A stretch of DNA of 64,000 bases from Chloroflexota bacterium (GTDB lineage: Bacteria > Chloroflexota > Anaerolineae > Promineifilales > Promineifilaceae): the NCBI GenBank assembly GCA_013112725.1, contig JABFFZ010000011.1:1-64000 (forward strand), written 5' to 3'. Shown here one piece after another: positions 1-64,000 of this stretch. The notes under the pieces were generated by a model. That model saw only the letters and a list, made by a program, of their open reading frames with translations, made no database searches and had not been told where the DNA came from. The position numbers were made by a program, and so were the translations under genes. Positions within the stretch are counted from its first letter, which is position 1, and each line of letters starts with the position of its first letter.

Positions 1-1
1 A

Positions 2-478
2 ACGGCCGCCTGGTCGGAAACAGCCCAAGAGGCGGTAGACACGGCCGTTGCCACTTCCACTGCCGCTCGTGACGCAGCGGCGGCCGAGGCTGCGGCCTGG
101 GGTGAAACGGCGCAAGAGGTTTTAGACACGGCCGTCGCCGAAGCGGCAGCGCTGCGGCAGAAAGCGGGGGAACAAATTAAATTTGCCGTCACTTTTACGC
201 CCATTAGCGAAGCCATGGATGAAATGGGTACGGCCGTGCCGGAGAAGTGGACAGAAGTGGTGTATGAAGCTGTACCGGACGTCAAATATCCCATCCAGTT
301 CGACCTGACGGAAACAAACGGCCCGGAGAACGGCAAACCGGCTGCCCCATCGGACACGGCCGTATCGGATACGGCCGTAGATGACGCCGTCAATCGTTTG
401 TTAGAAAAAGGTGTACTGGTAGCCGATGATACCATCAAGCAGACACTGGCCAAGGCGACCCAGGAAGAAGGAAGTTAA
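2..478 (+). CDS. Ala-rich hypothetical protein, 3' part only
   Basis: An open frame enters from the left edge without a start and ends at TAA 476-478; about 158 residues are visible. The N-terminal part is very rich in Ala, Thr and Glu and holds two near-identical units (AAWSETAQEAVDTAVA and AAWGETAQEVLDTAVA), probably helical or coiled coil. The iterated palindrome ACGGCCGT is read here as Thr-Ala-Val and explains the repeated TAV triplets. The tail carries a 'DDAVNRLLEKGVLVADDTIKQ' type helix pair. The stop lies 13 nt before the next start, so the two genes are probably co-transcribed. I do not recognise the family. Confidence 0.6.
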   Translation, partial: TAAWSETAQEAVDTAVATSTAARDAAAAEAAAWGETAQEVLDTAVAEAAALRQKAGEQIKFAVTFTPISEAMDEMGTAVPEKWTEVVYEAVPDVKYPIQFDLTETNGPENGKPAAPSDTAVSDTAVDDAVNRLLEKGVLVADDTIKQTLAKATQEEGS

Positions 479-491
479 CGGAGACCCCCAA

Positions 492-2735
492 ATGACAGAG
501 GAAAAAAAAGAAGCCGTAATCCAGACAGATGAGAGCGCCAATGGCAAGGGTACGGCCGTGCGTAAAAAGCGCCCCCCCCCAGCCACCGCTCAGGCAGCCA
601 CAACCAACCAGACAGAACCAACACCAGTAGAGCAGATAGAAGAAACATCCTTGCAAGGACTCTTTGAAGAAACTCAAGCCATGGACGATAAAGGGCCAAC
701 CACCCGGCCTCATGCCTTTGTGGTGATGCCCTTTGGCAAAAAGAAAGGGTTTGAAGGCCAGATACTCGATTTTAATGCCATCTACACCGAGCTTATTAAA
801 CCTGCTCTGGAAGATGCCGGCTTTGAGGCGTTCCGCGCCGACGAAGAGACGGTCAGCGGTGACATTCTCACCGACATGTTTCAAGAGCTGCTGCTGGCCG
901 ACCTGGTCATTGCCGACATGAGCATTGACAACGCCAACGTCTTTTACGAATTGGGGGTGCGCCATGCCTTTCGCAAACGGGGCGTGGTACATATCCAATC
1001 AGGCCGCGCCTACATGCCATTCGACATATTCAACGTGCGCACCATTCCTTACCACACCAGTCCCGATGGTGTACCCGACCCTGCATTTTTGGAAAAAGAC
1101 CGGCAGGCCATTGCCCGCGTCTGCCGTGATACCTATGCCTCAGATGCAGAGGCCATTCACAGCCCCATCTTCAATTTACTCACCGGCCTGGTGGAAGCCG
1201 ACCGTAAAACCCTGCGCACGCCGCTGGCGACCGGCTTTTGGCGTGAATATAACGAGTGGCGAGAGCGCGTGACCATTGCCCAACGGCAAAAGCGCATTGG
1301 CGACATTCTGGTACTCACTGAAGAGATCAGCAATCCGCTCATCAAAGAAGAGGCGGTGGCAGAAGCCGGGCGCGCCCTGCGCAGCATGGGCCGGGATGAA
1401 CTGGCCCTGCAACAATACCGCCAGGGATTGGAAATCAACAGCAAAAATGCCGATTTTCGGCGGCAAGAAGCGTATTTCCTGAACCGGCTGGGGCGGGTGG
1501 ATGAAGCCATTGTGAAACTGGAAACATTATTGGCAGACGATCCTCACGACACGGAAGCCATTGCTTACCTGGGGCGCATTTACAAAGATATGTGGATGGA
1601 GTCGTGGATTAACATGGCAGACGACGAGAAACGGCTGCAAGAAGCGTTTGAAAGTTACCACTGGCTGTTGATGTCTTACCATACGTATCTGAATGGCTAT
1701 TACCAGAATTTGAACGAGTATTATCCGGCGGTCAATGTCTACACCCTGGCGACGATTTTGGTGAAACTGGCTGATATGTATGACGATAAGGAGGATCCAG
1801 ACCCGGAGATCACGGCCGTGCGCGAAACACTACCCAGCCTGGAAGGCGCGCTCATCTTTTCCCTGGAAGCCAGAATCCAGAACGAAAACAGTGATTTCTG
1901 GACGTTGGTTTCGCTGGCAAACCTGCGGGTGATGACAGCCGAACGACCGCGCCAGGTCACCCGCGCCTACCGCAAGGCGCTCACCGCCACCCGCCAAAAT
2001 GCTTTCTTTTTAGAATCGGAACTGCAACAACTAAAGATTCTGAAATCATTGAACATGCGCGAAACCTACGTGGACGCGGCTATGAAGATATTGCAGGCCG
2101 AACTGGCGCGTATTCGTAAGGACGACATGGGCGGTGATGAGGGCAAAACGGCCGTGACGACGGCCGGGCGTTCCTTCGTCTTTGCCGGGCATATGCTAGA
2201 CCGTCCCGACCGCGCCATCACCCGTTTCCCCACCACTCTGGAAACCGAAGTTCGCAAACAGATACAGGAAGCATTAGACAAAGCAAAGGCGGATACAAAT
2301 GACCATGCTTTTGTGGGCGGTGCTGCCTGTGGCGGCGACATTATCTTTATCGAATGTTGCCTGGAACATGGTTTGCAAGTGAGCGTCTACCTGCCTTATG
2401 CCGAGCCACTCTATATCAAACAGTTCATCAGTTATGGCGGCGAACGTTGGGTGGAGCGTTATTATGCCCTGCGCAACAATCCTCAGGTGAACATCCGTTT
2501 CCAACCCGAACGCCTGGGCAAGGTGAAAAAAGGGGACAATTTGTACGAACGGAACAACCGGTGGGCGCTTTACTCGTCGCTATTTCTGGGCATTGACCGG
2601 GTGCGCATGATTGCCCTGTGGGACGGCAACAGCAGCGCCCAACAAGATATGGATGGACTGCTGGTAAGCCACATGATCAGCCAGATGCGGCAGATGGGTG
2701 GGGTAATAGAACATCTCAACATCACCAAATTTTGA
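492..2735 (+). CDS. Nucleoside-deoxyribosyltransferase-like / TPR / SLOG-like multidomain protein
   Basis: 747 residues from ATG 492, chosen over an upstream in-frame ATG at 426 because a GGAG box sits 8 nt ahead. Residues 1-70 are charged and low complexity. Residues 74-190 form a Rossmann-like domain with VVMPFG (77-82) and ADLVIADMS...NANVFYELG (136-155), the pattern of nucleoside 2-deoxyribosyltransferase-like and TIR-like sensor domains. About 240-560 is helical with TPR-like repeats. About 575-740 resembles a SLOG/LOG nucleotide-binding fold (FAGHMLDRPDR, then GGAACGGDI). Comparative genomics has described DrHyd-TPR-S proteins as bacterial relatives of the ASK signalosome; this architecture fits that type, which is my inference. 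Likely role: sensing or processing a nucleotide signal. Alternative: a housekeeping TPR protein. Confidence 0.6.
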   Translation: MTEEKKEAVIQTDESANGKGTAVRKKRPPPATAQAATTNQTEPTPVEQIEETSLQGLFEETQAMDDKGPTTRPHAFVVMPFGKKKGFEGQILDFNAIYTELIKPALEDAGFEAFRADEETVSGDILTDMFQELLLADLVIADMSIDNANVFYELGVRHAFRKRGVVHIQSGRAYMPFDIFNVRTIPYHTSPDGVPDPAFLEKDRQAIARVCRDTYASDAEAIHSPIFNLLTGLVEADRKTLRTPLATGFWREYNEWRERVTIAQRQKRIGDILVLTEEISNPLIKEEAVAEAGRALRSMGRDELALQQYRQGLEINSKNADFRRQEAYFLNRLGRVDEAIVKLETLLADDPHDTEAIAYLGRIYKDMWMESWINMADDEKRLQEAFESYHWLLMSYHTYLNGYYQNLNEYYPAVNVYTLATILVKLADMYDDKEDPDPEITAVRETLPSLEGALIFSLEARIQNENSDFWTLVSLANLRVMTAERPRQVTRAYRKALTATRQNAFFLESELQQLKILKSLNMRETYVDAAMKILQAELARIRKDDMGGDEGKTAVTTAGRSFVFAGHMLDRPDRAITRFPTTLETEVRKQIQEALDKAKADTNDHAFVGGAACGGDIIFIECCLEHGLQVSVYLPYAEPLYIKQFISYGGERWVERYYALRNNPQVNIRFQPERLGKVKKGDNLYERNNRWALYSSLFLGIDRVRMIALWDGNSSAQQDMDGLLVSHMISQMRQMGGVIEHLNITKF

Positions 2736-2763
2736 TCCCTCCCGGCCCCACAATGGTGTAAAC

Positions 2764-2793
2764 AAAAGGCCCGGCTGACTGCCGGGCCTTTTT
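2764..2793 (+). terminator. Rho-independent terminator
   Basis: A GC-rich stem (AAAAGGCCCGGC paired with GCCGGGCCTTTTT) with loop TGACT and a T-rich tail lies 29 nt after the preceding stop. It can also serve the minus-strand gene that ends at 2865. Confidence 0.9.
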
Positions 2794-2864
2794 ATTTTCA
2801 TTTTTGGTTTGAATTGGCTACTTTAGCGGGCAAACCGGTCAGAGCCGCGGCAACGAACCAGCGG

Positions 2865-3347
2865 TTATTCCCAAATATCCACCGGTATCAGACTGGTATC
2901 TGCTTTATCTTTGGGATAAGGCCATATTTCGCCTTTGATGCCCCGCGCCAGGTAAAAATCACCGGCGCGGACGGTTACCACACCTTCCAGCGTATGGATA
3001 ACGACCTGTTGATTGGGATCGCCGGTCACATCTACCAATGGCGCCAGATAAGTCAACGGCCGTTTCACATAACTGCCCGCCTGTATTTCCAGATAACTCG
3101 CCTCAAAAATCTCCCGGTCTACCGGCCAACGATCTTTGGGCGCATTCATCTCGCTGACAATATAGTCCCCATATTTGCACAACAGCGTTTCACCCCAGGG
3201 CGTCTGGATATTGGTCGTTTGCGGCTCATTTGGCCCTGGCAAAAATTGCACCGCTCGCCGCTCGATTGAATTTCGATAAGGTTTGAAGGGAAGATTTTGC
3301 AAAATATCATCTCCCGCTCTAATTTCCATCATTGTCGTCATAAACAT
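2865..3347 (-). CDS. Hypothetical protein with duplicated 'GDY/GDF' module
   Basis: 160 residues from the ATG at 3347, which has GAGG 6 nt upstream; an in-frame ATG four codons earlier overlaps that box. The protein contains two similar segments, 'KYGDYIVSEMNAPKDRWPV' and 'RAGDFYLARGIKGEIWPYP', suggesting an internal duplication of a small beta-rich domain. There is no signal peptide or membrane segment. It is convergent with the TPR/SLOG gene and shares the terminator between them. Family not recognised; similar short 'PGDY'-type proteins exist, but I could not place it firmly. Confidence 0.6.
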   Translation of the reverse strand: MFMTTMMEIRAGDDILQNLPFKPYRNSIERRAVQFLPGPNEPQTTNIQTPWGETLLCKYGDYIVSEMNAPKDRWPVDREIFEASYLEIQAGSYVKRPLTYLAPLVDVTGDPNQQVVIHTLEGVVTVRAGDFYLARGIKGEIWPYPKDKADTSLIPVDIWE

Positions 3348-3624
3348 ACATAACCTCATTAAATGACTAGAAATAAGTCAGAGGGGGATAATAAGGAAGC
3401 GCGGCTTTTTTGTCAATAAGAAATCCGTGAAGAGATAGACCATTTGTACTGCTCTGCCGCGGCCATTTTGCAACCCGCGGGGATGCTCTCCCGGACCCTG
3501 CCACGCCATCTTCGCCCATCAGACCCTCAGGCAAGCCGTCAACTGTCACCACGCCGTTGGGCACGGCCGTACCCCCACATATTCACCCCCTACGCCAGGT
3601 CCAAACCGGCTGACAGAGCAGACC

Positions 3625-3976
3625 CTACTCTATGTTTTCGCGCTGGCCGGTGAAGTCACGGCCGTTGCCGGTTTGGGTGGGGGCACTGCCAGGGAGATAC
3701 CGGGGGCGGCTGCCCGCCACCGGGTTGTTGCTGCTGTTCATCAGCAGGCCGGCGCTGCCCAGCTTGTCCTGAGCCCAGCTTGTCCTGAGCCCGCCGAAGG
3801 ATGTTCGCTGTAAATGTAAAACAGCCTGTTGTTGCCGCTGATGGGGTCATTGGTCACGCGGGTGGCAATGGTTTGCCCGGCCCTGCTCCGGCGAGATCTT
3901 CCGCTGTAGCTGCGGCCGCCTCTCAGCCCGATAGGGATGCTGTCCCCACCGTGCTGCCCCACCTTGGCTTCTCGCT
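3625..3976 (-). pseudogene. RHS-repeat core remnant, frameshifted
   Basis: Pieces in different frames on the minus strand read as the RHS-associated core: 'GQTIATRVTNDPISGNNRLF' then 'YIYSEH', then 'LGSAGLLMNSSNNPVGGSR', then 'DFTGQREN' before a TAG at 3625-3627. Intact members continue past this point, so the 3' end is lost. A 38-bp insertion (3763-3800) splits the EH-LGS junction and shifts the frame; further small deletions follow. RHS/YD-repeat proteins are large surface or toxin-delivery proteins; only about 120 residues survive here. Confidence 0.75.
3763..3800. repeat. 38-bp small repeat insertion inside the RHS core
   Basis: Two tandem copies of CTTGTCCTGAGCCCAG-like sequence followed by CCGCCGAAGG. 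Removing exactly these 38 bases restores the expected RHS reading (EH|LGS). Related sequence occurs at the 5' end of ccmB (59567-59592) and inside leuS (about 41295-41319), so it is a dispersed short element. Confidence 0.7.
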
Positions 3977-4450
3977 CTAACTGCCGCTGCTTTCAAAGCC
4001 ATAGTTGGGTGCCAGGTTCGTGCCTGTCCCCACCTTGATGAAGCTGACGTCATCAAAGGCGACCCAGCCGGAATTCAGGTAGTTGTGCAGATCAATGCGT
4101 ACCGAGGCAGTGTTGGACGGGGTGGTGAAACGGCCGCCCTCCTGTTGCCAGCCGGTACTCAGTGTTCCCGGATTGCCGGAATCAACATCCAACGACCCCA
4201 GGCTGCCGCTGCTGCTGTTGTAGAACAACACCCGCATAATCCATTCGCTAACACCGGTATCCACGCCCGGGTCAAGCTTACCCCGCACCCAGGCGTACAG
4301 GTCGTATTGGGCGTTGGCGGTGACGGCGATGGCGTCTGACCGCAGCAAGCCATAGGCCAGGTGGCTGGTGATGTGGTTGTTGGCGTCTTTGATGTTGGTC
4401 AGGGCCATCAGGTTACGGCCGTCAACGGCACAAAACTGGCGACGCGACAT
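3977..4450 (-). CDS. Carbohydrate-binding-like domain protein, probable RHS gene fragment
   Basis: 157 residues from ATG 4450, preceded by AGGAGG at 8 nt. The sequence looks like a jelly-roll carbohydrate-binding module (CBM4/9-like): 'QYDLYAWVRGKLDP', a Ser-rich strand region, 'TPSNTASVRIDLHNYLNSG', 'WVAFDDVSF'. It ends 'NLAPNYGFESSGS', a motif usually found between repeated CBM domains of larger surface proteins. No signal peptide is present. RHS core fragments lie directly downstream on the same strand, so this is likely the surviving open part of a decayed surface protein rather than an independent gene. Confidence 0.5.
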   Translation of the reverse strand: MSRRQFCAVDGRNLMALTNIKDANNHITSHLAYGLLRSDAIAVTANAQYDLYAWVRGKLDPGVDTGVSEWIMRVLFYNSSSGSLGSLDVDSGNPGTLSTGWQQEGGRFTTPSNTASVRIDLHNYLNSGWVAFDDVSFIKVGTGTNLAPNYGFESSGS

Positions 4451-4479
4451 GGGCGCTTCCTCCTGGTTTGGGGTAATTG

Positions 4480-4553
4480 GTAGCCGGTTATCGGTGGTTG
4501 GTCAACCGATACGCCATAACTGTTTACTGATTACCGTTTACTGATTACTGTTG
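4480..4553. repeat. Degenerate intergenic repeat (GATTACCG family)
   Basis: The spacer upstream of the CBM-like gene contains GGTTATCGGTGG, ACTGATTACCG and TTTACTGATTACTG, degenerate members of the TAATCGG/GATTACCG family seen near 19971, 27984, 42195, 47091 and 61371. The remaining gap to 4690 shows no other feature. Confidence 0.5.
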
Positions 4554-4689
4554 TGATTGGTGGCTCCGGTTGGCTGACCGGTGGCTCCACACAACTTGAG
4601 CGGGATTGTAGCGGGGTGGGGTACGGCCATCAACGATGAATTTTGCATAAAATGAAAAGCAGCAAAACCTGATCCCCAATCGCTAACTT

Positions 4690-5622
4690 CTAATCCACCA
4701 GCGCCGCGAGCAACGCGGCTATATCCGGTGGTAGGGGGGCGGTGATAACACACGGCCGTCCCACCCCTGGATGCGCAAATTCCACACGGGCACAGTGGAG
4801 GGCTTGCCGGGTAATTGGTTCGTGGGACAATGGTTGGCGCGTGGCAAACCAGGCCAGGTATTCGGCATCGGGCAACGTGTACAGCACATCCCCCAGAATG
4901 GTATGGCCGATAGCCTGCAAATGGACGCGCAGTTGGTGGGTGCGGCCCGTTTGCGGAAAGAGGCGCAGCAGGGCGTATCGGTCGCCAAAGGTTTGCGCCG
5001 TTTCGTAATGAGTCACGGCCGTTTTCCCCCCTTCTACCACACCAAACCGATACACGCCCGGCAGGCTGTCCAGCCGGTCAATGGGCAAATCAATCACCCC
5101 TGAGGGCGGCGAAGGCACACCACGCACCACCGCCAGATATTCCTTTTTCACCTGCTGCCCGGCAAATAGCTGCTGCATCTGCCGCAATGTCTGGCTGTCT
5201 CGCGCCGCCACTATCACGCCGGAGGTGTCCTTGTCCAGCCGGTTCGCCAGCCGCGCTTCCGGGTACGGCGGCTCGTGCCGCACACGCAGGTGGTAGATCA
5301 GGTTGGCCTGGGCAAACTGGCGTTTGTCATGCACCAGCAGATTCGCGGGTTTGTTAATGCCCAACAGCCAGGCATCTTCATAGATAATCTGGTAGTTGAA
5401 GTCAAACTTCTCCAGTAGTGCCACATCAGGCAGGTCACAGGCCACCACGTCCCCCTGGGTGACGATGGTGTCCGGGGTGCAAGGACGGCCGTTACAAGAG
5501 ACACGGCCGTCCGCCACCAACCGTTTCCACTCCACCCGCGACCGGTAAGTAAACCGGCCCGCCAGATAATCGAGTACGGGGGTGTGTTTGTAGACGGCCG
5601 TGACTTTTGAAGAAACTTGCAT
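4690..5622 (-). CDS. RluA-family 23S rRNA/tRNA pseudouridine synthase
   Basis: 310 residues. The N-terminal S4-like RNA-binding domain (about 15-70, 'SRVEWKRLVADGRVSCNGR') precedes the RluA catalytic domain. Catalytic Asp130 lies in NRLDKDTSG, the family's HRLDxxTSG motif with Asn for His. 'TGRTHQLRVHLQAIGHTILG' is the conserved C-terminal RluA signature. The enzyme isomerises specific uridines in structured RNA; the exact target cannot be told from sequence. An inverted repeat of the GATTTATCGCC family lies directly upstream (5632-5694). Confidence 0.9.
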   Translation of the reverse strand: MQVSSKVTAVYKHTPVLDYLAGRFTYRSRVEWKRLVADGRVSCNGRPCTPDTIVTQGDVVACDLPDVALLEKFDFNYQIIYEDAWLLGINKPANLLVHDKRQFAQANLIYHLRVRHEPPYPEARLANRLDKDTSGVIVAARDSQTLRQMQQLFAGQQVKKEYLAVVRGVPSPPSGVIDLPIDRLDSLPGVYRFGVVEGGKTAVTHYETAQTFGDRYALLRLFPQTGRTHQLRVHLQAIGHTILGDVLYTLPDAEYLAWFATRQPLSHEPITRQALHCARVEFAHPGVGRPCVITAPLPPDIAALLAALVD

Positions 5623-5631
5623 TTGTCCTCG

Positions 5632-5694
5632 TTTGTAGTAGGCGATTCATCGCCTTCTGCGCTGCTAAAGGGCGATAAATCGCCCACTACGAAC
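5632..5694. repeat. Inverted repeat, TAGTAGGCGATTTATCGCC family
   Basis: GTTTGTAGTAGGCGATTCAT and its near-complement GCGATAAATCGCCCACTACG flank a short spacer just upstream of the RluA gene. Sister copies lie at 29722-29776 (upstream of arginine deiminase) and 39639-39691 (upstream of penicillin acylase). Confidence 0.85.
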
Positions 5695-5782
5695 CTGCCT
5701 CCTTTTTAACAGGAAAGCTGGTAGAATCAAGGGTGCAACTTTACGGCCGTTGCCCGCGTACAATGGCGTGATACCTCTATTC

Positions 5783-5816
5783 AGACCTGACAGGTTTCCC
5801 AAAACCTGTCAGGTCT
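5783..5816. repeat. Perfect 15-bp inverted repeat upstream of the E1-like gene
   Basis: AGACCTGACAGGTTT - CCCA - AAACCTGTCAGGTCT ends 14 nt before the E1 ATG. Near-identical hairpins precede the antiporter gene (25357-25390) and carbamate kinase (28750-28782), so it is a repeated 5'-leader element rather than an E1-specific operator. Confidence 0.9.
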
Positions 5817-5829
5817 TGTGAAACAAACT

Positions 5830-7029
5830 ATGTCTGATGAAACAAACGAAATAACTGCCCCCCTCATTGTCATTACCGATCCTGACGCTGACCGCTACCA
5901 CACCTTTGGCTACATTAGCTGGTGGCAGCAAGAAGTGGTGCGCAACGCCACCGTCCTGGTGGTGGGCGCGGGCGCATTGGGTAATGAAGTCCTCAAAAAT
6001 CTGGCCCTCATGGGCATTGGCAATCTGCTCATCGCCGACTTCGACACCATCGAAGAGAGTAACCTCAGCCGCTCCGTCCTCTTCCGCGAAGGCGACCGGG
6101 GGCGGCGCAAAGTGGACGCCGCCGCCGAGCGTGTCAAAGAACTCAACCCCGACGTCAACGTCAAAATATGGCACGGCAACATCAACTTTGAGATGGGGCT
6201 GGGTGTCTACCGCCATGTAGACGCCATCATCGGCTGCCTGGACAACCGCGAAGCCCGCCTCTCTATCAACCGCGCCAGTTGGGCGGTCAACCGTCCCTGG
6301 GTAGATGGCGCGATTCAGGAACTGATGGGCATTGCCCGCGTCTTCTGGCCGGGCCAGGGGGCATGTTATGAATGTACGCTCACCGACCTGGATTACCAGA
6401 TCATCAATCTGCGTTACTCCTGCCCGCTGCTGGCGCGAGAGAACATATTGCAGGGCAAGGTGCCCACCACCCCCACCAGCGCCTCCATTGTAGCCGCCTT
6501 CCAGACGCAGGAGGCGCTCAAGCTCATTCACAATATGGAAGTGCAGCCAGGCAAGGCGATTATGATTAACGGCCTGACGAATGACATCTACATCACCGAG
6601 TATCCGGTGAAGGAGATGTGCATGAGCCATTCCATGCTGGAACCGATTATCGAACTGCCGCAAGCCACAACAGAAGGAACCAGGCTGGCTGAGTTATTGG
6701 AAATAGCGCGCAAAGAGGTGGGGGACACGGCCGTACTCGAATTCGACGGCGAACTGGTGACAACCATGACCTGCTTCCGCTGTAACCAAACCGAACCCAT
6801 CTTCAAAAAAATGGCCCGCCTGTATGAAAACGAAGCCGTCTGCCCCACCTGCGGCGGTCGGCGCGAAATGAACCTGACCCACCGCATCAGCGGCGATGAG
6901 GATTTCCTGGATCGCACCCTGGCTGAAATAGACATCCCCCCGCTCAGCATCATCCGCGCCCGCAATGGCAGCCAGCGCGTGTATTATGAACTGACCGGAG
7001 ATAAAGAGAGTTTTTTGGTGTTTGGGTAA
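5830..7029 (+). CDS. E1-like ubiquitin-activating (ThiF/MoeB/Uba-type) enzyme
   Basis: 399 residues from ATG 5830 (a GTG at 5818 is possible; neither has a strong Shine-Dalgarno). Rossmann adenylation domain: GAGALG 46-51, Asp72, N78LSR81, Lys94 and Asp138 in GCLDN match the ATP-binding residues of the E1 superfamily. 'CYECTLTD' places Cys182 where UBA2/UBA3-type E1s have their catalytic CT motif; a second Cys198 is in YSCPLL. 'PTTPTSASIVAAFQTQEALK' matches the E1 segment after the Cys domain. The C-terminal part (about 280-399) has a zinc-ribbon-like CxxC pair (C315/C318, C338/C341). Expected role: adenylate the Ubl encoded next door and pass it to the E2. It lacks the long Cys-domain insertion of eukaryotic UBA1. 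Confidence 0.92.
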   Translation: MSDETNEITAPLIVITDPDADRYHTFGYISWWQQEVVRNATVLVVGAGALGNEVLKNLALMGIGNLLIADFDTIEESNLSRSVLFREGDRGRRKVDAAAERVKELNPDVNVKIWHGNINFEMGLGVYRHVDAIIGCLDNREARLSINRASWAVNRPWVDGAIQELMGIARVFWPGQGACYECTLTDLDYQIINLRYSCPLLARENILQGKVPTTPTSASIVAAFQTQEALKLIHNMEVQPGKAIMINGLTNDIYITEYPVKEMCMSHSMLEPIIELPQATTEGTRLAELLEIARKEVGDTAVLEFDGELVTTMTCFRCNQTEPIFKKMARLYENEAVCPTCGGRREMNLTHRISGDEDFLDRTLAEIDIPPLSIIRARNGSQRVYYELTGDKESFLVFG

Positions 7030-7030
7030 G

Positions 7031-7083
7031 TGAGTAATTGGGTAATTGGGTAATTACGCAATTACTTAATTACCCAATTACCT
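7031..7083. repeat. Inverted repeat, TAATTGGG family
   Basis: Tandem TAATTGGG octamers face AATTACCC octamers around a short loop, directly after the E1 stop. Further copies lie at 9227, 10404, 16033, 56465 and 63303. Downstream, TATAAA at 7116-7121 could be a -10 box for the Ubl gene, but I see no convincing -35. Confidence 0.85.
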
Positions 7084-7167
7084 CCTCTTCCCGCAACCCA
7101 AAATCCGTCTTATCGTATAAAATAGCGTTACCCGCTAGTTAAGAAAATAAATGGAGGCTTAAACAAA

Positions 7168-7437
7168 ATGGCTACTAGCATCAAAGTGATTATCTATGAC
7201 CCCACCGGCTCCAAGAAGACCCCGGTCGAACTACCCGCCGATGTGCCCATGCGCCGCCTGATTCCGGCGCTGGTGAGCAAAATGGGGCTGCCCACCAACC
7301 AGGGCGCCAACCCCATCACCTACCGGCTGGATCATCGTTCGTCTGGCAAACGGCTGGGTGATGATGAGTCGTTGAAGGATGCGGGCGTGCAAGATGACGA
7401 CATCTTGAGCCTGTTCCCAGAAGTGACTGCTGGCTAA
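7168..7437 (+). CDS. Ubiquitin-like protein modifier (beta-grasp)
   Basis: 89 residues from ATG 7168 with GGAGG about 10 nt upstream. The pattern 'IKVIIYDPTGSKKTPVELP', 'MRRLIPALVSKMGLP', 'ITYRLDHRSSGKRLGDDESL', 'AGVQDDDILSLFPE' matches ubiquitin: first hairpin, central helix, 'G..L.DD.TL.D..I..GD.L'. The C terminus ends ...TAG with a single terminal Gly and no pro-tail, so it would need no processing before adenylation. ThiS/MoaD sulfur carriers are disfavoured by the E2 and JAMM neighbours; YukD/EsaB is disfavoured by lack of type VII genes. It sits between the E1 and E2 genes. Confidence 0.88.
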   Translation: MATSIKVIIYDPTGSKKTPVELPADVPMRRLIPALVSKMGLPTNQGANPITYRLDHRSSGKRLGDDESLKDAGVQDDDILSLFPEVTAG

Positions 7438-7438
7438 A

Positions 7439-7472
7439 GAGAAATCGGGTTTTTGACAAAAACCCGGTTTCT
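7439..7472. repeat. Hairpin between Ubl and E2 genes
   Basis: AGAAATCGGGTTTTTG pairs with AAAAACCCGGTTTCT across a 3-4 nt loop, filling the spacer between the Ubl stop and the E2 ribosome-binding site. It lacks a run of T after the stem, so it could adjust expression between the two genes without being a strong terminator. Confidence 0.75.
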
Positions 7473-7485
7473 GACTGAGGAAAAC

Positions 7486-8019
7486 ATGGCCTTTGACATC
7501 CGCGAGACCAGACTGCGCAACGAATATCAGCGGGTGCGTGATCTGGTGAATCGCAGCGAATTTATCCATATTCTGACCACGGAAGGCGACCCCGCCGAAC
7601 GGTACCTGATCCGCTTCACCTGTAAGGGGGTGGAAAAGATTGATACGGTCGGCAAACCTATCCTCCGTGAGAACCATGAGGTAAGCGTTTACCTTCATGC
7701 CGAGTACCCACTCAAACAGCCGCAGTTGAAGTGGCTGACGCCGATTTTTCATCCTAACATTCACGTCACCGGCGCGGTGTGCATTGGCGCCTGGTGGCCG
7801 GCGAAAACGCTAGACGAGCTACTACTGACGTTGGGGGAAATGATTCAGTATAAGAATTATGACCCCAAAGACCCCATGAACTCGAAGGCGGCAGCCTGGG
7901 CCCTGCGCAACAAAGGACTTTTTCCGGTTGACGGCCGTGACCTGAAAGGTCAATCGCTGGCAGACCTGATCGTCCTGGGGGCGGAGGAAGTAGATGACAT
8001 CGGCATCAACATACTCTGA
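7486..8019 (+). CDS. E2-like ubiquitin-conjugating enzyme (UBC fold)
   Basis: 177 residues from ATG 7486, chosen because TGAGG lies 5 nt upstream; an in-frame TTG at 7453 falls in the hairpin. Canonical UBC core: 'YPLKQPQLKWLTPIFHPNIH' region with HPN at 89-91, then catalytic Cys99 in GAVCIG, 'WWPAKTLDELLLTLGEMI', and 'DPKDPMNSKAAA' matching the E2 'NPDDPLNPEAA' segment. This is a full E2 with the eukaryote-type HPN triad, not a degenerate relative. It should take the Ubl as thioester from the E1. The stop overlaps the start of the first JAMM gene by 26 nt, implying translational coupling. Confidence 0.94.
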   Translation: MAFDIRETRLRNEYQRVRDLVNRSEFIHILTTEGDPAERYLIRFTCKGVEKIDTVGKPILRENHEVSVYLHAEYPLKQPQLKWLTPIFHPNIHVTGAVCIGAWWPAKTLDELLLTLGEMIQYKNYDPKDPMNSKAAAWALRNKGLFPVDGRDLKGQSLADLIVLGAEEVDDIGINIL

Positions 8020-9229
8020 GCCAACCCCCGCCCCGGCCCCACCCCCGGCCAATCCCCTACCGGAAGAAGTGCTGAATTTGCCCAAACGGCCGTCACCGCT
8101 GCCGGTGGAAACATGTATTTTGCATGGGCAACGGCCGTCCGCCGGGCAGGTGGTAGTGGCGAACAGCCAGCACGCCCTGGCCCAAATTGCCGACCACAGC
8201 GAAAGCAATCTGCGCTCGGAGTTGGGCGGCGTCCTGCTGGGCCACGTTTCCCGCGACGGCGAAACGCTGCTGGTAGACATCAAGGCCGCCCTGCCCGTCA
8301 ACAGCAGCGACCGGGGGCCGGTGCATTTCACCTTCAACGCCGACGCCTGGAGCCAGATTCACCGCGACCGCAGCGCCCGCTATCCGCATCTGGATATTGT
8401 GGGCTGGTTTCACACCCATCCGGGGTTGGGTGTTTTTTATTCCAGCGATGATGTGGTTGTCCATTCGGCGGCGTTTACGCTGCCCTGGCACGTGGGGCTG
8501 GTGGTAGACCCGGTGCGGCAAGAAGCCGTTTACTTCGGCTGGCAAAAAGGGGTACTGGCCCCCATTAACGGCTATTACGAATTGACCGATGTGCAGCCAG
8601 GCACGGCCGTACCCTGGAAAGTGGTGCGTACATCTGTTTACAACCTGCCCGAATCAGACCTGGCCAGCGGCGTCTATGACCCGGCGGTGCAGTCAACCCG
8701 GCTGGCCGAAGCGGCTTATGGCAGCCACAGCCAGGGCATGACGTTTTCCCCCTCTTCGCGCCATCTGGGGCTGATCGTGGGCAGCGTGGCCCTGGCGTTG
8801 GCGCTGTTCATGCTGCTTTTCTGGATTGTGCCGCTGAACCGCCAGACCAGCCAGATGCAAACAGTGGTCTTGAACATGGCCAATAGCAGCGCCTATCCCA
8901 ATGCCGCCGCCTGCCCCGACCCCCGCCTGCGGTTGATTGCGCCCTTGAATGGCAGCGCAGCGCGGATGGGCAGCCAGGTAGAATTGTTGGGCACGGCCGT
9001 GTACCCCGCTGCCTTCCGTTACCAGATTGACGTGCGCTTGAGTGGGCAGCAGGAGTGGCAAAAAGTGGACGACCGCCGCCGCCCGGCCGAACTGGATGTG
9101 CTGGGAAGCTGGAACACCGGCGAACGCGCCCCCGGCCTGTATGATGTGCGGCTGACGGCCGTAGACCGCAACGCCATCCGCCTGCCGAACAGCCCTGACT
9201 GTGTCATTCAAATGCAACTCATACCGTAA
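7994..9229 (+). CDS. JAMM/JAB metallopeptidase, membrane-anchored, with C-terminal outer domain
   Basis: 411 residues; GGAGG sits 6 nt before ATG 7994, inside the E2 gene. The JAMM motif is complete: Glu76 (SELGG), H140-T-H142-P-x6-S150-x2-D153, the zinc site of Rpn11/CSN5-type deubiquitinases. Residues 1-45 are Pro-rich. A single membrane helix lies at about 257-280, followed by a 130-residue Ig/beta-sandwich-like domain ('PRLRLIAPLNGSAARMG', 'PGLYDVRLTAVD') expected outside the cell. So the peptidase faces the cytoplasm and is tethered to the membrane. Likely role: remove or process the Ubl, possibly near a membrane target. Confidence 0.9.
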   Translation: MTSASTYSEPTPAPAPPPANPLPEEVLNLPKRPSPLPVETCILHGQRPSAGQVVVANSQHALAQIADHSESNLRSELGGVLLGHVSRDGETLLVDIKAALPVNSSDRGPVHFTFNADAWSQIHRDRSARYPHLDIVGWFHTHPGLGVFYSSDDVVVHSAAFTLPWHVGLVVDPVRQEAVYFGWQKGVLAPINGYYELTDVQPGTAVPWKVVRTSVYNLPESDLASGVYDPAVQSTRLAEAAYGSHSQGMTFSPSSRHLGLIVGSVALALALFMLLFWIVPLNRQTSQMQTVVLNMANSSAYPNAAACPDPRLRLIAPLNGSAARMGSQVELLGTAVYPAAFRYQIDVRLSGQQEWQKVDDRRRPAELDVLGSWNTGERAPGLYDVRLTAVDRNAIRLPNSPDCVIQMQLIP

Positions 9230-9292
9230 TTGGGTAATTAGGTAATTAGGTAATTGGCCCAATTACTCAATTACTCAATTACCCAATTACCT
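9227..9292. repeat. Inverted repeat, TAATTGGG family
   Basis: TAATTGGGTAATTAGG-type octamers face AATTACTC/AATTACCC octamers. The repeat begins with the stop codon of the first JAMM gene and ends 8 nt before the second JAMM start. Confidence 0.85.
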
Positions 9293-9300
9293 CTTCCACT

Positions 9301-10407
9301 ATGAACGACGAAACCACACCACCCTTTGTCGCCATTATCAACCTGACGCTGCCCGGTTTGGGTGAACGGTTCAGCGCCAATGTGACGCTGCTGCCGCAGG
9401 ATATGATTCCAACGGACGGCCGTGCCAAACCCCTGCAAGACTGTACCCTGGCCGATCTGCAAGCATATGCCAGCCACCTTGAAGCAGAGGTATGGGAAAC
9501 GTACCAGGAAATCAAGCTGGTAGAAATCGCCAGTGATGAAAACATTCAGCTAGACATTACCATTCACGATGCCGATGGCGACCCGATTGCGCCGGACGAG
9601 GAATGGCTAAAAACGATGGTCGTCTCGTTCCCAGAACCGGTGGCTGATGCCGCTCGTTCTGTGACGGAAACGCCAACTGTTGCCGGGGAGATAGCCGCCG
9701 ACACGGCCGTACCCGAACCAACCACGCCGCCTGAACCGCAGCCGGAACCGGCGTCGGTCGCTGAAGAAGTCGCCGAACCGCGCATTATTGTGGCCGAGAC
9801 GGAATCCGTGCATGAAGAGACAGCAGCAGAAGAGCCAAGGGCCGTGTCCGAAACACCGACCATCGCCCCCAGCCGCGCCCGCGTGCGCATTGCCGGCAAA
9901 CGGCGCCCGATTGGCGACCCCACCTGGGCGGCGGTAGATATTTTCATTGAAGAACCGGCGCTGCGCGCATCCCAGGCGCACGCCCTCAGCAGCCTGAACC
10001 GGGAAGTGGCCGGGGTGCTGGTTGGCCCCCGCCCGGAGAAACAGCCAGACGGCCGTTACATCGTCCACATTCACGATACTATCATTGCCAAATATACCGT
10101 TATGCACGGGGCCAGCGTCACCTACACGCCGGAAAGCTGGCGTTATATGAATGATGTATTGCACGAACGGTATCCAGACGACACGGCCGTGATGGTCGGC
10201 TGGTACCATACCCATCCCGGCTTTGGCATCTTCCTGTCCGGCATGGATTTATTCATTCACCAGAATTTCTTCACCCAAATCTGGCACGTCGCGTTTGTAC
10301 TCGACCCCCGCGCCCACACCAGCGGCTTTTTCTGCTGGAATCGCCACCTCACGGAAGTGAAACCGGTAGATTTCCCCTGGCCGGCCTGGGCGGCAGGGTC
10401 GTGGTAA
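9301..10407 (+). CDS. Second JAMM/JAB metallopeptidase, soluble, with N-terminal extension
   Basis: 368 residues from ATG 9301. Residues 1-110 form a distinct N-terminal domain of strands and one helix, unidentified. Residues 112-195 are a Pro/Glu/Ala/Thr linker. The C-terminal JAMM domain has Glu235 (REVAG) and H303-T-H305-P-x6-S313-x2-D316. No membrane segment is present, unlike the neighbouring paralogue, so the two peptidases probably act in different places or on different conjugates. The 5' spacer carries the TAATTGGG repeat and no clear Shine-Dalgarno. Confidence 0.9.
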   Translation: MNDETTPPFVAIINLTLPGLGERFSANVTLLPQDMIPTDGRAKPLQDCTLADLQAYASHLEAEVWETYQEIKLVEIASDENIQLDITIHDADGDPIAPDEEWLKTMVVSFPEPVADAARSVTETPTVAGEIAADTAVPEPTTPPEPQPEPASVAEEVAEPRIIVAETESVHEETAAEEPRAVSETPTIAPSRARVRIAGKRRPIGDPTWAAVDIFIEEPALRASQAHALSSLNREVAGVLVGPRPEKQPDGRYIVHIHDTIIAKYTVMHGASVTYTPESWRYMNDVLHERYPDDTAVMVGWYHTHPGFGIFLSGMDLFIHQNFFTQIWHVAFVLDPRAHTSGFFCWNRHLTEVKPVDFPWPAWAAGSW

Positions 10408-10496
10408 TTGAGTAATTGCGGAATTGGGTAATTAAAGAGTGGGTAATTGTTGTATAATGCCCACAATTACGCAATTGCCAAATTACCCAATTACTT
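10404..10496. repeat. TAATTGGG-family inverted repeat with TATAAT in the loop
   Basis: Degenerate TAATTGAG/TAATTGCG/AATTGGG units on the left face AATTACGC, AATTGCC and AATTACCC on the right. A perfect TATAAT (10453-10458) lies in the central region, so the repeat may carry a promoter for the two RING genes; no good -35 is visible. Confidence 0.75.
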
Positions 10497-10502
10497 CTTA
10501 AG

Positions 10503-10934
10503 ATGGCCGAACAAGAATTACCACCCATCACCATTACGGATAATGACATCAACGAAGTAAACCAGCTCAGTTTGCATTGTCCTATTTGCGCCAACCCGGT
10601 AGAAAACCATATGACCGAGCGGGCGTTGCAGCCGGTTGTGTGCCGCCAATGTGGTACGCTGTATCACAAAGTGTGCTGGGAACAGGGTGGCGGCAAATGC
10701 GCTGTGTTGGGCTGTGCCCACACGGAATACCGCGTCTACGGCACCCAAATGCGCCCGGTGTTGAAGGTAGAGTATAAAGATATACCCAAACCGCCATTGA
10801 ACGGCCGTCCCCCCATCTCCCCCACCACCAAACAACTCAAAGAACAACAACGTCGCCAGGTGGAACAACTCCGCCGCCCCGGCCTGCTGCAGCGCCTCTG
10901 GCAATGGCTGCTCGACCAGATCAAGATCGGGTAG
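10503..10934 (+). CDS. RING-like zinc-finger protein, candidate E3
   Basis: 143 residues. Eight candidate ligands in RING order: C26-x2-C29, C47-x2-C50, H55-x2-C58, C66-x4-C71, with 'LYHKVCW' typical of RING and related treble-clef folds. Linker 80-110 is Pro-rich. The C-terminal helix ('LLQRLWQWLLDQIKIG') is amphipathic and might contact membrane or partner. Placement straight after E1, Ubl, E2 and two JAMM genes supports an E3-like or adaptor role; a prokaryotic RING has been described in such neighbourhoods by Burroughs, Iyer and Aravind. Activity is inferred. Confidence 0.82.
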   Translation: MAEQELPPITITDNDINEVNQLSLHCPICANPVENHMTERALQPVVCRQCGTLYHKVCWEQGGGKCAVLGCAHTEYRVYGTQMRPVLKVEYKDIPKPPLNGRPPISPTTKQLKEQQRRQVEQLRRPGLLQRLWQWLLDQIKIG

Positions 10935-11009
10935 CACGTGGCAAGTAGCAGGTGGCAGGTAATCACCGCGTTGCCTTCATCGCTCACCCCTTCACCTGCT
11001 CACCTCATC
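10931..11009. repeat. Intergenic repeat (GTGGCAAGTAGCAGGTGGCAG family)
   Basis: CACGTGGCAAGTAGCAGGTG on the left faces CACCTGCTCACCTCATCACC on the right, ending just before the second RING gene. The same family lies at 43281-43342 and around 59551-59640. Confidence 0.6.
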
Positions 11010-11017
11010 ACCCCATC

Positions 11018-11458
11018 ATGCTTCTCCCCATCACCGTTGACAAGCAATCCCCCTTTCTGGGCGAGGAGTGCGCCCTGTGCAAAGACCCGCTGACACCGGG
11101 TGATGTGGTCATCGTCTGCCCCGAAGATGGCAGCCGTCACCATGATCGCTGCTGGATAGCCAACGGCAACAAATGCGCCGCCTACGGCTGCCGGGGTCAC
11201 GGCGAAATCACCCTGGCGTCCGCGCCGCCGGCATCCGCGCCGCCGGCACCTGCTCACCCTCTCACCCCCTCACCTGCTCATACTCGTCCCCCTGCTCACT
11301 ACACCCTCGCCAACAGCTGCCTCATCCTGGCTATCGCCATCGCCATTATCCTCTGCGCTGTGGGCTGTTTTGGGTTGTGGGCCATTGCCGACTATCTGAT
11401 GCTGCACGTCTGGAATCTACCCTACCGCGCCCCCTTCTCCGGTTTTATCTTGCCTTGA
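11018..11458 (+). CDS. Membrane-anchored RING-like zinc protein
   Basis: 146 residues from ATG 11018; the upstream in-frame GTG at 10952 falls in an intergenic repeat and is rejected. Ligand series C18-x2-C21, C34, H41/H42, C45, C53, C58 resembles the first RING protein ('RHHDRCW...NKCAAYGC' versus 'LYHKVCW...GKCAVLGC'), so they are paralogues. An Ala/Pro linker (66-95) leads to one hydrophobic helix (about 98-122). The zinc domain should be cytoplasmic and tethered. Candidate E3 or recruiter working with the membrane-anchored JAMM. Last gene of the locus; convergent with the response regulator 47 bp away. Confidence 0.8.
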   Translation: MLLPITVDKQSPFLGEECALCKDPLTPGDVVIVCPEDGSRHHDRCWIANGNKCAAYGCRGHGEITLASAPPASAPPAPAHPLTPSPAHTRPPAHYTLANSCLILAIAIAIILCAVGCFGLWAIADYLMLHVWNLPYRAPFSGFILP

Positions 11459-11505
11459 AAATAGGGACTGGTGGCTGGTGCCAGCAACCAACCACGGCCA
11501 CCATC

Positions 11506-12171
11506 TTACTCCCGCCGCACCACCCCTTCCCGCCAGGCGTAAACGGCCGCTTGCGTCCGATCCGCCAGGTGTAATTTGCTCAGGATATTGCTCACGTGGC
11601 TTTTGACCGTTTTCTCACTGATGGTCAACCGTTCGGCGATGTCACTGTTGCTCAATCCGGCCGCAATCAGCCGCAGCGTTTCCATTTCCCGCTCGCTTAA
11701 CTCGGTAAAGGGGTTGATGGCGCCCGTGTGGGCGCTGGTGCGCGCCCCGTGCAGTTCTTGCACCACACGGGCCGCCACACGGGGATGGAGAACGGCCTCG
11801 CCCACCGCCGCTTTACGTACCGTATCGGCCAATTCCTCTGGGCCAATGTCCTTGAGTACATAGGAAAGCGCCCCGGCGCGTATGGCCGGGAAGATATGCT
11901 CATCCTGATGGTAGGAGGTAAGGACGATAACCTGGGTGCGTGGACTGGTTTGTTTTACGCGGCGAGTCGCTTCCACGCCATCCATGCCCGGCATAATCAA
12001 ATCCATCAACACAATATCGGGGGCGAATTGGCTAACCAGGGCAACGGCCGTCTCCCCCGATTCCGCCTCGCCCACTACCTCAATGTCCGGCTGGGTGTCC
12101 AGAAATGCCCGCACCCCCTGCCGCACCAGATGATGATCGTCTACCAGCAGCACTGTAATTGGTTCATTCAT
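11506..12171 (-). CDS. NarL/LuxR-family response regulator (LiaR/VraR-like)
   Basis: 221 residues. Receiver domain with acidic pair D11-D12, phospho-acceptor D57 (LMDLIMPGMDG), Thr in LTSYH and Lys in VLKDI. The C-terminal LuxR helix-turn-helix is 'LSEREMETLRLIAAGLSN' ... 'ISEKTVKSHVSNILSKL'. Its start overlaps the end of the histidine kinase gene by 4 nt, so the two are translated together. Likely regulates cell-envelope or exporter genes, perhaps the ABC-2 exporter upstream. Confidence 0.93.
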   Translation of the reverse strand: MNEPITVLLVDDHHLVRQGVRAFLDTQPDIEVVGEAESGETAVALVSQFAPDIVLMDLIMPGMDGVEATRRVKQTSPRTQVIVLTSYHQDEHIFPAIRAGALSYVLKDIGPEELADTVRKAAVGEAVLHPRVAARVVQELHGARTSAHTGAINPFTELSEREMETLRLIAAGLSNSDIAERLTISEKTVKSHVSNILSKLHLADRTQAAVYAWREGVVRRE

Positions 12172-13844
12172 AGTTCGGCCCTAACTGTTGTCCCTTTTCC
12201 CGGTTGGCTGGTCAATTGCAGCCGCCCGCCCAAACCAGCCAGCCGCTCCCGCATCCCCAGGATGCCCATCCCCTGGATGCCCAAGCCGCCGGTCACGGCT
12301 TGGGTATCAAAACCCCGGCCATTATCGGCGATGGTCAGGGTGACGCCGGCTACTTCCCAGACCAGGTGTATGTTGACCTGGCTGGCGCCACTGTGGCGGG
12401 CCACATTGGCTAACGCTTCCTGCCCCACGCGGAAAAGGGCCTGCTCGGCCGGCAGGGGCAACGGCCGTTGTCCCTGCACATTAAATTCAACCGGGATATT
12501 GTTCTGGCGTGACCAGGTGGCGGCGTAATCGCGCAAGGCAGCGACCAATCCCTGGTCATCTAAAGCCGCCGGACGCAGTTCTTGAATCAGCGTGGTCAAC
12601 TCTTGCTGCGCCTGCCGGGCCAACGCTTCTGCCTCCACCAGCCGGTCAGCGGCGGCAGCCGGGTTTTCGGCCAACACCGTCCTGGCTGCGCCAATTTGCA
12701 TGGCGGTGGCAAAAATTTGCTGCTTGACGGCGTCGTGCAAATCGCGGGCCAGCCGGTTGCGCTCTTCCAGGGCGGCCAACTCCTGGCGGGTGTGCAGCAA
12801 ATTTTGCAGTTGCTCGGCCATCTGATTCAGGCGACGGCTGAGCTGGCCCAGCTCATCCTGGGAGGCATCGTGGGCAACGGCCGTGAAATCCCCCCTGCTC
12901 CATTGATCGGCCGCCTGGGCCACTGTGCCAATACGCCGGGTCAGTTGGCGGGCTGTGAGAAAGCCGAAAACCGTGCCAATAAAACCGGCCATCAGCGCCA
13001 GCGGTATCAGGCTGTACAAGAGCATGGTCAGCAGCGGCCCGACCGTTTCACTGTTCAGGGCGGGCAAGGGCAGGGTGATCATGAGGACGCCCAGCAAACG
13101 GCCGTCGTCGCCGACCAGCGGAAACAGGTTAACCAGTTGTCCACCCGGCAGGGTATAGCGCAGGTTGTCCAGGTCTCGCTCCCCCTGCTGCACGGCAGTA
13201 AACGACTCCATCAGGCGGGGCCAGGAATCGAAAGCAAACGGCCGTTCACCGGCAATGAAATCTGGCGGCGGCCGATTTTGCGCCAGCAAATAACCGGCGG
13301 CGTCAAGAACGTAGACCGGCTGTTCCCCGCCGAAACTGAAACGCCAATTCCCGGCGCTGTTTTGCTCACCCAGATTGCGGGCAATGGTGAAGCCGGTGTC
13401 GGCAGCCGATGTTTCTGGGGTACGGTCTTCGGCACGGCCGTCAAACGTCCGCTGCACCCAATTATTCAATCCTTCCAGATCGGGTGGTTCCGTTTGTAGA
13501 TATTGCTGTACCTCCACCGCATAGAGTTCATGCAAGGCGTTGCCCATCGCATGGATGAGAAAATTGGAGCGAACGAAGACCAGCAGCGCCACCAACAGCA
13601 GCAGTTCCACCATCAGCAAGGCGGCTACCGTCACCACCGTGTAGGAGAAGGTAAGCCGCCATTGCAACCGTTTTTTGTGCAGCCGCATGAATGAGAAAAA
13701 AAAGAAGGTCAGGCCAAAAAAAGCAGAAAGCGCCATTGCCCATAACCAATCTACCCGTTGATTGACCAGATAGCTGATGGCTACCGCGCCGACAAAAACG
13801 GCAGCGGTACCACCAAGAATAGGCAAAAATGTGCGATCTTTCAT
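12168..13844 (-). CDS. Membrane sensor histidine kinase, HisKA_3 type (LiaS/NarX-like)
   Basis: 558 residues. Three membrane helices lie in the first 100 residues (6-28, about 33-52, about 63-92), then an outer sensor region to about 270, another helix ('LIPLALMAGFIGTVFGFLTA'), HAMP, a HisKA_3 dimerisation helix with the phospho-acceptor in RLARDLHDAVKQQ, and a HATPase_c domain ('NVARHSGA', 'DNGRGFD', 'GLGIQGMGILGMRERL'). Partner of the response regulator it overlaps. The signal is unknown. Confidence 0.93.
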   Translation of the reverse strand: MKDRTFLPILGGTAAVFVGAVAISYLVNQRVDWLWAMALSAFFGLTFFFFSFMRLHKKRLQWRLTFSYTVVTVAALLMVELLLLVALLVFVRSNFLIHAMGNALHELYAVEVQQYLQTEPPDLEGLNNWVQRTFDGRAEDRTPETSAADTGFTIARNLGEQNSAGNWRFSFGGEQPVYVLDAAGYLLAQNRPPPDFIAGERPFAFDSWPRLMESFTAVQQGERDLDNLRYTLPGGQLVNLFPLVGDDGRLLGVLMITLPLPALNSETVGPLLTMLLYSLIPLALMAGFIGTVFGFLTARQLTRRIGTVAQAADQWSRGDFTAVAHDASQDELGQLSRRLNQMAEQLQNLLHTRQELAALEERNRLARDLHDAVKQQIFATAMQIGAARTVLAENPAAAADRLVEAEALARQAQQELTTLIQELRPAALDDQGLVAALRDYAATWSRQNNIPVEFNVQGQRPLPLPAEQALFRVGQEALANVARHSGASQVNIHLVWEVAGVTLTIADNGRGFDTQAVTGGLGIQGMGILGMRERLAGLGGRLQLTSQPGKGTTVRAEL

Positions 13845-13859
13845 AACGATAACCTTATC

Positions 13860-13913
13860 GTGAGGCGTGATGCGTGAAACCTCTTATCACGCATCACGCC
13901 TCACGCATCACGT
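13860..13913. repeat. Inverted repeat, GTGATGCGTGA family
   Basis: GTGAGGCGTGATGCGTGA faces TCACGCATCACGCCTCACGC between the kinase gene and the ABC permease gene, just upstream of the kinase start. Same family near 23513, 24988, 35662 and 52888. Confidence 0.85.
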
Positions 13914-13946
13914 CTGATCCCACGAAATCCCGTAGAGCCTTTAGCG

Positions 13947-14801
13947 TTATCCACCCAAATCCTGACGGCGGAAGATGGCGATGGAGAGGGCGATAAAAGC
14001 GACACTGTAGAGGGCGATGCCGAGGGCTGCCGCGCCAGGCTCCAGATATTGTATAGGTGGCGCAGCCTGCCCGCCAACTTCGACGGTCGTGGTTGTGCCG
14101 ATGGATAACATGCCCTGGGCTAATCCGGCGGGGATATAACGGCCAATTTCTGCCCATATGCCCCCGGCAAAAGTGAGAAGTTGGACGGCAATGCCTTCCA
14201 GCAGCAAGATGTAGGCCAACCCGCCACCCACCGCCACAATGACGGAACGGGTAGCCACAGCCAGGAAGAAAGCCAGCCCGGCATAAGGCAGCAAGGAATA
14301 GGCTGTGGCCAGGGTGGTGGCCACCAGGCGACCCCATTCAACCGTATCCACCGGAATATGGCCGAGGAGAATCTGGCTGAACACGGCCGTGACCAGCCCA
14401 CCCAGTAACAGCGGCGTCAATACCAACAGCAAGGCGGGCAGCAGCAGGGCAGCAAATTTAGCCGCCAGGAATGTACCACGCGGCACCCCCCGGCTGAGCC
14501 ACAATTGCAGCGTGCGCCAGGTATATTCCTGAGCTACTACCGCCCCCACCAGAATGACAATCAAGATGCCACCCAAACTGGGGCCGGCTGCCAACCCCAC
14601 CGACTGCACCAACCCCATCGGCCAGACCAACGTCTGCTCCAGTTGGGCCGCTGCCGGATTACTGCCATCCATCCGGCTGATGGCAAAAAACAGGGTGTTC
14701 AAAACCAGCACACCCACACCAATGATGATCAATTCCACGCGCAAAATGGTGCGCTTCAACAGTTTTTGTTGTTCAATGCGTAACATATTCCAGAACATCA
14801 T
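13947..14801 (-). CDS. ABC-2 type transporter permease
   Basis: 284 residues with six predicted membrane helices in the ABC-2 pattern: an N-terminal helix ('VELIIIGVGVLVLNTLFFAI'), a cytoplasmic region 'YTWRTLQLWLSRGVPRG' that couples to the ATPase, and a C-terminal pair. Starts 4 nt inside the end of the ATPase gene. Forms an exporter with it; the substrate (lipid, peptide or drug) is unknown. The adjacent two-component pair is a plausible regulator. Confidence 0.88.
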   Translation of the reverse strand: MMFWNMLRIEQQKLLKRTILRVELIIIGVGVLVLNTLFFAISRMDGSNPAAAQLEQTLVWPMGLVQSVGLAAGPSLGGILIVILVGAVVAQEYTWRTLQLWLSRGVPRGTFLAAKFAALLLPALLLVLTPLLLGGLVTAVFSQILLGHIPVDTVEWGRLVATTLATAYSLLPYAGLAFFLAVATRSVIVAVGGGLAYILLLEGIAVQLLTFAGGIWAEIGRYIPAGLAQGMLSIGTTTTVEVGGQAAPPIQYLEPGAAALGIALYSVAFIALSIAIFRRQDLGG

Positions 14802-15700
14802 ACACTCTCCGTCATTTCTAAAAATAGACTTTCCAGGTCTACCCGTTGGGTGATAACTTCGCCGGGGTAGATGTCGTGTTGGACCAGGTGGCGGACGATG
14901 TCTTCGCCGCTGACGCCGCTGACTTCCAGGTAACGGCCGTTTGCCGATAACCGCTCCACACCGGCTAATGATTGCAGCGCCGCCTGCGCCTGCGCGGGGG
15001 AGGTCACACCCACTTTTACCGTCATCTTCTGCTGGCCGAGCAGGTCACTGACCTTGCCCTGGGCCACAATTTGGCCCCGGTTCAAAACGGCCACCCGGTC
15101 ACAGATTTGCTCCACTTCGTAGAGCAGATGGCTGCTCAAAAAGATGGTCACGCCATCGGCCACCAGGTCACGCAGCAGTTGGCGCATTTCGCGCATACCT
15201 TTAGGGTCAAGCCCATTGGTGGGTTCATCGAGGATGATCAGGTCAGGACGGTGCAGCAGGGCAGCCGCCAGCCCGATGCGCTGCTTCATGCCGGTGGAAT
15301 AACTGGACACTTTGCGGTAGGCGGCGTCGCTCATGCCCACACGCTCAATGACTTCGGCAATACGGCCGTCAGACACATCATCAGACAGCCTGGCCAGCAG
15401 CCGCAGGTTGTCCCGCCCCGACAGGTAAGGCAGCAAGGCAGGCGCGCCCACCAGGGAACCGACGCGGCGCAACGGCCGTGTCTGGTTGGGGCTGACGGGC
15501 TGCCCAAACAGTTCAACCTGCCCGGCGCTGGGGGACACCAGCCCCAACACCATGCCAATGGTCGTCGTTTTGCCGGCGCCGTTTGGCCCCAAAAAACCAA
15601 ACAGCTCGCCGGTGTGAAGCTGTAAATTGACCTGGTTTACGGCCGTGACCGGGCCAAATGTTTTACTCAGGTTATGGGTCTGCAAAATGGTGTTGCTCAT
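14798..15700 (-). CDS. ABC-2 transporter ATP-binding protein
   Basis: 300 residues. Walker A GPNGAGKTT (about 38-46), signature YSTGMKQR, Walker B LIILDEPTNGLD, H-loop SSHLLYEVEQ, and a C-terminal extension (230-300) typical of CcmA/BcrA-type ATPases of ABC-2 exporters. First gene of the exporter operon, with a good AAGGAGAT box just before the ATG. Powers export by the overlapping permease. Confidence 0.93.
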   Translation of the reverse strand: MSNTILQTHNLSKTFGPVTAVNQVNLQLHTGELFGFLGPNGAGKTTTIGMVLGLVSPSAGQVELFGQPVSPNQTRPLRRVGSLVGAPALLPYLSGRDNLRLLARLSDDVSDGRIAEVIERVGMSDAAYRKVSSYSTGMKQRIGLAAALLHRPDLIILDEPTNGLDPKGMREMRQLLRDLVADGVTIFLSSHLLYEVEQICDRVAVLNRGQIVAQGKVSDLLGQQKMTVKVGVTSPAQAQAALQSLAGVERLSANGRYLEVSGVSGEDIVRHLVQHDIYPGEVITQRVDLESLFLEMTESV

Positions 15701-15933
15701 AAGTAAATCTCCTTATGACCCGCAGTATAGAGAATGTGACGGCCGTTCACATGGGTCTGGAGGATGAACCGGCATGGGGCTGGGGGCTGATTTGACGGGC
15801 TGGCTTAACGGCCGTCACCACACGCCGTGTTTTTATTATCCATAACCTTGCCGAAGGACAGGCCTGCTTGTATTTGAAATGGCAGATTGTCTGTTTATGC
15901 CTGTTTGCTGGAGGTTGATATAATTAAGTCAAG

Positions 15934-15970
15934 TCAAGTGCGACGCACTTCAGAAGTGCGTCGCACTTGA
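15934..15970. repeat. Perfect 17-bp inverted repeat
   Basis: TCAAGTGCGACGCACTT - CAG - AAGTGCGTCGCACTTGA lies in the 405-bp gap between the divergent ABC ATPase and phosphodiesterase genes. No T-run follows. The rest of this gap holds several ACGGCCGT copies and the octamer array at 16033. Confidence 0.85.
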
Positions 15971-16032
15971 GGGACTTACAGCGCTGCTCGTGGCCGTGTC
16001 CAGGCGCAAACAGTGGAATGATGTGAATGAGT

Positions 16033-16080
16033 AATTACCCAATTACCCAATTACCCAATTACCCAATTACCCAATTACTC
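16033..16080. repeat. AATTACCC octamer tandem array
   Basis: Five perfect AATTACCC units plus one AATTACTC unit in direct tandem, with no facing arm, about 27 nt upstream of the phosphodiesterase start. It is the right arm of the TAATTGGG family without its partner, so copy number may vary by slippage. Confidence 0.9.
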
Positions 16081-16106
16081 AATCACCAGTTTAGGAGAGG
16101 AGAATT

Positions 16107-17048
16107 ATGAAAACCAAACCCCGCCCCAAAAGTCGAAAACCCTGGGTGCGCATTTTATTGATCTGGGCCATCGAATCCCTGGCGTTATTTTTGATGTCCC
16201 TCCTATTGGATGGATTTCAACTCAATGGTTTTGGCGCGGCCGTCATAGCGGCGGCGCTTATTGGCCTGCTGAATGCCCTGCTCTGGCCCATTCTCAGCTA
16301 CATCATCCTGCCCTTTGCCGTGCTGACCCTGGGCATTGCCGCGCTGATACTGAATGGCGTCATTATTTACCTGGCCGGGGAACTGGCGGCCAGCTTCGAG
16401 GTAGCCAGTGTGGGTACCGCCATCTGGATAGCGTTGGGGCTGACGGCCGTGAACACCATTGCCAGTTCCCTGCTCACCATTGATGATGACAATTCCTACT
16501 ACCGCAACGTGGTTAAACGGCGCGCCAAAAAGATTGCCAAACCGGAAGAAACCGATGTGCCCAGCATCATCTTCCTGGAAATTGACGGCCTCGCTAAACC
16601 GGTATTGGAAAAAGCAATGGCCGCCGGTTATGCCCCCACCATGAAGCGATGGCTGGAATCTGGCAAGTATGAACTGGTGGAGTGGGAAACGGACATGTCC
16701 TCACAAACCTCGGCCAGCCAGCTAGGCATCCTGCATGGTTCTAATAAAGACATCCCTGCCTTCCGCTGGTATGACCGCAAACGCAAACAGATCATCGCCT
16801 CCAGCAACCCGGACGAAGTGGCCCGGCTGGAAAAAGAACATTCCGATGGCAATGGGCTGTTGGTGCATCATGGCGCCAGCCGGGGCCATTTGGTCTCCGG
16901 CGATGCACCCATTGTCAGCGTCACCGCCAGCGTGATGAAAGATTTTTCCCGGCTGCATATGACCGATTATTACGCCTATTTTGCCAATCCCTACAACATC
17001 ACCCGCACTATTTTGCTGATGGGCTGGGACATCATTTTGGAAAAGTGA
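16107..17048 (+). CDS. Holin-4-like membrane domain plus phosphodiesterase, N-terminal part of split gene
   Basis: 313 codons from ATG 16107 with AGGAGAGGAG upstream. Residues 15-125 hold four hydrophobic helices of the PF04020 'phage holin 4' membrane family ('LIGLLNALLWPILSYIILPF'). From about 150 an alkaline-phosphatase/type I phosphodiesterase domain begins ('PSIIFLEIDGLAKPVL', where the metal-site Asp is in EIDGL; 'SSQTSASQLGILHGSNKDIP' carries the nucleophile Thr/Ser region). It stops at TGA 17046-17048, and the same frame continues for another 373 codons, so this is one gene interrupted by a single stop, probably at a Trp codon (LEK-W-QFRQ). Confidence 0.8.
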   Translation: MKTKPRPKSRKPWVRILLIWAIESLALFLMSLLLDGFQLNGFGAAVIAAALIGLLNALLWPILSYIILPFAVLTLGIAALILNGVIIYLAGELAASFEVASVGTAIWIALGLTAVNTIASSLLTIDDDNSYYRNVVKRRAKKIAKPEETDVPSIIFLEIDGLAKPVLEKAMAAGYAPTMKRWLESGKYELVEWETDMSSQTSASQLGILHGSNKDIPAFRWYDRKRKQIIASSNPDEVARLEKEHSDGNGLLVHHGASRGHLVSGDAPIVSVTASVMKDFSRLHMTDYYAYFANPYNITRTILLMGWDIILEK

Positions 17049-18167
17049 CAGTTCCGCCAGGCGCGCAAGAATAACGTGGTGCCCATCATGGACAAACATC
17101 ATCGCGGCGGCAAATATCCGCTGCTGCGGGTGTTCACCGCCGTGATCATGCGCGAATTGAATGTGTACACGCTCATTGGCGATATGTTTGGCGGCGTCAA
17201 GTCGGCCTATGCTACCTTTGTGGGTTATGACGAAGTGACACACCATTCGGGCGTGGAGTCGTTGGATGCGCTGGATATTTTGCGCAAGCTGGATGAGCAG
17301 TTTGTGCGGTTAGAGAGTGTGGCGGCGGATGCAGCACGGCCGTATCACCTGGTTGTACTCTCTGATCATGGGCAGAGCGGCGGCCCGACCTTCAAACAGC
17401 GGTATGGCCTGGATTTACAGGAGTTGGTACAGCAACATGCCCGGCAATTCCTGGTACAGGGTTTCATGGAAACCAACGAATCGTGGGGTAATGTGAATGT
17501 GGTGGTCAATGACGTGATGCAAAATGACAAAAAGTCCGGCAAATGGATCAAACGCGCGGCCGGGAACAATGTGCAGGACGGCGAGGTGCAGGTTGGCGAG
17601 GAAGAACTGGCCGATGATTTGAAACCGGAGGCCGGCATCATTGTGCTGGCATCTGGGAATCTAGGCCTGGTTTATGGCACAAAACGGGATACACGTGTCA
17701 CCCTGGAAGAAATTGACGGACTGTTCCCCGGCCTGCTAGAAAATCTGGTGCAGCATGAAGGCATTGGCTGGGTGATGGTGCAATCCTCGGCACATGAGGG
17801 GGTGGTGATCGGCAAAAACGGCCGTTACTACCTGAACGATGATCGCATTGAAGGCGAGAACCCATTGACCGGTTTTGGCCCCAACGCCGCCCGCCACCTG
17901 AAACGGTACAACCAGTTCCCGGACGCACCCGATTTGTACATCAACAGTTTCTACAACGTGGAAACCAATGAAGTGGCGGCGTTTGAAGAGTTGATCGGCT
18001 GTCATGGCGGCATGGGCGGGTATCAGACACGGCCGTTTATCCTCCACCCCAAAGTGTTACCCATCACCGAACCGGAACTGGTCGGCGCGGCCTCCGTCTA
18101 CCGCCAGTTCAAACATTGGCTGGCCGAACTCCAGGGCAGCCCCCTGCCCGCCCCCGCTGGTGATTGA
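17049..18167 (+). CDS. Phosphodiesterase, C-terminal part of split gene
   Basis: Continues the frame of the upstream gene beyond its in-frame TGA; an internal ATG at 17076 is the first possible restart but has no clear ribosome-binding site. It carries the remaining metal ligands of the alkaline phosphatase superfamily: 'TFVGYDEVTHHSG' (Asp and His), 'LVVLSDHGQSGG' (Asp-His), and a late His in 'IGCHGGMGGYQTRPF'. Both parts are needed for the active site, so the protein works only by readthrough or if the stop is not real. Followed by a stem-loop at 18180-18213. Confidence 0.75.
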   Translation, partial: QFRQARKNNVVPIMDKHHRGGKYPLLRVFTAVIMRELNVYTLIGDMFGGVKSAYATFVGYDEVTHHSGVESLDALDILRKLDEQFVRLESVAADAARPYHLVVLSDHGQSGGPTFKQRYGLDLQELVQQHARQFLVQGFMETNESWGNVNVVVNDVMQNDKKSGKWIKRAAGNNVQDGEVQVGEEELADDLKPEAGIIVLASGNLGLVYGTKRDTRVTLEEIDGLFPGLLENLVQHEGIGWVMVQSSAHEGVVIGKNGRYYLNDDRIEGENPLTGFGPNAARHLKRYNQFPDAPDLYINSFYNVETNEVAAFEELIGCHGGMGGYQTRPFILHPKVLPITEPELVGAASVYRQFKHWLAELQGSPLPAPAGD

Positions 18168-18179
18168 TGGAAAGGCAAC

Positions 18180-18213
18180 GGTATGGTGTAGCCTGCTCTG
18201 GCTACATCATACC
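18180..18213. terminator. Bidirectional stem-loop between convergent genes
   Basis: GGTATGGTGTAGCC pairs with GGCTACATCATACC (two mismatched or wobble positions) around TGCTCT, between the phosphodiesterase and Rpn-like genes. It has only short T or A tails, so termination strength is uncertain. Confidence 0.6.
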
Positions 18214-18215
18214 AT

Positions 18216-19157
18216 CTATTCCAGTAAGGTGATGTCGTCGAGGGTGACGGCCGTGAGTATCTGATCGCTCAATTCGTCTAGTACGGCCGTGTCGTCAATC
18301 GCCTCTAGTCGCTGCACAAAGGATCCCGGCAATGGGCCAAACTTGCGCTGCAACTGACGCAATAATATCTCCATCTTCCCCTTGATTTCGCCTTCTAGCT
18401 CACCTTCTAGTTTACCTTCCAGTTTGCCTTCTAGCTTATGTCTTTCACCCCAGGTCAATTCAGTATCCAGTAATGCTTGCATAATTTGTTCTCCTGCATC
18501 CGGTAATTTCTCGTGTGGTAGATATGTTTCGATAACGTCTATTAAAAAGAGCTTGTCTCCTTCTGTCAAGTCACTCTTGATCACGCCCTGCAAACCGGCT
18601 AATTTCACCTCTGCCAGATGCAAATGGGTTGGCTGCATCAAGGCGGCCAACGCGGCTGCCACCGGATTATCACCCAGGTAATCTTCACTGTGCAAATCGC
18701 GCAGTCCCACCTGCCCATAATAAAACTCCACCAGTCGGCGGCCCAGTACTGTCTCCTGGTAAACTTGCCAGCCCACGCCACCGACCTGGGGCAGCAGCAC
18801 CAACGCCAGCGGCAGCACCCGTTTCTGCCGTAAGATACGGAGCAGGCTGTAATACTCAAACATGCGTTGTGGTAAACTGCGCCGGTCACGGCCTTCCACT
18901 TCCACATGAACAATGATGACTTCCCCTTCACCTGCCAGGGTAGCAACTTCGGCGACTACATCGGTGATCCGCAAGGTCTGTTCCGGCAAGTTGATAATCA
19001 ACTCCTGGTCAAGAAAGGTCAGATTGGCTAAATCTAATCGCGCAGCCTCGTCGGGGAAAAATAGTCGGAGAAAGTCTGGCAAGAAACGGTGTAAAAATTC
19101 CTTGAATATGCGATCATGCAGCGTGCGGCCGGGGCCGTCAGACATGTCAACTGTCAT
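18216..19157 (-). CDS. Rpn/YhgA-like PD-(D/E)XK nuclease family protein
   Basis: 313 residues; AGGAGG lies 6 nt before ATG 19157. The N-terminal 'HDRIFKEFLHRFLPDFLRLFFP' and 'RITDVVAEVA' ... 'VIIVHVEVEGRDRRSLPQRM' with D and ExE are the PD-(D/E)XK core of recombination-promoting nuclease/putative transposase proteins. Residues 243-260 are a Lys-Leu-Glu-Gly quasi-repeat (KLEGKLEGKLEGELEGE), then the C-terminal DUF4351-like segment 'LRQLQRKFGPLP' ... 'LDELSDQILTAVTLDDI'. Function in this clade is unknown; Escherichia RpnA is a DNA endonuclease. Not part of an IS element here. Confidence 0.82.
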   Translation of the reverse strand: MTVDMSDGPGRTLHDRIFKEFLHRFLPDFLRLFFPDEAARLDLANLTFLDQELIINLPEQTLRITDVVAEVATLAGEGEVIIVHVEVEGRDRRSLPQRMFEYYSLLRILRQKRVLPLALVLLPQVGGVGWQVYQETVLGRRLVEFYYGQVGLRDLHSEDYLGDNPVAAALAALMQPTHLHLAEVKLAGLQGVIKSDLTEGDKLFLIDVIETYLPHEKLPDAGEQIMQALLDTELTWGERHKLEGKLEGKLEGELEGEIKGKMEILLRQLQRKFGPLPGSFVQRLEAIDDTAVLDELSDQILTAVTLDDITLLE

Positions 19158-19313
19158 TGTGTACCTCCTGGGAACTGAATGGCTCTATTATAACAGGCAA
19201 TTACACACCACCCTATTACCACCCTATTTCAGAAAGCAAGTTAATTATGGCCGCCTGGAAATGGCCGCCAACGAACCTTCCCAATCACTTATCCGTTCTT
19301 GATCTGTTGCCTC

Positions 19314-19342
19314 TTGACAAAACTAGAAACTTAGTTAATAAT
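19314..19342 (+). promoter_or_regulatory. Sigma70-type promoter of the PadR gene
   Basis: TTGACA at 19314-19319, 17-nt spacer, AATAAT at 19337-19342, in an AT-rich 70-bp island unlike the surrounding sequence. TTAGTTAATAA and CTATTAACTTG flank the -10 region as a loose dyad that could be an autoregulatory PadR site. Confidence 0.6.
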
Positions 19343-19384
19343 TTCCCGTATTCTAAACTATTAACTTGTTTACTAATTAAATTT

Positions 19385-19975
19385 ATGTCTGTACGTAACG
19401 CCATTTTAGGATTGCTGGCCCACCGCCCCCGGCACGGCTATGAACTGCACGATGCCTTTGAAGCCATGGTCGGCGGCGAGCAAAATTGGGACATCAAACC
19501 GGCGCAGGTTTACTCCACCCTCAATCGGCTGGAACAGAGCGGATTGGTGGTGGAAGACGGCGTGGCCCAGGACGGCGGCCCGGAAAAGCGCATTTACATG
19601 GTCACGGATGCCGGGCTGGCCGAACTGCGGCAATGGTTCAACGAACCATCGCTGAGTGACCGGCGGCGGGATGAGTTTTTTCTCAAGCTCATGCTCAGCC
19701 TGGTGGTGGCCGATGGCGACCCGCGCCGCCTCATTTACACGCAGCGCGCCGGTCTGTACCGGGAACTGCACGCCCTGACTGCGCAGCGCAGCCAGGTGAA
19801 CCCGGCTTCACAACTGGCCTACATCCTGCTGCTGGATCAGGCGATCATGCACCTGGAAGCGGATTTGCGCTGGCTGGAAATGGTAGAAGCGCGGCTGGAC
19901 GAGATCAGCCGCCAACCTATCCCCGAACCGGCAGAACGGCCGCGCGGCCGGCCGCCGATGGATGGGAATCGGTAA
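19385..19975 (+). CDS. PadR-family transcriptional regulator
   Basis: 196 residues from ATG 19385; the frame is open further upstream but crosses the promoter, so the later start is used. The winged-helix N terminus 'SVRNAILGLLAHRPRHGYEL' ... 'IKPAQVYSTLNRLEQSGLV' ... 'PEKRIYMVTDAGL' is diagnostic of PadR. The C-terminal half is the helical dimerisation domain. PadR proteins repress drug-exporter genes and release on ligand binding; the ABC exporter directly downstream is the likely target. Confidence 0.93.
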   Translation: MSVRNAILGLLAHRPRHGYELHDAFEAMVGGEQNWDIKPAQVYSTLNRLEQSGLVVEDGVAQDGGPEKRIYMVTDAGLAELRQWFNEPSLSDRRRDEFFLKLMLSLVVADGDPRRLIYTQRAGLYRELHALTAQRSQVNPASQLAYILLLDQAIMHLEADLRWLEMVEARLDEISRQPIPEPAERPRGRPPMDGNR

Positions 19976-20028
19976 TCCGTGAACCGTAATCCGTAATCCG
20001 ATTACGGTTCACGGATTACGGATTACGA
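19971..20028. repeat. Inverted repeat, CCGTAATCCG family
   Basis: CCGTGAACCGTAATCCGTAA faces TTACGGTTCACGGATTACGG, overlapping the end of the PadR gene and lying upstream of the exporter ATPase. Confidence 0.85.
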
Positions 20029-20079
20029 AGTACGTTTATTGAAAGGGCAGCTACCCGCTGCCCCATTTGGAGATATGAA

Positions 20080-20820
20080 ATGAGCATTGTTAAAACAGAA
20101 CAGTTAACCAAGGTGTATGGGCAGGGGGCTACGGCCGTGACCGCCCTGAACCGTATCAATATGACCATCCAACCCGGCGAATTTGTGGCCGTGATGGGGC
20201 CAAGCGGCTGTGGCAAATCTACCCTGCTGCACCTGGTCGGTGGGCTGGATCAGCCCACATCGGGGCAGGTGCTGCTAGATGACCGGTCATTATCCGGCCT
20301 GAAAGATGACGACCTGACCACCCTACGCCGCCGCCAGATTGGGTTTGTCTTTCAATTTTTCAACCTGATTCCCGTACTCACGGCCGTCGAAAACACCGCC
20401 CTGCCCCTCATCCTGGATGGCATGAAACAGGCCGACGCCCACAATCAGGCCGAAGTCTGGCTGACGCGCATGGGATTAGGCGACCGCCTGAGCCACCGCC
20501 CCGACGAATTGTCCGGCGGGCAGCAGCAGCGCGTGGCCATTGCCCGCGCTCTGGTGGCCGAGCCAACCTTGCTGCTGGCTGACGAACCCACCGGCAACCT
20601 GGATTCCCGCGCCGCCGATGAGATTGCCGCCTTGCTGCGGCAAATCAGCCATGAATGGCATCGCACCGTGCTCATGGTGACGCATGACCCGCGCATTGCC
20701 GCCCATGCTAACCGCATCGTTTTCCTCAAGGATGGCACCATTGTAGACGACACCCGCCTGTCTGATGATGGGCAGTATGAAGAACGTGTTGTGCGGGAGA
20801 AGATGGCGGTGATGGCGTAG
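20080..20820 (+). CDS. MacB/LolD-type ABC transporter ATP-binding protein
   Basis: 246 residues. Walker A GPSGCGKST, Q-loop 'FVFQFFNLIPVLTAVENTALP' type segment of the MacB/LolD group, signature LSGGQQQRVAIARAL, Walker B LLLADEPTGNLD, H-loop VTHD. Works with the FtsX-type permease downstream. The 160-bp gap to the permease is filled by a heptamer array. Confidence 0.95.
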   Translation: MSIVKTEQLTKVYGQGATAVTALNRINMTIQPGEFVAVMGPSGCGKSTLLHLVGGLDQPTSGQVLLDDRSLSGLKDDDLTTLRRRQIGFVFQFFNLIPVLTAVENTALPLILDGMKQADAHNQAEVWLTRMGLGDRLSHRPDELSGGQQQRVAIARALVAEPTLLLADEPTGNLDSRAADEIAALLRQISHEWHRTVLMVTHDPRIAAHANRIVFLKDGTIVDDTRLSDDGQYEERVVREKMAVMA

Positions 20821-20844
20821 GGAGTGGCAGGTGACGAGTGGCAG

Positions 20845-20949
20845 GTGACGAGTGACGAGTGACGAGTGACGAGTGACGAGTGACGAGTGACGAGTGACGA
20901 GTGACGAGTGACGAGTGACGAGTGACGAGTGACGAGTGACGAGTGACGA
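20845..20949 (+). repeat. (GTGACGA)15 heptamer array
   Basis: Fifteen perfect tandem copies of GTGACGA between the ATPase and permease genes of one operon, preceded by a related GGCAGGTGACGAGTG segment at 20822. The inverse-orientation array of the same heptamer lies at 23582-23660, on the other side of the permease. Confidence 0.95.
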
Positions 20950-20979
20950 GTGATCACCCTCTAACGGAGATATAAAATC

Positions 20980-23511
20980 ATGTTTCACATTAAACTGGCC
21001 CTCCGCTATTTGCGCGGGCGGAAATTACGGACGACGCTCACCCTGATTGCCATCGTGTTTGGGGTGATGATTATTGTGGGCTTTAATGCCATTTTGCCGG
21101 CCATCAGCCAGGCCATACAGGGCAATCTCTCGGCCATGGCGGACGAAGTAGACCTGACTGTTTCCAGCGAGACGCGCGGCCCGTTTGCCATGGCCGTAGC
21201 CGACCAGGTGCGCCAGGTTCCCGGCGTCGCCGCCGTATCACCCCAGTTGGTACGGCCGATGGCCCTGCCCGCCTCACAGGCCCTCGTCAATAAGGACGGC
21301 ACGGCCGTTACCCTCCTGATTGTGCGCGGCGTAGACCCGGCTACCGTTACCGAGGTCGAGCAAATATCGCTGGCTGACGGCCGTCTACTCACCGCCGCCG
21401 ATCAAAACGCCATCCTCATCGCCAACAGCCTGGCCCAAAACACCGGCCTGGGCGTGGGCGACCGGCTCACACTGCCGGCGGCGACCGGCGTGATGGATTT
21501 CGAGATCGTGGGCATTACCAGTGGACGGCCGTTGCAAGGCAGCGAAGAGGTCTTCATCCCCCTGGCGACAGCGCAAACGGTCTTCAATTTTCCGGGACAA
21601 ATCAACACCATCGAGGCCCGTTTTGCGGCCAACAGTAATGCCGATACCGTGCGCGCCGCCGTGCTGGCAGCGCTAGGCAGTGGCTACAAAGTGGGCGGTA
21701 CCACCACCGGTTCCGAATTCGCCGCGGCCATGGAAGCGGCCAATTACATCTACAACATGTTTGGCGTCATCGCCATTGCCCTGGGTGGCTTCATCATCTT
21801 CATCACCTTTCGCACAGTGGTGGTGGAGCGCCGCCGCGACATCGGCATGTTGCGGGCCATTGGCGCATCGCGCAAAACCATTCTGGGCTTGATCCTGGCG
21901 GAGGCGCTGATTCTGGGGGTGATTGGCACGGCCGTCGGCATCCTGCTCGGCTATCTCATGGCTACCGGGCTGCTAACGGGGATGCAATCCTTATTGGAGG
22001 AGTTCATGCGCACCAGCGTCGGCAGCCCCACCCTGGAACCCTGGGTCTTTGGGCTGGCCATTGGTCTGGGCGTGGGCATTACCCTGTTGGCCGGGTTATT
22101 CCCGGCGCTGGCAGCGATGCGCGTCTCCCCGTTGGAGGCGTTACGGCCGTCATTGGCCGAAGTGGAGCGCCGCCGCGCCGGGCGTGGGGCCATGGTGGGC
22201 GCAATCTTGATCGTGGTCGCCTTCCTGACGCTGCTGCCGGGAACGGTAGGGCTGGCGGCCCTGGGTATCTTGCTCTTGATTGTTGGGCTGGCGCTGGTGC
22301 TGCCCGCGCTCATCTACCCGCTGGCACGCATCTTTGGCCGCCTGCTGAGTATCATTTTTGCCCGCGAAGGGCAAATTGCCCAGGGCAACCTGACGCGGCA
22401 GCCGGGCCGGGCGGCCATTACCGCCTCCGCCATCACCATTGGCCTGTCGCTGCTGGTGGCCATGGGCAGCCTGATTCTCTCCATGCAAGGCGGCATGATG
22501 GAGTGGGTAAATACCACGTTGGGCAGCGATTACCTGTTTATGCCCCCTTCACTGGTATTAGGTGGCGGCAACATTGGCGCCAATGAGCAGATGGCGGCCG
22601 ATATTGCGGCCCTGCCCGGTGTGGAACAAGTGACCTCGCTGCGTCTGGCTACCAGCCAGATTGACGGCACCGATTTGCAGGTGATCGGTATTGATCCGGT
22701 AACCTACCCGCAGATTGCCGGGCTGATCTTTTCCAAAGGGGATGAGAAGACGGTGTATGCGGCATTGGGCAACGGCCGTGCCATCATCGTCAACGGCATC
22801 TTCGCCGCCCAAAACGGGGTGACGGTCGGCGACACGCTCACCCTGCAAACGCCGAACGGCGCTCAAACCTACCAGGTGGTAGCCGTAGGCGGCGATTTTC
22901 TGAACTTCAAACTGGCCACCGGTTACATTTCCCAGGCCAACCTGGCCCAGGACTTTAACGAGACAACGGATATGCTGGTGATGGTTGACCGCGCCGCCAA
23001 TGCTGACGCCGCCCAGGTCGCCGCTGGTTTGCAGCAAATCGCCGCCGGGTATCCGGCCTTTACCTTCTACTCATTGGCCGAGTGGCAAACGCAGATGGAA
23101 CGGACATTGGCCGCCTTCAACGGCATGTATGTCTTGCTCATTATCCTGGCGATACCGTCGCTGATTGCCCTTATCAATACCCTGGCGATCAACGTGTTGG
23201 AACGCACCCGCGAGATTGGCACACTGCGGGCGGTGGGCGCTACCCGCCGCCAGGTGCGGCGCATGATCACTGCCGAGAGCCTGCTGCTGGCGGCCACCGG
23301 GACTCTGTTTGGCCTGCTGACAGGCCTGTGGCTGAGCTACATCATGGTCGGCGCCATGAGTATGGTCGGGCTAATCCTGCCCTTCTCCTTCTCCTATGCC
23401 GGTATTTTGCTGGCGATTGCCGTAGGGCTGGGTTTTGGCATCCTGGGTGCGCTCATTCCGGCGCGCCAAGCGGCGAAACTGGACATTGTGCGGGCGTTGG
23501 CGTATGAATAG
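20980..23511 (+). CDS. FtsX/MacB-like ABC transporter permease with two FtsX domains
   Basis: 843 residues with AACGGAGATATAAAATC before ATG 20980. N-terminal membrane helix ('TLTLIAIVFGVMIIVGFNAI'), MacB periplasmic-type core domain (about 45-250), FtsX domain 1 (about 265-390, 'VVVERRRDIGMLRAIGASRK'), a second helix and core domain (about 470-720), FtsX domain 2 (about 720-840, 'VLERTREIGTLRAVGATRRQ'). This two-unit form is typical of Gram-positive and Chloroflexota lipoprotein/antimicrobial exporters that function without an outer-membrane channel. Confidence 0.93.
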   Translation: MFHIKLALRYLRGRKLRTTLTLIAIVFGVMIIVGFNAILPAISQAIQGNLSAMADEVDLTVSSETRGPFAMAVADQVRQVPGVAAVSPQLVRPMALPASQALVNKDGTAVTLLIVRGVDPATVTEVEQISLADGRLLTAADQNAILIANSLAQNTGLGVGDRLTLPAATGVMDFEIVGITSGRPLQGSEEVFIPLATAQTVFNFPGQINTIEARFAANSNADTVRAAVLAALGSGYKVGGTTTGSEFAAAMEAANYIYNMFGVIAIALGGFIIFITFRTVVVERRRDIGMLRAIGASRKTILGLILAEALILGVIGTAVGILLGYLMATGLLTGMQSLLEEFMRTSVGSPTLEPWVFGLAIGLGVGITLLAGLFPALAAMRVSPLEALRPSLAEVERRRAGRGAMVGAILIVVAFLTLLPGTVGLAALGILLLIVGLALVLPALIYPLARIFGRLLSIIFAREGQIAQGNLTRQPGRAAITASAITIGLSLLVAMGSLILSMQGGMMEWVNTTLGSDYLFMPPSLVLGGGNIGANEQMAADIAALPGVEQVTSLRLATSQIDGTDLQVIGIDPVTYPQIAGLIFSKGDEKTVYAALGNGRAIIVNGIFAAQNGVTVGDTLTLQTPNGAQTYQVVAVGGDFLNFKLATGYISQANLAQDFNETTDMLVMVDRAANADAAQVAAGLQQIAAGYPAFTFYSLAEWQTQMERTLAAFNGMYVLLIILAIPSLIALINTLAINVLERTREIGTLRAVGATRRQVRRMITAESLLLAATGTLFGLLTGLWLSYIMVGAMSMVGLILPFSFSYAGILLAIAVGLGFGILGALIPARQAAKLDIVRALAYE

Positions 23512-23512
23512 T

Positions 23513-23671
23513 GAAACGTGATGCGTGAAACGTGATGCGTGAAACGTGATGCGTGACGAGTGATGCGTGACCGGAATAACCTCACTCGTCACTCGTCACT
23601 CATCACTCATCACTCGTCACTCGTCACTCGTCACTCGTCACTCGTCACTCGTCACTCGTCACGCATCACGC
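23513..23671. repeat. GTGATGCGTGA repeats facing a (TCACTCG)n array
   Basis: On the left are GTGAAACGTGATGCGTGAAA units; on the right, about eleven TCACTCG/TCACTCA heptamers (23582-23660) and TCACGCATCACG. The whole can fold as one long hairpin between convergent genes. It is in inverse orientation to the array at 20845-20949. Confidence 0.9.
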
Positions 23672-24799
23672 GATTACCCCCAACCGCCGCGCCTCATTGA
23701 CAGCCTGGCGACGGCCGTGAACCCCCAACTTCTGATACAAATTATAGATGTGCCGTTTCACCGTCACCACGGAGATGCACAACTCCTGGGCGATCTCCTT
23801 GTTGGTCAGCCTTTTTTCCATGAGGGTCAGCACATCCATTTCCCGGTTGGTCAACGGCTCGATCAGGGGCAAGTTGCCGGGCGAGGCGCCGGGGGAGTGG
23901 CCATTGGTGGGCAGGGTGGCGCCTGCATGAGCCGGTGCCGCCGGGAAACCGGGAACTACCTGAATGCGCGCCAGATAATCCGGCATGAACCACTGCCGGG
24001 TCAATTGCTCCCACAAGGGACGCAATGGGGCTGCATAATCGGCCAGGGGGCGTACCAGGTGTGCCGGGGCGGCCAGGGTGATGGCCTGTTTGAGGGTAGC
24101 TACGGCCGTGTCCTGTTTGCCCTGCCCCAGACAGAGCCAGGGGCGCTGCGCCAGCGTTTCCACCAGAAAACGGCTATTGTGCGTGGCTTCCACGAAGGGT
24201 TGGACGCGATTAAGATATGCTTCCCCTTCGGCCCATTTGCCCTGCGCCAGCAAGGAGGCGCGTGGCAGCAACGGATCGTGGCGGGTGGCAATGACCAGGT
24301 GCATGAGCCGGGGTGGATGGTGCAGCAGGGCGGCCATCAAATTGTGAATGTCTCGATTGGAAATGAGGTAATAATCGTCCAATACCAGCACAAAATCCTG
24401 GCTGATGGCATCCAGATCGTTAATCAGGTTGGCCACGAGGACGGCCGTTGGCGGCAGCACCAGCCCATCCAGCAGCGCCTGGGTGGCGGCGCCCATTTCC
24501 GGAACTACACGGCGAATGGCTGCCAGCACATACCCCAGAAAGTGGCGCAAGTCATTGTCGCTTTTGTCCAGGGACAACCAGGCGATGGGTTGCGACCACT
24601 GCTGCAACCAGGCGCTCAGCAGTGTAGATTTGCCAAAACCGGCGGGGGCGCTGATCAGGGTTAACGGCCGTGTGCCTGCTTCATTCAGCCGTTCGATCAG
24701 CCGGGGATGCGGTATCAGATTTTCCGGCACTGGCGGCCGGTAAAACTTGGTGCGCACCAACGGCGCTGTCACGCTACTTTTTCTCCGCAATACGATCAC
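23666..24799 (-). CDS. Shortened MalT/LuxR-type ATP-dependent transcriptional regulator
   Basis: 377 residues from GTG 24799 (AGAAGG upstream). The N terminus is that of MalT-type STAND regulators: 'TKFYRPPVPENLIPHPRLIE', Walker A APAGFGKST, Walker B 'FVLVLDDYYLI', sensor 'LVIATRHDPLLP'. The C terminus is a full LuxR helix-turn-helix ('LTNREMDVLTLMEKRLTNKE', 'VTVKRHIYNLYQKLGV'). Family members are about 850-950 residues; here the end of the NTPase, the helical linker and most TPR repeats are missing in frame, joining 'DPLLPRASL' to a terminal TPR segment near residue 185. Whether it still responds to ligand is doubtful. Confidence 0.8.
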   Translation of the reverse strand: MIVLRRKSSVTAPLVRTKFYRPPVPENLIPHPRLIERLNEAGTRPLTLISAPAGFGKSTLLSAWLQQWSQPIAWLSLDKSDNDLRHFLGYVLAAIRRVVPEMGAATQALLDGLVLPPTAVLVANLINDLDAISQDFVLVLDDYYLISNRDIHNLMAALLHHPPRLMHLVIATRHDPLLPRASLLAQGKWAEGEAYLNRVQPFVEATHNSRFLVETLAQRPWLCLGQGKQDTAVATLKQAITLAAPAHLVRPLADYAAPLRPLWEQLTRQWFMPDYLARIQVVPGFPAAPAHAGATLPTNGHSPGASPGNLPLIEPLTNREMDVLTLMEKRLTNKEIAQELCISVVTVKRHIYNLYQKLGVHGRRQAVNEARRLGVIA

Positions 24800-24987
24800 C
24801 TTCTCTGGCTACGACCATATCTCAGCCCCACAGGAATGCACTTCAGACCGCGCCACCTTACCGTTACCAGACCCCATTATCTTGAATATAGCACTTTTTT
24901 ACAACTTTTGGGCGCTCGGTTATCTCCTGACGAGCCAGTATGCTTTATACAGGGTTGGCTTCTTGAAATTCAAGGGTCAATCAGACC

Positions 24988-25034
24988 GTGACGTGTGACG
25001 TGTGACGTTCTCTCTGGTCACGCATCACGCATCA
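24988..25034. repeat. GTGACGTGTGACG inverted repeat plus GATTACCG units
   Basis: CGTGACGTGTGACGTGTGAC faces GGTCACGCATCACGCATCAC; GATTACCGATTACCGATACG follows directly (25035-25062), so two repeat families are stacked upstream of a decayed small gene. The gap 24800-24987 shows nothing else I can support. Confidence 0.75.
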
Positions 25035-25100
25035 CCGATTACCGATTACCGATACGGATTACCTCTCACCATTGCCGAGAAAGAATGATGAGGTAAACAC

Positions 25101-25364
25101 ATGCACCAGCACGAACAGTTTCTGCGGTTACACACCCCCGCCACCTATTGCCTGCGCCTGCAAGGAGTCCTGGACAAGATCTGGCCGGAGTAAATGAGTG
25201 GCATGACGATTTCTGTTACCGGGGCAGAGGAAAGCGCGCCGGTCACCACATTAACCGGCCGTCTGGTAGACCAGGCGGCCCTGTTGGGCGTTCTAAACAG
25301 CGTCTATAGCCTGGGCATGCCCTTATTATCAGTGGACTGTCTGGACGCGGAACAAAAGACCTGA
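25101..25364 (+). pseudogene. Small conserved protein with in-frame stop
   Basis: ATG 25101 opens 'MHQHEQFLRLHTPATYCLRL', 'QGVLDKIWPE', then TAA 25191-25193; the same frame continues 'MSGMTISVTGAEESAPVTTL' ... 'GRLVDQAALLGVLNSVYSLG' to TGA 25362-25364. Together this is an 88-codon version of a small protein I recall from Chloroflexota, where the pattern is ...LD..W..WF.GMT...G.T.L.G.V.DQAALHG.L...R.LG.PL.SV. The Trp/Phe after WPE is replaced by the stop. The second half (25194-25364) could be translated alone from its own ATG. Confidence 0.6.
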
Positions 25365-25390
25365 CAGGTTTTCAAAAACCTGTCAGGTCT
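25357..25390. repeat. AGACCTGACAGGTTTT inverted repeat
   Basis: Near-identical to the hairpin before the E1 gene; followed by GAATAAAAGGAGGATAACAC and the antiporter ATG. It overlaps the stop of the preceding small gene. Confidence 0.9.
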
Positions 25391-25411
25391 GAATAAAAGG
25401 AGGATAACACC

Positions 25412-26905
25412 ATGACCAAAACAGAAGAAAAAGAAAATTCAACTTCCCCACCGCTTATACCGTCTTATTCATCCTGCTCATCCTGGTGGTCATTGCCACC
25501 TGGCTCATTCCCGCCGGGCAGCATGACAAAAACGAAGCGGGGGAACCCATTCCCGGCAGCTACCACCAGGTGGAAGCCAATCCATAGCGCATCATTCGGG
25601 ATGGGCTGATGGCCCCGGTCAACGGCATGTACGGCCTGGAAGCCGAAGACGGCTCTGTTAGTGTCTACAACGTGGGTGAATTGTATGGGGCGATTGATGT
25701 GGCCTTGTTTGTGCTGGTGATCGGCGGCTTTTTGAGCATGACCATGGCTACCGGAGCGATTGACACCGGCATCGGCAAGATCACCGTTGCCCTCCAGGGG
25801 CGGGAAAAGTGGATGATTGCCGTACTCATGTGCGTGTTTGCCTTGGGCGGCACCAGCTACGGCATGGCGGAGGAGTCGCTGGCCTTTTACGGCCTCATCA
25901 TCGCCGTGATGATCGCCGCCGGGTATGACGCCCTGACAGGCATGGCCGTCATTATGATTGGCGCGGGTATTGGCGTGCTGGCTTTCACGGTGAATCCGTT
26001 TGCCACCGGCGTGGCCTCCGGTTTTGCCGGGATTTCCATTGCCGATGGGTTGGTGTCACGGATTATCATCTTGGTGGTGGGCACGGCCGTAGGCATCATC
26101 TTTGTCTCCCGCTATGCCGAAAAAGTCAAAAAAGACCCCACCAAATCCCTGGTTTACGAGCTAAAAGAAGAAAACGAAAAACGGTTCCTGCGCAGCAGCG
26201 CCGACACTATGCCCGAATTCACCAGCAAACGCAAAGCCATCCTCGGTTTATTTGGCCTGGCCTTCCTCATTATGATTTTCAGCGTCATCCCCTGGCAAAA
26301 CCTGGGCATTGGCCTGCCCCAGTTCAACTGGTGGTTTGGCGAATTTGTGGCCCTGTTCCTCGGTTTTGCCATCTTGATTGGCATCATCGGCGGTCTGGGC
26401 GAGGCCGGCATCTCGAAGACCTTCATCAGCGGGGCGCGGGATATGCTCGGTGTGGCGTTGGTCATTGGTCTGGCGCGGGGCATCAGCGTCATTATGAACA
26501 ACGGCCTGATCATTGATACCATCCTCTATTGGGCCGGGCCGAAAGCGCCGTCGCCGGTTTGGGCGGCGTGGCCTTCATTAACCTGATGTCGCTACTATAT
26601 CTGCCGCTCGATTTTCTCATCCCTTCCTCCTCCAGCCTGGCGACCGTCACCATGCCCATCATGTCACCGCTGGCCGATATTGCCAGCGTAAACCGCAGTC
26701 TAATTGTCACCGCTTACCAGTCGGCCAGCGGGCTGCTCAATATCGTCAACCCCACCTTTGCGGTGGTCATGGGTGGCCTGACCTTGTGGGCCGGGTGCGG
26801 TATGACAGATGGCTGCGTTTTACGCTGCCGCTGCTGGTTGTCCTGTTTCTGATTTATACCCTTATCTTGAGCATCGGTGTATTCTTTCCTGGTCAAATAT
26901 TCTAG
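25412..26905 (+). pseudogene. YfcC/ArcD-like amino-acid antiporter, multiply broken
   Basis: ATG 25412 has a strong AAGGAGG. After a few codons the true frame shifts to 'KFNFPTAYTVLFILLILVVI', 'ATWLIPAGQ', meets TAG at 25585-25587 (where Gln is expected, NP-Q-RII), continues open as 25609-26586, shifts again near 26560 to '...AVAGLGGVAFINLMSLLYLP', and once more near 26795 to 'GRVRYDRWLRFTLPLLVVLF', ending at TAG 26903-26905. The full product would be a 12-helix YfcC-family carrier of about 490 residues. With OTC, carbamate kinase and arginine deiminase beside it, an arginine/ornithine exchanger role is the natural inference. Non-functional as read. Confidence 0.8.
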
Positions 26906-26911
26906 TTTTGG

Positions 26912-26966
26912 TTTGTAGTAACGACTTTAGTCGTTTAACTAACCGCTAAAGCGGTTACTACAAACA
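26912..26966. repeat. Inverted repeat TTTGTAGTAACGACTTTAGT
   Basis: GTTTGTAGTAACGACTTTAG faces CTAAAGCGGTTACTACAAAC upstream of the OTC ribosome-binding site (AAGGAG). The outer arms resemble the GTTTGTAGTAGGCGATTTAT family. Confidence 0.8.
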
Positions 26967-26981
26967 CAAGGAGATTCAAAA

Positions 26982-27983
26982 ATGGCTTTTAATTTACGCA
27001 ACCGCAACTTTCTGAAAGAGTTGGACTTCACCCCCGAAGAACTCAAATTCCTGCTCAAACTATCCGCCGACCTGAAGGCGGCCAAGTATGGCGGGTACGA
27101 ACAGCAGCGGCTCAAAGGCAAAAACATCGCCCTGATCTTTGAGAAGACCTCCACCCGCACCCGCTGCGCCTTTGAAGTGGCCGCCTATGACCAGGGTGCG
27201 CACGTCACCTACCTGGGGCCTTCTGGCTCCCAGATTGGGCACAAAGAATCCATGAAAGACACCGCCCGCGTCCTGGGGCGAATGTATGACGGCATTGAGT
27301 ATCGTGGTTTTGGGCAGGAGTTGGTGGAAGTGTTGGGCCAATATGCCGGTGTGCCGGTTTGGAATGGGCTGACGGATGATTTCCACCCTACGCAAACATT
27401 GTGCGACGTGCTGACGATGACGGAGCATACCGACAAACACCTGAACGAAATCGCCTACTGCTACCTGGGCGACGCCCGCAACAACATGGGCAATTCGCTG
27501 ATGGTGATGGGCTGTAAACTGGGCATGGATGTGCGCCTGTGCGCCCCCAAACATTTGTGGCCGGAGGAAAGTCTGGTAGCCACCTGCCGCGAGATTGCCA
27601 CCCAAACCGAGGCGCGCCTAACGCTGACGGAAAGTGTGGATGAAGGCGTGAAGGGGGCCGACTTCCTGTATACCGATGTGTGGGTCTCCATGGGAGAACC
27701 GAAAGAGGTGTGGGATGAGCGGATTGGGCTGCTCAAGCCCTATCAGGTGAACATGGATGCGGTCAAAAAGACAGGCAACCCCCACGTCAAGTTCATGCAC
27801 TGCCTGCCCGCCTTCCATAACCGCGAAACGAAAGTGGGCGAAGAAATCTACCAGAAGAACGGCCTGGATGGGCTGGAAGTGACCGAAGAGGTGTTTGAAT
27901 CCGAACACTCCATCGTCTTTGCCCAGGCGGAAAACCGGATGCATACCATTAAGGCGATTATGGTGGCGACGTTGGGGGACTGA
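26982..27983 (+). CDS. arcB: Ornithine carbamoyltransferase
   Basis: 333 residues, full length. Carbamoyl-phosphate loop STRTR (57-61), '[12 protein letters not shown]' ornithine/carbamoyl-phosphate region, '[13 protein letters not shown]', catalytic HCLPAFH, and C-terminal '[13 protein letters not shown]'. Next to carbamate kinase and arginine deiminase genes, so catabolic (arcB: citrulline + phosphate to ornithine + carbamoyl phosphate) is more likely than biosynthetic argF, though sequence alone does not decide. Intact, unlike most neighbours. Confidence 0.92.
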
Positions 27984-28031
27984 GGTAATCGGTGGACGGT
28001 GATCGGTTTACTGATTACCGTTCACCGATAA
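27984..28031. repeat. Inverted repeat, GGTAATCGG family
   Basis: GGTAATCGGTGGACGGTGAT faces TGATTACCGTTCACCGATAA immediately after the OTC stop. Confidence 0.75.
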
Positions 28032-28125
28032 CTGGCTGTCAGATGCAACCCAACCACTTTCCCACCATCTCTGGTAGACGCGTACATCCCTCGTTGATTG
28101 ATCTATGTAGATAACGAGAAAACCA

Positions 28126-28742
28126 ATGATAAATGCCATTTTTTGGAGTACGCTGGCCACAACAACTTTGCTGCGGCAGGGGTATCGCCCGGAGCGTACC
28201 ATCCTCTTTGGCCTGGGGCACGATGAAGAAACGGGCGGCACACATGGCGCCAAAGTGATGGGTGAACTGCTCAAGGAGCGGGGTGTGCGGCTGGCGGGCA
28301 TTGTGGATGAAGGCGGCGGCATCAGCGATGGCCTGGCGGCGGGCGTGCGCGGCGCGGTCGGGCTGATTGGTGCGAGCGAAAAGGGGTATCTGACGGTGGA
28401 GTTTACCGTGCGCGGCCAGCCAGGACACTCTTCCACACCGCCGCCACAAACGGCGATTGGTATTCTGGCTCGTGCCCTGTCCCGGCTGGAGAGCCGCCCC
28501 ATGTCTACGCGAATGCGCCGGCTGCGCCCGCTGTATCACGGCATTGGCCGGGCGGCACAGACTGTCAGCACTTCGTCCCCGTCTGTGATGATATTTTTCG
28601 CTTCACCTCACTCGTCATGGATAAAAGTTTCCGGGGGCTGGAGCACGGCATTGACGAGCGCATCTCCGTGGCGGGCATGGCCCTTATGGTTACGTTTTAT
28701 GCCCAACTCATGCAAGTGTGGGGCACAAAAGAAATAGTCTAA
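28126..28742 (+). pseudogene. M20-family peptidase remnant
   Basis: The open part gives 'RTILFGLGHDEETGGTHGAK', 'GIVDEGGGISDGLAAGVRG' and 'LTVEFTVRGQPGHSSTPPP', the catalytic Glu-Glu and dimerisation region of M20 (CPS1-like) carboxypeptidases. The N-terminal metal ligands are lost or shifted. After 'ALSRLE' a large piece is missing; in another frame 'PGGTDCQHFVPVCDDIFRF' and 'HGIDERISVAGMALMVTFYA' form the normal C terminus, ending at TAA 28740-28742. A peptide-processing role feeding arginine catabolism would fit, but the gene is dead. Confidence 0.75.
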
Positions 28743-28749
28743 TCCCTCA

Positions 28750-28782
28750 AAACCTGACAGGTTTTAAAAACCTGTCAGGTCT
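28750..28782. repeat. ACCTGACAGGTTTT inverted repeat
   Basis: Third copy of the hairpin seen upstream of the E1 and antiporter genes; followed by TGAATAAAGGAG and the carbamate kinase ATG. The downstream GAATAAA(A)GGAG is shared with the 25357 copy. Confidence 0.9.
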
Positions 28783-28799
28783 GAATAAAGGAGATTGAT

Positions 28800-29711
28800 A
28801 TGAGAATAGTAGTCGCATTAGGCGGTAACGCCTTATTAAAACGAGGGGAACCGATGACGGCTGACGTGCAGCGCGCCAATGTCAAAGTGGCCGCGCAAGC
28901 CTTGGCCCCCGTCGCCGAAAAACACCAACTGGTCTTGTCCCATGGCAATGGGCCGCAGGTGGGTCTGTTAGCTTTGCAGGCCGCCGCCTACAAAGATGTC
29001 GAAGCCTATCCCCTGGATGTACTCGGCGCGCAAACCGAAGGCATGATTGGGTACATGATCGAACAAGAATTGGGCAATTTGCTGCCCTTTGAAGTCCCTT
29101 TCGCCACCTTGTTGACAATGGTAGAAGTAAACCCCAATGACCCGGCATTCCAGAACCCCACCAAATTCGTCGGCCCTGTTTACGAAAAAGACGAGGCGGA
29201 CAAACTGGCGGCCGACAAAGGATGGGCTTTCAAGCCTGATGGCAACAAATGGCGGCGGGTGGTGCCCTCGCCATTACCCAAACGCATTTTTGAAATACGG
29301 CCGATCAAATGGCTGCTGGAACATCACACCGTTGTCATCTGTGGCGGCGGCGGCGGCATTCCCACCATGTATCTGCCCGATGAAACGCGCACCCTGGTGG
29401 GCGTGGAAGCGGTCATTGACAAAGACCTGGTCAGCGAACTGCTGGCGCGTGAACTGAACGCCGACCTGTTTGTGATGGCCACCGACGTGGATGGCGTCTA
29501 CCTGGATTGGGGCCAACCGACACAACGGAAATTGGAACAGGTGACGGCCGTCGAACTAAAAGCCCAAAACTTCGCCGCAGGTTCGATGGGGCCAAAGGTC
29601 AGCGCCGCCATCCAATTCGTGGAAAACACCGGCAAACGGGCGGCTATTGGCGCACTGCAAGATATTGAGCAAATTGTAGAGGGCACGGCGGGTACCAATA
29701 TCATCAAATAA
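28800..29711 (+). CDS. arcC: Carbamate kinase
   Basis: 303 residues, full length. Amino-acid kinase fold: '[13 protein letters not shown]' at the N terminus, 'SHGNGPQVG', 'GTEG'-like '[11 protein letters not shown]', 'ICGGGGGIP', '[10 protein letters not shown]', 'MATDVDGVY', '[10 protein letters not shown]'. Makes ATP from carbamoyl phosphate and ADP in the arginine deiminase pathway. Intact gene with AAGGAGA box. Confidence 0.95.
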
Positions 29712-29721
29712 CAAACCAACC

Positions 29722-29776
29722 GTTCGTAGTAGGCGATTTATCGCCTGCAAACGGCGATAAATCGCCTACTACGAAC
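29722..29776. repeat. Perfect 24-bp inverted repeat, TAGTAGGCGATTTATCGCC family
   Basis: GTTCGTAGTAGGCGATTTAT-CGCC and its exact reverse complement flank TGCAAAC. It ends 15 nt before the arginine deiminase ATG. Confidence 0.95.
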
Positions 29777-29791
29777 AAGGAGAACCAAACC

Positions 29792-31009
29792 ATGAGCGAA
29801 TATGGCGTTTATTCAGAAGCAGGTAAGTTACGGACATCGGCCAGGGCTGGAAATGCAGCGGTTGACCCCTAGCAACCGCCAGAAACTGCTCTTTGACGAT
29901 GTCATCTGGACACGCAAAGCGCGGCAAGACCACGATGCTTTTGTGGATTTGATGCGCGAAGAAGCAGGCGTCAAGGTCATGCGCGTCCACGAGTTACTGG
30001 AGGAAGTGGTCGCCGATCCGGAAGGCAAAGCCTACATTCTCGACCGCAAAATCACGGCCAACGAAGTGGGCGTAGGTGTGGCGCCGGAACTACGGGCATG
30101 GCTGGACAGCCTGGAACCCGCCAAACTGGTGGCGCATCTGATTGGCGGTGTGACCATTGCCGAACTGCCCGGTGAATTGGGCGCTTTTGCCCAAAAAGCA
30201 TGGAGCGGTGCGAATTCGTGGTCGCCCCGCTGCCCAACCAGTTGTTCACCCGCGACAGCTCTTGCTGAATATACGGCGGGGTGACGGTGAACCCCATGTA
30301 CTGGCCCGCCCGCCGCAAAGAGACGCTGCATCTAACCGCCATTTACAAATATCACCCGGAATTCAAAGGCGGTGACTTCAAAATCTGGTGGGGCGCCCCG
30401 GACGAGGATCACGGTAACGCCATCATTGAAGGCGGCGACGTGATGCCGGTGGGCAACGGCGTGGTGCTGGTGGGCATGGGCGAACGGACGACCTACCAGG
30501 CGGTAGAACAGGTGGCGCAGGCGTTATTCAAAGAGGGCGCGGCGACCCGCGTCATTGCCGCCAAGATGCTGCGTGATCGGGCCAGTATGCATCTGGACAC
30601 CATCTTCACCTTCTGTGACCGGGATTTGGTGACGATTTACGAAACGGCCGTGAACAGCATCCAACCCATCAGCTATCGCCCCGGTAACAAAAAAGGTACA
30701 ATGGATGTCACCGTCGAAGAAAAAGGGTGGTTGGCCATTGTGCAAGAAGCATTGGGGCTGAAAAAGCTGCGGGTGGTGCCAACCGGCGGCGATGCGTTTG
30801 AGCAGGAACGGGAGCAGTGGGACGATGGCAATAACGTCGTGGCGCTGCAACCCGGCGTGGTGGTGGCCTATGACCGCAATGAGTGGACCAATGCCCGGCT
30901 GCGCAAAGCGGGCATTACCGTGCTGACGATTCCCGGTTCGGAACTGGGGCGCGGCGGCGGCCATTGTATGACCTGCCCCGTGCTGCGTGATCCGGTCGAG
31001 TACGCATAA
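29792..31009 (+). pseudogene. arcA: Arginine deiminase, frameshifted twice with in-frame TGA
   Basis: ATG 29792 (ACAAGGAG box) gives 'MSEYGVYSEAGKLRT', then a deletion near 29828 shifts to 'HRPGLEMQRLTPSNRQ' (frame of 29802-30284). A one-base loss near 30207 shifts to 'CEFVVAPLPNQLFTRDSSC', TGA 30266-30268, '[18 protein letters not shown]', open to 31009. Homologues read SSxWIYGG, so TGA replaces Trp. Conserved parts include '[14 protein letters not shown]' and the catalytic-Cys tail '[16 protein letters not shown]'. All catalytic residues seem present in the pieces; as read the gene cannot make the enzyme. Confidence 0.85.
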
Positions 31010-31082
31010 TCCGATTCCACGCTCCGCGTGGAATCATGTGTCAGACGCTCCGCGTCTACTGTGAGACGCAGAGCGTGGGAAC
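31010..31082. repeat. Inverted repeats ACGCTCCGCGT / GATTCCACGC
   Basis: GATTCCACGCTCCGCGTGGAATC is a perfect hairpin, followed by CAGACGCTCCGCGTCTACTG and GAGACGCAGAGCGTGGGAAC. Lies just upstream of the PPK2-type kinase gene. Confidence 0.8.
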
Positions 31083-31099
31083 AAGTAATGGAGAAAAAA

Positions 31100-31987
31100 A
31101 TGGCTAAAGAAAAGGGCAAAGACAAAAAGGCGAAAAAGGGCAAAAAAGAGAAGGCTAAGCAGGATGAGGAGAAGGTATTGACCCCAGATTCTGCCCCGGT
31201 CGGGGAAACGCCGTCTCCTATGAGCCGCAAAGAGTTCGAGAGCGAAATGGAGAAACTCCAGGCCGAGCTGGTCAAAATGCAGGAGTGGGTGAAATACACC
31301 GGGGCTAAAATCTGCATTCTGTTTGAAGGGCGCGATACGGCCGGGAAAGGCGGCGTCATCAAACGCATTACCGAACGCACCAGCCCGCGTGTCTTTAAGG
31401 TGGTGGCCCTCTCCGCGCCGACGGAGCGGGAAAAGTCGCAGATGTATTTCCAGCGCTACATGCCTTATTTACCGGCCGCCGGCGAAGTGGTGATCTTCGA
31501 CCGCAGTTGGTACAACCGGGCCGGCGTAGAGCGGGTGATGGGGTTTGCCACGCCGGAACAGGTAGACTATTTTTTGAAATATACACCGGCGGTAGAACGG
31601 GCCATCGTCAACTCTGGGGTCATCCTGATCAAGTATTGGCTGGAGGTGAGCATGGACATCCAATCCGAACGGCTAAGAGCGCGTGACGAAGATATGCGCA
31701 AAATCTGGAAACTCACCCTCATGGATTTGAAGAGCTACAGCCATTGGTATGACTATTCACGGGCGCGTAACGCCATGTTTGCGGCTACCGATACGGATGA
31801 TTGTCCCTGGTATGTGGTGGATGGCAACAACAAACGCCGGGCGCGCCTGAACTGCATTTCGCACCTGCTCAGTGTGATACCCTATGAAGAAGTGCCGCGC
31901 GAACCGGTGAAGTTCCCCAAGCGGCAGCCCAAAGGCGACTACGTAGAACCAAACCATCCGTTTCGGTATGTGCCGGAGGTCTACTGA
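31100..31987 (+). CDS. Polyphosphate kinase 2 (PPK2) family protein
   Basis: 295 residues from ATG 31100 with GGAG 6 nt upstream; in-frame ATGs at 31088 and 31028 fall in the repeat or its edge. A Lys-rich tail (1-25) precedes the PPK2 core: Walker A 'FEGRDTAGKGGVIKRI', 'YFQRYMPYLPAAGEVVIFDR', lid 'SWYNRAGVERVMGF', 'MDLKSYSHWYDYSRARNAMF'. PPK2 enzymes move phosphate between polyphosphate and nucleotides. Sits next to the ATP-yielding arginine pathway but probably its own unit. Confidence 0.92.
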   Translation: MAKEKGKDKKAKKGKKEKAKQDEEKVLTPDSAPVGETPSPMSRKEFESEMEKLQAELVKMQEWVKYTGAKICILFEGRDTAGKGGVIKRITERTSPRVFKVVALSAPTEREKSQMYFQRYMPYLPAAGEVVIFDRSWYNRAGVERVMGFATPEQVDYFLKYTPAVERAIVNSGVILIKYWLEVSMDIQSERLRARDEDMRKIWKLTLMDLKSYSHWYDYSRARNAMFAATDTDDCPWYVVDGNNKRRARLNCISHLLSVIPYEEVPREPVKFPKRQPKGDYVEPNHPFRYVPEVY

Positions 31988-31993
31988 TACTGG

Positions 31994-32048
31994 TGTCGGA
32001 GGGGAGGCTTTAGCCGAAACGATGTCGGCTAAAGCCTCCCCTCCGACA
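31994..32048. repeat. Perfect 23-bp inverted repeat
   Basis: TGTCGGAGGGGAGGCTTTAG-CCG and its exact complement flank AAACGATGT, directly before the ZIP-like gene. Loop and arms leave no T-run. Confidence 0.9.
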
Positions 32049-32071
32049 ATTTACTTCTCATCGGGGTATCT

Positions 32072-32793
32072 ATGCTTTCGGCGATGTGATGGGGCGGACT
32101 GGCGGCGGCTTGTTTGCTGGTGGGGTACCTGCTGGCGAATCGTGGCCTTTCCAACCGCACAATTGGCATGATCATGGGCATTGGCGCGGGGGCGTTGATC
32201 AGCGCCATTGCCTATGAACTGGCGCCGGAATCGGTGCTGGCAGGCCGGGATATGGCGCTGGCTTTTATGCTGGGCGCATTGGCTTTTTTCGTGGGCGATT
32301 GGCTGGTAGACCACCGGGGCGGCGGGGATCGGAAGGATATTGCCGGCGAGCAGTCCGGTTCCGGCGCGGCCATTTTTATCGGCACGCTGCTGGATAACGT
32401 GCCGGAATCGCTCATTTTGGGCATTGGGCTGGCGCTGGGCGGGGCGGGGCGGTGAATGTGGCGTTTATCACGGCCGTGTTCATATCAAACCTGCCCGAAG
32501 GCGTTGCCGGCACCCTTAATCTGGAAGCCGCCGGCTATACGCGCCAGCGCGTTTTCTGGATGTGGTCACTGCTCGTTCTGATTTCGGCTGCTTCGGCTGG
32601 TCTGGGTTACCTGCTTATCCACCGGCGACCGGAACTGGATGGACTGTATGCCCAGGCTTTTGCCGCGGGGGCCATGTTGACTATGCTGGCCGATGCCATG
32701 ATGCCGGAAGCGTTTGAACATGGCGGCAAACTGGTAGGGCTTTTTACGGTGATGGGTTTTCTGGCAGCAGCGATATTGTCCGTCGCCCAGTAA
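32072..32793 (+). pseudogene. ZIP-family metal transporter, TGA plus frameshift
   Basis: ATG 32072 reads 'MLSAM', TGA 32087-32089, then 'WGGLAAACLLVGYLLANRGL' and on to 'FIGTLLDNVPESLILGIGLA' (ZIP metal-site N-P-E pattern). At 32440-32455 a repeated GGGCG shifts the frame; the other frame continues 'VNVAFITAVFISNLPEGVAG' (second metal-site helix) to the normal end at 32793. Homologues have one unbroken gene of about 240 residues. Substrate would be Zn or another divalent metal. Confidence 0.75.
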
Positions 32794-32804
32794 ATTGGGG
32801 AGAT

Positions 32805-32868
32805 CAGAGATTAGAGTTTGGAGATTGACACATCTCTAACAATCAATCTCCAATCTCCAATCTCTAGT
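32805..32868. repeat. Inverted repeat, AGATTGGAGATTG family
   Basis: GGAGATCAGAGATTAGAGTT and GGAGATTGAC face CAATCTCCAATCTCCAATCT, ending about 25 nt before the ATPase leader. Sister copies lie at 42335, 53517 and 62325. Confidence 0.8.
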
Positions 32869-32945
32869 TATTTGTTAGAGGAGAAAATAATTATGATACA
32901 TCAACTGATAGTCAGCCTAAGTGGTACAGCCTGACGCCGGAGGCA

Positions 32946-35666
32946 GTGGCCCAACAACTGAAAGTTGACCCGGCAAAAGGACTGAGTACGGCCGAGGCAC
33001 AGCAGCGTTTACAACAATATGGCTCGAATAAGCTGGCGGGCAAAAAGAAAGAACCGGGCTGGCAGGCGTTTTTACGCCAGTATAAAGATTTTATGCAAAT
33101 CCTCCTGCTGGGCACGGCCGTGATCAATCAGGTGATCGTGGGCGAATGGGGTACCACCCTGGTGCTTGTAGGCCTGACCATCCTCAATGCGGTCATGGGG
33201 CTGAACCAGGAATCAAAGGCGGAAGCCAGCCTGTCGGCGCTGGAAAAGATGATGAAAAACATCGCCCGTGTGCGCCACGACGGGCAGGCCATTGAAATTG
33301 ACGCCGAAGAGCTGGTGCCGGGGGACATTGTGCTGATGGAGGCGGGCAATCGGGTGCCGGCCGACGGCCGTCCCTTTGTCACCGCCACCCTGGAAATTGA
33401 AGAAGCGGCGCTCACCGGCGAAAGCGTGGCTTCGTCCAAAGATTCGGAAACAATTACCAAAGACGAAGTGCCGTTGGGCGACCGGCACAATATGGCCTAT
33501 ATGAACACGGCCGTGACCCGTGGCCGCGGCGAAATGATGGTCACCACCGGCATGGCTACCGAAATGGGGCACATCGCCGACCTGCTCAATAAAACCGAAG
33601 CGGACAAAACTCCCCTGCAAAAGCAGTTAGATCGGCTGGTCATCATCATTGCCAGCATGGCCGGCATCACCTTCGTACTCATGATCATCCTGGGTTTGTC
33701 CCAGGGGCAGGAATTTGACGCCATTTTCCTGGCCGGTATCGCCCTGGCCATCTCCGCCATCCCCACTGGTATGCCCGCCGTTGTCACCACCATGTATTCG
33801 ATGGGTACGCGCGTCCTGGCCGGGCAAAACGCCATCGTCAAACGGCTGCCCTCGGTGGAGACGCTGGGTTCCGTTTCCGCCATTTGCTCCGACAAAACCG
33901 GCACGCTGACGCTGAACAAAATGACGGCCGTTGAATTTTCCATTCCCGGCCAAAATCGCTACCGCGTCACCGGCGAAGGGTACGGCACAGCCGGTGAACT
34001 GCAACTGACACGCGGTCTTCCGGCGGGGCAACCCTGGCAAAAAGGCACCACCCCCTACACCACCGAAGGGCAGATCAAGAGCGCCGGCGGCGCCAAAATT
34101 GACCTGGAACAGGTGATGCTGGCCATGGCCCTGTGCGCCGACGCCCGGCTGGATGGGGAAGCCCTCATCGGCGACCCTACCGAAGGCGCGTTGATTGTGC
34201 TGGCCGAGAAAGGCGGCGTCAGCGTGGATGACGCCCGCCAGATGTTCCCGCGTGTGGCTGAACTTCCCTTTGACTCTGATTACAAGTTTATGGCCACCTT
34301 CCACAACATGAAAAATGAACAGGGCCAGCCGGTGGTGCGCGCCTTTATCAAAGGCGCGCCCGATGTGTTGATTGACCGCGGCGGCTACTTCTGGCTGCCG
34401 GAAGGGGACGCAGTGGCCGTAACCGACGATAACCGCCACCTGGCGCTCCTGGAAAACGACCGCATGGCCGCCTCCGGCGAGCGGGTGATGGTGGGGGCGC
34501 GCAAAGATTTTGACCCGCAGACCTTTGACGCCAAAGCCAATCTGATTGAACTGATTAACGGCCTGACGCTGATGGCCATGGTGGGTATTGTGGACCCGCC
34601 ACGCGCCGAGGCGAGAGATGCCATTGCCAAATGCCACAGCGCCGGCATCCAGGTACGTATGATTACCGGCGACCACGCAGTTACGGCCGCCGCTATCGGA
34701 CACCAACTGGGTATCGAAGGCACAGCCCTTACCGGCGCGCAGTTTAAGGCCATGAGCGACGAACAGTTAATGAATGATTTGCCCAACATTGGCGTCATCA
34801 CCCGTGTGGCCCCGGAAGACAAAATTCGGCTGGTGGATTTGCTGCAACGCAAACAAAACATCGTGGCCATGACCGGCGATGGCGTGAACGACGCCCCCGC
34901 CTTGAAGAAGGCCGACATCGGCGTGGCCATGGGCATCACCGGCACGGAAGTGTCCAAAGAAGCGGCGGTGATGATATTGACGAACGATAACTTTGCTACG
35001 ATTGTGAAGGCGGTGGAGTACGGCCGTGCCATCTACGACAATCTGGCAAAATATATCCGCTTCCAAATGGGCATGCTCTCGGCCTTCATCATCAGCTATT
35101 TGGGCGCTTCACTGTTCTTCATTTTGGGCGGCGTCCCTTTTGCCACGCTGGTGGTGTTGTACGTTAACTTCCTCGTCCAGGTGCCCATTGCTATCGACTT
35201 GGGTTTTGACAAACCATCGCCGGGATTGATGGATCGCAAGCCACGGCCGTTGAGCCAGCCCGTCCTCTCTCGCTCCCAATGGATTCGCCTCATCCTGACC
35301 GGCGTTTTAATCGCCATTGGCACCCTGGCCGTGGAAATGACCTTTGAGGCCACCGACGCGGCGCTGGCAGCCACTATGGGCTTTGTGGTGTTTGGCCTGT
35401 TCAATATCTTCTTTGGCCTTAGCGCCCGCTCCGAATTTGGCACCGTCTTCATCCGCGAAACCTTAGCCGACCGACGGCAGTTGCAGTTGTACGGTTTGTC
35501 CCTGCTGTTTATCCTGTTGGCGACAGAGTTGAACTTCTTGCAGCGCATCCTGGGCACCATTTCCCTCAACGGCGAGCAATGGCTCATCTGCATCGCGGTG
35601 GCGCTGGCCTTGCTGTTGATTGACGAAGCGGTCAAGTTTATCTTACGCCGCCGGCATCAATCGTGA
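32946..35666 (+). CDS. P-type cation-transporting ATPase (P2-like)
   Basis: 906 residues from GTG 32946. A better-looking start, ATG 32893 with AGAGGAG, is one base out of frame; the ATPase frame upstream of 32946 still reads 'TDSQPKWYSLTPEAVAQQLK', so the original start was probably lost by a one-base indel. Core motifs are complete: TGES, phosphorylation site ICSDKTGTLT, 'KGAPD', 'MTGDGVNDAPALKKADIGVA'. TM4 reads PTGMPAV. Ten membrane helices as in SERCA/PMCA-type pumps; Ca2+, Na+ or K+ cannot be told apart here. Confidence 0.9.
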   Translation: MAQQLKVDPAKGLSTAEAQQRLQQYGSNKLAGKKKEPGWQAFLRQYKDFMQILLLGTAVINQVIVGEWGTTLVLVGLTILNAVMGLNQESKAEASLSALEKMMKNIARVRHDGQAIEIDAEELVPGDIVLMEAGNRVPADGRPFVTATLEIEEAALTGESVASSKDSETITKDEVPLGDRHNMAYMNTAVTRGRGEMMVTTGMATEMGHIADLLNKTEADKTPLQKQLDRLVIIIASMAGITFVLMIILGLSQGQEFDAIFLAGIALAISAIPTGMPAVVTTMYSMGTRVLAGQNAIVKRLPSVETLGSVSAICSDKTGTLTLNKMTAVEFSIPGQNRYRVTGEGYGTAGELQLTRGLPAGQPWQKGTTPYTTEGQIKSAGGAKIDLEQVMLAMALCADARLDGEALIGDPTEGALIVLAEKGGVSVDDARQMFPRVAELPFDSDYKFMATFHNMKNEQGQPVVRAFIKGAPDVLIDRGGYFWLPEGDAVAVTDDNRHLALLENDRMAASGERVMVGARKDFDPQTFDAKANLIELINGLTLMAMVGIVDPPRAEARDAIAKCHSAGIQVRMITGDHAVTAAAIGHQLGIEGTALTGAQFKAMSDEQLMNDLPNIGVITRVAPEDKIRLVDLLQRKQNIVAMTGDGVNDAPALKKADIGVAMGITGTEVSKEAAVMILTNDNFATIVKAVEYGRAIYDNLAKYIRFQMGMLSAFIISYLGASLFFILGGVPFATLVVLYVNFLVQVPIAIDLGFDKPSPGLMDRKPRPLSQPVLSRSQWIRLILTGVLIAIGTLAVEMTFEATDAALAATMGFVVFGLFNIFFGLSARSEFGTVFIRETLADRRQLQLYGLSLLFILLATELNFLQRILGTISLNGEQWLICIAVALALLLIDEAVKFILRRRHQS

Positions 35667-35716
35667 TGTGTGATGCGTGACCCATGATTGATTGGGGCAC
35701 GCATCACGCATCATCA
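35662..35716. repeat. Inverted repeat, GTGATGCGTGA family
   Basis: CGTGATGTGTGATGCGTGAC faces GGCACGCATCACGCATCATC immediately after the ATPase stop and upstream of the MFS gene. Confidence 0.85.
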
Positions 35717-35761
35717 CCAACTTAAAAACGAACTCTACAAATCCGAACGAGGTAATAACCT

Positions 35762-37395
35762 GTGACCAACAACCCCCAAGAAAAAACGGCAAGCTGGGCC
35801 GTCATCACCATGCTGGCGGCGGCGCAATTCATTATGGTTCTGGACACAACGGTGATGAATGTGTCCATCACGCAGGTCGCGGCCGACCTGAATACGACCG
35901 TCGTCGGTTTGCAGACGGCCATCACCATGTACACACTGGTCATGGCCGCCTTCATGCTGCTTGGCGGCAAGCTCGGCGACCGCTGGGGCGCTAAGCGCGC
36001 CTACATGGTCGGCCTGCTGGTCTATGGCGCAGGTTCGTTGACCACGGCGCTTTCGCCCACACTCGCCGTGCTGCTGGTGGGCTGGTCGTTTGTGGAAGGG
36101 TTTGGGGCTATCCTGGTCATCCCGGCCATTGCCGCCCTGACCGCCGCCACCTATTCGGGCCGCCAACGCGCCCTGGCCTATGGCATTCTGGGCGGGGTCA
36201 GCGGTGCGTCGGCGGCGCTTGGCCCGCTGATCGGCGGCTGGGTCACCGCCAACTACACCTGGCGCATCGTCTTTGCCGGGGAAACGGTGGTGGTGCTGAC
36301 GCTCATGCTGTTCTTGCGGCTGATTCCCACCACGCCAGGCCGCCAGGGGAAACTGGACACAACCGGCGCGGTTCTGTCGGCGGCCGGTCTGGGGATGGCC
36401 GTGTTTGGCATCCTCCGCTCCAGCCAATGGGGTTGGATTGCGCCCAGCGCCTCAGCGCCATTCACGCCGTTGGGGTTGTCGCCCGTTTTTTGGCTGATTA
36501 CCGTCGGCCTGGTACTGCTTGGCTTCTTTATGCGTCACGAGCAAGCCTTGATCGCGGCTGAAAAAGAGCCGCTGCTCGACGTGCGACTCTTGCAAATCCC
36601 GCCCCTGCGGGCCGGCCTGACAACCCTACTCTGCCAGCAGTTCATCATCATGAGTACCTTTTTTGTGCTCCCCCTCTATCTGCAAACGGTCTTGGGTTAC
36701 GATTCGCTGGAAACCGGCATTATTTTGCTTCCCTTATCCACATCGCTGTTCATATTTGCCCTGGGCGGGGCGCGGCTGTCGGCGCGTTACGCACCCCGGC
36801 GTATCGTGCTGGCCGGCCTGCTGGCCATGCTCAGCGGCGAAGTCTTGTTGATTGGGTTTACCGGCCCCAATCTGCGTTCGGCCGGTTTTGCCGTTGCCCT
36901 GGTGTTGGTTGGCGCCGGTTTGGGGCTGCTGGCCTCTCAATTGGGGAATGTGATCATGTCTTCTGTTCCCGCGCAGCGGGGCAGCGAAGCAGGTGGCCTG
37001 CAAGGGACGGCGCAAAATCTAGGGCCTCGTTGGGCACGGCGCTCATTGGCTCGATCCTGATCGCCTCATTGGTTACCAACTTCCAGAAGGCAGTCATAAC
37101 CGATCCGGCGCTGGCGGCCATTGCGCCAGAACTGGCGGCCCAGGCGGAGCATAACGCCAACTTTGTGAGCGTGGCGGAAGTGACGCTGGCGGCCGAGGCA
37201 GCCGGGTTGAGTGATGCGGAGGTGGCGGCTATCACTACACAATATGCCGAGGCGCAGATCACGGCGCTGAAATCGGCGTTTGCGGCCATTGCTTTGTTTG
37301 CCCTGCTGGCGCTGTGGTATGTGCAAAAGCTGCCGGCTATGGCCGTGGGCGAGCCGCCAGAGGCCACTGTTTCCCACCCGGCAGCCAGCGGATAA
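35762..37395 (+). pseudogene. DHA2-type MFS drug exporter with one frameshift
   Basis: GTG 35762 starts a 14-helix EmrB/QacA-like carrier: 'MVLDTTVMNVSITQVAADLN' (motif D1-like), 'LLGGKLGDRWGAKRAYMVG' (motif A), 'LGPLIGGWVTANYTWRIVF' (motif C). Near 37022 the run CTAGGGCC lacks one G; the frame then changes from 'GLQGTAQNLG' to 'ASLGTALIGSILIASLVTNF' (37030-37395), the normal last helix region. As read, the first part runs into 'PRWARRSLARS' and stops at 37060. The last two helices are detached. Confidence 0.82.
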
Positions 37396-37404
37396 TGCGT
37401 TTTC

Positions 37405-37437
37405 AGAAGCTCAACTTTTGGGAAAAGTTGAGCTTCT
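37405..37437. terminator. Stem-loop between convergent MFS and acylase genes
   Basis: AGAAGCTCAACTTTT - GGG - AAAAGTTGAGCTTCT, 15-bp perfect stem with TTT at the inner end, placed between two convergent stops and overlapping the acylase stop codon. Confidence 0.75.
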
Positions 37438-39619
37438 AATCTCCCGGCCGGTATTCCCGTTCCAGGTGGGCGCGGATGTCGGCTTCGGTCAGCCAGACAG
37501 GTTTGAGTTGGCGGTTGGCAAAGAGGGGGGCCTGGTCGGCGTAATGGGGCGATTCAGGGTGGGAGGTGGCGCTGCCAAACTGGTGGATGCTCTGGGAGGT
37601 GAGACGGCCGTCCCCATCCCACTGCACCAGCATCACATAAGAATCGCCGACAAAACCGTGTAAACGGCCGTCCTCTTGCAACTGCCCATATACCGCATGA
37701 ATAATATCCGGGCCGCCACCCATGCCCACGTCCACACTGCCGCGCACCAGCCGGTTCACCTCCTGCCAGGGCACAGCTACCCGGCCAAAATGTGTCACCA
37801 GCCAATCCACCGCCTGCAAAAAAGCGTCCTGGGCCACAGCCAATGGAATCTCCGTGCCCACCAGCCGTGATGGGTTCAAATCCACCGCGTCGGATTGGTT
37901 GAGATAGTAGAAGGTCATCACGATGACGGCCGTCGCCTCACTCTCCGGCGTCGCTTGCAAATCCCAATCGGCTAACAGGTCGGCGGCAGCGGCCACGTTT
38001 TCATCGCCCGCCGGCGGATTGGCCGCCAACATTTCCGCCACCCGCGCCACATCTGATTCGGGATGGTAGCCCATGTTGTACTTGATGGTGTTGAATTCTT
38101 CCGGCGTAATCGCCTGGTCAGCCGTAAATAAATCCAGCAGTTGCAGCGCCCGGTTGGTCATAAAATTCTCAATGCCAAATACCGGCGAATAATCGACCGC
38201 TGCCGGATTTTCCGGGCCGATAGTTGTTTGAAAGGGGGTGCTGTTGGCGTTTTGCACAAAACCGGACGCCGGGTTCAACACCTGCGGCAGGTCGTCAAAG
38301 GGTAGATACGCTGTCCATAGCGTTTCCGACGTATTGCCGGGCAAAATGCCCCGCCAATCATACCCCTCCGCGCGCAGTGGTAGTCTGGCGTTGTAAACGT
38401 AATAGATATTGCCGTCTGCGTCGGCATAACCGGTGTTGAACATGGGCAGGCCGCCCTCACGCATAGCTGTCTGCCATTCGGCAAAATTCGTCGCCTTGTT
38501 CATATGGCGGAACTGGGTGAGCAGGTTCACATCACCCATGCTGGCGTAACGCAAGGCATACGTGCCATGATCCTGTCGCACGGTTGGCCCATACACCGAC
38601 CACAACGTCTCCTGCCGCACGGGGATGACTAGCCGCCCCACAATTTGCACCCACAGCGTCACCTGGCGCACGTCCAAATCCAACCATTCGCCATCAAAGC
38701 GGTACTGGTCGGGGTTGTCCGGGTTGATTTCCAGCCGGTAGGTATCTACCAAATCCGGGTGATTGACGGTGAATGACCAGCCGAGATGCTCGTTGTGCCC
38801 CAAAATGACCAGCGGCGAACCGGGAAATAGGCCGCCGATCACGTTCAGCCCCTCTTGGCTGTGGAGATGGGCTTCGTACCAGGCGGCGGGGCCGCTCCAG
38901 GGTTGATGGGAGTTGATGGCCAGGAGCGTTTCGCCATTGGCCGAACGCGCCGGGCTGATGGCAAAAACGTTGGAGCCGTAGGCCGTGTCTACACAAACGG
39001 GTGGCAGCAGACAACTGGACGACCCACTTGGGGCATCTTCTGGTGGCCCGGCAAAGAGGTTGCCAACGGCCGTGTCCAGCCCAAAAAAGACCGGCACCAC
39101 CAGCATATTGGCCGCCGCTATATCTTCGCCGGTCAGGGGGAACAGGTCGGCCGTCAGCACTTCCGCCTCGTGCAAAGAGGCGTAATGGTTAATACCGTCG
39201 GCGTAGGCCTGCAAAATGGCGCGGTCTTCGGGGGCAATGGTGGCATAATGGGCGTTTACGGTGTCCCAAATGCGCAGCAGGTGGACGAAGTAGTCAATGG
39301 GGGCAGCGTCACGGCCGTGAACCCGCCCCGCCAGTTGGTTTGCCGCCAGCAGCGTGTCCTGAATCGTCACAAAATCATCTTCGGCGTGGGCATAGGCCAG
39401 GCCGTAAGCGGCATCGGCGTCCGTCTGGCCGAAGATGTGGGGCACGCCCCACTCGTCGCGCAAGATGGTGGCGTCATACGCGCCCGGCGGCGGCGCGATG
39501 TCGTCCAGGTTGATCACAAACGGCCACACGCCCTGCGGCCAAAAAATGTATGCCGCCGCCACCACCAGCACCCCCACCACCCCCACCAATCCCTTTTGCC
39601 ACCATTTCCATCCCTTCAT
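37436..39619 (-). CDS. Penicillin acylase-family Ntn hydrolase
   Basis: 727 residues from ATG 39619 (GAGGAGG upstream); a longer in-frame start at 39694 lies in an inverted repeat and is rejected. N-terminal membrane anchor or signal (about 9-27, 'GLVGVVGVLVVAAAYIFW'), then the alpha chain ('DEWGVPHIFGQTDADAAYGL', 'AYADGIN'), a predicted autocleavage site before the nucleophile Ser in YGSNVFAISP, and beta-chain motifs 'INSHQPWSGPAAWYEAHL', 'GHNEHLGWSFTVNHPD'. Hydrolyses amide bonds, e.g. of beta-lactams or N-acyl-homoserine lactones; substrate unknown. Works outside the cytoplasm. Confidence 0.92.
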   Translation of the reverse strand: MKGWKWWQKGLVGVVGVLVVAAAYIFWPQGVWPFVINLDDIAPPPGAYDATILRDEWGVPHIFGQTDADAAYGLAYAHAEDDFVTIQDTLLAANQLAGRVHGRDAAPIDYFVHLLRIWDTVNAHYATIAPEDRAILQAYADGINHYASLHEAEVLTADLFPLTGEDIAAANMLVVPVFFGLDTAVGNLFAGPPEDAPSGSSSCLLPPVCVDTAYGSNVFAISPARSANGETLLAINSHQPWSGPAAWYEAHLHSQEGLNVIGGLFPGSPLVILGHNEHLGWSFTVNHPDLVDTYRLEINPDNPDQYRFDGEWLDLDVRQVTLWVQIVGRLVIPVRQETLWSVYGPTVRQDHGTYALRYASMGDVNLLTQFRHMNKATNFAEWQTAMREGGLPMFNTGYADADGNIYYVYNARLPLRAEGYDWRGILPGNTSETLWTAYLPFDDLPQVLNPASGFVQNANSTPFQTTIGPENPAAVDYSPVFGIENFMTNRALQLLDLFTADQAITPEEFNTIKYNMGYHPESDVARVAEMLAANPPAGDENVAAAADLLADWDLQATPESEATAVIVMTFYYLNQSDAVDLNPSRLVGTEIPLAVAQDAFLQAVDWLVTHFGRVAVPWQEVNRLVRGSVDVGMGGGPDIIHAVYGQLQEDGRLHGFVGDSYVMLVQWDGDGRLTSQSIHQFGSATSHPESPHYADQAPLFANRQLKPVWLTEADIRAHLEREYRPGD

Positions 39620-39638
39620 AACATCCTCCTCGTTTGTG

Positions 39639-39691
39639 TTCGTAGTAGGCGATTTATCGCCTTTTGACGGCGATAAATCGGCTACTACAAA
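39639..39691. repeat. Inverted repeat, TAGTAGGCGATTTATCGCC family
   Basis: GTTCGTAGTAGGCGATTTAT-CGCC faces GGCGATAAATCGGCTACTAC upstream of the acylase start. Confidence 0.9.
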
Positions 39692-39698
39692 CATTATA

Positions 39699-42176
39699 CT
39701 AGATTACGATATTCACCAGCCGCCCCGGCACGACGATGATGTTATGGGGGATACGGCCGTTCACGTACCGCTGTGCCTGATTCACCGCCAGTTGCCGGAT
39801 TTCCGCCTCGGCCATATCGGCAGGGATGGTGATGTGGTCGCGCACTTTGCCGTTAATTTGTACAGCCAGGCGCACGGCCACGGCCGTGGTCAGCGCCTCG
39901 TCATAGCTGGGCCAGCTTTGCCGGTGGATGGAGTCCGTGTACCCCCACACCGTTTGCCAGGCTTCTTCGGTGATGAAGGGGGCGAAGGGGGCCAGCAGGA
40001 TGGCAAAACTCTCCAGTGCCGCCTGCCATTGGCCGGCGGGCACATCCCGGTGATCGTGCAGGTAATTCAGGTATTCCATCAGGGCAGCTACGGCCGTGTT
40101 AAACCGATACCCTTCTATATCGGCCGTCACCCGCTTAATCACCCGATGCCTTTCTCTCTCAAACTCTTCACTCTCTTTGCCACTTTGCGCCTTTGCGTCA
40201 AAACCAGAGTGTGCCAGCCGCCAGAAGCGATCCAGGAAGCGCGTTATACCCCGAATACCCACATCGTCCCAGATCACATCGGCGTCAAACGGCCCTAGGA
40301 AAACCACATACAGCCGCAGCGCGTCCGTGCCATGCCGGGCAATCACCTCATCTGGCGTGACCACATTGCCCTTTGATTTAGACATCTTCTGCCTATCCAC
40401 CGCCGAGTGCAGCATCCCCTGGTTTTTCAGTTCGCTGAACGGCTCCACAAAATCAATCAGACCGGCGTCGGCCATCACCTTCGTCCAGAAGCGGGCATAC
40501 AGCAGGTGCATAACGGCTTGTTCCGCGCCGCCGATGTAGGTGTCTACGGGCAGCCAGCGGGCCGCTGCTTCCGGGTCAAACGGCCGTGCCGCCTCATGCG
40601 GGCTGGCAAAACGCAGAAAGTACCAGGAGGAGCAGGCAAAACCGTCCATCGTATCCGTTTCCCGCTGCGCCGCGCCGCCGCACTGCGGGCAGGTGGTATT
40701 CACCCATTCAGACACACGCGCCAGAGGGGAACGGCCGTCGCCCGCCGGGGCAAAATCAGCCATCTCCGGCAGCCGCACGGGCAGGTCAGCTGCGGGCGCC
40801 GCCACCGGCCCACAGGTTGAGCAATGGATGATGGGAATAGGCGCACCCCAATACCGCTGCCGGGAAATCAGCCAGTCGCGCAGCCGGTACGTCACCTGTG
40901 GCCGCCCCTTGCCCTGCGCGGACAGGTCGGCCGTGATGGCCGTTATGGCCGCAGCCGAATCCATGCCGGTGTAGGGGCCGGAATTGACCAGACGGCCGTA
41001 ACCCGTGAAACACGCTGTCTCATCCGGCCCCGTTTCATCTGGATTAACCACATTCACTATGCGCAGGTTGTAGGTTTGAGCAAAGGCAAAGTCGCGCTCG
41101 TCGTGCGCCGGGACGCCCATGACCGCGCCGCTGCCATAGCCCGGCAGCACGTAATCGGCCACCCAAATGGGGATTGGCTCGTCGGTGAAGGGGTGGCGCG
41201 CATATAGGCCGGTGAAGACGCCGGTTTTGGCGCGTTCGGTGGACTGGCGTTCGATCTCACTCAGGCGGCGGGTGGATTGGATGTAGTTGGCGACGCCTGC
41301 ACTGAGCGCAGCCGAAGTGGCCGTGCGCTGCGCCTCTGTCCCAATCTCCCTTACAAGTGGATGCTCCGGGGCCAGCGCCAGGAAGGTCACGCCAAACAGG
41401 GTATCGGGCCGGGTAGTGAAGGTGATAATCTCGTAGACATCCGATGTCTTGGGGACATCGGAGGTCTCGACGGTGAACAATACCTCCGCCCCTTCGGAAC
41501 GGCCGATCCAATTGCGCTGCATCGTTTTGATGCGCTCCGGCCAATTCACCGTGTCCAGGTCGGCAATCAGCCGGTCAGCGTAGGCGGTGATTTTGAAGTG
41601 CCACTGCATCAGGTCCCGTTTGCTCACCGGGGAATCACAGCGCCAGCAACGGCCGTGTTCCACCTGCTCATTCGCCAGAATCGTCTGGCATTGGTCGCAC
41701 CACCACTGGCTGCTCATAGCCTGGTAAGCCAGCCCACGCTTGAACAGCAGCAGGAAAAACCATTGCGTCCAGCGGTAATAGTCAGGGTCGGTGGAGTTAA
41801 TCTCCCGTGACCAGTCGTAGGAACACTCGACCAGTTGCATTTGCCGTTTGTAATTGGCGGCAAATTGGGCCGTACTTTCGCGGGGGTGGATGTGATGGGC
41901 AATGGCGTAGTTTTCGGCCGGCAGGCCAAAGGCGTCCCAGCCCATGGGGTGCAGCACGTTATAGCCGGTCATGCGCTTGTAGCGGGCGGCAATGCAAGAG
42001 GGCACATAGTTGCGGCAGTGGCCGACGGACAGCCCTTCGCCAGAGGGATAGGGGAAATAATCCAGAATGGTGTAGTTGGGTTTTTGGGGGTCTTCGCCTG
42101 TTTTGTACAGGTCAATGGCCTGCCAATAGGGTCGCCATTTGTTTTCAATGGTGTGAAAGTCGTATTTTTTGTTCAT
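39699..42176 (-). CDS. leuS: Leucyl-tRNA synthetase
   Basis: 825 residues, bacterial length. HIGH-equivalent 'YPSGEGLSVGHCRNYVP' (about 43-59), zinc-like CxxC pairs ('CDQCQTIL', 'CWRCDSP'), CP1 editing domain ('TTRPDTLFGVTFLALAPEHP', 'GSGAVMGVPAHDERDFAFA'), KMSKS in 'DRQKMSKSKGNVV', and a C-terminal tail 'INGKVRDHITIPADMAEAEI'. Charges tRNA-Leu. A short repeat-like stretch ('ATSAALSAGVA', 41295-41319) is inserted in the editing domain without breaking the frame. The leader is long and carries a terminator and a Leu-rich ORF. Confidence 0.97.
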   Translation of the reverse strand: MNKKYDFHTIENKWRPYWQAIDLYKTGEDPQKPNYTILDYFPYPSGEGLSVGHCRNYVPSCIAARYKRMTGYNVLHPMGWDAFGLPAENYAIAHHIHPRESTAQFAANYKRQMQLVECSYDWSREINSTDPDYYRWTQWFFLLLFKRGLAYQAMSSQWWCDQCQTILANEQVEHGRCWRCDSPVSKRDLMQWHFKITAYADRLIADLDTVNWPERIKTMQRNWIGRSEGAEVLFTVETSDVPKTSDVYEIITFTTRPDTLFGVTFLALAPEHPLVREIGTEAQRTATSAALSAGVANYIQSTRRLSEIERQSTERAKTGVFTGLYARHPFTDEPIPIWVADYVLPGYGSGAVMGVPAHDERDFAFAQTYNLRIVNVVNPDETGPDETACFTGYGRLVNSGPYTGMDSAAAITAITADLSAQGKGRPQVTYRLRDWLISRQRYWGAPIPIIHCSTCGPVAAPAADLPVRLPEMADFAPAGDGRSPLARVSEWVNTTCPQCGGAAQRETDTMDGFACSSWYFLRFASPHEAARPFDPEAAARWLPVDTYIGGAEQAVMHLLYARFWTKVMADAGLIDFVEPFSELKNQGMLHSAVDRQKMSKSKGNVVTPDEVIARHGTDALRLYVVFLGPFDADVIWDDVGIRGITRFLDRFWRLAHSGFDAKAQSGKESEEFERERHRVIKRVTADIEGYRFNTAVAALMEYLNYLHDHRDVPAGQWQAALESFAILLAPFAPFITEEAWQTVWGYTDSIHRQSWPSYDEALTTAVAVRLAVQINGKVRDHITIPADMAEAEIRQLAVNQAQRYVNGRIPHNIIVVPGRLVNIVI

Positions 42177-42194
42177 GTCAGGTTCCTCGTCTTT

Positions 42195-42398
42195 TATCGG
42201 TAATCAGTAAACGGTAATCGGTAATCGGTAGTTGAGAGCGCCCGACGCCGGACGGCCGTAACCAACGGCCGTCCCCGCCGGGCGATCTAAGACGAGAAAT
42301 TGCGCAGTTGAAATCAGATACCACATGATATGTGATTGAGAGATTGGGAGATTAGGAGACTGAATAATCTCTCAGTCACTTAATCTCTCAATCTCCAA
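42195..42398. repeat. Stacked repeats in the leuS leader
   Basis: 42195-42230 holds one arm of the GGTAATCGG family next to the leuS start. 42335-42398 is an inverted repeat of the AGATTGGGAGATTAGG type facing CTTAATCTCTCAATCTCC. Between them lie two ACGGCCGT copies in a GC-rich dyad (about 42240-42285). Confidence 0.7.
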
Positions 42399-42400
42399 AT

Positions 42401-42432
42401 AAAAAAGCCACAGGGCCGGAGCGCCTGTGGCT
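42401..42432 (-). terminator. Intrinsic terminator inside the leuS leader
   Basis: On the minus strand AGCCACAGG - CGCTCCGGC - CCTGTGGCT is followed by TTTTTTATTT. There is no minus-strand gene upstream for it to end, because the next gene to the right is divergent; it therefore lies in the 5' leader of leuS and is a candidate attenuator. Confidence 0.85.
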
Positions 42433-42458
42433 TATTAAACGAGTGAAAAAGGAGTATA

Positions 42459-42572
42459 TTAAGCCGACCTGGGTGAATTGCTCCAGCAGCTGCGCCAGCA
42501 GCCGTTATCTGTGCCGGGTAATAAGAGGCCAGATAAGAAAAGGGATTTGTGGTCAGCTAACAATTGTTTCAT
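42459..42572 (-). CDS. Putative Leu-rich leader peptide of leuS
   Basis: 37 codons from ATG 42572 to TAA 42459-42461, just upstream of the attenuator. The N-terminal half is MKQLLADHKSLFLSGLLLPG, with 7 Leu in 18 residues including a Leu-Leu-Leu run, as expected if ribosome stalling under Leu-tRNA shortage controls the terminator. No strong Shine-Dalgarno is visible and I could not define an antiterminator, so this is a hypothesis. Confidence 0.4.
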   Translation of the reverse strand: MKQLLADHKSLFLSGLLLPGTDNGCWRSCWSNSPRSA

Positions 42573-42619
42573 GATAATTAACCGAATCTGCAACCATGCC
42601 TGATTGCCAACGTAGCAGG

Positions 42620-42648
42620 AGGGTAGCACAGAGAAATTGGAGCGTCAA
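42620..42648 (-). promoter_or_regulatory. Candidate leuS promoter
   Basis: Minus-strand TTGACG (42643-42648), 17-nt spacer, TACCCT (42620-42625). Transcription would start near 42613 and include the leader ORF and attenuator. Confidence 0.5.
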
Positions 42649-42687
42649 GCCCCATTTCCGGCTAAAATCCAACAAGGTGATATTCTT

Positions 42688-43278
42688 ATGACAGAAGAAA
42701 CAGAAACAAAAACGGCCGTCACCCCCACCCCACCCACAGAAAATGCCAGCGCCTCAGCCACCCCGCCGCCTGCGTCCACCCCCACGCGATCGCCATCTCG
42801 CCCGGCAGCGGCGGCCCCAACTACACCGGCGCGTGACCCGGTGTTGGAAGAACGTGCCATCCGGCGTGGTTGTTTTTCCATCATTTTTGGCGCGGCTTTG
42901 GGGGCCATAGTGGGGGCGGCGTTGACGCTGGCGCTGCTGGCCTGGATGAATAATGGCCTGCTCACCTACAATGACGCCAACGTGACCCTGCGGATGCAGC
43001 TTGACGGAGAAATTGCCACCCGCGAGGCGTTGGCCGCCGAGCAAGCCACAGCTATCTATGCCATGGATGAGGCCAGCAACCGGATGAACGAGACGATGGC
43101 TACGGCCGAAGCGGATATGGCGGCGCTGCGGGTAACGGCCGTCTACCTGGAAACCCGCATCGCCAGCGCCGGTAACGCCTCCGATACGCTAAATGAGTTT
43201 ATCAGTGGATTGAGTACCGTTCTCCTGAGCCTGACACCCGCCCCCACCACCTTGCCAGAGGCCACGCCAACGCCATAA
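42688..43278 (+). CDS. Hypothetical single-pass membrane protein with coiled coil
   Basis: 196 residues from ATG 42688 (AAGGTGA upstream; the in-frame ATG at 42637 overlaps the leuS promoter). Residues 1-65 are Thr/Pro/Ala-rich and should be cytoplasmic. One membrane helix lies at about 75-103 ('FGAALGAIVGAALTLALLAW'). A 90-residue Ala/Glu-rich coiled coil follows ('EQATAIYAMDEASNRMNETM'), then a Pro/Thr tail. Family not recognised. Confidence 0.65.
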   Translation: MTEETETKTAVTPTPPTENASASATPPPASTPTRSPSRPAAAAPTTPARDPVLEERAIRRGCFSIIFGAALGAIVGAALTLALLAWMNNGLLTYNDANVTLRMQLDGEIATREALAAEQATAIYAMDEASNRMNETMATAEADMAALRVTAVYLETRIASAGNASDTLNEFISGLSTVLLSLTPAPTTLPEATPTP

Positions 43279-43280
43279 AA

Positions 43281-43342
43281 GTAGCAAGTGGCGGGTAGTA
43301 AATGGCAAGTCAATCACCTGCTACTTGCTACCTGCCACCTGC
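43281..43342. repeat. Inverted repeat, GTAGCAAGTGGCAGGT family
   Basis: AAGTAGCAAGTGGCGGGTAG faces CACCTGCTACTTGCTACCTG between convergent genes; it encodes the last residues (QVAGSK) of the minus-strand gene. Confidence 0.75.
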
Positions 43343-44034
43343 TTTAATGTCTGCCACACCTGGTATTCTACGGCCGTATCCTCAAAAGCAAAATAAATCG
43401 TGCGCCCTTTGCCCTTGTTGTTTTCTTTGACGCCGCCACCCACCACATAAGTGACCACATCGTCGGCATGGTCTGGCCCCCAGGTGGGCAGGAAAGTAAT
43501 CGCCAAAGCGCGCAACGGCCGTCGGCCAAAAATCAGCCAGCCCGCCTGCACCGCCTGTAATGTCTCTGCCCGGAAAAACTGGTACAGGAATTTTTTTTCA
43601 TACTCGTTCACTATGACGCCATGTTCACCATTGCCGGAGAGCCAGTATTCGGCCGGGCGCAGCAGCACTGATTGTTCCCGGTCGGCCACGGCAAAGACGC
43701 CGGTAGCATAGAGCGGCACGTGCTGGCTGGGCGGCAGAGCGGAGGTGTCAGGGGGGAGAACGGCCGTGTCATCGGCCACAAAACGACAATAACCCAACCG
43801 GGCCGCCCGCCAGTATGAGAAATAAATCCAGACGACTAGCAGCAGGGTCAAAGTGAGAGCTGGCTGTCCCCACCGCAATACTAATGCCGTTAGAAACAGC
43901 ATCACGGCCGTAAATTTAACCCAGCTACTGATGGTATACCCTAAAAACCGCCGCCGCGTGGTGCGGTACGTGGTGGCAAATGCCCACCCTAAATAAGCAT
44001 AATACAGTCGTTTTGGTAATGATAAATTGTGCAT
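43321..44034 (-). CDS. Hypothetical membrane protein
   Basis: 237 residues. Two membrane helices (about 36-55 'SSWVKFTAVMLFLTALVLRW' and 58-73) follow a basic N terminus; the rest is a soluble domain with 'TGVFAVADREQSVLLRPAEY', 'HGVIVNEYEKKFLYQFFRAE' and a terminal 'GKGRTIYFAFEDTAVEYQVW'. It starts 6 nt after the methyltransferase gene ends and is likely co-transcribed with it. No family assigned. Confidence 0.65.
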   Translation of the reverse strand: MHNLSLPKRLYYAYLGWAFATTYRTTRRRFLGYTISSWVKFTAVMLFLTALVLRWGQPALTLTLLLVVWIYFSYWRAARLGYCRFVADDTAVLPPDTSALPPSQHVPLYATGVFAVADREQSVLLRPAEYWLSGNGEHGVIVNEYEKKFLYQFFRAETLQAVQAGWLIFGRRPLRALAITFLPTWGPDHADDVVTYVVGGGVKENNKGKGRTIYFAFEDTAVEYQVWQTLKQVAGSK

Positions 44035-44039
44035 AGGGG

Positions 44040-44759
44040 TTAATTGTATGGGCGACGCGCCAGACCAACCAGATGTAATTTGCGCGAAGTGGGCAAACGC
44101 TCTTCTAGCAAACAGATCAGCCGAAACATGGCAGGGTTAAAGGCCAGATAGGTGGGGTCAGGAATCAGGTGCAAAGTTTCCAGTATCAGACCACTTTGTT
44201 GACTTAATTCGTTAATTTGAACAGGTGTATTGGCGCGGTAAAAGGTGGGAAAGGTGTCATCAGGAGCCCGGCCGTACAGCCAATCCACCAACCGCCCCTG
44301 TACCTGCCCTGCCCGCCCCAGGGCGCGATTGAAGGCCGTCAGCGGGTGACGGCCGTTGGGCGTAATAAAGACAAACGCGCCGCCGGGTTTGAGGATGCGG
44401 CACACGGCCGTGAACATCCGCGCCGGTTCCGCCAGATGCTCCAACACCCAACTGGCAAAAACCAGATCAAAAGAGCCTCCTTGAAAAGGCAGCCATTCAC
44501 TCTGGGCGGCAACGCGAGGCAAATTCAGGCGATGCTCATGGAGAGAAAGCCAGTCCGGGTCCACCCCCACCATTTGCGAAAGTGGATGATCCAACTGCTC
44601 CACCAGCCCCCCACGCCCACAGCCAAGATCAAGCAGAAAGGTAGACGGCCGTAGCTCCTCCCGCACCAACGCCGCGTACACCTCCGTCGCCGGCCGCCAC
44701 GCTGGCCGCCGTTTTCTGTATTGCTCACGCCAGGCATTTTGCTCGTCTAAAGACAACAT
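44040..44759 (-). CDS. Class I SAM-dependent methyltransferase
   Basis: 239 residues. SAM-binding motif I 'FLLDLGCGRGGLVEQL', acidic motif II 'MVGVDPDW', motif 'LPFQGGSFDLVFASWVLEHL' and 'RILKPGGAFVFITPN', i.e. Methyltransf_11. The C-terminal part ('FPTFYRANTPVQINELSQQS') is typical of UbiE/COQ5-like sugar or lipid methyltransferases. Substrate not predictable. Confidence 0.9.
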   Translation of the reverse strand: MLSLDEQNAWREQYRKRRPAWRPATEVYAALVREELRPSTFLLDLGCGRGGLVEQLDHPLSQMVGVDPDWLSLHEHRLNLPRVAAQSEWLPFQGGSFDLVFASWVLEHLAEPARMFTAVCRILKPGGAFVFITPNGRHPLTAFNRALGRAGQVQGRLVDWLYGRAPDDTFPTFYRANTPVQINELSQQSGLILETLHLIPDPTYLAFNPAMFRLICLLEERLPTSRKLHLVGLARRPYN

Positions 44760-44787
44760 CGGCTTACGGTCTACGGGTCACGGCTTA

Positions 44788-44883
44788 CGGGAATGGATGG
44801 GAGTCGAACCCACCGCCGCTTGCTCGGCGCAACCGGCCGCCAGTTTTGAAGACTGGGGCGTCCACCGGGACACAACCACTCCC
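44788..44883 (-). tRNA. selC: tRNA-Sec (anticodon UCA)
   Basis: 96 nt. Acceptor stem is 8 bp (GGGAGTGG with CCATTCCC), D stem is 6 bp with a 4-nt loop (GTGTCC-CGGT-GGACGC), anticodon arm CCAGT-CTTCAAA-ACTGG gives UCA, a long variable arm (CCGGTTGC facing GCAAGCGG) and a normal T arm (GTTCGACT). Discriminator G. These are the hallmarks of bacterial tRNA-Sec, not of a Trp or suppressor tRNA. CCA is not encoded. Confidence 0.93.
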
Positions 44884-44921
44884 GCCAGTTAGTTTATCCC
44901 CTTCCGGCGGCGGTGCAAGAC

Positions 44922-44950
44922 TTGACAGCCCCTATCCGTTTGGATAGAAT
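44922..44950 (+). promoter_or_regulatory. Promoter of the tRNA-Phe/Gly/Cys operon
   Basis: TTGACA (44922-44927), exactly 17 nt, TAGAAT (44945-44950), with the mature tRNA-Phe starting 28 nt after the -10 box. Confidence 0.85.
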
Positions 44951-44977
44951 CCCCTTCGTCATTAACAACCTGGGCTG

Positions 44978-45050
44978 GCCGGGATAGCTCAGTTGGTAGA
45001 GCACTGCACTGAAAATGCAGGTGTCCCCAGTTCGAGTCTGGGTCCTGGCA
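44978..45050 (+). tRNA. tRNA-Phe (GAA)
   Basis: Acceptor GCCGGGA with TCCTGGC plus discriminator A; anticodon arm CTGCA-CTGAAAA-TGCAG; T loop TTCGAGT. CCA is not encoded. Confidence 0.95.
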
Positions 45051-45075
45051 TTGGGGTTATCTTTACCCACCATAG

Positions 45076-45147
<72 letters not shown>

Positions 45148-45190
45148 CTCGCACAACCCGGCAGGCGCCCAGCCTGCCGGTTGCATTTAC

Positions 45191-45261
<71 letters not shown>

Positions 45262-45271
45262 TCTTAAACCC

Positions 45272-45297
45272 GCCCTTGCCTGAGCAAGGGCATTTTT
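45272..45297 (+). terminator. Rho-independent terminator after the tRNA operon
   Basis: GCCCTTGC - CTGA - GCAAGGGC followed by ATTTTTG. Confidence 0.9.
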
Positions 45298-45309
45298 GTA
45301 TCTGGTTGC

Positions 45310-45332
45310 AACGCGATTTGACAAATCGCGTT
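45310..45332. repeat. Hairpin AACGCGATTTGACAAATCGCGTT
   Basis: Ten-bp perfect arms with a 3-nt centre, in the leader of the M3 peptidase gene. A related sequence (GCGCGATTTAGCGAATCGCG) sits before panC near 62430. Confidence 0.75.
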
Positions 45333-45351
45333 CCATTTTAGGAGCAATCGC

Positions 45352-47091
45352 ATGACTTTACCCACCCTTCCCACTTCCATTGAAAGTATAGACCCCCATC
45401 GTTGGGACTCATTTGCCCCCTATTTCACCGCCCTGCAAGAATACCCGCTCGCACAACAAAATGTTCACGAATGGCTAACCTACTGGTCTGATCTCAGCCG
45501 CCTAGTGTGGGAAACGGTCACCTGGGTCTACATTGAAAAATCGCTAGACACCGCCGACACGGAAAAAGAACAAACCTTCCTTGACCTGATCAACCACGTC
45601 ATGCCTCCGGCACAAATGGCGGATCAAGCATTAAAAGAGCAGCTGCTGGCATTGAAACCGGCCGATATTGGCATACCAGGTATGGATCTGATCTTGCGCA
45701 ATTTGCGCAATGAGGCCGATCTTTACCGCGAAGAAAATATCCCCCTGCAAACCGAGGTGAGCAAGCTGGACAATGAATACGACAAGATTACGGGGGCCAT
45801 GCAGGCCAATTGGGATGGTGAAGAGAAAAATCTGAGCCAACTGGCTGTTTTTTTGAAAGACAAAAACCGGGACACACGGCAGCGCGCCTGGGATGTGATA
45901 TCGGCGTTGTGGTTGGGGCAACGGGAAAACTTGAATCATCTTTATGTCAAAATGCTCAAGTTACGGCAGCAAATTGCGGCCAATGCCGGGCTGCCTGATT
46001 ACCAGGCCTACGCTTTCCGGGCACGAGGGCGCTTTGACTATACACCGGAAGATTGTGCCATCTTTCACAACGCGATTGAAGCAGTGGCTGTGCCGGCAAC
46101 GCAGCGAATCCTGGCCAAACGACGGGAACGGCTGGGGTATGCAAGTATACGGCCGTATGACTGGATTCCTGAACGCAATTTACTGGTAGATACAGTTGAT
46201 GGCACAGCACTCCACCCTTACAAAAATCAAGATGAGCTAATTCAAGGCGGGTTGAATATGTTCAAACGGCTGGATGTAGAGCTAGGCCGCTATTTTGCGA
46301 CGATGGCTGAAGAGGGGTTGTTAGACCTGGATACCCGCCCCGGCAAGGCATTGGGAGGCTATTGTAGCACACTGCCGGTGCGGCGACGGCCGTTCATCTT
46401 TATGAACGGTACCGGAATGCATGATGATGTGCAGACGCTGTTACACGAGGCCGGACATGCCTTCCACGCATTTGAGACAGTGCAATTGCCGCTGGTCTGG
46501 CAGATGGACGCGCCGATGGAATTTTGCGAAGTCGCCTCCATGTCTATGGAACTACTGGCAGCGCCCAATTTAACACAGGCAAACGGCGGTTTTTACACGG
46601 AGACGGATGCCGCCCGCGCTCGCCTGGAACATCTGGAAAATATCATCACCTTTTTGCCTTACATGGCGGTGGTGGATGCGTTTCAACATTGGGTTTATAC
46701 CCATCTGGAAGAAGCGCTTGACCCGGCAAATTGTGATGCGGTCTGGGATGCACAATGGCAGCGGTTTATCCCGAATATGGATTGGACGGGGTATGAAGAA
46801 GTGCGCCGGAGTGGCTGGCATCGTAAACCCCATATTTTTGGGACGCCGTTTTACTATATTGAGTATGGTATGGCTTCGGTGGGGGCGATGCAGGTATGGC
46901 GGAACGGCCGTCGAAACCACCACGCTGCCCTGGCAGCTTATCGGCATGCCCTCTCATTAGGTGGCACGCAGACTTTACCGGCTTTATTCGCCGCCGCTGG
47001 CGCTGAATTCCGGTTTGATACGCCCATGCTTACAGAATTGATTGGACTGGTGGAACAGGAGATTGAGACGATAGAGACAGCGTTAGCATGA
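45352..47091 (+). CDS. M3-family oligoendopeptidase (PepF-like)
   Basis: 579 residues with AGGAG before ATG 45352. Zinc motif HEAGH at 365-369 (LLHEAGHAFHAFE), third ligand in the downstream 'PMEFCEVASMSMELL' helix, and 'FWGTP/FGTPFYYIEYGMA' type C-terminal segment 'RKPHIFGTPFYYIEYGMASV'. Helical fold, cytoplasmic; trims short peptides. Slightly shorter than PepF (about 600). Confidence 0.93.
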   Translation: MTLPTLPTSIESIDPHRWDSFAPYFTALQEYPLAQQNVHEWLTYWSDLSRLVWETVTWVYIEKSLDTADTEKEQTFLDLINHVMPPAQMADQALKEQLLALKPADIGIPGMDLILRNLRNEADLYREENIPLQTEVSKLDNEYDKITGAMQANWDGEEKNLSQLAVFLKDKNRDTRQRAWDVISALWLGQRENLNHLYVKMLKLRQQIAANAGLPDYQAYAFRARGRFDYTPEDCAIFHNAIEAVAVPATQRILAKRRERLGYASIRPYDWIPERNLLVDTVDGTALHPYKNQDELIQGGLNMFKRLDVELGRYFATMAEEGLLDLDTRPGKALGGYCSTLPVRRRPFIFMNGTGMHDDVQTLLHEAGHAFHAFETVQLPLVWQMDAPMEFCEVASMSMELLAAPNLTQANGGFYTETDAARARLEHLENIITFLPYMAVVDAFQHWVYTHLEEALDPANCDAVWDAQWQRFIPNMDWTGYEEVRRSGWHRKPHIFGTPFYYIEYGMASVGAMQVWRNGRRNHHAALAAYRHALSLGGTQTLPALFAAAGAEFRFDTPMLTELIGLVEQEIETIETALA

Positions 47092-47124
47092 ACCGATTAC
47101 GGATTACCGATTACCATTCCCGTT
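47091..47124. repeat. GATTACCG tandem units
   Basis: ACCGATTACGGATTACCGAT followed by TACCATTCCCG, one arm only of the GGTAATCGG family, upstream of the DtxR-type gene. Confidence 0.65.
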
Positions 47125-47185
47125 AGCAAACCCCGGCAAAATAGGATATTATCAAAAAAATAATAAAAATCCGGGAGTAACCATC

Positions 47186-47848
47186 ATGCAACCGAGCGCC
47201 GCGATGCGCGAATACCTGGCCGAAATTTATCGTCTGGAAGAGGAAACAACCACCGTCAGCACCACCAGTCTGGCAGACAGGCTAAACGTTTCTGCCCCAG
47301 CCGTGCCCCGCATGTTGAAGCGGCTGCGCAATGCGGGTTATGTCAAGCATGTTCCCTATCAGGGCTTTGAACTGACGGAATTGGGCCGCCAGGAAGCATT
47401 AAAAGAAATTCGCCGTCATCGCATCCTGGAAGTTTTCCTGGTTAACGTGATGGGGTTTAGTTGGGACGAAACGCATGAACTGGCCGATGAGATGAGCAAA
47501 GGGCTGAATGATGCCATCACGCAGCGCATGGCCGCCATGACCAACTACCCCAGTCGCTGCCCCCACGGTGAACCAATTCCCGATGACAACGGACTGCTGC
47601 CCCCTATTGTGGATAGCTGCATTATGAATCTGGCTGTGGGCAGTAAAGGGTACGTCAGCCGGGTCCGCACCCATGAGCCAGAGCGGCTACAATACTTTGC
47701 CACACTCGGCCTGGTACCTGGCGCAAAATATGAAATTCTAGGCCGCGCGCCGTTTAATGGCCCCATGCGCCTGCGCGTAGAACGGGAAGATGTAGTGATC
47801 GGGGTGGAACTGACGAAGTCTTTGTGGGTGACAAATGAAGAGGTTTAG
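47186..47848 (+). CDS. DtxR/MntR-family metal-dependent transcriptional regulator
   Basis: 220 residues. Winged helix 'MREYLAEIYRLEEETTTVST', 'LADRLNVSAPAVPRMLKRLR', metal/dimerisation domain with 'RRHRILEVFLVNVMGFSWDE' and 'CPHGEPIP', and a C-terminal FeoA/SH3-like domain ('FATLGLVPGAKYEILGRAPF'). Represses Fe or Mn uptake genes when metal-loaded. No obvious target beside it. Confidence 0.93.
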   Translation: MQPSAAMREYLAEIYRLEEETTTVSTTSLADRLNVSAPAVPRMLKRLRNAGYVKHVPYQGFELTELGRQEALKEIRRHRILEVFLVNVMGFSWDETHELADEMSKGLNDAITQRMAAMTNYPSRCPHGEPIPDDNGLLPPIVDSCIMNLAVGSKGYVSRVRTHEPERLQYFATLGLVPGAKYEILGRAPFNGPMRLRVEREDVVIGVELTKSLWVTNEEV

Positions 47849-48546
47849 GGAAACAGCCGCCGCGTTTTGACCTCAGCGACGGCGTCTTCTCGATATTTGT
47901 AGAGCATGGCCGGTCGCCCTTCCCCTTCTTGCCGCTTTTGGCCGGTTTCTTCCAGAATGGCTGCCGACAGGATTTTGCGGCGGAAGTTGCGTTTATCTAA
48001 TTTCTCTTGCAGGATGATTTCATACGCCTTTTGCAGTTCGGTGAGGGTGAACACATCGGGCAGTAGCTGAAAACCAACGGCCGTGTACTCCAATTTATAC
48101 CGCAACCGCGTCAGCGCATACTCCAAAATCTCGTGATGATCAAAAGCCAATGGAGGCAAGTGAAACATTGAAAACCAGCCGGTTTCTGACGTTTCCCGCC
48201 CAGGCGCATGGCGCACCGCATCGTAGGGAACCAGGGCAAAATAAGCGACGGTAATCACCCGCATACGTGGGTCACGGTTTGGGTCGCCAAAGGTATATAA
48301 CTGTTCAGTATAAACATCTTCCACACCTGTCTCTTCCACCAGGGCGCGAGTAGCAGCCGCTGCCAATGATTCATCCAGGCGCACAAATGCGCCAGGAATC
48401 GCCCACATTTCGGAAAACGGCGGCGTTTTGCGCCTGACCAGCAACACTTTTAGATCGTCGGCGACCAATGAAAAAACAACAACATCAACGGTGACGGACG
48501 GCCGTTCGTATTTAGTAGGATCATATGGTTCTACCGAATTCATCAT
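47845..48546 (-). CDS. Nudix hydrolase with C-terminal winged helix (NrtR-like)
   Basis: 233 residues. Nudix box 'GAFVRLDESLAAAATRALVE', 'ETGV' (GX5EX7REUXEEXGU with deviations: the usual REU is RAL, so catalysis is doubtful). The C-terminal 'LTELQKAYEIILQEKLDKRN', 'FRRKIL' is the wHTH of the NrtR family, which senses ADP-ribose and represses NAD genes. The 3' end overlaps the DtxR gene by 4 nt tail to tail. Confidence 0.85.
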   Translation of the reverse strand: MMNSVEPYDPTKYERPSVTVDVVVFSLVADDLKVLLVRRKTPPFSEMWAIPGAFVRLDESLAAAATRALVEETGVEDVYTEQLYTFGDPNRDPRMRVITVAYFALVPYDAVRHAPGRETSETGWFSMFHLPPLAFDHHEILEYALTRLRYKLEYTAVGFQLLPDVFTLTELQKAYEIILQEKLDKRNFRRKILSAAILEETGQKRQEGEGRPAMLYKYREDAVAEVKTRRLFP

Positions 48547-48633
48547 TGAATCCCCCTGCTCGCACAGAAATAAAAAGTCCCCAGCCTGTGCAGCCAGAGA
48601 CCTTCAATCAAACTGTGCTACCAGATGATAACC

Positions 48634-49845
48634 CTACCCACCGCCTTCTGGCAGGGCGCGCGTCGGCTCAAGGATCGGATCAAAAAGATCGATTTCCGGT
48701 CGGGGTTCTGGCAGGCCAATGATTCCCTGATCTACCATTTGCAACAGGCTGACGCTGGTGGTAACAAAAACTGTTTGATCACCTGGGGAACGCAAGACCA
48801 GATCGATATCCACATTGCGTTCGCGGGCATACTTCAACACCAGCGCGTCCTGAACCGACATGCTCAAGATGACCATACCTGGGGTTTCCTCCAGACGCGA
48901 AGGAATAGGCGTAGGGGTAATGACCGGCGCTGGTTCACCACCCTCATTGATGGCCTGGGCAGTAGCGTCTGCAGCTAATCTGGCTGCTTCTTGTTCGCGT
49001 TCCAACCGGCGAGGGTCAACCCACTGGCCCACATAAAGCACGTTGGCCTGTTGAATGGTCAATTGGGTAACGCGCTTAGGTACCGGGTTCCCCGGCAGCC
49101 AATCAGGATTAACCGTGGGGTCATCAAACTGATTCGGTATGATTATGCCTACCTGGTTGATGGCGTCTATGAATTCGAGACGGCCGTATAAAATTTTGGG
49201 GAACAGAAAATCATCCCCCTTAAGCAAGGCGTCCACATCCACCAATTCCAGGTAATTCCGCAGACCCGATTGAAAATCAGGATCCACCGGTACGGAGCGT
49301 AGCGTCATAATGACATCCACGCGGTCACCCGGACGCATAGCCAGGGCTGCGCCGGAAAACTGGTCTATAGGAAAGGCCACGGCTACCTGGTTTGCCGGTA
49401 CATACAGAGCCAGGTCTGAGCCAAATGCGGCCACATCAGTGGGATTAAGGGCCAACATGGGCTGCAAAATCTCCTGCCCACGGGACACATCCGTTCTCAA
49501 GATGCGTCCTATTAATTGTTGGGTACTGGTGAACGTATACCCACCCACAAGCGCCACATTGGTAATAGGCCGAAATTCTATGTCCAGCACATCCGGAGAA
49601 AGAATTTCACCCACAGGCAGCGATACTTTGGCTACAACAACGGGCTGCAAAGCGGGCGTAGCGGTGGGCGTAGGTACAGGTGTATCCTGGATGACGGAAA
49701 CTTCTGGCTGCTGTTGTGTTTGTCCTGGCAAGATATTACCGAGCAGCGCACTGCCAGAGTCGGTAACAAGAGCCACAACGAGTATGGTGGCACAGGCAAA
49801 TACAACTAGCACAAGAAGAAGGAGTATGAATGTTCTGGGTCGCAT
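48634..49845 (-). CDS. CpaB/RcpC-like SAF-domain protein (Flp pilus assembly type)
   Basis: 403 residues. N-terminal membrane helix (5-27), Pro/Thr linker, SAF domain ('VVVAKVSLPVGEILSPDVLD' ... 'RILRTDVSRGQEILQPMLAL'), then the RcpC domain ('QVAVAFPIDQFSGAALAMRP', 'GDRVDVIMTLRS'). CpaB proteins guide Flp/Tad pilus subunits in the envelope. It is followed 30 nt upstream by a paralogue, and no other Tad genes are in view. Confidence 0.85.
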   Translation of the reverse strand: MRPRTFILLLLVLVVFACATILVVALVTDSGSALLGNILPGQTQQQPEVSVIQDTPVPTPTATPALQPVVVAKVSLPVGEILSPDVLDIEFRPITNVALVGGYTFTSTQQLIGRILRTDVSRGQEILQPMLALNPTDVAAFGSDLALYVPANQVAVAFPIDQFSGAALAMRPGDRVDVIMTLRSVPVDPDFQSGLRNYLELVDVDALLKGDDFLFPKILYGRLEFIDAINQVGIIIPNQFDDPTVNPDWLPGNPVPKRVTQLTIQQANVLYVGQWVDPRRLEREQEAARLAADATAQAINEGGEPAPVITPTPIPSRLEETPGMVILSMSVQDALVLKYARERNVDIDLVLRSPGDQTVFVTTSVSLLQMVDQGIIGLPEPRPEIDLFDPILEPTRALPEGGG

Positions 49846-49875
49846 AATTGAGTCCCTACTATACCTGCCTCAAGT

Positions 49876-51075
49876 TTAGCTCTCGCCACTAATAAATGAT
49901 GATTCATCCGGCGTTGGGGTGGGCGTAATTTGGTAATACTGCGTATCCAATGTGTAGCCAAAGTTGGGCGGTATTTCAATGTTAAAGCGTTCCAACAAGA
50001 AGTTGAGGTCAACATTTTGCACGGGATACAATTGACCGTCATTGATGCCGCGTAAAGCAAAGTCCACATCCGCGCCAACTTCAAGGGCATAACGCAGCAG
50101 CAATTGCTGTTGCGGTTGCAAAGCAACTACCAATACTTCTGGTGGCATGGGAGTGACAGTTGGCGCGGCGACCGGCTCTGGCGAAGGCGTGGGGGCGCCT
50201 TCTGGCAATGGCGTAGGCGTGACGGTAGACAGCTGGGCCGCAGCAGACTCTGGCAGGGTATATTGGCCCACCTGGATAACTTTTGCGTTCTGGATGACCA
50301 GGCCAACGATATACGGCCGTTGAAATTCACGCGGTCGGATATGCACCGTATCACCGGTGGGCAGTTCTTCAAAGTAACCAAAGGGGTCTATTTCCAGGAA
50401 CCGTATTTCATCTGTTTCTTCTGATTTAACGGTGATAAAAAGCGCCAGATCATTCGGCAAGAGGGTTTGAAACTCTTCATCAATTTGGCGCATATCAAAC
50501 AGGAGCAAAATATCCACATAATCCCCTTCGCTAATGCCATAACCGACGCTAGAAATGGTGCCACGGGGATCAAGGCGGAAGGTGGAAAGGGGAACAGCCT
50601 GGGCCACAAAACCGGGGGGGATTAAGGAAGAGGGACCATATTCTGAGGTCACAATTTCCCTGATGTCCATTGCGAGTTTGTCTTTGGTTAATGTTTGCCC
50701 CTGATAAATATCGGTGCGGGCAAACATACCAACCACGTCCTTTGTGTCCGTAATGACATTGCTATCAACACTGCCAACCGGGCGTCTATCAATGGCCAAA
50801 ATATCCTCGGTCATAATGTGGCCGCGCGGGACAGTCTGCAAAGAAACGACAACGCCAATGGTATCCGTTGGCATGGGAGTACCAATTGTTTCCGGTTGTA
50901 AAGCGCCCCCGCCGTTATCTGGGGGGGGGGCGCCTTCGGTTCCTTCGATGGTTGTTTCTTCTGTGGGGGTTACTGTAGTTGGCTGGTCTTGTCCTAAAAT
51001 CAAGAAGACACCAACGAGAGTGAGCAATCCCAGGCCTATGATTAGTATTAGTATGGCGATTGTTCGACGGCTCAT
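49876..51075 (-). CDS. Second CpaB/RcpC-like SAF-domain protein
   Basis: 399 residues from ATG 51075 (AGAAGGGA upstream); an earlier in-frame start at 51159 adds no hydrophobic or conserved sequence. Membrane helix 4-25, Thr/Pro linker, SAF-type 'IGVVVSLQTVPRGHIMTEDI' ... 'ARTDIYQGQTLTKDKLAMDI', then 'FVAQAVPLSTFRLDPRGTIS', 'EGDYVDILLLFDMRQI'. Same architecture as the neighbour, with diverged sequence, so an old duplication. Likely co-transcribed. Confidence 0.85.
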   Translation of the reverse strand: MSRRTIAILILIIGLGLLTLVGVFLILGQDQPTTVTPTEETTIEGTEGAPPPDNGGGALQPETIGTPMPTDTIGVVVSLQTVPRGHIMTEDILAIDRRPVGSVDSNVITDTKDVVGMFARTDIYQGQTLTKDKLAMDIREIVTSEYGPSSLIPPGFVAQAVPLSTFRLDPRGTISSVGYGISEGDYVDILLLFDMRQIDEEFQTLLPNDLALFITVKSEETDEIRFLEIDPFGYFEELPTGDTVHIRPREFQRPYIVGLVIQNAKVIQVGQYTLPESAAAQLSTVTPTPLPEGAPTPSPEPVAAPTVTPMPPEVLVVALQPQQQLLLRYALEVGADVDFALRGINDGQLYPVQNVDLNFLLERFNIEIPPNFGYTLDTQYYQITPTPTPDESSFISGES

Positions 51076-51357
51076 ACTCTTATCCCTTCTGGTATGTATG
51101 TGTTGGGTAAAATTTATCCGGCAAACAAGGGTATGTGACAATAAAAATGGCCGTACCATCTGTCACAACATTATGTCGCCCATAATATGTAAACTACCAA
51201 CGCCGCTATGTTATCATATGTAAAGTTGAATAGCAAGTATTGAACATTATGTCACTAGAGAAAGGTAGTACCAGCGACCTATCAAACGTGGCTTTACTGG
51301 CTCCAGACAGTAAATTAGGTAAACACCTCGTCGCCAAGAAACAGCGTTGCCACCAGT

Positions 51358-52866
51358 TCATGGAGAGAAGGTCGCCTGCTGCTGCGCCTGATGCAGCGGC
51401 AAGATGAAGGTAAAGGTGGTACCCTGATTCGGTGCAGTCTCGAACCAGATACGGCCGTTATACGCCTCCACCAACATATGCACCACCGATAATCCCATAC
51501 CGATGCTCTGCGTACGAACCTGCTCTTCTCGCCATTCCGGGCGGAAAAAATCCTCAAAGATATGGCTTTGATCCTCAGGGGAAATGCCGATTCCCTGGTC
51601 GGCTACACTGATCACGGCAAACTCTTCAGATTCCAACACGGCCGTTACCCGCACCTCACCCCCGGCACGGCCGTATTTGATGCCGTTCGATACCAACTCC
51701 TCCACAATCATTGTGACATGAATGGGATCTGCCTCCACCCAATGCAATCGGCTGTCCAGATCAAGCCGGATAACCTGTTGACTTTTGGCCGCTACAGGCG
51801 TCATTTCTCGGGCAATTTGCTGCACAATTTGGGGGATGTTGGCCTGACCCGTTTTCGCTTCCATGCGCCCCCCTTTGACGGAGGCGGCAAACAGCAAACT
51901 GTTGATGATCTGCACCATCCGGGAAACGTTACGCTGGATGGTTTGTAAAAAGGCCTGCTGCGTCTCATTGAGTGCCCCGCCAGTACCAGATTGCAGCAGT
52001 TCGGTATAGCCTTTCACGGCCGTAAGCGGTGTGCGCAGTTCATGGGAAATGGTGGTGAGAAAAGCGTCGCGTGACTGTTCGGCCTGGTATGCCTGGGTAA
52101 TGTCACGTAAGATGACGACGGCGCCTTCGGCCACCCCCTCCTGGTTATAAATGATATTCATCTGCCCTTCCACCATACGGCCGTGAATATCAAACCGCCG
52201 CTCCGTCTGACCCTGGGTAACATCATCCAGCGCCGGGAAATGGGCCAGAATCGCCGTAATCGGCCGCCCCACCAGCGCATTTTCCCCCATGTTCAGAATA
52301 ATGGCCGCGGCCTGATTTACTGAGTAAATCAAGCCACTGGGGCCACATATCAATACACCATCTACCAGACATCCCAAAATCGGCTGGTCAGTTAACACCA
52401 TTTCAGCCGTAATATGGCCGTCGGTGGTCACGGGGCGGAGGGTGTGTGCTATTGGCGTGGCGGCAAAAATGGGGAAAGCGGTGCGCTGGCGCAAATCGGC
52501 GATGGCCGCAAAAGGCAGCGCCATCACAAAACCCCAGGTAAGTAAATCAAGGACGGGAAAAAAGGGAAACAGCGTGGCAACAACGCCTATCACTAACAAT
52601 CCCCACGTATAGCGCCAATCCAGATCCAGGCCCCACAAAAGCACGGCCCAGGCCACCAGTTGCAGCGCCAATACCAGCCATATGCCCGGCGTTCTCAGCA
52701 GCGCCAGATAAACAGCCGCAGCCCCCGCCACCTGTAAACCCATTAAATAATAGAGCGCGTGGGCAAATTGGCTGCGCTCCCGTCCCTGGCGCTTCAACCA
52801 CACGGCCGTAACCATCAACACTCCCAACGTGATGAGGTAATACTGCCAGAGGTTCATGGTCACCAT
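51358..52866 (-). CDS. Membrane histidine kinase with PAS domain
   Basis: About 502 residues from ATG 52866 (52857 is equally possible); the longer start at 52923 lies in a repeat. Five to six membrane helices (first 135 residues), PAS domain (about 170-280, 'LVDGVLICGPSGLIYSVNQA'), HisKA with 'FLTTISHELRTPLTAVKGYT' (phospho-His), HATPase_c ('VEELVSNGIKYGRAGGEVRV', 'DQGIGISPEDQSHIFEDFFR'). Orphan here: no response regulator beside it. The 280 bp upstream of the CpaB gene, 51076-51357, show no gene. Confidence 0.92.
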   Translation of the reverse strand: MVTMNLWQYYLITLGVLMVTAVWLKRQGRERSQFAHALYYLMGLQVAGAAAVYLALLRTPGIWLVLALQLVAWAVLLWGLDLDWRYTWGLLVIGVVATLFPFFPVLDLLTWGFVMALPFAAIADLRQRTAFPIFAATPIAHTLRPVTTDGHITAEMVLTDQPILGCLVDGVLICGPSGLIYSVNQAAAIILNMGENALVGRPITAILAHFPALDDVTQGQTERRFDIHGRMVEGQMNIIYNQEGVAEGAVVILRDITQAYQAEQSRDAFLTTISHELRTPLTAVKGYTELLQSGTGGALNETQQAFLQTIQRNVSRMVQIINSLLFAASVKGGRMEAKTGQANIPQIVQQIAREMTPVAAKSQQVIRLDLDSRLHWVEADPIHVTMIVEELVSNGIKYGRAGGEVRVTAVLESEEFAVISVADQGIGISPEDQSHIFEDFFRPEWREEQVRTQSIGMGLSVVHMLVEAYNGRIWFETAPNQGTTFTFILPLHQAQQQATFSP

Positions 52867-52887
52867 TTGATGGCGGTTCGAGAAATG

Positions 52888-52938
52888 GCGTAATGCGTGA
52901 CACGTAATGCCTGATAGCATCAAGCATCATGCCTGATT
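52888..52938. repeat. Inverted repeat, GCGTAATGCGTGACACG
   Basis: GCGTAATGCGTGACACGTAATGCCTGATAGCATCAAGCATCATGCC-like units, a degenerate member of the GTGATGCGTGA family, before the kinase start. Confidence 0.55.
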
Positions 52939-52961
52939 GAAATTCTATAGGCCAGACCTGA

Positions 52962-53378
52962 TCAAGGCGCGGGTTGAGGAGCGTCAGTTAACAAGCGCCA
53001 CCATGCCTGCCACGGCCGTGCCCGTGCAGCCGGGTCTGGCGTGGGTGGCGGCGGGGGGGGCGGCAGCGGCGTTACTTCAATAGTCAGAGGGACCACTCGC
53101 TTTTCACCGGGTAACAGATAGCCACCTTCATCACGGGCATAAGCCGCTACGTAATCCTCGCTTTGCACATACTCCAGCGTGGCTTGCAGTTCCACCTGGC
53201 GAGTCACTTCCAGGTCCAGTTCTGCCTGCAAAACGGCCTCGCCAGCGCCCACCTGCCGCCCGGCCTGTGCCCGCCGGTTCAAATTCAACGCGGCAAAAAG
53301 AGCCACCAACATGACAATCAGAATCAATATCTGAGGAAAAGTGAGTAACGGCCGTTGCCGGAACAATTTCTCGCGCAT
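52962..53378 (-). CDS. DivIC/FtsB-like septum formation protein
   Basis: 138 residues. A short basic cytoplasmic tail, one membrane helix (about 15-35, 'ILILIVMLVALFAALNLNRR'), a coiled coil (about 45-75) and the FtsB/DivIC 'EDYVAAYARDEGGYLLPGEK' segment (the family's ARE.l.lv.pGE motif). The C-terminal tail is Pro-rich. Part of the division FtsQLB-type complex by family; the assignment is moderate because such proteins are short and variable. Confidence 0.75.
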   Translation of the reverse strand: MREKLFRQRPLLTFPQILILIVMLVALFAALNLNRRAQAGRQVGAGEAVLQAELDLEVTRQVELQATLEYVQSEDYVAAYARDEGGYLLPGEKRVVPLTIEVTPLPPPPPPPTPDPAARARPWQAWWRLLTDAPQPAP

Positions 53379-53427
53379 GGCTACACATGTTAGCCGTTCT
53401 CATGGTGATATGCAATACGAATTCCCC

Positions 53428-53468
53428 GGCAGACCCGAAAGGGTTGGGGAAACCTTTCGGGTCTGCGC
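53428..53468. repeat. Inverted repeat GCAGACCCGAAAGG
   Basis: GCAGACCCGAAAGG faces CCTTTCGGGTCTGC, upstream of fabF. It resembles the ACCTGACAGG hairpins in design. Confidence 0.8.
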
Positions 53469-53516
53469 CGCATCTTGCCTGTTTGGGTTGGGTTTAAGTT
53501 GGATGTAAAATGGAAA

Positions 53517-53559
53517 AGGAGATTGAGAGATGATTGAATCTCCAATCTCCCAATCTCTA
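53517..53559. repeat. Inverted repeat, GGAGATTGAGAGATTG family
   Basis: AGGAGATTGAGAGATGATTG faces CAATCTCCCAATCTCT, ending 14 nt before the fabF start. Confidence 0.8.
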
Positions 53560-53573
53560 TTTTTGGAGGATTT

Positions 53574-54818
53574 ATGGACAAACAACGAGTTGTCATTACC
53601 GGCATGGGCATCATCAGCCCGCTGGGGAATGATTTGGAAAGTACCTGGCAAGGGATTAGCAGCGGTGAAAATGGCATTCACCGCATCACCGCCTTTGACC
53701 CGGAACCATACCGCTGCCAGATGGCCGGTGAGGTGAAAGGGTTTGACGCCGAAGCCCTATTCGGCCGCAAAGATGCGCGGCGCATGTCGCGCCAGACGCA
53801 GTTTGCTATGGCCGCCGCCGGGCAAGCCATTGCCGCCGCCGGGTTAAACTTTGACCACGAAAACCGGGATCGTGTGGGTGTACTGGTGGGCAGTGGCATG
53901 AGCGCCCTTGAACCGGTTTTTGACTCCTGGCAAGTAATGGAAACAAAGGGGCCAAACCGCGTTAGCCCCTTTCTCATTCCCATCATGCTGCCGGACACAC
54001 CAGGGGCGGCTATTTCTATTGCCTATGGCTTGCACGGGCCAAACTTTACCCTGGCGACGGCCTGCGCCACGGGCAATGACTCTATCGGGCAGGCGTACCG
54101 GATGATTCAGTGGGGGCTGCAAGACGTGATCCTGGCGGGGGCGACGGAAGCGGCCATCATCCCCATCACCATCGCCGGTTTTGCAGCCATGACGGCGCTG
54201 TCTAACCGGAATGAGGAACCGGAGCGGGCGTCACGGCCGTTTGACCTGCATCGGGATGGGTTTGTGCCCGGCGAAGGGGCAGCTATCCTGGTGCTGGAAT
54301 CATTGGCCCATGCCCAGGCGCGGGGGGCGACCATTGTGGGGGAAGTATTGGGCTATGGCATGACCTCAGACGCTTACCATGTGTCCGCCCCGGCGGAAGA
54401 TGGCGCGGGGGCAATGAAGGCGATGAAGCTGGCAATGCAGGAGGCGGGGGTCACGGCCGTAGACATTGACTATATCAACGCGCACGGCACCAGCACACCG
54501 CTAAACGACAAAGTGGAATCAATGGCCGTCAAGGGGGCGTTGGGCGACCGCGCTTACCAAATTCCCATGAGTTCCACCAAATCTATGACCGGCCATTTAT
54601 TGGGCGCTACCGGCGCGTTGGAAGCGGTCTTTTGCCTGAAAGCGATGGAAACGGGGGTCATCCCGCCCACCATCAATTATGAAACACCAGACCCGGCATG
54701 TGACCTGGATTACGTGCCCAACGAACCACGCCAGGCGCAGGTAAACATTGCCATGACCAACGCTTTTGGCTTCGGCGGGCATAATTCTGTTTTGATCTTG
54801 GGAAAATTTGATTCGTAA
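53574..54818 (+). CDS. fabF: Beta-ketoacyl-ACP synthase II
   Basis: 414 residues, the normal length. Catalytic Cys164 in ATACATGND, His in 'INAHGTSTPLND' (about 304) and 'MTGHLLGATGALEAVF' (about 340), glycine-rich 'TNAFGFGGHNSVLILG' end. Elongates acyl-ACP in type II fatty-acid synthesis. TTTTTGGAGG precedes the ATG. No other fab gene is in view. Confidence 0.96.
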   Translation: MDKQRVVITGMGIISPLGNDLESTWQGISSGENGIHRITAFDPEPYRCQMAGEVKGFDAEALFGRKDARRMSRQTQFAMAAAGQAIAAAGLNFDHENRDRVGVLVGSGMSALEPVFDSWQVMETKGPNRVSPFLIPIMLPDTPGAAISIAYGLHGPNFTLATACATGNDSIGQAYRMIQWGLQDVILAGATEAAIIPITIAGFAAMTALSNRNEEPERASRPFDLHRDGFVPGEGAAILVLESLAHAQARGATIVGEVLGYGMTSDAYHVSAPAEDGAGAMKAMKLAMQEAGVTAVDIDYINAHGTSTPLNDKVESMAVKGALGDRAYQIPMSSTKSMTGHLLGATGALEAVFCLKAMETGVIPPTINYETPDPACDLDYVPNEPRQAQVNIAMTNAFGFGGHNSVLILGKFDS

Positions 54819-54827
54819 ATTGTATGC

Positions 54828-54897
54828 GTAGGGGCGAGGCAGTTGGGTATTGCCTTGTCTTGCAAGACTGCTATGCTCCCAACTGCCTCGCCCCTAC
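54828..54897. terminator. Long hairpin between fabF and the DUF2085 gene
   Basis: GTAGGGGCGAGGCAGTTGGG and its exact reverse complement CCCAACTGCCTCGCCCCTAC flank a 30-nt centre with its own small dyad (CTTGTCTTGCAAGAC). Lies between convergent stops, so a bidirectional terminator is possible. Confidence 0.7.
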
Positions 54898-54899
54898 CC

Positions 54900-55688
54900 C
54901 TACCCATTGCGCTGTTCAATTCTCACCGCTGCTTCTTGTTCAGATACCTGCATCCCGCCATCCACATGCGGCAGGATAAGCCAGGCGAGCATGAAACCAA
55001 AGAGAGCGCCGGTAGCAAAACGGAGCCAGGGCGGGCTTTCGCGTAGGGGGAAAATGGCGCCTAATAGTTGTTGGATGGATGACGGTTCACCGCCGCCAAT
55101 GGGCACGGCATAGTAGCCAAAAAGCTGGCTGAAGCCGTCCAGAGCAATCGGCCCCATGCCAATGATAAGGAAGATGAGGACGGGCAACGGCCGTATCACC
55201 ACCCGTTTACGCAACAGGCCATACAACAATCCGCCAATCAACACAAAGCCATAAATGGCGATGTCTCGCTCACAAAGCGCCATTTTGTAACCCAACTGTT
55301 CATTGCCTACAAAACGGCGCGCCGCCAGGAAGAAGTTGGCCCAATTATCGGGGCTGGCCCCTTCAAATTCTTCGATCTCATCGGTGTAGGCTTCCAGCGG
55401 CTTGTAGCTCGTGCCCGCCAGTTCACGCGGGTAGACGGGCTGCTCGCCAAACAGGAAAAAGCTGCGCGAGGCCATCTGGTGGCACATAGGACTATAAACG
55501 GTGTAAATGATCCGCCCCGGCCCGGTCAACCCGGCGTGCATCAATATGGGGGCCAGAATGGGCAGGAAAACGTAAATGGCGACGACGGTATTAAACACCA
55601 GCAACCAGTGACGGCTAAACCAATGGGTAAATTTATCCGCGCCCAGGGCAATGTTTTGTGACGTGTTGTTTCTTGGGGGTACATCCAT
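54900..55688 (-). CDS. DUF2085 membrane protein
   Basis: 262 residues with about six hydrophobic helices. Family signature 'YTVYSPMCHQMASRSFFLFG' (Cys-His) and 'ALCERDIAIYGFVLIGGLLY' (Cys-x-Arg-Asp). The conserved Cys/His pairs suggest metal or redox binding; the function is not established. Downstream of the cytochrome c maturation block on the same strand. Confidence 0.88.
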   Translation of the reverse strand: MDVPPRNNTSQNIALGADKFTHWFSRHWLLVFNTVVAIYVFLPILAPILMHAGLTGPGRIIYTVYSPMCHQMASRSFFLFGEQPVYPRELAGTSYKPLEAYTDEIEEFEGASPDNWANFFLAARRFVGNEQLGYKMALCERDIAIYGFVLIGGLLYGLLRKRVVIRPLPVLIFLIIGMGPIALDGFSQLFGYYAVPIGGGEPSSIQQLLGAIFPLRESPPWLRFATGALFGFMLAWLILPHVDGGMQVSEQEAAVRIEQRNG

Positions 55689-55794
55689 AGCCGCAAGTAT
55701 AAAGAAAACAATGCCTAATGCACAGTCATGATACTGCTAACAATTATAAACGAGCGTTCCGTTCACGGTCGGCTCTGCGCCGGGCAGCCGTTGT

Positions 55795-56454
55795 TCATGG
55801 AGTGCTTTTTATAGTCTCCGCCAGATACGCCTCAATTTGGGAGGCAGCTAACATGCCACGATGGATAGCGGTAATTTCCCCCGCGCCATTGATGAAAAAG
55901 CTGGAAGGAAAGAAGCGGTTCACGCCATATAGTTCGGCCACCACCCCCTCACTATCCAGCAGAGGCGTAAAAGTCAGCCCCATTTCATCCACAAAAAATT
56001 TGCGCACAAGTTGGGGGGATTCTTCCTGGTTGAGCGCCAGAATAACCAGGCCATCATCCTGGTATTGGCTGTAGGCGGCTTGCAGTTCGGGCATTTCCAG
56101 GCGGCAGGGGGCGCACCAGGTGGCCCAAAAGTTGAGAATGACAGGACGGCCGTGAAAATCCGCCAACTGCACCACATTCCCATCTAAATCTAACAGGGCA
56201 AAGTCATACGCCGGGTCGCCGGTGGTCAGGCGGTCGCTGGGGAGCTGCGCCAGCCCTGTCCGGGAACCGGTATTGGCGGGTACTTGTTCCAGTATGGAGG
56301 ATTGGGGTTGGGACACGGCCGCGTTCCCCCACCCACTGCCAAAGATAAACAGAGCAAACGCCAGGCCCAGCAAAAAAAAGCCGGCTATGAGGAAAAGGGG
56401 TCGGTGAGTACGGCCATGGCCCTGAACTGGTTCATGGTCTTGTGGGAGGGACAT
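55795..56454 (-). CDS. TlpA/ResA-like membrane-anchored thiol-disulfide oxidoreductase
   Basis: 219 residues. Membrane anchor at about 20-42, then the thioredoxin fold with WCAPC at 113-117 (Cys114, Cys117), 'DFALLDLDGNVVQLADFHGR' AhpC/TSA-type start, and cis-Pro region 'RFFPSSFFINGAGEI'. Expected to keep apocytochrome c CxxCH thiols reduced outside the membrane. Its partner CcdA is encoded directly upstream. Confidence 0.92.
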   Translation of the reverse strand: MSLPQDHEPVQGHGRTHRPLFLIAGFFLLGLAFALFIFGSGWGNAAVSQPQSSILEQVPANTGSRTGLAQLPSDRLTTGDPAYDFALLDLDGNVVQLADFHGRPVILNFWATWCAPCRLEMPELQAAYSQYQDDGLVILALNQEESPQLVRKFFVDEMGLTFTPLLDSEGVVAELYGVNRFFPSSFFINGAGEITAIHRGMLAASQIEAYLAETIKSTP

Positions 56455-56464
56455 AGGAACAGAT

Positions 56465-56508
56465 GTAATTGGGTAATTGGGTAATTACCCGGTAATTACC
56501 CGGTTACA
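56465..56508. repeat. Inverted repeat, TAATTGGG family
   Basis: TAATTGGGTAATTGGGTAAT faces ATTACCCGGTAATTACCCGG between ccdA and the tlpA-like gene, upstream of the latter. Confidence 0.85.
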
Positions 56509-56522
56509 TAATGACCAATCTT

Positions 56523-57641
56523 CTACGGCGTAAAAAAGTTCACAATCAATTCTTCAAACTCAATCAGCTTTTCCGCCACCCACGAATCCACCAGCAGCCC
56601 GTTAATGAGCGTCAGCGAACCGTTGAGCATGAGCAGGGCAATGAGGATAAACAACGCGCCACTAATCAATTGTGTACTGTGCAAATGCACCGTCATCCGC
56701 TGGCTGCCCGTGCTGGTAAACGTCCATAATGCCGCGCCTGCCACCGTCAGCAGCAACAGCCCCACTTCCATCGCCAGCGTCATTTCACGTCCCGCCAAAA
56801 CCGGGTAGGCGCGGAACAGATATTCCACCACTGCCACCAGGATGCGCCAGATAGCCAGCGCCCAAATCAGGGCTACCACAAACGTATGCGTATCCCATTC
56901 CCACCCCTTACCGCGCAGCACTTTCCAAAAGGTACTTTGGCGGCTGATACGCCCAAAAAAGGTGGAGACGATAAGCAGCGGCAGCCCTAACCCTAAGGTG
57001 TAGATGAACAGCAGCGACATGCCCCGCCAGACCGTATCCGTGTAATAAGCCAGCGTCGTCACTGCCCCCAAAATGGGGCCAATGCAAGCCGTCCAGCCTA
57101 CGGCAAAGGTCAACCCAAAAACGTAGGACCCGGCCAACGTGGCGCTGCGTGGTTCCGCCCCCCCACCACCGCTGGTATCCACGCCGGTAAACCCTTTACC
57201 GAGCAGGCTCAACACCCCCATCACCATAATGACCGAGCCACCCACAATCATCAAGATAGCCTGGTTTTGACCCAACACTCGCCCCAGAGCAAAACCGACC
57301 GCGCCGAAAAGGGTAAACGTGGTAGTCAGCCCCAGGATGAAAGCCAAAGTATTAGCGGCAATTTGGGAACGGCCGCTCTGAAAAGCAAAGGCAAAATAAG
57401 CGGTCAACACCGGCAGCGTACAGGGCGACAAAAAACTGAGCAGCCCCCCGCCAAAGGCCAACACGGCCAACACAAGATATGGTTGGGTTTGCAGGCCAAA
57501 TTGAATGCGGTTGGGATCGTTGCTCTGGTTAAAAGCGCCAAAGATAAGCAGGATGATCACGGCCGTGACCAACCCGATCACCAATTTCTGTCCACTCGAC
57601 AGCGCCTGCCAGCGCCCCGGTAAAGTTGTCGTTTTCTGCAT
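56523..57641 (-). CDS. ccdA: CcdA/DsbD-type cytochrome c biogenesis protein
   Basis: 372 residues. A leading helix (about 18-38) is followed by the CcdA core: Cys in 'GGGLLSFLSPCTLPVLTAYF' and in 'FGLTFAVGWTACIGPILGAV', six or more helices. It passes electrons across the membrane to the TlpA/ResA protein. C-terminal extension with two more helices ('FVVALIWALAIWRILVAVVE', 'STQLISGALFILIALLMLNG') makes it longer than minimal CcdA (about 240). Confidence 0.92.
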   Translation of the reverse strand: MQKTTTLPGRWQALSSGQKLVIGLVTAVIILLIFGAFNQSNDPNRIQFGLQTQPYLVLAVLAFGGGLLSFLSPCTLPVLTAYFAFAFQSGRSQIAANTLAFILGLTTTFTLFGAVGFALGRVLGQNQAILMIVGGSVIMVMGVLSLLGKGFTGVDTSGGGGAEPRSATLAGSYVFGLTFAVGWTACIGPILGAVTTLAYYTDTVWRGMSLLFIYTLGLGLPLLIVSTFFGRISRQSTFWKVLRGKGWEWDTHTFVVALIWALAIWRILVAVVEYLFRAYPVLAGREMTLAMEVGLLLLTVAGAALWTFTSTGSQRMTVHLHSTQLISGALFILIALLMLNGSLTLINGLLVDSWVAEKLIEFEELIVNFFTP

Positions 57642-57740
57642 AAAGGTATCTCTCCGTCAAACCAAAATCTACCTCTTAGACATACTGCCTGCCGCTCATC
57701 TTACAACAGGAAAGAGATTAGGGGATTGAGTGGCGACCAC

Positions 57741-57769
57741 ACATCCGATTTCTCAAAGAAATCGGATGT
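57741..57769. repeat. 13-bp hairpin ACATCCGATTTCT
   Basis: ACATCCGATTTCT - CAA - AGAAATCGGATGT, upstream of ccdA. AGAGATTAGGGGATTGAG-type units lie beside it. Confidence 0.8.
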
Positions 57770-57816
57770 ATGACACGAACGAGTGGAAATATCATTTCCC
57801 AGAGAGATTAAATCCC

Positions 57817-58020
57817 CTAATCCCCAATCTCCTCCTCTTCCAACAACTGCGCCATCAACTGCAAATCTTTCTGCAAATTCCGCTGCCGTACCGCCAGCGT
57901 CACAATATACCCCAACGAAATCAGCCCCATCACCGCATACCCCAACAGCAAATAATCATTAAACCGGTTAGGGTTGCTAATTTGCAGCCAGGGCAACCCA
58001 AACATCCACAAAGCCATCAT
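57817..58020 (-). CDS. CcmD-like small membrane protein
   Basis: 67 residues. One helix ('DYLLLGYAVMGLISLGYIVT') followed by a basic/coiled stretch 'RQRNLQKDLQLMAQLLEEEE', the layout of CcmD, which releases holo-CcmE from CcmABC. Its start lies 2 nt after the ccmC stop, so coupled translation. Assigned mainly by size, layout and context. Confidence 0.75.
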   Translation of the reverse strand: MMALWMFGLPWLQISNPNRFNDYLLLGYAVMGLISLGYIVTLAVRQRNLQKDLQLMAQLLEEEEIGD

Positions 58021-58022
58021 TC

Positions 58023-58769
58023 TTATCCTCCTTGCAAACGGGCCGCCACCCGCATTTTTAGCGTCGTCACCTGATCCTTCAATAGTTGCAGCCGAATACG
58101 GTTCATCAGCCAGGCCACGTAAATGAGCGAAAAGGAGACCACATTCACCGTCAGCGTAATCCCCATGCGCATCGAGGCCAGACCAGGGGCAATGTCCTGT
58201 AACCCTTGCTCCGCCCCTTGCGCCGATTCCAACGTGCCGCCAAAGACCACCGGATGAATATCGCGCCAGATGCGGATGCTGACATAGGCCAGAATAATGG
58301 AGACAAACGACACAATGACGTACACGGCCGCAAACCGGCCCCGCTTCTCCTCATCCTCAATGGCGCCGCGCAGCATGAAGTAAGCGGCATACACCAGCCA
58401 GGCAATGGTAATCAACGTCAGGCGCGGACTCCATTCCCACCAGGTATTCCAGGCCGGTTTACCCCACACCGACCCCGCCGCCGTCGTCACCGTTAGAAAA
58501 ACCAGCCCCACTTCCACCGAAGAGAGAGCAATGGTGTCCCAACGGCGCTGTGGCCGCCACAGGTACAAAATGCCAGCGACCAGGGCCACAAAAAAAGCGA
58601 TGGACCCCACCCAGGCTGTGCCTACATGAAAATAGAAAATGCGCTGCACATTGCCCATCGAACGTTCTACCGGTGCATACAAAAAGATAAAGCCAATGCT
58701 CACCAACAGCGACAAAAAGGCCAGCACATTCAAAACGGCCACAGTCCGGTTCAAGCGCGTCATGTTCAT
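58023..58769 (-). CDS. ccmC: Cytochrome c biogenesis protein CcmC (heme handling)
   Basis: 248 residues from ATG 58769 (AAGGAGTGAGG upstream). Six helices, conserved His in 'FYFHVGTAWVGSIAFFVALV' and 'WRDIHPVV', and the heme WWD-type loop 'GKPAWNTWWEWSPRLTLITI'. The usual Asp of WWxWD is Ser here. CcmC hands heme to CcmE in the Ccm system I; ccmE and ccmF are not in the window. Confidence 0.92.
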   Translation of the reverse strand: MNMTRLNRTVAVLNVLAFLSLLVSIGFIFLYAPVERSMGNVQRIFYFHVGTAWVGSIAFFVALVAGILYLWRPQRRWDTIALSSVEVGLVFLTVTTAAGSVWGKPAWNTWWEWSPRLTLITIAWLVYAAYFMLRGAIEDEEKRGRFAAVYVIVSFVSIILAYVSIRIWRDIHPVVFGGTLESAQGAEQGLQDIAPGLASMRMGITLTVNVVSFSLIYVAWLMNRIRLQLLKDQVTTLKMRVAARLQGG

Positions 58770-58825
58770 AAGCCTCACTCCTTTTCAAACCCTAAGGGAT
58801 TTTGAAAACCTGAGGGTCTTCAACC

Positions 58826-59551
58826 TTACGACTCCACCAAAAACGGATAACTAAAAAATCCAACGGCTAAAATGGCCAGATCATACGCCGCAATAAGGGA
58901 AATACTGCTATTGACGGTATCCATCTGCGGCTGCAAAGAGACAATTTCGGCGGTGGCGATGGCCGCCGGCAAGATCAACGGCAGCACAATGGGCAGCAGC
59001 AAAATGGGCAGCAGCACTTCCCGCGAACGGGTCTGGATAGTCATGGAAGTGACCAACACCCCGGCAGCCACATAACCAATAGTGCCCAAAAACAGAACCA
59101 GCAGAGCCGCCGGTTGCCAAAACGGTTTATTAAAGAAGATGGTAAAGATGAAAACCAACGCGACTTCCAACAGCAGCGTAAAAATGGTGACACTGATCAC
59201 CTTGGCCAGGTAAATACCGCGCCGATCCACCGGGGCGATCAACAGCGCGTCAATCGTCTGGTTCTCACGCTCAATGGACAGCGAACGATTCAGCCCCAAC
59301 GTGCCTGCCAGGATGATGGTGGCCCACAAAAGGCCCGTAGATACCTGGCGGGCAGCGTCCAGATCGGTACTCAGGGCAAAGTTGAACATGACGACGACGA
59401 CGAGCGAGAACATGAGCATGACGCTCAAGGTCTGGCGGGTGTGCTGCTCGATGCGTAAATCTTTCCAAACGATAGACCACACGGCCGTCCAGAACGATGA
59501 GGTGGTCGCCTGGGGGCGCGCCACCGGTATTCCCTGACTTTGCTCAGCCAC
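58826..59551 (-). CDS. ccmB: Heme exporter protein CcmB
   Basis: About 241 residues from GTG 59551; upstream codons come from a short dispersed repeat (encoding LALSLPKRG), so the start is uncertain. Six helices: 'VMLMFSLVVVVMFNFALS', 'TGLLWATIILAGTLGLNRSL', 'LLLEVALVFIFTIFF' and others; 'ERENQTIDALLIAPVDRRGI' is a conserved cytoplasmic loop. Permease of the CcmAB transporter that powers release of holo-CcmE. Confidence 0.92.
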   Translation of the reverse strand: MAEQSQGIPVARPQATTSSFWTAVWSIVWKDLRIEQHTRQTLSVMLMFSLVVVVMFNFALSTDLDAARQVSTGLLWATIILAGTLGLNRSLSIERENQTIDALLIAPVDRRGIYLAKVISVTIFTLLLEVALVFIFTIFFNKPFWQPAALLVLFLGTIGYVAAGVLVTSMTIQTRSREVLLPILLLPIVLPLILPAAIATAEIVSLQPQMDTVNSSISLIAAYDLAILAVGFFSYPFLVES

Positions 59552-59566
59552 TTGCCACCTGCCCCT

Positions 59567-59592
59567 CTTCGGCAAGCTCAGGGCCAGCTTGG
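59567..59592. repeat. Short dispersed repeat CTTCGGCAAGCTCAGGGCCA
   Basis: Related to the 38-bp insertion in the RHS remnant and to the leuS insertion. Sits between ccmA and ccmB, next to GTGGCAAGTGG-type repeats that run to about 59640. Confidence 0.7.
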
Positions 59593-59634
59593 CCACCTGA
59601 CACCTGACACTCGACACTCAACACCCGACATCTG

Positions 59635-60354
59635 CTACTTGCCACCTGCCGCCTCTTTCCGCCCCGTATGGGCGGCATACAGCTCTAAAAAGTCAGACGA
59701 CGTCACTTCGTGGCTGTTTAAGGAAGCGACAATTTTGCCCCGGTTGAGGATGGCCATGCGGTCACACAAATCCAGACCATGCACCAGATCGTGGGTGATG
59801 AGGAGGATCGTACGGCCGTCCGCCTGCTCCCGCAGCAGCAAATCATCCAACAACTGCGCCGCATCCTGGTCTAGCCCGGTGTACGGTTCGTCCAGCAGCA
59901 GCACTTCCGGCTCATGCAGCGTGGCTCTGGCAATCGTCAGGCGCTGCATCATGCCCCGCGAAAAGGTGCGCACCGGGTCGCGCTGCCGCGCCGCCAGCCC
60001 CACCTGCTTCAAAGCGCGGCCAATACGCACCTCGGCATCGGGCACACTGTACAGCCGGGCATAAAAATGCAGATTTTCCGCCGCCGTCAGGTCGCCATAT
60101 AACAATGTCTGATGGGAAACTAGACCAATGTAGCGCCGCACCCGGTCGCCATGCTGCGGCAGCGCCCAGCCGCCGATCTTCACTTCGCCCGCTGTAGGCT
60201 TGAGCAACGTCGCCACAATGCGCATCAGCGTAGATTTGCCGGCGCCATTAGGCCCAACCAGGGTCACAAACTCACCGGCGGCCACGTGCAACTGCACCCC
60301 ACGTAAAACCGGCGTAACACCGTAATTTTTGACCAGCCCGGCGATTTGAATCAT
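59635..60354 (-). CDS. ccmA: Heme exporter ATP-binding protein CcmA
   Basis: 239 residues. Walker A GPNGAGKST, Q-loop region 'YIGLVSHQTLLYGDLTAAEN', signature FSRGMMQRLTIARA, Walker B VLLLDEPYTGLD, H-loop ITHD. First gene of the ccmABC-ccmD-ccdA-tlpA block. The very short N terminus 'MIQIAGLVKNYGVTPVLRGV' is standard. Confidence 0.92.
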   Translation of the reverse strand: MIQIAGLVKNYGVTPVLRGVQLHVAAGEFVTLVGPNGAGKSTLMRIVATLLKPTAGEVKIGGWALPQHGDRVRRYIGLVSHQTLLYGDLTAAENLHFYARLYSVPDAEVRIGRALKQVGLAARQRDPVRTFSRGMMQRLTIARATLHEPEVLLLDEPYTGLDQDAAQLLDDLLLREQADGRTILLITHDLVHGLDLCDRMAILNRGKIVASLNSHEVTSSDFLELYAAHTGRKEAAGGK

Positions 60355-60520
60355 GCGCCTATTTTAGAGTGTTACCGGGGGCGGGCAAGTGACATTCATC
60401 AACGATGCAGGCGACATCTACCATTTGCCATATTCCCTGTTAAACTTAGCTTACGAGGAGACAACCAATCAATCACCACAAATTCGTGTAATTCGTGGCA
60501 ATCAAAAGAGGTGAAACCCG

Positions 60521-61378
60521 ATGGCGCGAAAGAAAGTGACCGTCTTAGATTTGCAGAAACGCAAAGAGCAAAAAATCCCCATCACCATGCTCACTGCCTA
60601 CGACTATTCCGGCGGGGTGCTGGTAGATCAGGCCGAGATTGACATCATCCTGGTGGGCGACTCGCTGGCCATGGTTATGCTGGGGCATGAAAACACCGTC
60701 GCTGTGACCATGGACGAGATGCTGCACCATTGCCGCGCCGTTGCCCGCGGCGCAAAACACCCATTTCTGGTGGGCGACATGCCCTTTATGTCTTACCAGA
60801 TTGAACTGGCGGAAACGGTGCGCAACGCTGGCCGTTTCCTCAAAGAAGCGGGCATGGATGCCATCAAGCTGGAAGGCGGGCGCGATGTGGCCCCAACGGT
60901 GCAGGCCATCGTCCGGGCGGGCATTCCCGTCATGGGGCACATTGGCCTGACGCCGCAAACCATCTCGCAGTTGGGTGGCTTCAAAGCGCAGGGCAAAACG
61001 GCCGTCGCCGCCCACCGCCTGCTGCAAGACGCCCTCATCCTGGAAGAAGCGGGCTGTTTTGCCATCGTCCTGGAAGCCGTGCCCGCCCCCGTCGCCGCCG
61101 CCATCAGCCAACGGCTGCGCATCCCCACCATTGGCATTGGCGCGGGCGCGGGCTGCGACGGGCAGGTATTGGTCTACCACGACCTGCTTGGCCTGTTCGA
61201 CCGTTTCACCCCCAAATTTGTGAAACAATACGCCCGCCTGAACGAAGTCATCGTCAGCGCCCTGAACACTTACCGGGACGATGTGGTCAACGGCCGTTTC
61301 CCCACCGACGAACACACCTACCCCATGTCGGAAGCGGAAGTGGCAGCGTTCCAGCAAATGTTAGCAGGTGATCAGTAA
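60521..61378 (+). CDS. panB: 3-methyl-2-oxobutanoate hydroxymethyltransferase
   Basis: 285 residues. TIM barrel with 'PITMLTAYDYSGGVLVDQAE', metal-site Asp in 'LVGDSLAMVMLGHENTVAVT', 'FLVGDMPFMSYQ', 'AIKLEGG', 'GHIGLTPQTISQLGGFKAQG', and catalytic Glu in 'IVLEAVPAP'. First step to pantothenate: ketoisovalerate + methylene-THF to ketopantoate. GAGGTGA box before ATG. First gene of the pan operon. Confidence 0.97.
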   Translation: MARKKVTVLDLQKRKEQKIPITMLTAYDYSGGVLVDQAEIDIILVGDSLAMVMLGHENTVAVTMDEMLHHCRAVARGAKHPFLVGDMPFMSYQIELAETVRNAGRFLKEAGMDAIKLEGGRDVAPTVQAIVRAGIPVMGHIGLTPQTISQLGGFKAQGKTAVAAHRLLQDALILEEAGCFAIVLEAVPAPVAAAISQRLRIPTIGIGAGAGCDGQVLVYHDLLGLFDRFTPKFVKQYARLNEVIVSALNTYRDDVVNGRFPTDEHTYPMSEAEVAAFQQMLAGDQ

Positions 61379-61430
61379 TCGGTTATCGGTGAAGAAAACC
61401 GATTACCGATTACCGTTTACCGATTACCGG
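61371..61430. repeat. Inverted repeat, GGTAATCGG/GATTACCG family
   Basis: GATCAGTAATCGGTTATCGG faces CCGATTACCGATTACCGTTT and ends 2 nt before the panE ATG, so it covers that gene's Shine-Dalgarno position. Confidence 0.85.
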
Positions 61431-61432
61431 CA

Positions 61433-62431
61433 ATGAAGATCGCCATCATTGGCATTGGCGCCATGGGTAGTTTGTTTGGCGCACATCTGCACCCGTTGGC
61501 AGATGTGACCCTGCTCGGTGAATGGCCAGAGCAGTTAACCGCACTGCGCGAAAATGGGCTGTTGGTGGAAATGAGTGACGGCCGTACCTTTCGCACCCCT
61601 CTCCGCGCCACCAACATTATCGCCGACGTCGCCCCCGCCGACCTGGCCCTCATCCTCGTCAAAAGCCACAAAACAGCCGCCGCCGCCAACGTTGCCCGGC
61701 AGGTGTTGGCCGAAGACGGGCTGACACTGACGCTGCAAAACGGCCTGGGCAACCTGGAAACACTCGCCCATGAACTGACGCCGCACCCGGCTGCTTTGGG
61801 CGTTACCTCGGCCGGGGCCGCTATGGCCGGGCCGGGGCACGTGCGCGTGGCCGGGATGGGGCACACCTACCTGGCCCCACCCACCGGGCCAGGCGCGCGC
61901 GTCACATTGGCCGAAGTAGCCGCCTTGTTCCAACAGGCCGGTTTCCCCACCGACCTGACGGACAACCCCATCAGCCTGGTGTGGGGCAAGCTGGCCATCA
62001 ACGCCGGCATCAACCCGCTGACGGCGTTGCTGCGTGTGCCCAACGGCTACCTGGCCAAAAACCCGGCAGCGCGGGCGATTATGTTTCAGGCCGCTAATGA
62101 AACAGCGGCGGTGGCGCACGCGCAAGGCATCGTGCTGCCCTACGCCGACGCCGCCCAACGCGCCCTCGACGTGGCGCGGGATACCGCCACCAACCAATCT
62201 TCCATGCTGCAAGACGTGTTACGCGGGGCGCGGACGGAGATTGAGGCGATTTGTGGGGCGGTGGTGAGTTACGGCCGTCGCTACCACGTGCCTACCCCGG
62301 TCAATGAGGTGTTGTTGGCCGAGATTAAGAGATTGGAAATTGGGGGATTGGAGATGGGGAGATTGAAGATTGATCAGGCAGCCATCATCTCTCATCTCCA
62401 ATCTCAAATCTCCACACAGGAAAATTTGTAG
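61433..62431 (+). CDS. panE: 2-dehydropantoate 2-reductase
   Basis: 332 residues. Rossmann motif GIGAMG (7-12), 'LILVKSHKTAAAANVARQVL', 'TLQNGLGNLETL', and the C-terminal domain 'LVWGKLAINAGINPLTALLR' with catalytic Lys, 'SSMLQDVLRGARTEIEAICG'. NADPH-dependent reduction of ketopantoate to pantoate. The last 35 residues come from an AGATTGGAGATTG-type repeat, making it slightly long. The start abuts a repeat and lacks a Shine-Dalgarno. Confidence 0.95.
   Translation: MKIAIIGIGAMGSLFGAHLHPLADVTLLGEWPEQLTALRENGLLVEMSDGRTFRTPLRATNIIADVAPADLALILVKSHKTAAAANVARQVLAEDGLTLTLQNGLGNLETLAHELTPHPAALGVTSAGAAMAGPGHVRVAGMGHTYLAPPTGPGARVTLAEVAALFQQAGFPTDLTDNPISLVWGKLAINAGINPLTALLRVPNGYLAKNPAARAIMFQAANETAAVAHAQGIVLPYADAAQRALDVARDTATNQSSMLQDVLRGARTEIEAICGAVVSYGRRYHVPTPVNEVLLAEIKRLEIGGLEMGRLKIDQAAIISHLQSQISTQENL
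62325..62415. repeat. Inverted repeat, AGATTGGAGATGG family, inside the panE 3' end
   Basis: AAGAGATTGGAAATTGGGGG and GGAGATGGGGAGATTGAAGA face TCTCATCTCCAATCTCAAAT. It is translated in frame as 'IKRLEIGGLEMGRLKIDQAA'. Confidence 0.8.
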
Positions 62432-62472
62432 CGCGATTTAGCGAATCGCGTTACGGTTCGAAAGGCGTAGTC

Positions 62473-63309
62473 ATGATAGTTACCGGAGATATTGTCGAAG
62501 TTCGGCAAATACGATGGGCTGACCCGACGGGCCATTGGGGGCTGGTACCGACGATGGGCTATTTGCACGAGGGGCATTTGTCGTTGGTGCGGCGGGCGAA
62601 AGAGGAGAATGGGTACACGGCCGTGACCATCTTCGTCAACCCCACCCAATTTGCCCCCACCGAAGACCTGAGCAGTTACCCACGCAACCTGGAGCGTGAC
62701 CTGGCGCTGCTGGCGGCAGAGGAAGTAGACCTGGTGTTTACACCCGCCGATGCCATTATGTACCCGCCAGATTTCCAGACCACCGTCACCGTCGGTCAGG
62801 TCTCCAAACCATTGGAAGGCACGTCCCGTCCTACCCATTTTCAAGGCGTGGCTACGGTGGTTGCCAAATTGTTCAACATCATCCAGCCCACCCGCGCTTA
62901 CTTTGGGCAGAAGGACGCGCAGCAAACGGTGGTGCTGCGCCAGATGGTGCGCGACCTGAACTTCAACGTGGAAATGATCATTTGCCCCACCGTGCGTGAA
63001 GCCGATGGGCTGGCGATGAGTTCGCGCAATGCGTACCTGACGCCGGAGCAGCGGCAGGCCGCGACTGTTTTGTACCGGGCGCTCACGGCTGCCTCTAATG
63101 CCTATGCGCAAGGAGAACGCAGCGGCGGCCGCCTGCGTCAGATCATGTCCACCACCGTTGCCACCGAACCGCTGGCCCGGCTGGATTACGCCAGCGCCGC
63201 CGATCCGCTGACACTACAAGAACTGGAACAAGTGGAATCCGGCGTTCTGTTTTCGCTGGCGGTCTTTTTTGGCAAGACGCGGCTGATTGACAATATGGTA
63301 ATTGCGTAA
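62473..63309 (+). CDS. panC: Pantothenate synthetase (pantoate-beta-alanine ligase)
   Basis: 278 residues. HIGH-type motif 'VPTMGYLHEGHLSLVRRAKE', 'SIFVNPTQF' equivalent 'TIFVNPTQFAPTEDLSSYPR', 'FQGVATVVAKLFNIIQPTRA', 'FGQKDAQQTVVLRQMV', KMSKS-like 'GLAMSSRNAYLTPEQRQAA'. Joins pantoate and beta-alanine with ATP. Last gene of the pan operon; panD is not present here. Confidence 0.97.
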   Translation: MIVTGDIVEVRQIRWADPTGHWGLVPTMGYLHEGHLSLVRRAKEENGYTAVTIFVNPTQFAPTEDLSSYPRNLERDLALLAAEEVDLVFTPADAIMYPPDFQTTVTVGQVSKPLEGTSRPTHFQGVATVVAKLFNIIQPTRAYFGQKDAQQTVVLRQMVRDLNFNVEMIICPTVREADGLAMSSRNAYLTPEQRQAATVLYRALTAASNAYAQGERSGGRLRQIMSTTVATEPLARLDYASAADPLTLQELEQVESGVLFSLAVFFGKTRLIDNMVIA

Positions 63310-63351
63310 TTGGGTAATTACGTAATTACGTAATTACCCAATTACTTTAAT
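63303..63351. repeat. Inverted repeat, TAATTGGG family
   Basis: TGCGTAATTGGGTAATTACG faces CGTAATTACCCAATTACTTT between panC and the convergent epimerase gene. On the minus strand it supplies the last codons of the epimerase (KVIG, stop). Confidence 0.85.
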
Positions 63352-64000
63352 TAGCCCCTCTTCAAGAGTCACGGCCGTACCCCACCCAATGCGCTCCCTT
63401 GTATGCACGGCATTTGCCGCCTGCACCTCCACCTCGCCCGGACGAGAAGGGAGTGCGCCGGGCAACGGCCGTCCGCCCCGTCCCACCAACCGGTATACCA
63501 GTTGCACCACATCCAGCAGGCTGGTGGCCTGCCCACTGCCCAGTTCCACCGTCTCCCCTGGTTTGAGAGCCGCCATGAGCATGGCCGACAAACCGGCAAC
63601 CACGTCCGTCACATAAATCCAGTCGCGCCGCTGCGTGCCTACCGTCATAGGAAAATCTTGTCCGGCGCGGGCAGCGGCCACGGCCGCCGGGACGAGGTTG
63701 CGCGGCGACTGCCCCGGCCCATAAGCCTGAAAGACCATCGCCCCGTGAATGGGCCATTGTTGGGTACGGCCGTATAGCTGGCAAAAGTTCCAGGCTGCTG
63801 CTTTACTGGCGGCGTAGACGTTCATGCTGGCTAATTCGCCGGGTGAACGGGCCACGATCATCTGTTGGCAGATGGTTGTCTTTTCAAAACAGGCACGCAG
63901 CAAGTTGATAGTGCCGTTGACGTTGTGGCGCACGGCCGTATCCACCGGCAAAAACGGTTCGGCCACCCCCACCGCCGCCAGATGAATGACGGCATCCGGT
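63334..64000 (-). CDS. NAD-dependent epimerase/dehydratase (extended SDR), C-terminal part
   Basis: The right edge cuts the gene; about 221 residues remain, starting within 'PDAVIHLAAVGVAEPFLP'. Extended-SDR features: 'NVNGTINLLRAC', catalytic YAASK (Tyr-x3-Lys), 'FQAYGPGQSPRNLVPAAVAA', 'RRDWIYVTDVVAGLSAMLMA', 'LGSGQATSLLDVVQLV'. Probably acts on a nucleotide sugar. The NAD-binding GxxGxxG motif lies outside the window. Confidence 0.9.
   Translation of the reverse strand, partial: PDAVIHLAAVGVAEPFLPVDTAVRHNVNGTINLLRACFEKTTICQQMIVARSPGELASMNVYAASKAAAWNFCQLYGRTQQWPIHGAMVFQAYGPGQSPRNLVPAAVAAARAGQDFPMTVGTQRRDWIYVTDVVAGLSAMLMAALKPGETVELGSGQATSLLDVVQLVYRLVGRGGRPLPGALPSRPGEVEVQAANAVHTRERIGWGTAVTLEEGLIKVIG

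Follow-up and report, generated by a model that had tools for sequence, protein, structure and literature searches.

Seven adjacent genes in the window, i.e., the whole stretch of 64,000 nucleotides that was analysed, probably encode a complete ubiquitin-like cycle which is predicted to run at the cytoplasmic membrane. The seven open reading frames were confirmed at positions 5830-11458, all on the + strand, in the order E1, YukD-family ubiquitin-like modifier (Ubl), E2, membrane JAMM, soluble JAMM, soluble RING and membrane RING (Table 1), and probably form an operon. The preliminary description had read these consecutive same-strand genes as a complete E1/Ubl/E2/JAMM/RING set. This is confirmed by place, strand and Pfam families, and for 7/7 products sequence families and motifs agree with the assignments. 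Purifying selection acts on each of them (dN/dS 0.01-0.41; three pairs per gene), and thus all seven are real genes. A promoter scan returned 4 matches against 3.4 in shuffles, a terminator scan 10 against 6.3; neither was used.

Table 1. The seven genes of the predicted cascade, with positions in the window.
Gene	Position	Strand	Characteristics
E1	5830..7029	+	ThiF/MoeB-type adenylation domain; Pfam ThiF 5.9e-54
Ubl	7168..7437	+	YukD family, PF08817 1e-12; 89 aa; end ...PEVTAG (Gly89)
E2	7486..8019	+	UBC domain, PF00179 (UQ_con) 7.7e-14; HPN motif; catalytic Cys99; WWPA loop
JAMM1	7994..9229	+	JAB domain (HTHPGLGVFYSSDD); one hydrophobic segment at about residues 261-279; C307 and C403 invariant in the C-terminal domain
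JAMM2	9301..10407	+	Rpn11-like MPN domain (HTHPGFGIFLSGMD); without membrane segment; N-terminal domain and linker before the MPN domain, low confidence
RING1	10503..10934	+	C4HC3 RING; C-terminal helix conserved; no membrane segment
RING2	11018..11458	+	RING, Asp38 likely eighth ligand; C-terminal membrane segment; Prok-RING_1 4.5e-8

The best PDB sequence matches of the E1 are eukaryotic E1s (4e-33). Its alignment, like those of the JAMM and RING proteins, comprises the window sequence and part of the listed homologues, i.e., 19/36 for E1, 20/36 for JAMM1, 23/32 for JAMM2, 26/32 for RING1 and 18/23 for RING2; three mis-started ORFs (4, 11 and 11 aa) and truncated ones had been excluded from the E1 profiles by length beforehand. 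The preliminary description had assigned the catalytic role in E1 to Cys182, a proposal which had to be abandoned: this position is a Ser in 7/20 aligned sequences, and C198 (SCPLLAREN) is invariant in 20/20. Judged by its conservation, C198 most likely is the catalytic cysteine. C182 groups with a set of cysteines absent from 9/20 aligned E1s; C179, C264, C315, C318, C338 and C341 are missing together in the same 9 sequences, and together with C182 they probably are zinc ligands. A ubiquitin-fold domain at the C-terminus of E1 was considered and is unsupported (probability 1.5% against the Ubl profile, no PDB match). An alternative start of E1 exists at an upstream GTG at 5818.

The Ubl is conserved to about the same extent as the ribosomal protein uS12, compared over its full length, with 82-100% identity among the family loci compared. 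Its C-terminal glycine, already pointed out in the preliminary description, is part of a (T/V)AG motif which is present in 74/74 complete free Ubl copies. In seven of these 74 a short tail follows the motif, and in relatives outside the family, where Ubl and E2 are fused and not separate as in the window, the junction lies exactly at (T/V)AG in 26/26 fusions. Tails and fusion breaks thus imply a processed C-terminal glycine. A type VII secretion context (WXG100/EccC), conceivable for a YukD protein, was searched for with Pfam, and no such domain was found in the seven genes and three conserved upstream genes. The E2 aligns with yeast Ubc1 across HPNI..G.vC (5e-13). The HPN motif and Cys99 named earlier stand: HPN...C is retained in 45/45 family E2s and in 37/37 distant ones.

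Of the two peptidases one matches Prok-JAB (1.5e-10), the other JAB (1.4e-8), and the two HxHPx6SxxD sites are indeed intact, in 21/21 and 24/24 aligned homologues, respectively. Among PDB sequences JAMM2 is most similar to Caldiarchaeum Rpn11, and its model, the only JAMM model computed, matches the Rpn11 MPN fold (2.8e-8); naming its N-terminal domain from the model was dropped because pLDDT is too low. RING1 possesses eight zinc ligands in RING order in 27/27 aligned sequences, as previously counted. Prok-RING_1 (PF14446) scores 28.5 bits against RING1 (1.5e-6) and 29.4 in a genome scan, with a gathering cut-off of 29.1. The AF2 model of RING1 resembles E3 RINGs, and by VIA-align it is compatible with other treble clefs, too; no PHD finger is among the VIA-align matches listed for it. 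For RING2, which starts with ATG at 11018 and scores 33.4 bits against the same cut-off, the earlier count of seven ligands probably is too low: seven invariant Cys/His and a nearly invariant Asp38 are in RING order, and Asp38 is aligned to a Cys of the homologue L082. With a 19-residue Kyte-Doolittle mean of at least 1.8 as criterion, membrane segments are present in JAMM1 (21/21 aligned sequences) and RING2 (19/19), and in none of the JAMM2 (0/24) and RING1 (0/27) sequences. The pairing of RING and JAMM genes, each with one membrane member, holds in the window; across loci the RING pair is inconstant, with RING1 at 28/28 and RING2 at 20/28 testable loci.

All seven genes are found in the same order at 18/25 testable loci. 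Where looked at, i.e., in the models of RING1 and JAMM2, which resemble RING and JAMM folds, and in the gene order at 25 loci, neither deviating folds nor unrelated, scattered genes were encountered. The E2 is present in 32/35 genomes of the same family compared to 14/400 across the phylum Chloroflexota, and its divergence tracks that of uS12 (r = 0.90; 16 genomes). Apparently, the operon has spread by ordinary vertical inheritance within the family. A near-universal, apparently inherited seven-gene set suggests that eukaryote-style tagging here is likely a routine cell function, not an occasional borrowed defence. A search for a proteasome-fold gene gave none over cut-off in the 21 family genomes tested; conjugation by the predicted cascade thus is probably non-degradative. 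Upstream, P408, partner of a dynamin/mitofusin-like GTPase, is common to 24/45 loci, and E1 lies directly downstream of P408 in 21/25 testable loci outside the genus of the window. The downstream flank was rejected as a component of the system, being shared by at most 11/45 loci vs 24 for P408.

In the proposed cycle E1 would adenylate Gly89 of Ubl and carry the modifier on Cys198, E2 would accept it on Cys99, and the two RING proteins would likely direct it to target proteins. Trimming of the Ubl precursor and release of Ubl from its targets would fall to the two JAMM peptidases. We infer the order of reactions, the isopeptide-to-lysine chemistry, the substrates, the membrane as the site of reaction, vertical inheritance and a signalling-type, non-degradative outcome. 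The C-terminal domain of JAMM1 is predicted to be outside and contains two invariant cysteines, and deconjugation may therefore be coupled to the state of the envelope. The frequent link of E1 to the dynamin-like GTPase pair makes membrane remodelling our best guess for the regulated process, as a lead only. A more elaborate scenario is tentative and, taken as a whole, rather doubtful: a housekeeping Ubl pathway would control a mitofusin/BDLP-like dynamin, with E1 tied to the P408-dynamin pair and RING2 and the transmembrane JAMM placed at the membrane, and reversible, proteasome-free tagging would switch membrane remodelling or envelope proteins on a signal sensed by the outer JAMM domain.

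Experimentally studied bacterial ubiquitin-type cascades are mostly mobile defence systems, Bil has a defence role, and known bacterial E1/E2/JAB systems include defence ones. An anti-phage system of the Bil/CBASS/6E type must therefore be considered, and PADLOC reports domain-level matches for E1 (E1-E2, 2e-18), JAMM1 (JAB, 9e-9) and JAMM2 (JAB, 7.8e-5). Yet it matched no full system and neither Ubl, E2 nor the RINGs. Near-universal occurrence in the family, divergence in step with uS12 and a Ubl about as conserved as uS12 also argue against defence, as do the flanks in the window (3.0-5.8 and 11.5-16 kb), which when read by eye contain pseudouridine synthase-, two-component pair- and ABC transporter-like genes. 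One single-sequence query, by which only close relatives are detectable, found no relative of the operon in viral contigs. We consider a defence system unlikely.

It is still less probable that E1 and Ubl deliver sulfur like MoaD/ThiS with the remaining genes as accessories. The E1 is ThiF/MoeB-like (NCBIfam ThiF 2.9e-39, yet far under the cut-off of that model), and no other gene with a ThiF domain was found in its own, 83% complete assembly; however, many other family genomes have an additional, distant ThiF-like gene, Pfam revealed no rhodanese domain among the seven genes, and the partners are a canonical E2 and RINGs. Similarly improbable is an Atg8-like attachment of Ubl to membrane lipid instead of proteins. 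The membrane segments of one JAMM and one RING would fit, as would the dynamin-like neighbour in most of the family loci that could be tested outside the genus of the window; two isopeptidase-type JAMMs would not, nor would the E2, a UBC of canonical type which has HPN, Cys and, by a loose pattern, a W-P-A loop as in ubiquitin E2s, and which we take not to be Atg3-like. A ubiquitin-like cycle acting on proteins remains the preferred reading. If true, this core, slow-evolving E1/E2/RING/JAMM cascade, for which no proteasome was found, would be a simple system for studying non-degradative Ubl tagging. Its role can be tested, because Pelolinea submarina MO-CFX1 and Leptolinea tardivitalis YMTK-2, both available in culture, carry the related Ubl~E2 form.

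Prokaryotic RING-containing operons with a YukD-like Ubl were reportedly described by Burroughs, Iyer and Aravind in 2011; like the window they combine E1, E2, YukD-like Ubl, JAB and RING. PMC7159879 already predicts RING-type Ubl operons, Ubl~E2 fusions among them. Prokaryotic RINGs are described as C4HC3 with a long last spacing in a section of PMC11354881, which the C4HC3 of RING1 fits. In its pertinent passages, PMC4197634 calls RING-containing Ubl operons sporadic and often absent from close relatives. Unlike those, the operon of the window is a family-wide core with two JAMMs, mostly two RINGs and membrane members, and it has a P408-dynamin neighbourhood in most of the family loci which could be tested beyond the genus of the window.

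The FtsH ternary conflict systems, as outlined in part of PMC7159879, share JAB, E1, RING and a Ubl~E2 protein, and for them, too, the authors proposed release of Ubl by JAB. They differ in that no MoxR, vWA or FtsH domain is present in the seven genes or the three scanned upstream genes, and in that the Ubl~E2 fusion is absent from the window and occurs in relatives from other families. The Caldiarchaeum subterraneum operon likewise unites Ub, E1, E2, E3 and an Rpn11-related JAMM in one cluster (PMC4197634, the portion on this operon); the window differs by a YukD-family Ubl with an AG end, duplicated JAMM and RING, a bacterial host and no proteasome found. BilABCD shares Ubl, E1, E2, JAMM and a precursor whose trimming exposes a C-terminal Gly, yet its account in a section of PMC11354881 names no RING, and where the window has one Ubl domain and one E1, two Ubl domains are present in BilA and a double E1, one inactive and one active, in BilD. 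The earlier statement that no such set is known as characterised is consistent with literature searches. New here are the family-wide core, the uS12-like conservation of Ubl, the implied (T/V)AG processing point, the RING1 and JAMM2 models, the failure to find a proteasome-fold gene in 21 family genomes and the P408-dynamin neighbourhood.

The seven genes of the ubiquitin-like system follow one another on the same strand, as the preliminary description had it and the ORF list bears out. They lie on contig C11 of an assembly of 5.5 Mb that is 83% complete, bordered on one side by a divergent pseudouridine-synthase-like gene and on the other by a convergent response-regulator-like gene, both named by eye from the ORFs. 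The E2 and JAMM1 genes overlap by 26 bases. The Pfam domains of the products are ThiF, YukD, UQ_con, Prok-JAB, JAB and two Prok-RING_1, the RING1 score being 0.6 bits below the Pfam cut-off.

Coordinates of the operon and of related features (L numbers are loci of relatives; L180 is from the window's own genome)
Feature	Sequence	Positions	Strand	Remark
E1-Ubl-E2-JAMM1-JAMM2-RING1-RING2	window	5830-11458	+	seven consecutive genes (ORF list)
GntR-E1 fusion	L034	10918-12657		GntR is an N-terminal DNA-binding domain
GntR-E1 fusion	L112	7010-8740		GntR is an N-terminal DNA-binding domain
Armatimonadota locus	L107	9977-17505		two E2, two JAB and three RING genes; TPR repeats on one RING
Second YukD domain	L180	5496-6131		contig C105
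Dynamin-like GTPase and P408	L082	4252-8166		GTPase family-specific, adjoins P408

The operon is present in most sampled genomes of the Promineifilaceae, to which the Promineifilum records belong. The E2 of the window has matches in 32 of 35 genomes of the family, its own included, in one of four genomes from other families of the order and in none of 20 from the class; an E2 profile finds 14 of 400 genomes sampled throughout the phylum, this family accounting for three of them. Among the three family genomes lacking an E2 match, G016 has pieces of E1, YukD and RING, G020 has no close match to any of these, and the third is G021. Gene order was compared in 45 family loci chosen by E2 similarity. 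The order recurs: all seven genes stand in sequence in 18 of the 25 loci with enough flank. The pairing of JAMM and RING genes holds for JAMM1 (37/37), JAMM2 (29/29) and RING1 (28/28) but only partly for RING2 (20/28); E1 is present in 31/34.

Beyond the family, relatives include the same-order genome L034 and Anaerolineales, among them Pelolinea submarina and Leptolinea tardivitalis. They have a free Ubl besides a Ubl~E2 fusion, together with JAB and E1, and in several a RING is detected by profile. Both E1s scanned bear a GntR domain and may also regulate transcription. Next come Armatimonadota and a few other records.

Distances were compared with those of uS12, a single ribosomal protein and thus a small yardstick, across 16 family genomes for which both sequences were available: r = 0.90 for E2 (reached in 0 of 2000 permutations) and 0.63 for Ubl (2 of 2000). 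Mean pairwise identity is 0.908 for Ubl, 0.871 for uS12 and 0.785 for E2. Against the window, Ubl is conserved at least as well as uS12 in eight of ten genomes outside the genus and less well in two. Rough dN/dS values, with dS near or above saturation, are 0.010-0.041 for Ubl and 0.161-0.409 for JAMM1 (three pairs each).

Active sites were examined in alignments of the window with part of the homologues, picked for spread (E1 19/36, JAMM1 20/36, JAMM2 23/32, RING1 26/32, RING2 18/23). Cys182 had been proposed as the catalytic residue of E1, a view that most likely does not hold. C179, C264, C315, C318, C338 and C341 are jointly absent from the same nine of 20 E1s, seven of which also lack C182 (alignment A6, E1 residues 179-341), whereas C198 is invariant (20/20) and is the most likely catalytic Cys. 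Joint loss of this kind is expected of cysteines that bind zinc, and Cys182 is most likely one of them; the nine E1s have apparently switched to a zinc-free form. The SCPLL motif of the window E1, which we take to be the counterpart of the catalytic Cys loop in eukaryotic E1s, lies past the end of the E1 alignments to PDB sequences as shown.

HPN and Cys99 of E2 (98 in alignment numbering, where Met1 is absent) line up with yeast Ubc1, and HxHPx6SxxD is retained in JAMM1 (21/21) and JAMM2 (24/24). RING1 is C4HC3 with all eight ligands in 27/27, and a 2024 review describes prokaryotic RINGs as C4HC3 modules whose last spacing is longer (PMC11354881). RING2 has seven invariant Cys/His positions, and a nearly invariant Asp38 occupies the place of the eighth ligand, where L082 has Cys.

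The Ubl C-terminus was surveyed in the best 80 of 378 relatives found by an E2 profile search of genome contigs; these hold 75 free Ubls, one ending at a contig edge, and 26 fused to E2. The C-terminal Gly is borne out: (T/V)AG occurs in all 74 complete free copies, terminally in 67 and followed by 1-9 residues in seven. In all 26 fusions TAG precedes roughly 3-10 variable residues and then the E2 match. Tailed and fused Ubls resemble ubiquitin precursors, and Gly89 is accordingly the residue at which the Ubl is probably activated. The second YukD domain of the own genome is followed by an FHA-like domain (by eye), with kinase-like and FHA/vWA-like genes as neighbours; it has no TAG end and hence is probably non-conjugated.

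Each pair does have one member with a membrane segment, JAMM1 (21/21) and RING2 (19/19). JAMM1 C307 and C403 (21/21) possibly form a disulfide outside the cell, if the topology predicted from sequence is correct. The gene anatomy supports a putative cycle near the membrane in which E1 would pass the Ubl to E2, RING would probably direct it to targets, and JAMM would undo the modification. Of the 35 family genomes, 21 were searched for proteasome-fold genes and gave no match, which makes a reversible, non-degradative tag more likely.

Upstream of E1, much of the family has same-strand genes for a dynamin-family GTPase (Dynamin_N 1.8e-12; PDB sequence relatives Slr0869, mitofusin-1 and BDLP), for P408, a 408-aa protein with no Pfam match, and often for a CAP-domain protein. 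Of 25 family loci outside the window's genus with at least 2.5 kb upstream of E1, 21 have P408 there at a distance of no more than 0.9 kb (not L063, L090, L093 and L095), with CAP between them in 11 of the 21; P408 has this position in none of five loci of the window's genus. Where at least 4.7 kb is available, 18 of 22 loci have the dynamin no farther than 6 kb away; in G001 and G005 it is about 12 kb and 9 kb from E1. In G019 and G013 E1 is apart from the Ubl-E2 block, but P408 is still nearby, at about 2.2 kb and 0.5 kb from E1, respectively. Both genes, some as contig-end pieces, occur in 34 of 35 family genomes each and in none of 23 others; the own genome has them together on contig C8, outside the window. 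They adjoin in most genomes in which both are whole, as in L082. Judged from these sequences, they are a core pair of the family. All these patterns could also stem from the shared ancestry of a young family; a functional link is therefore a lead, not proof.

For Promineifilum and Anaerolineae, a literature search covering little subscription literature found no publication that describes such a system. As a kind, RING-type Ubl operons are already known; new, as far as searched, are the place of the operon in the family core, the pairing of soluble with membrane proteins, the reading of C198 as the catalytic Cys of E1 and the nearby dynamin. Ubl~E2 proteins likewise occur in the FtsH ternary systems, for which PMC7159879 proposes that JAB releases Ubl from multidomain proteins. 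RING-type Ubl operons are described in PMC4197634 as sporadically dispersed and frequently absent from close relatives; the window's family shows the opposite, with the operon in most members.
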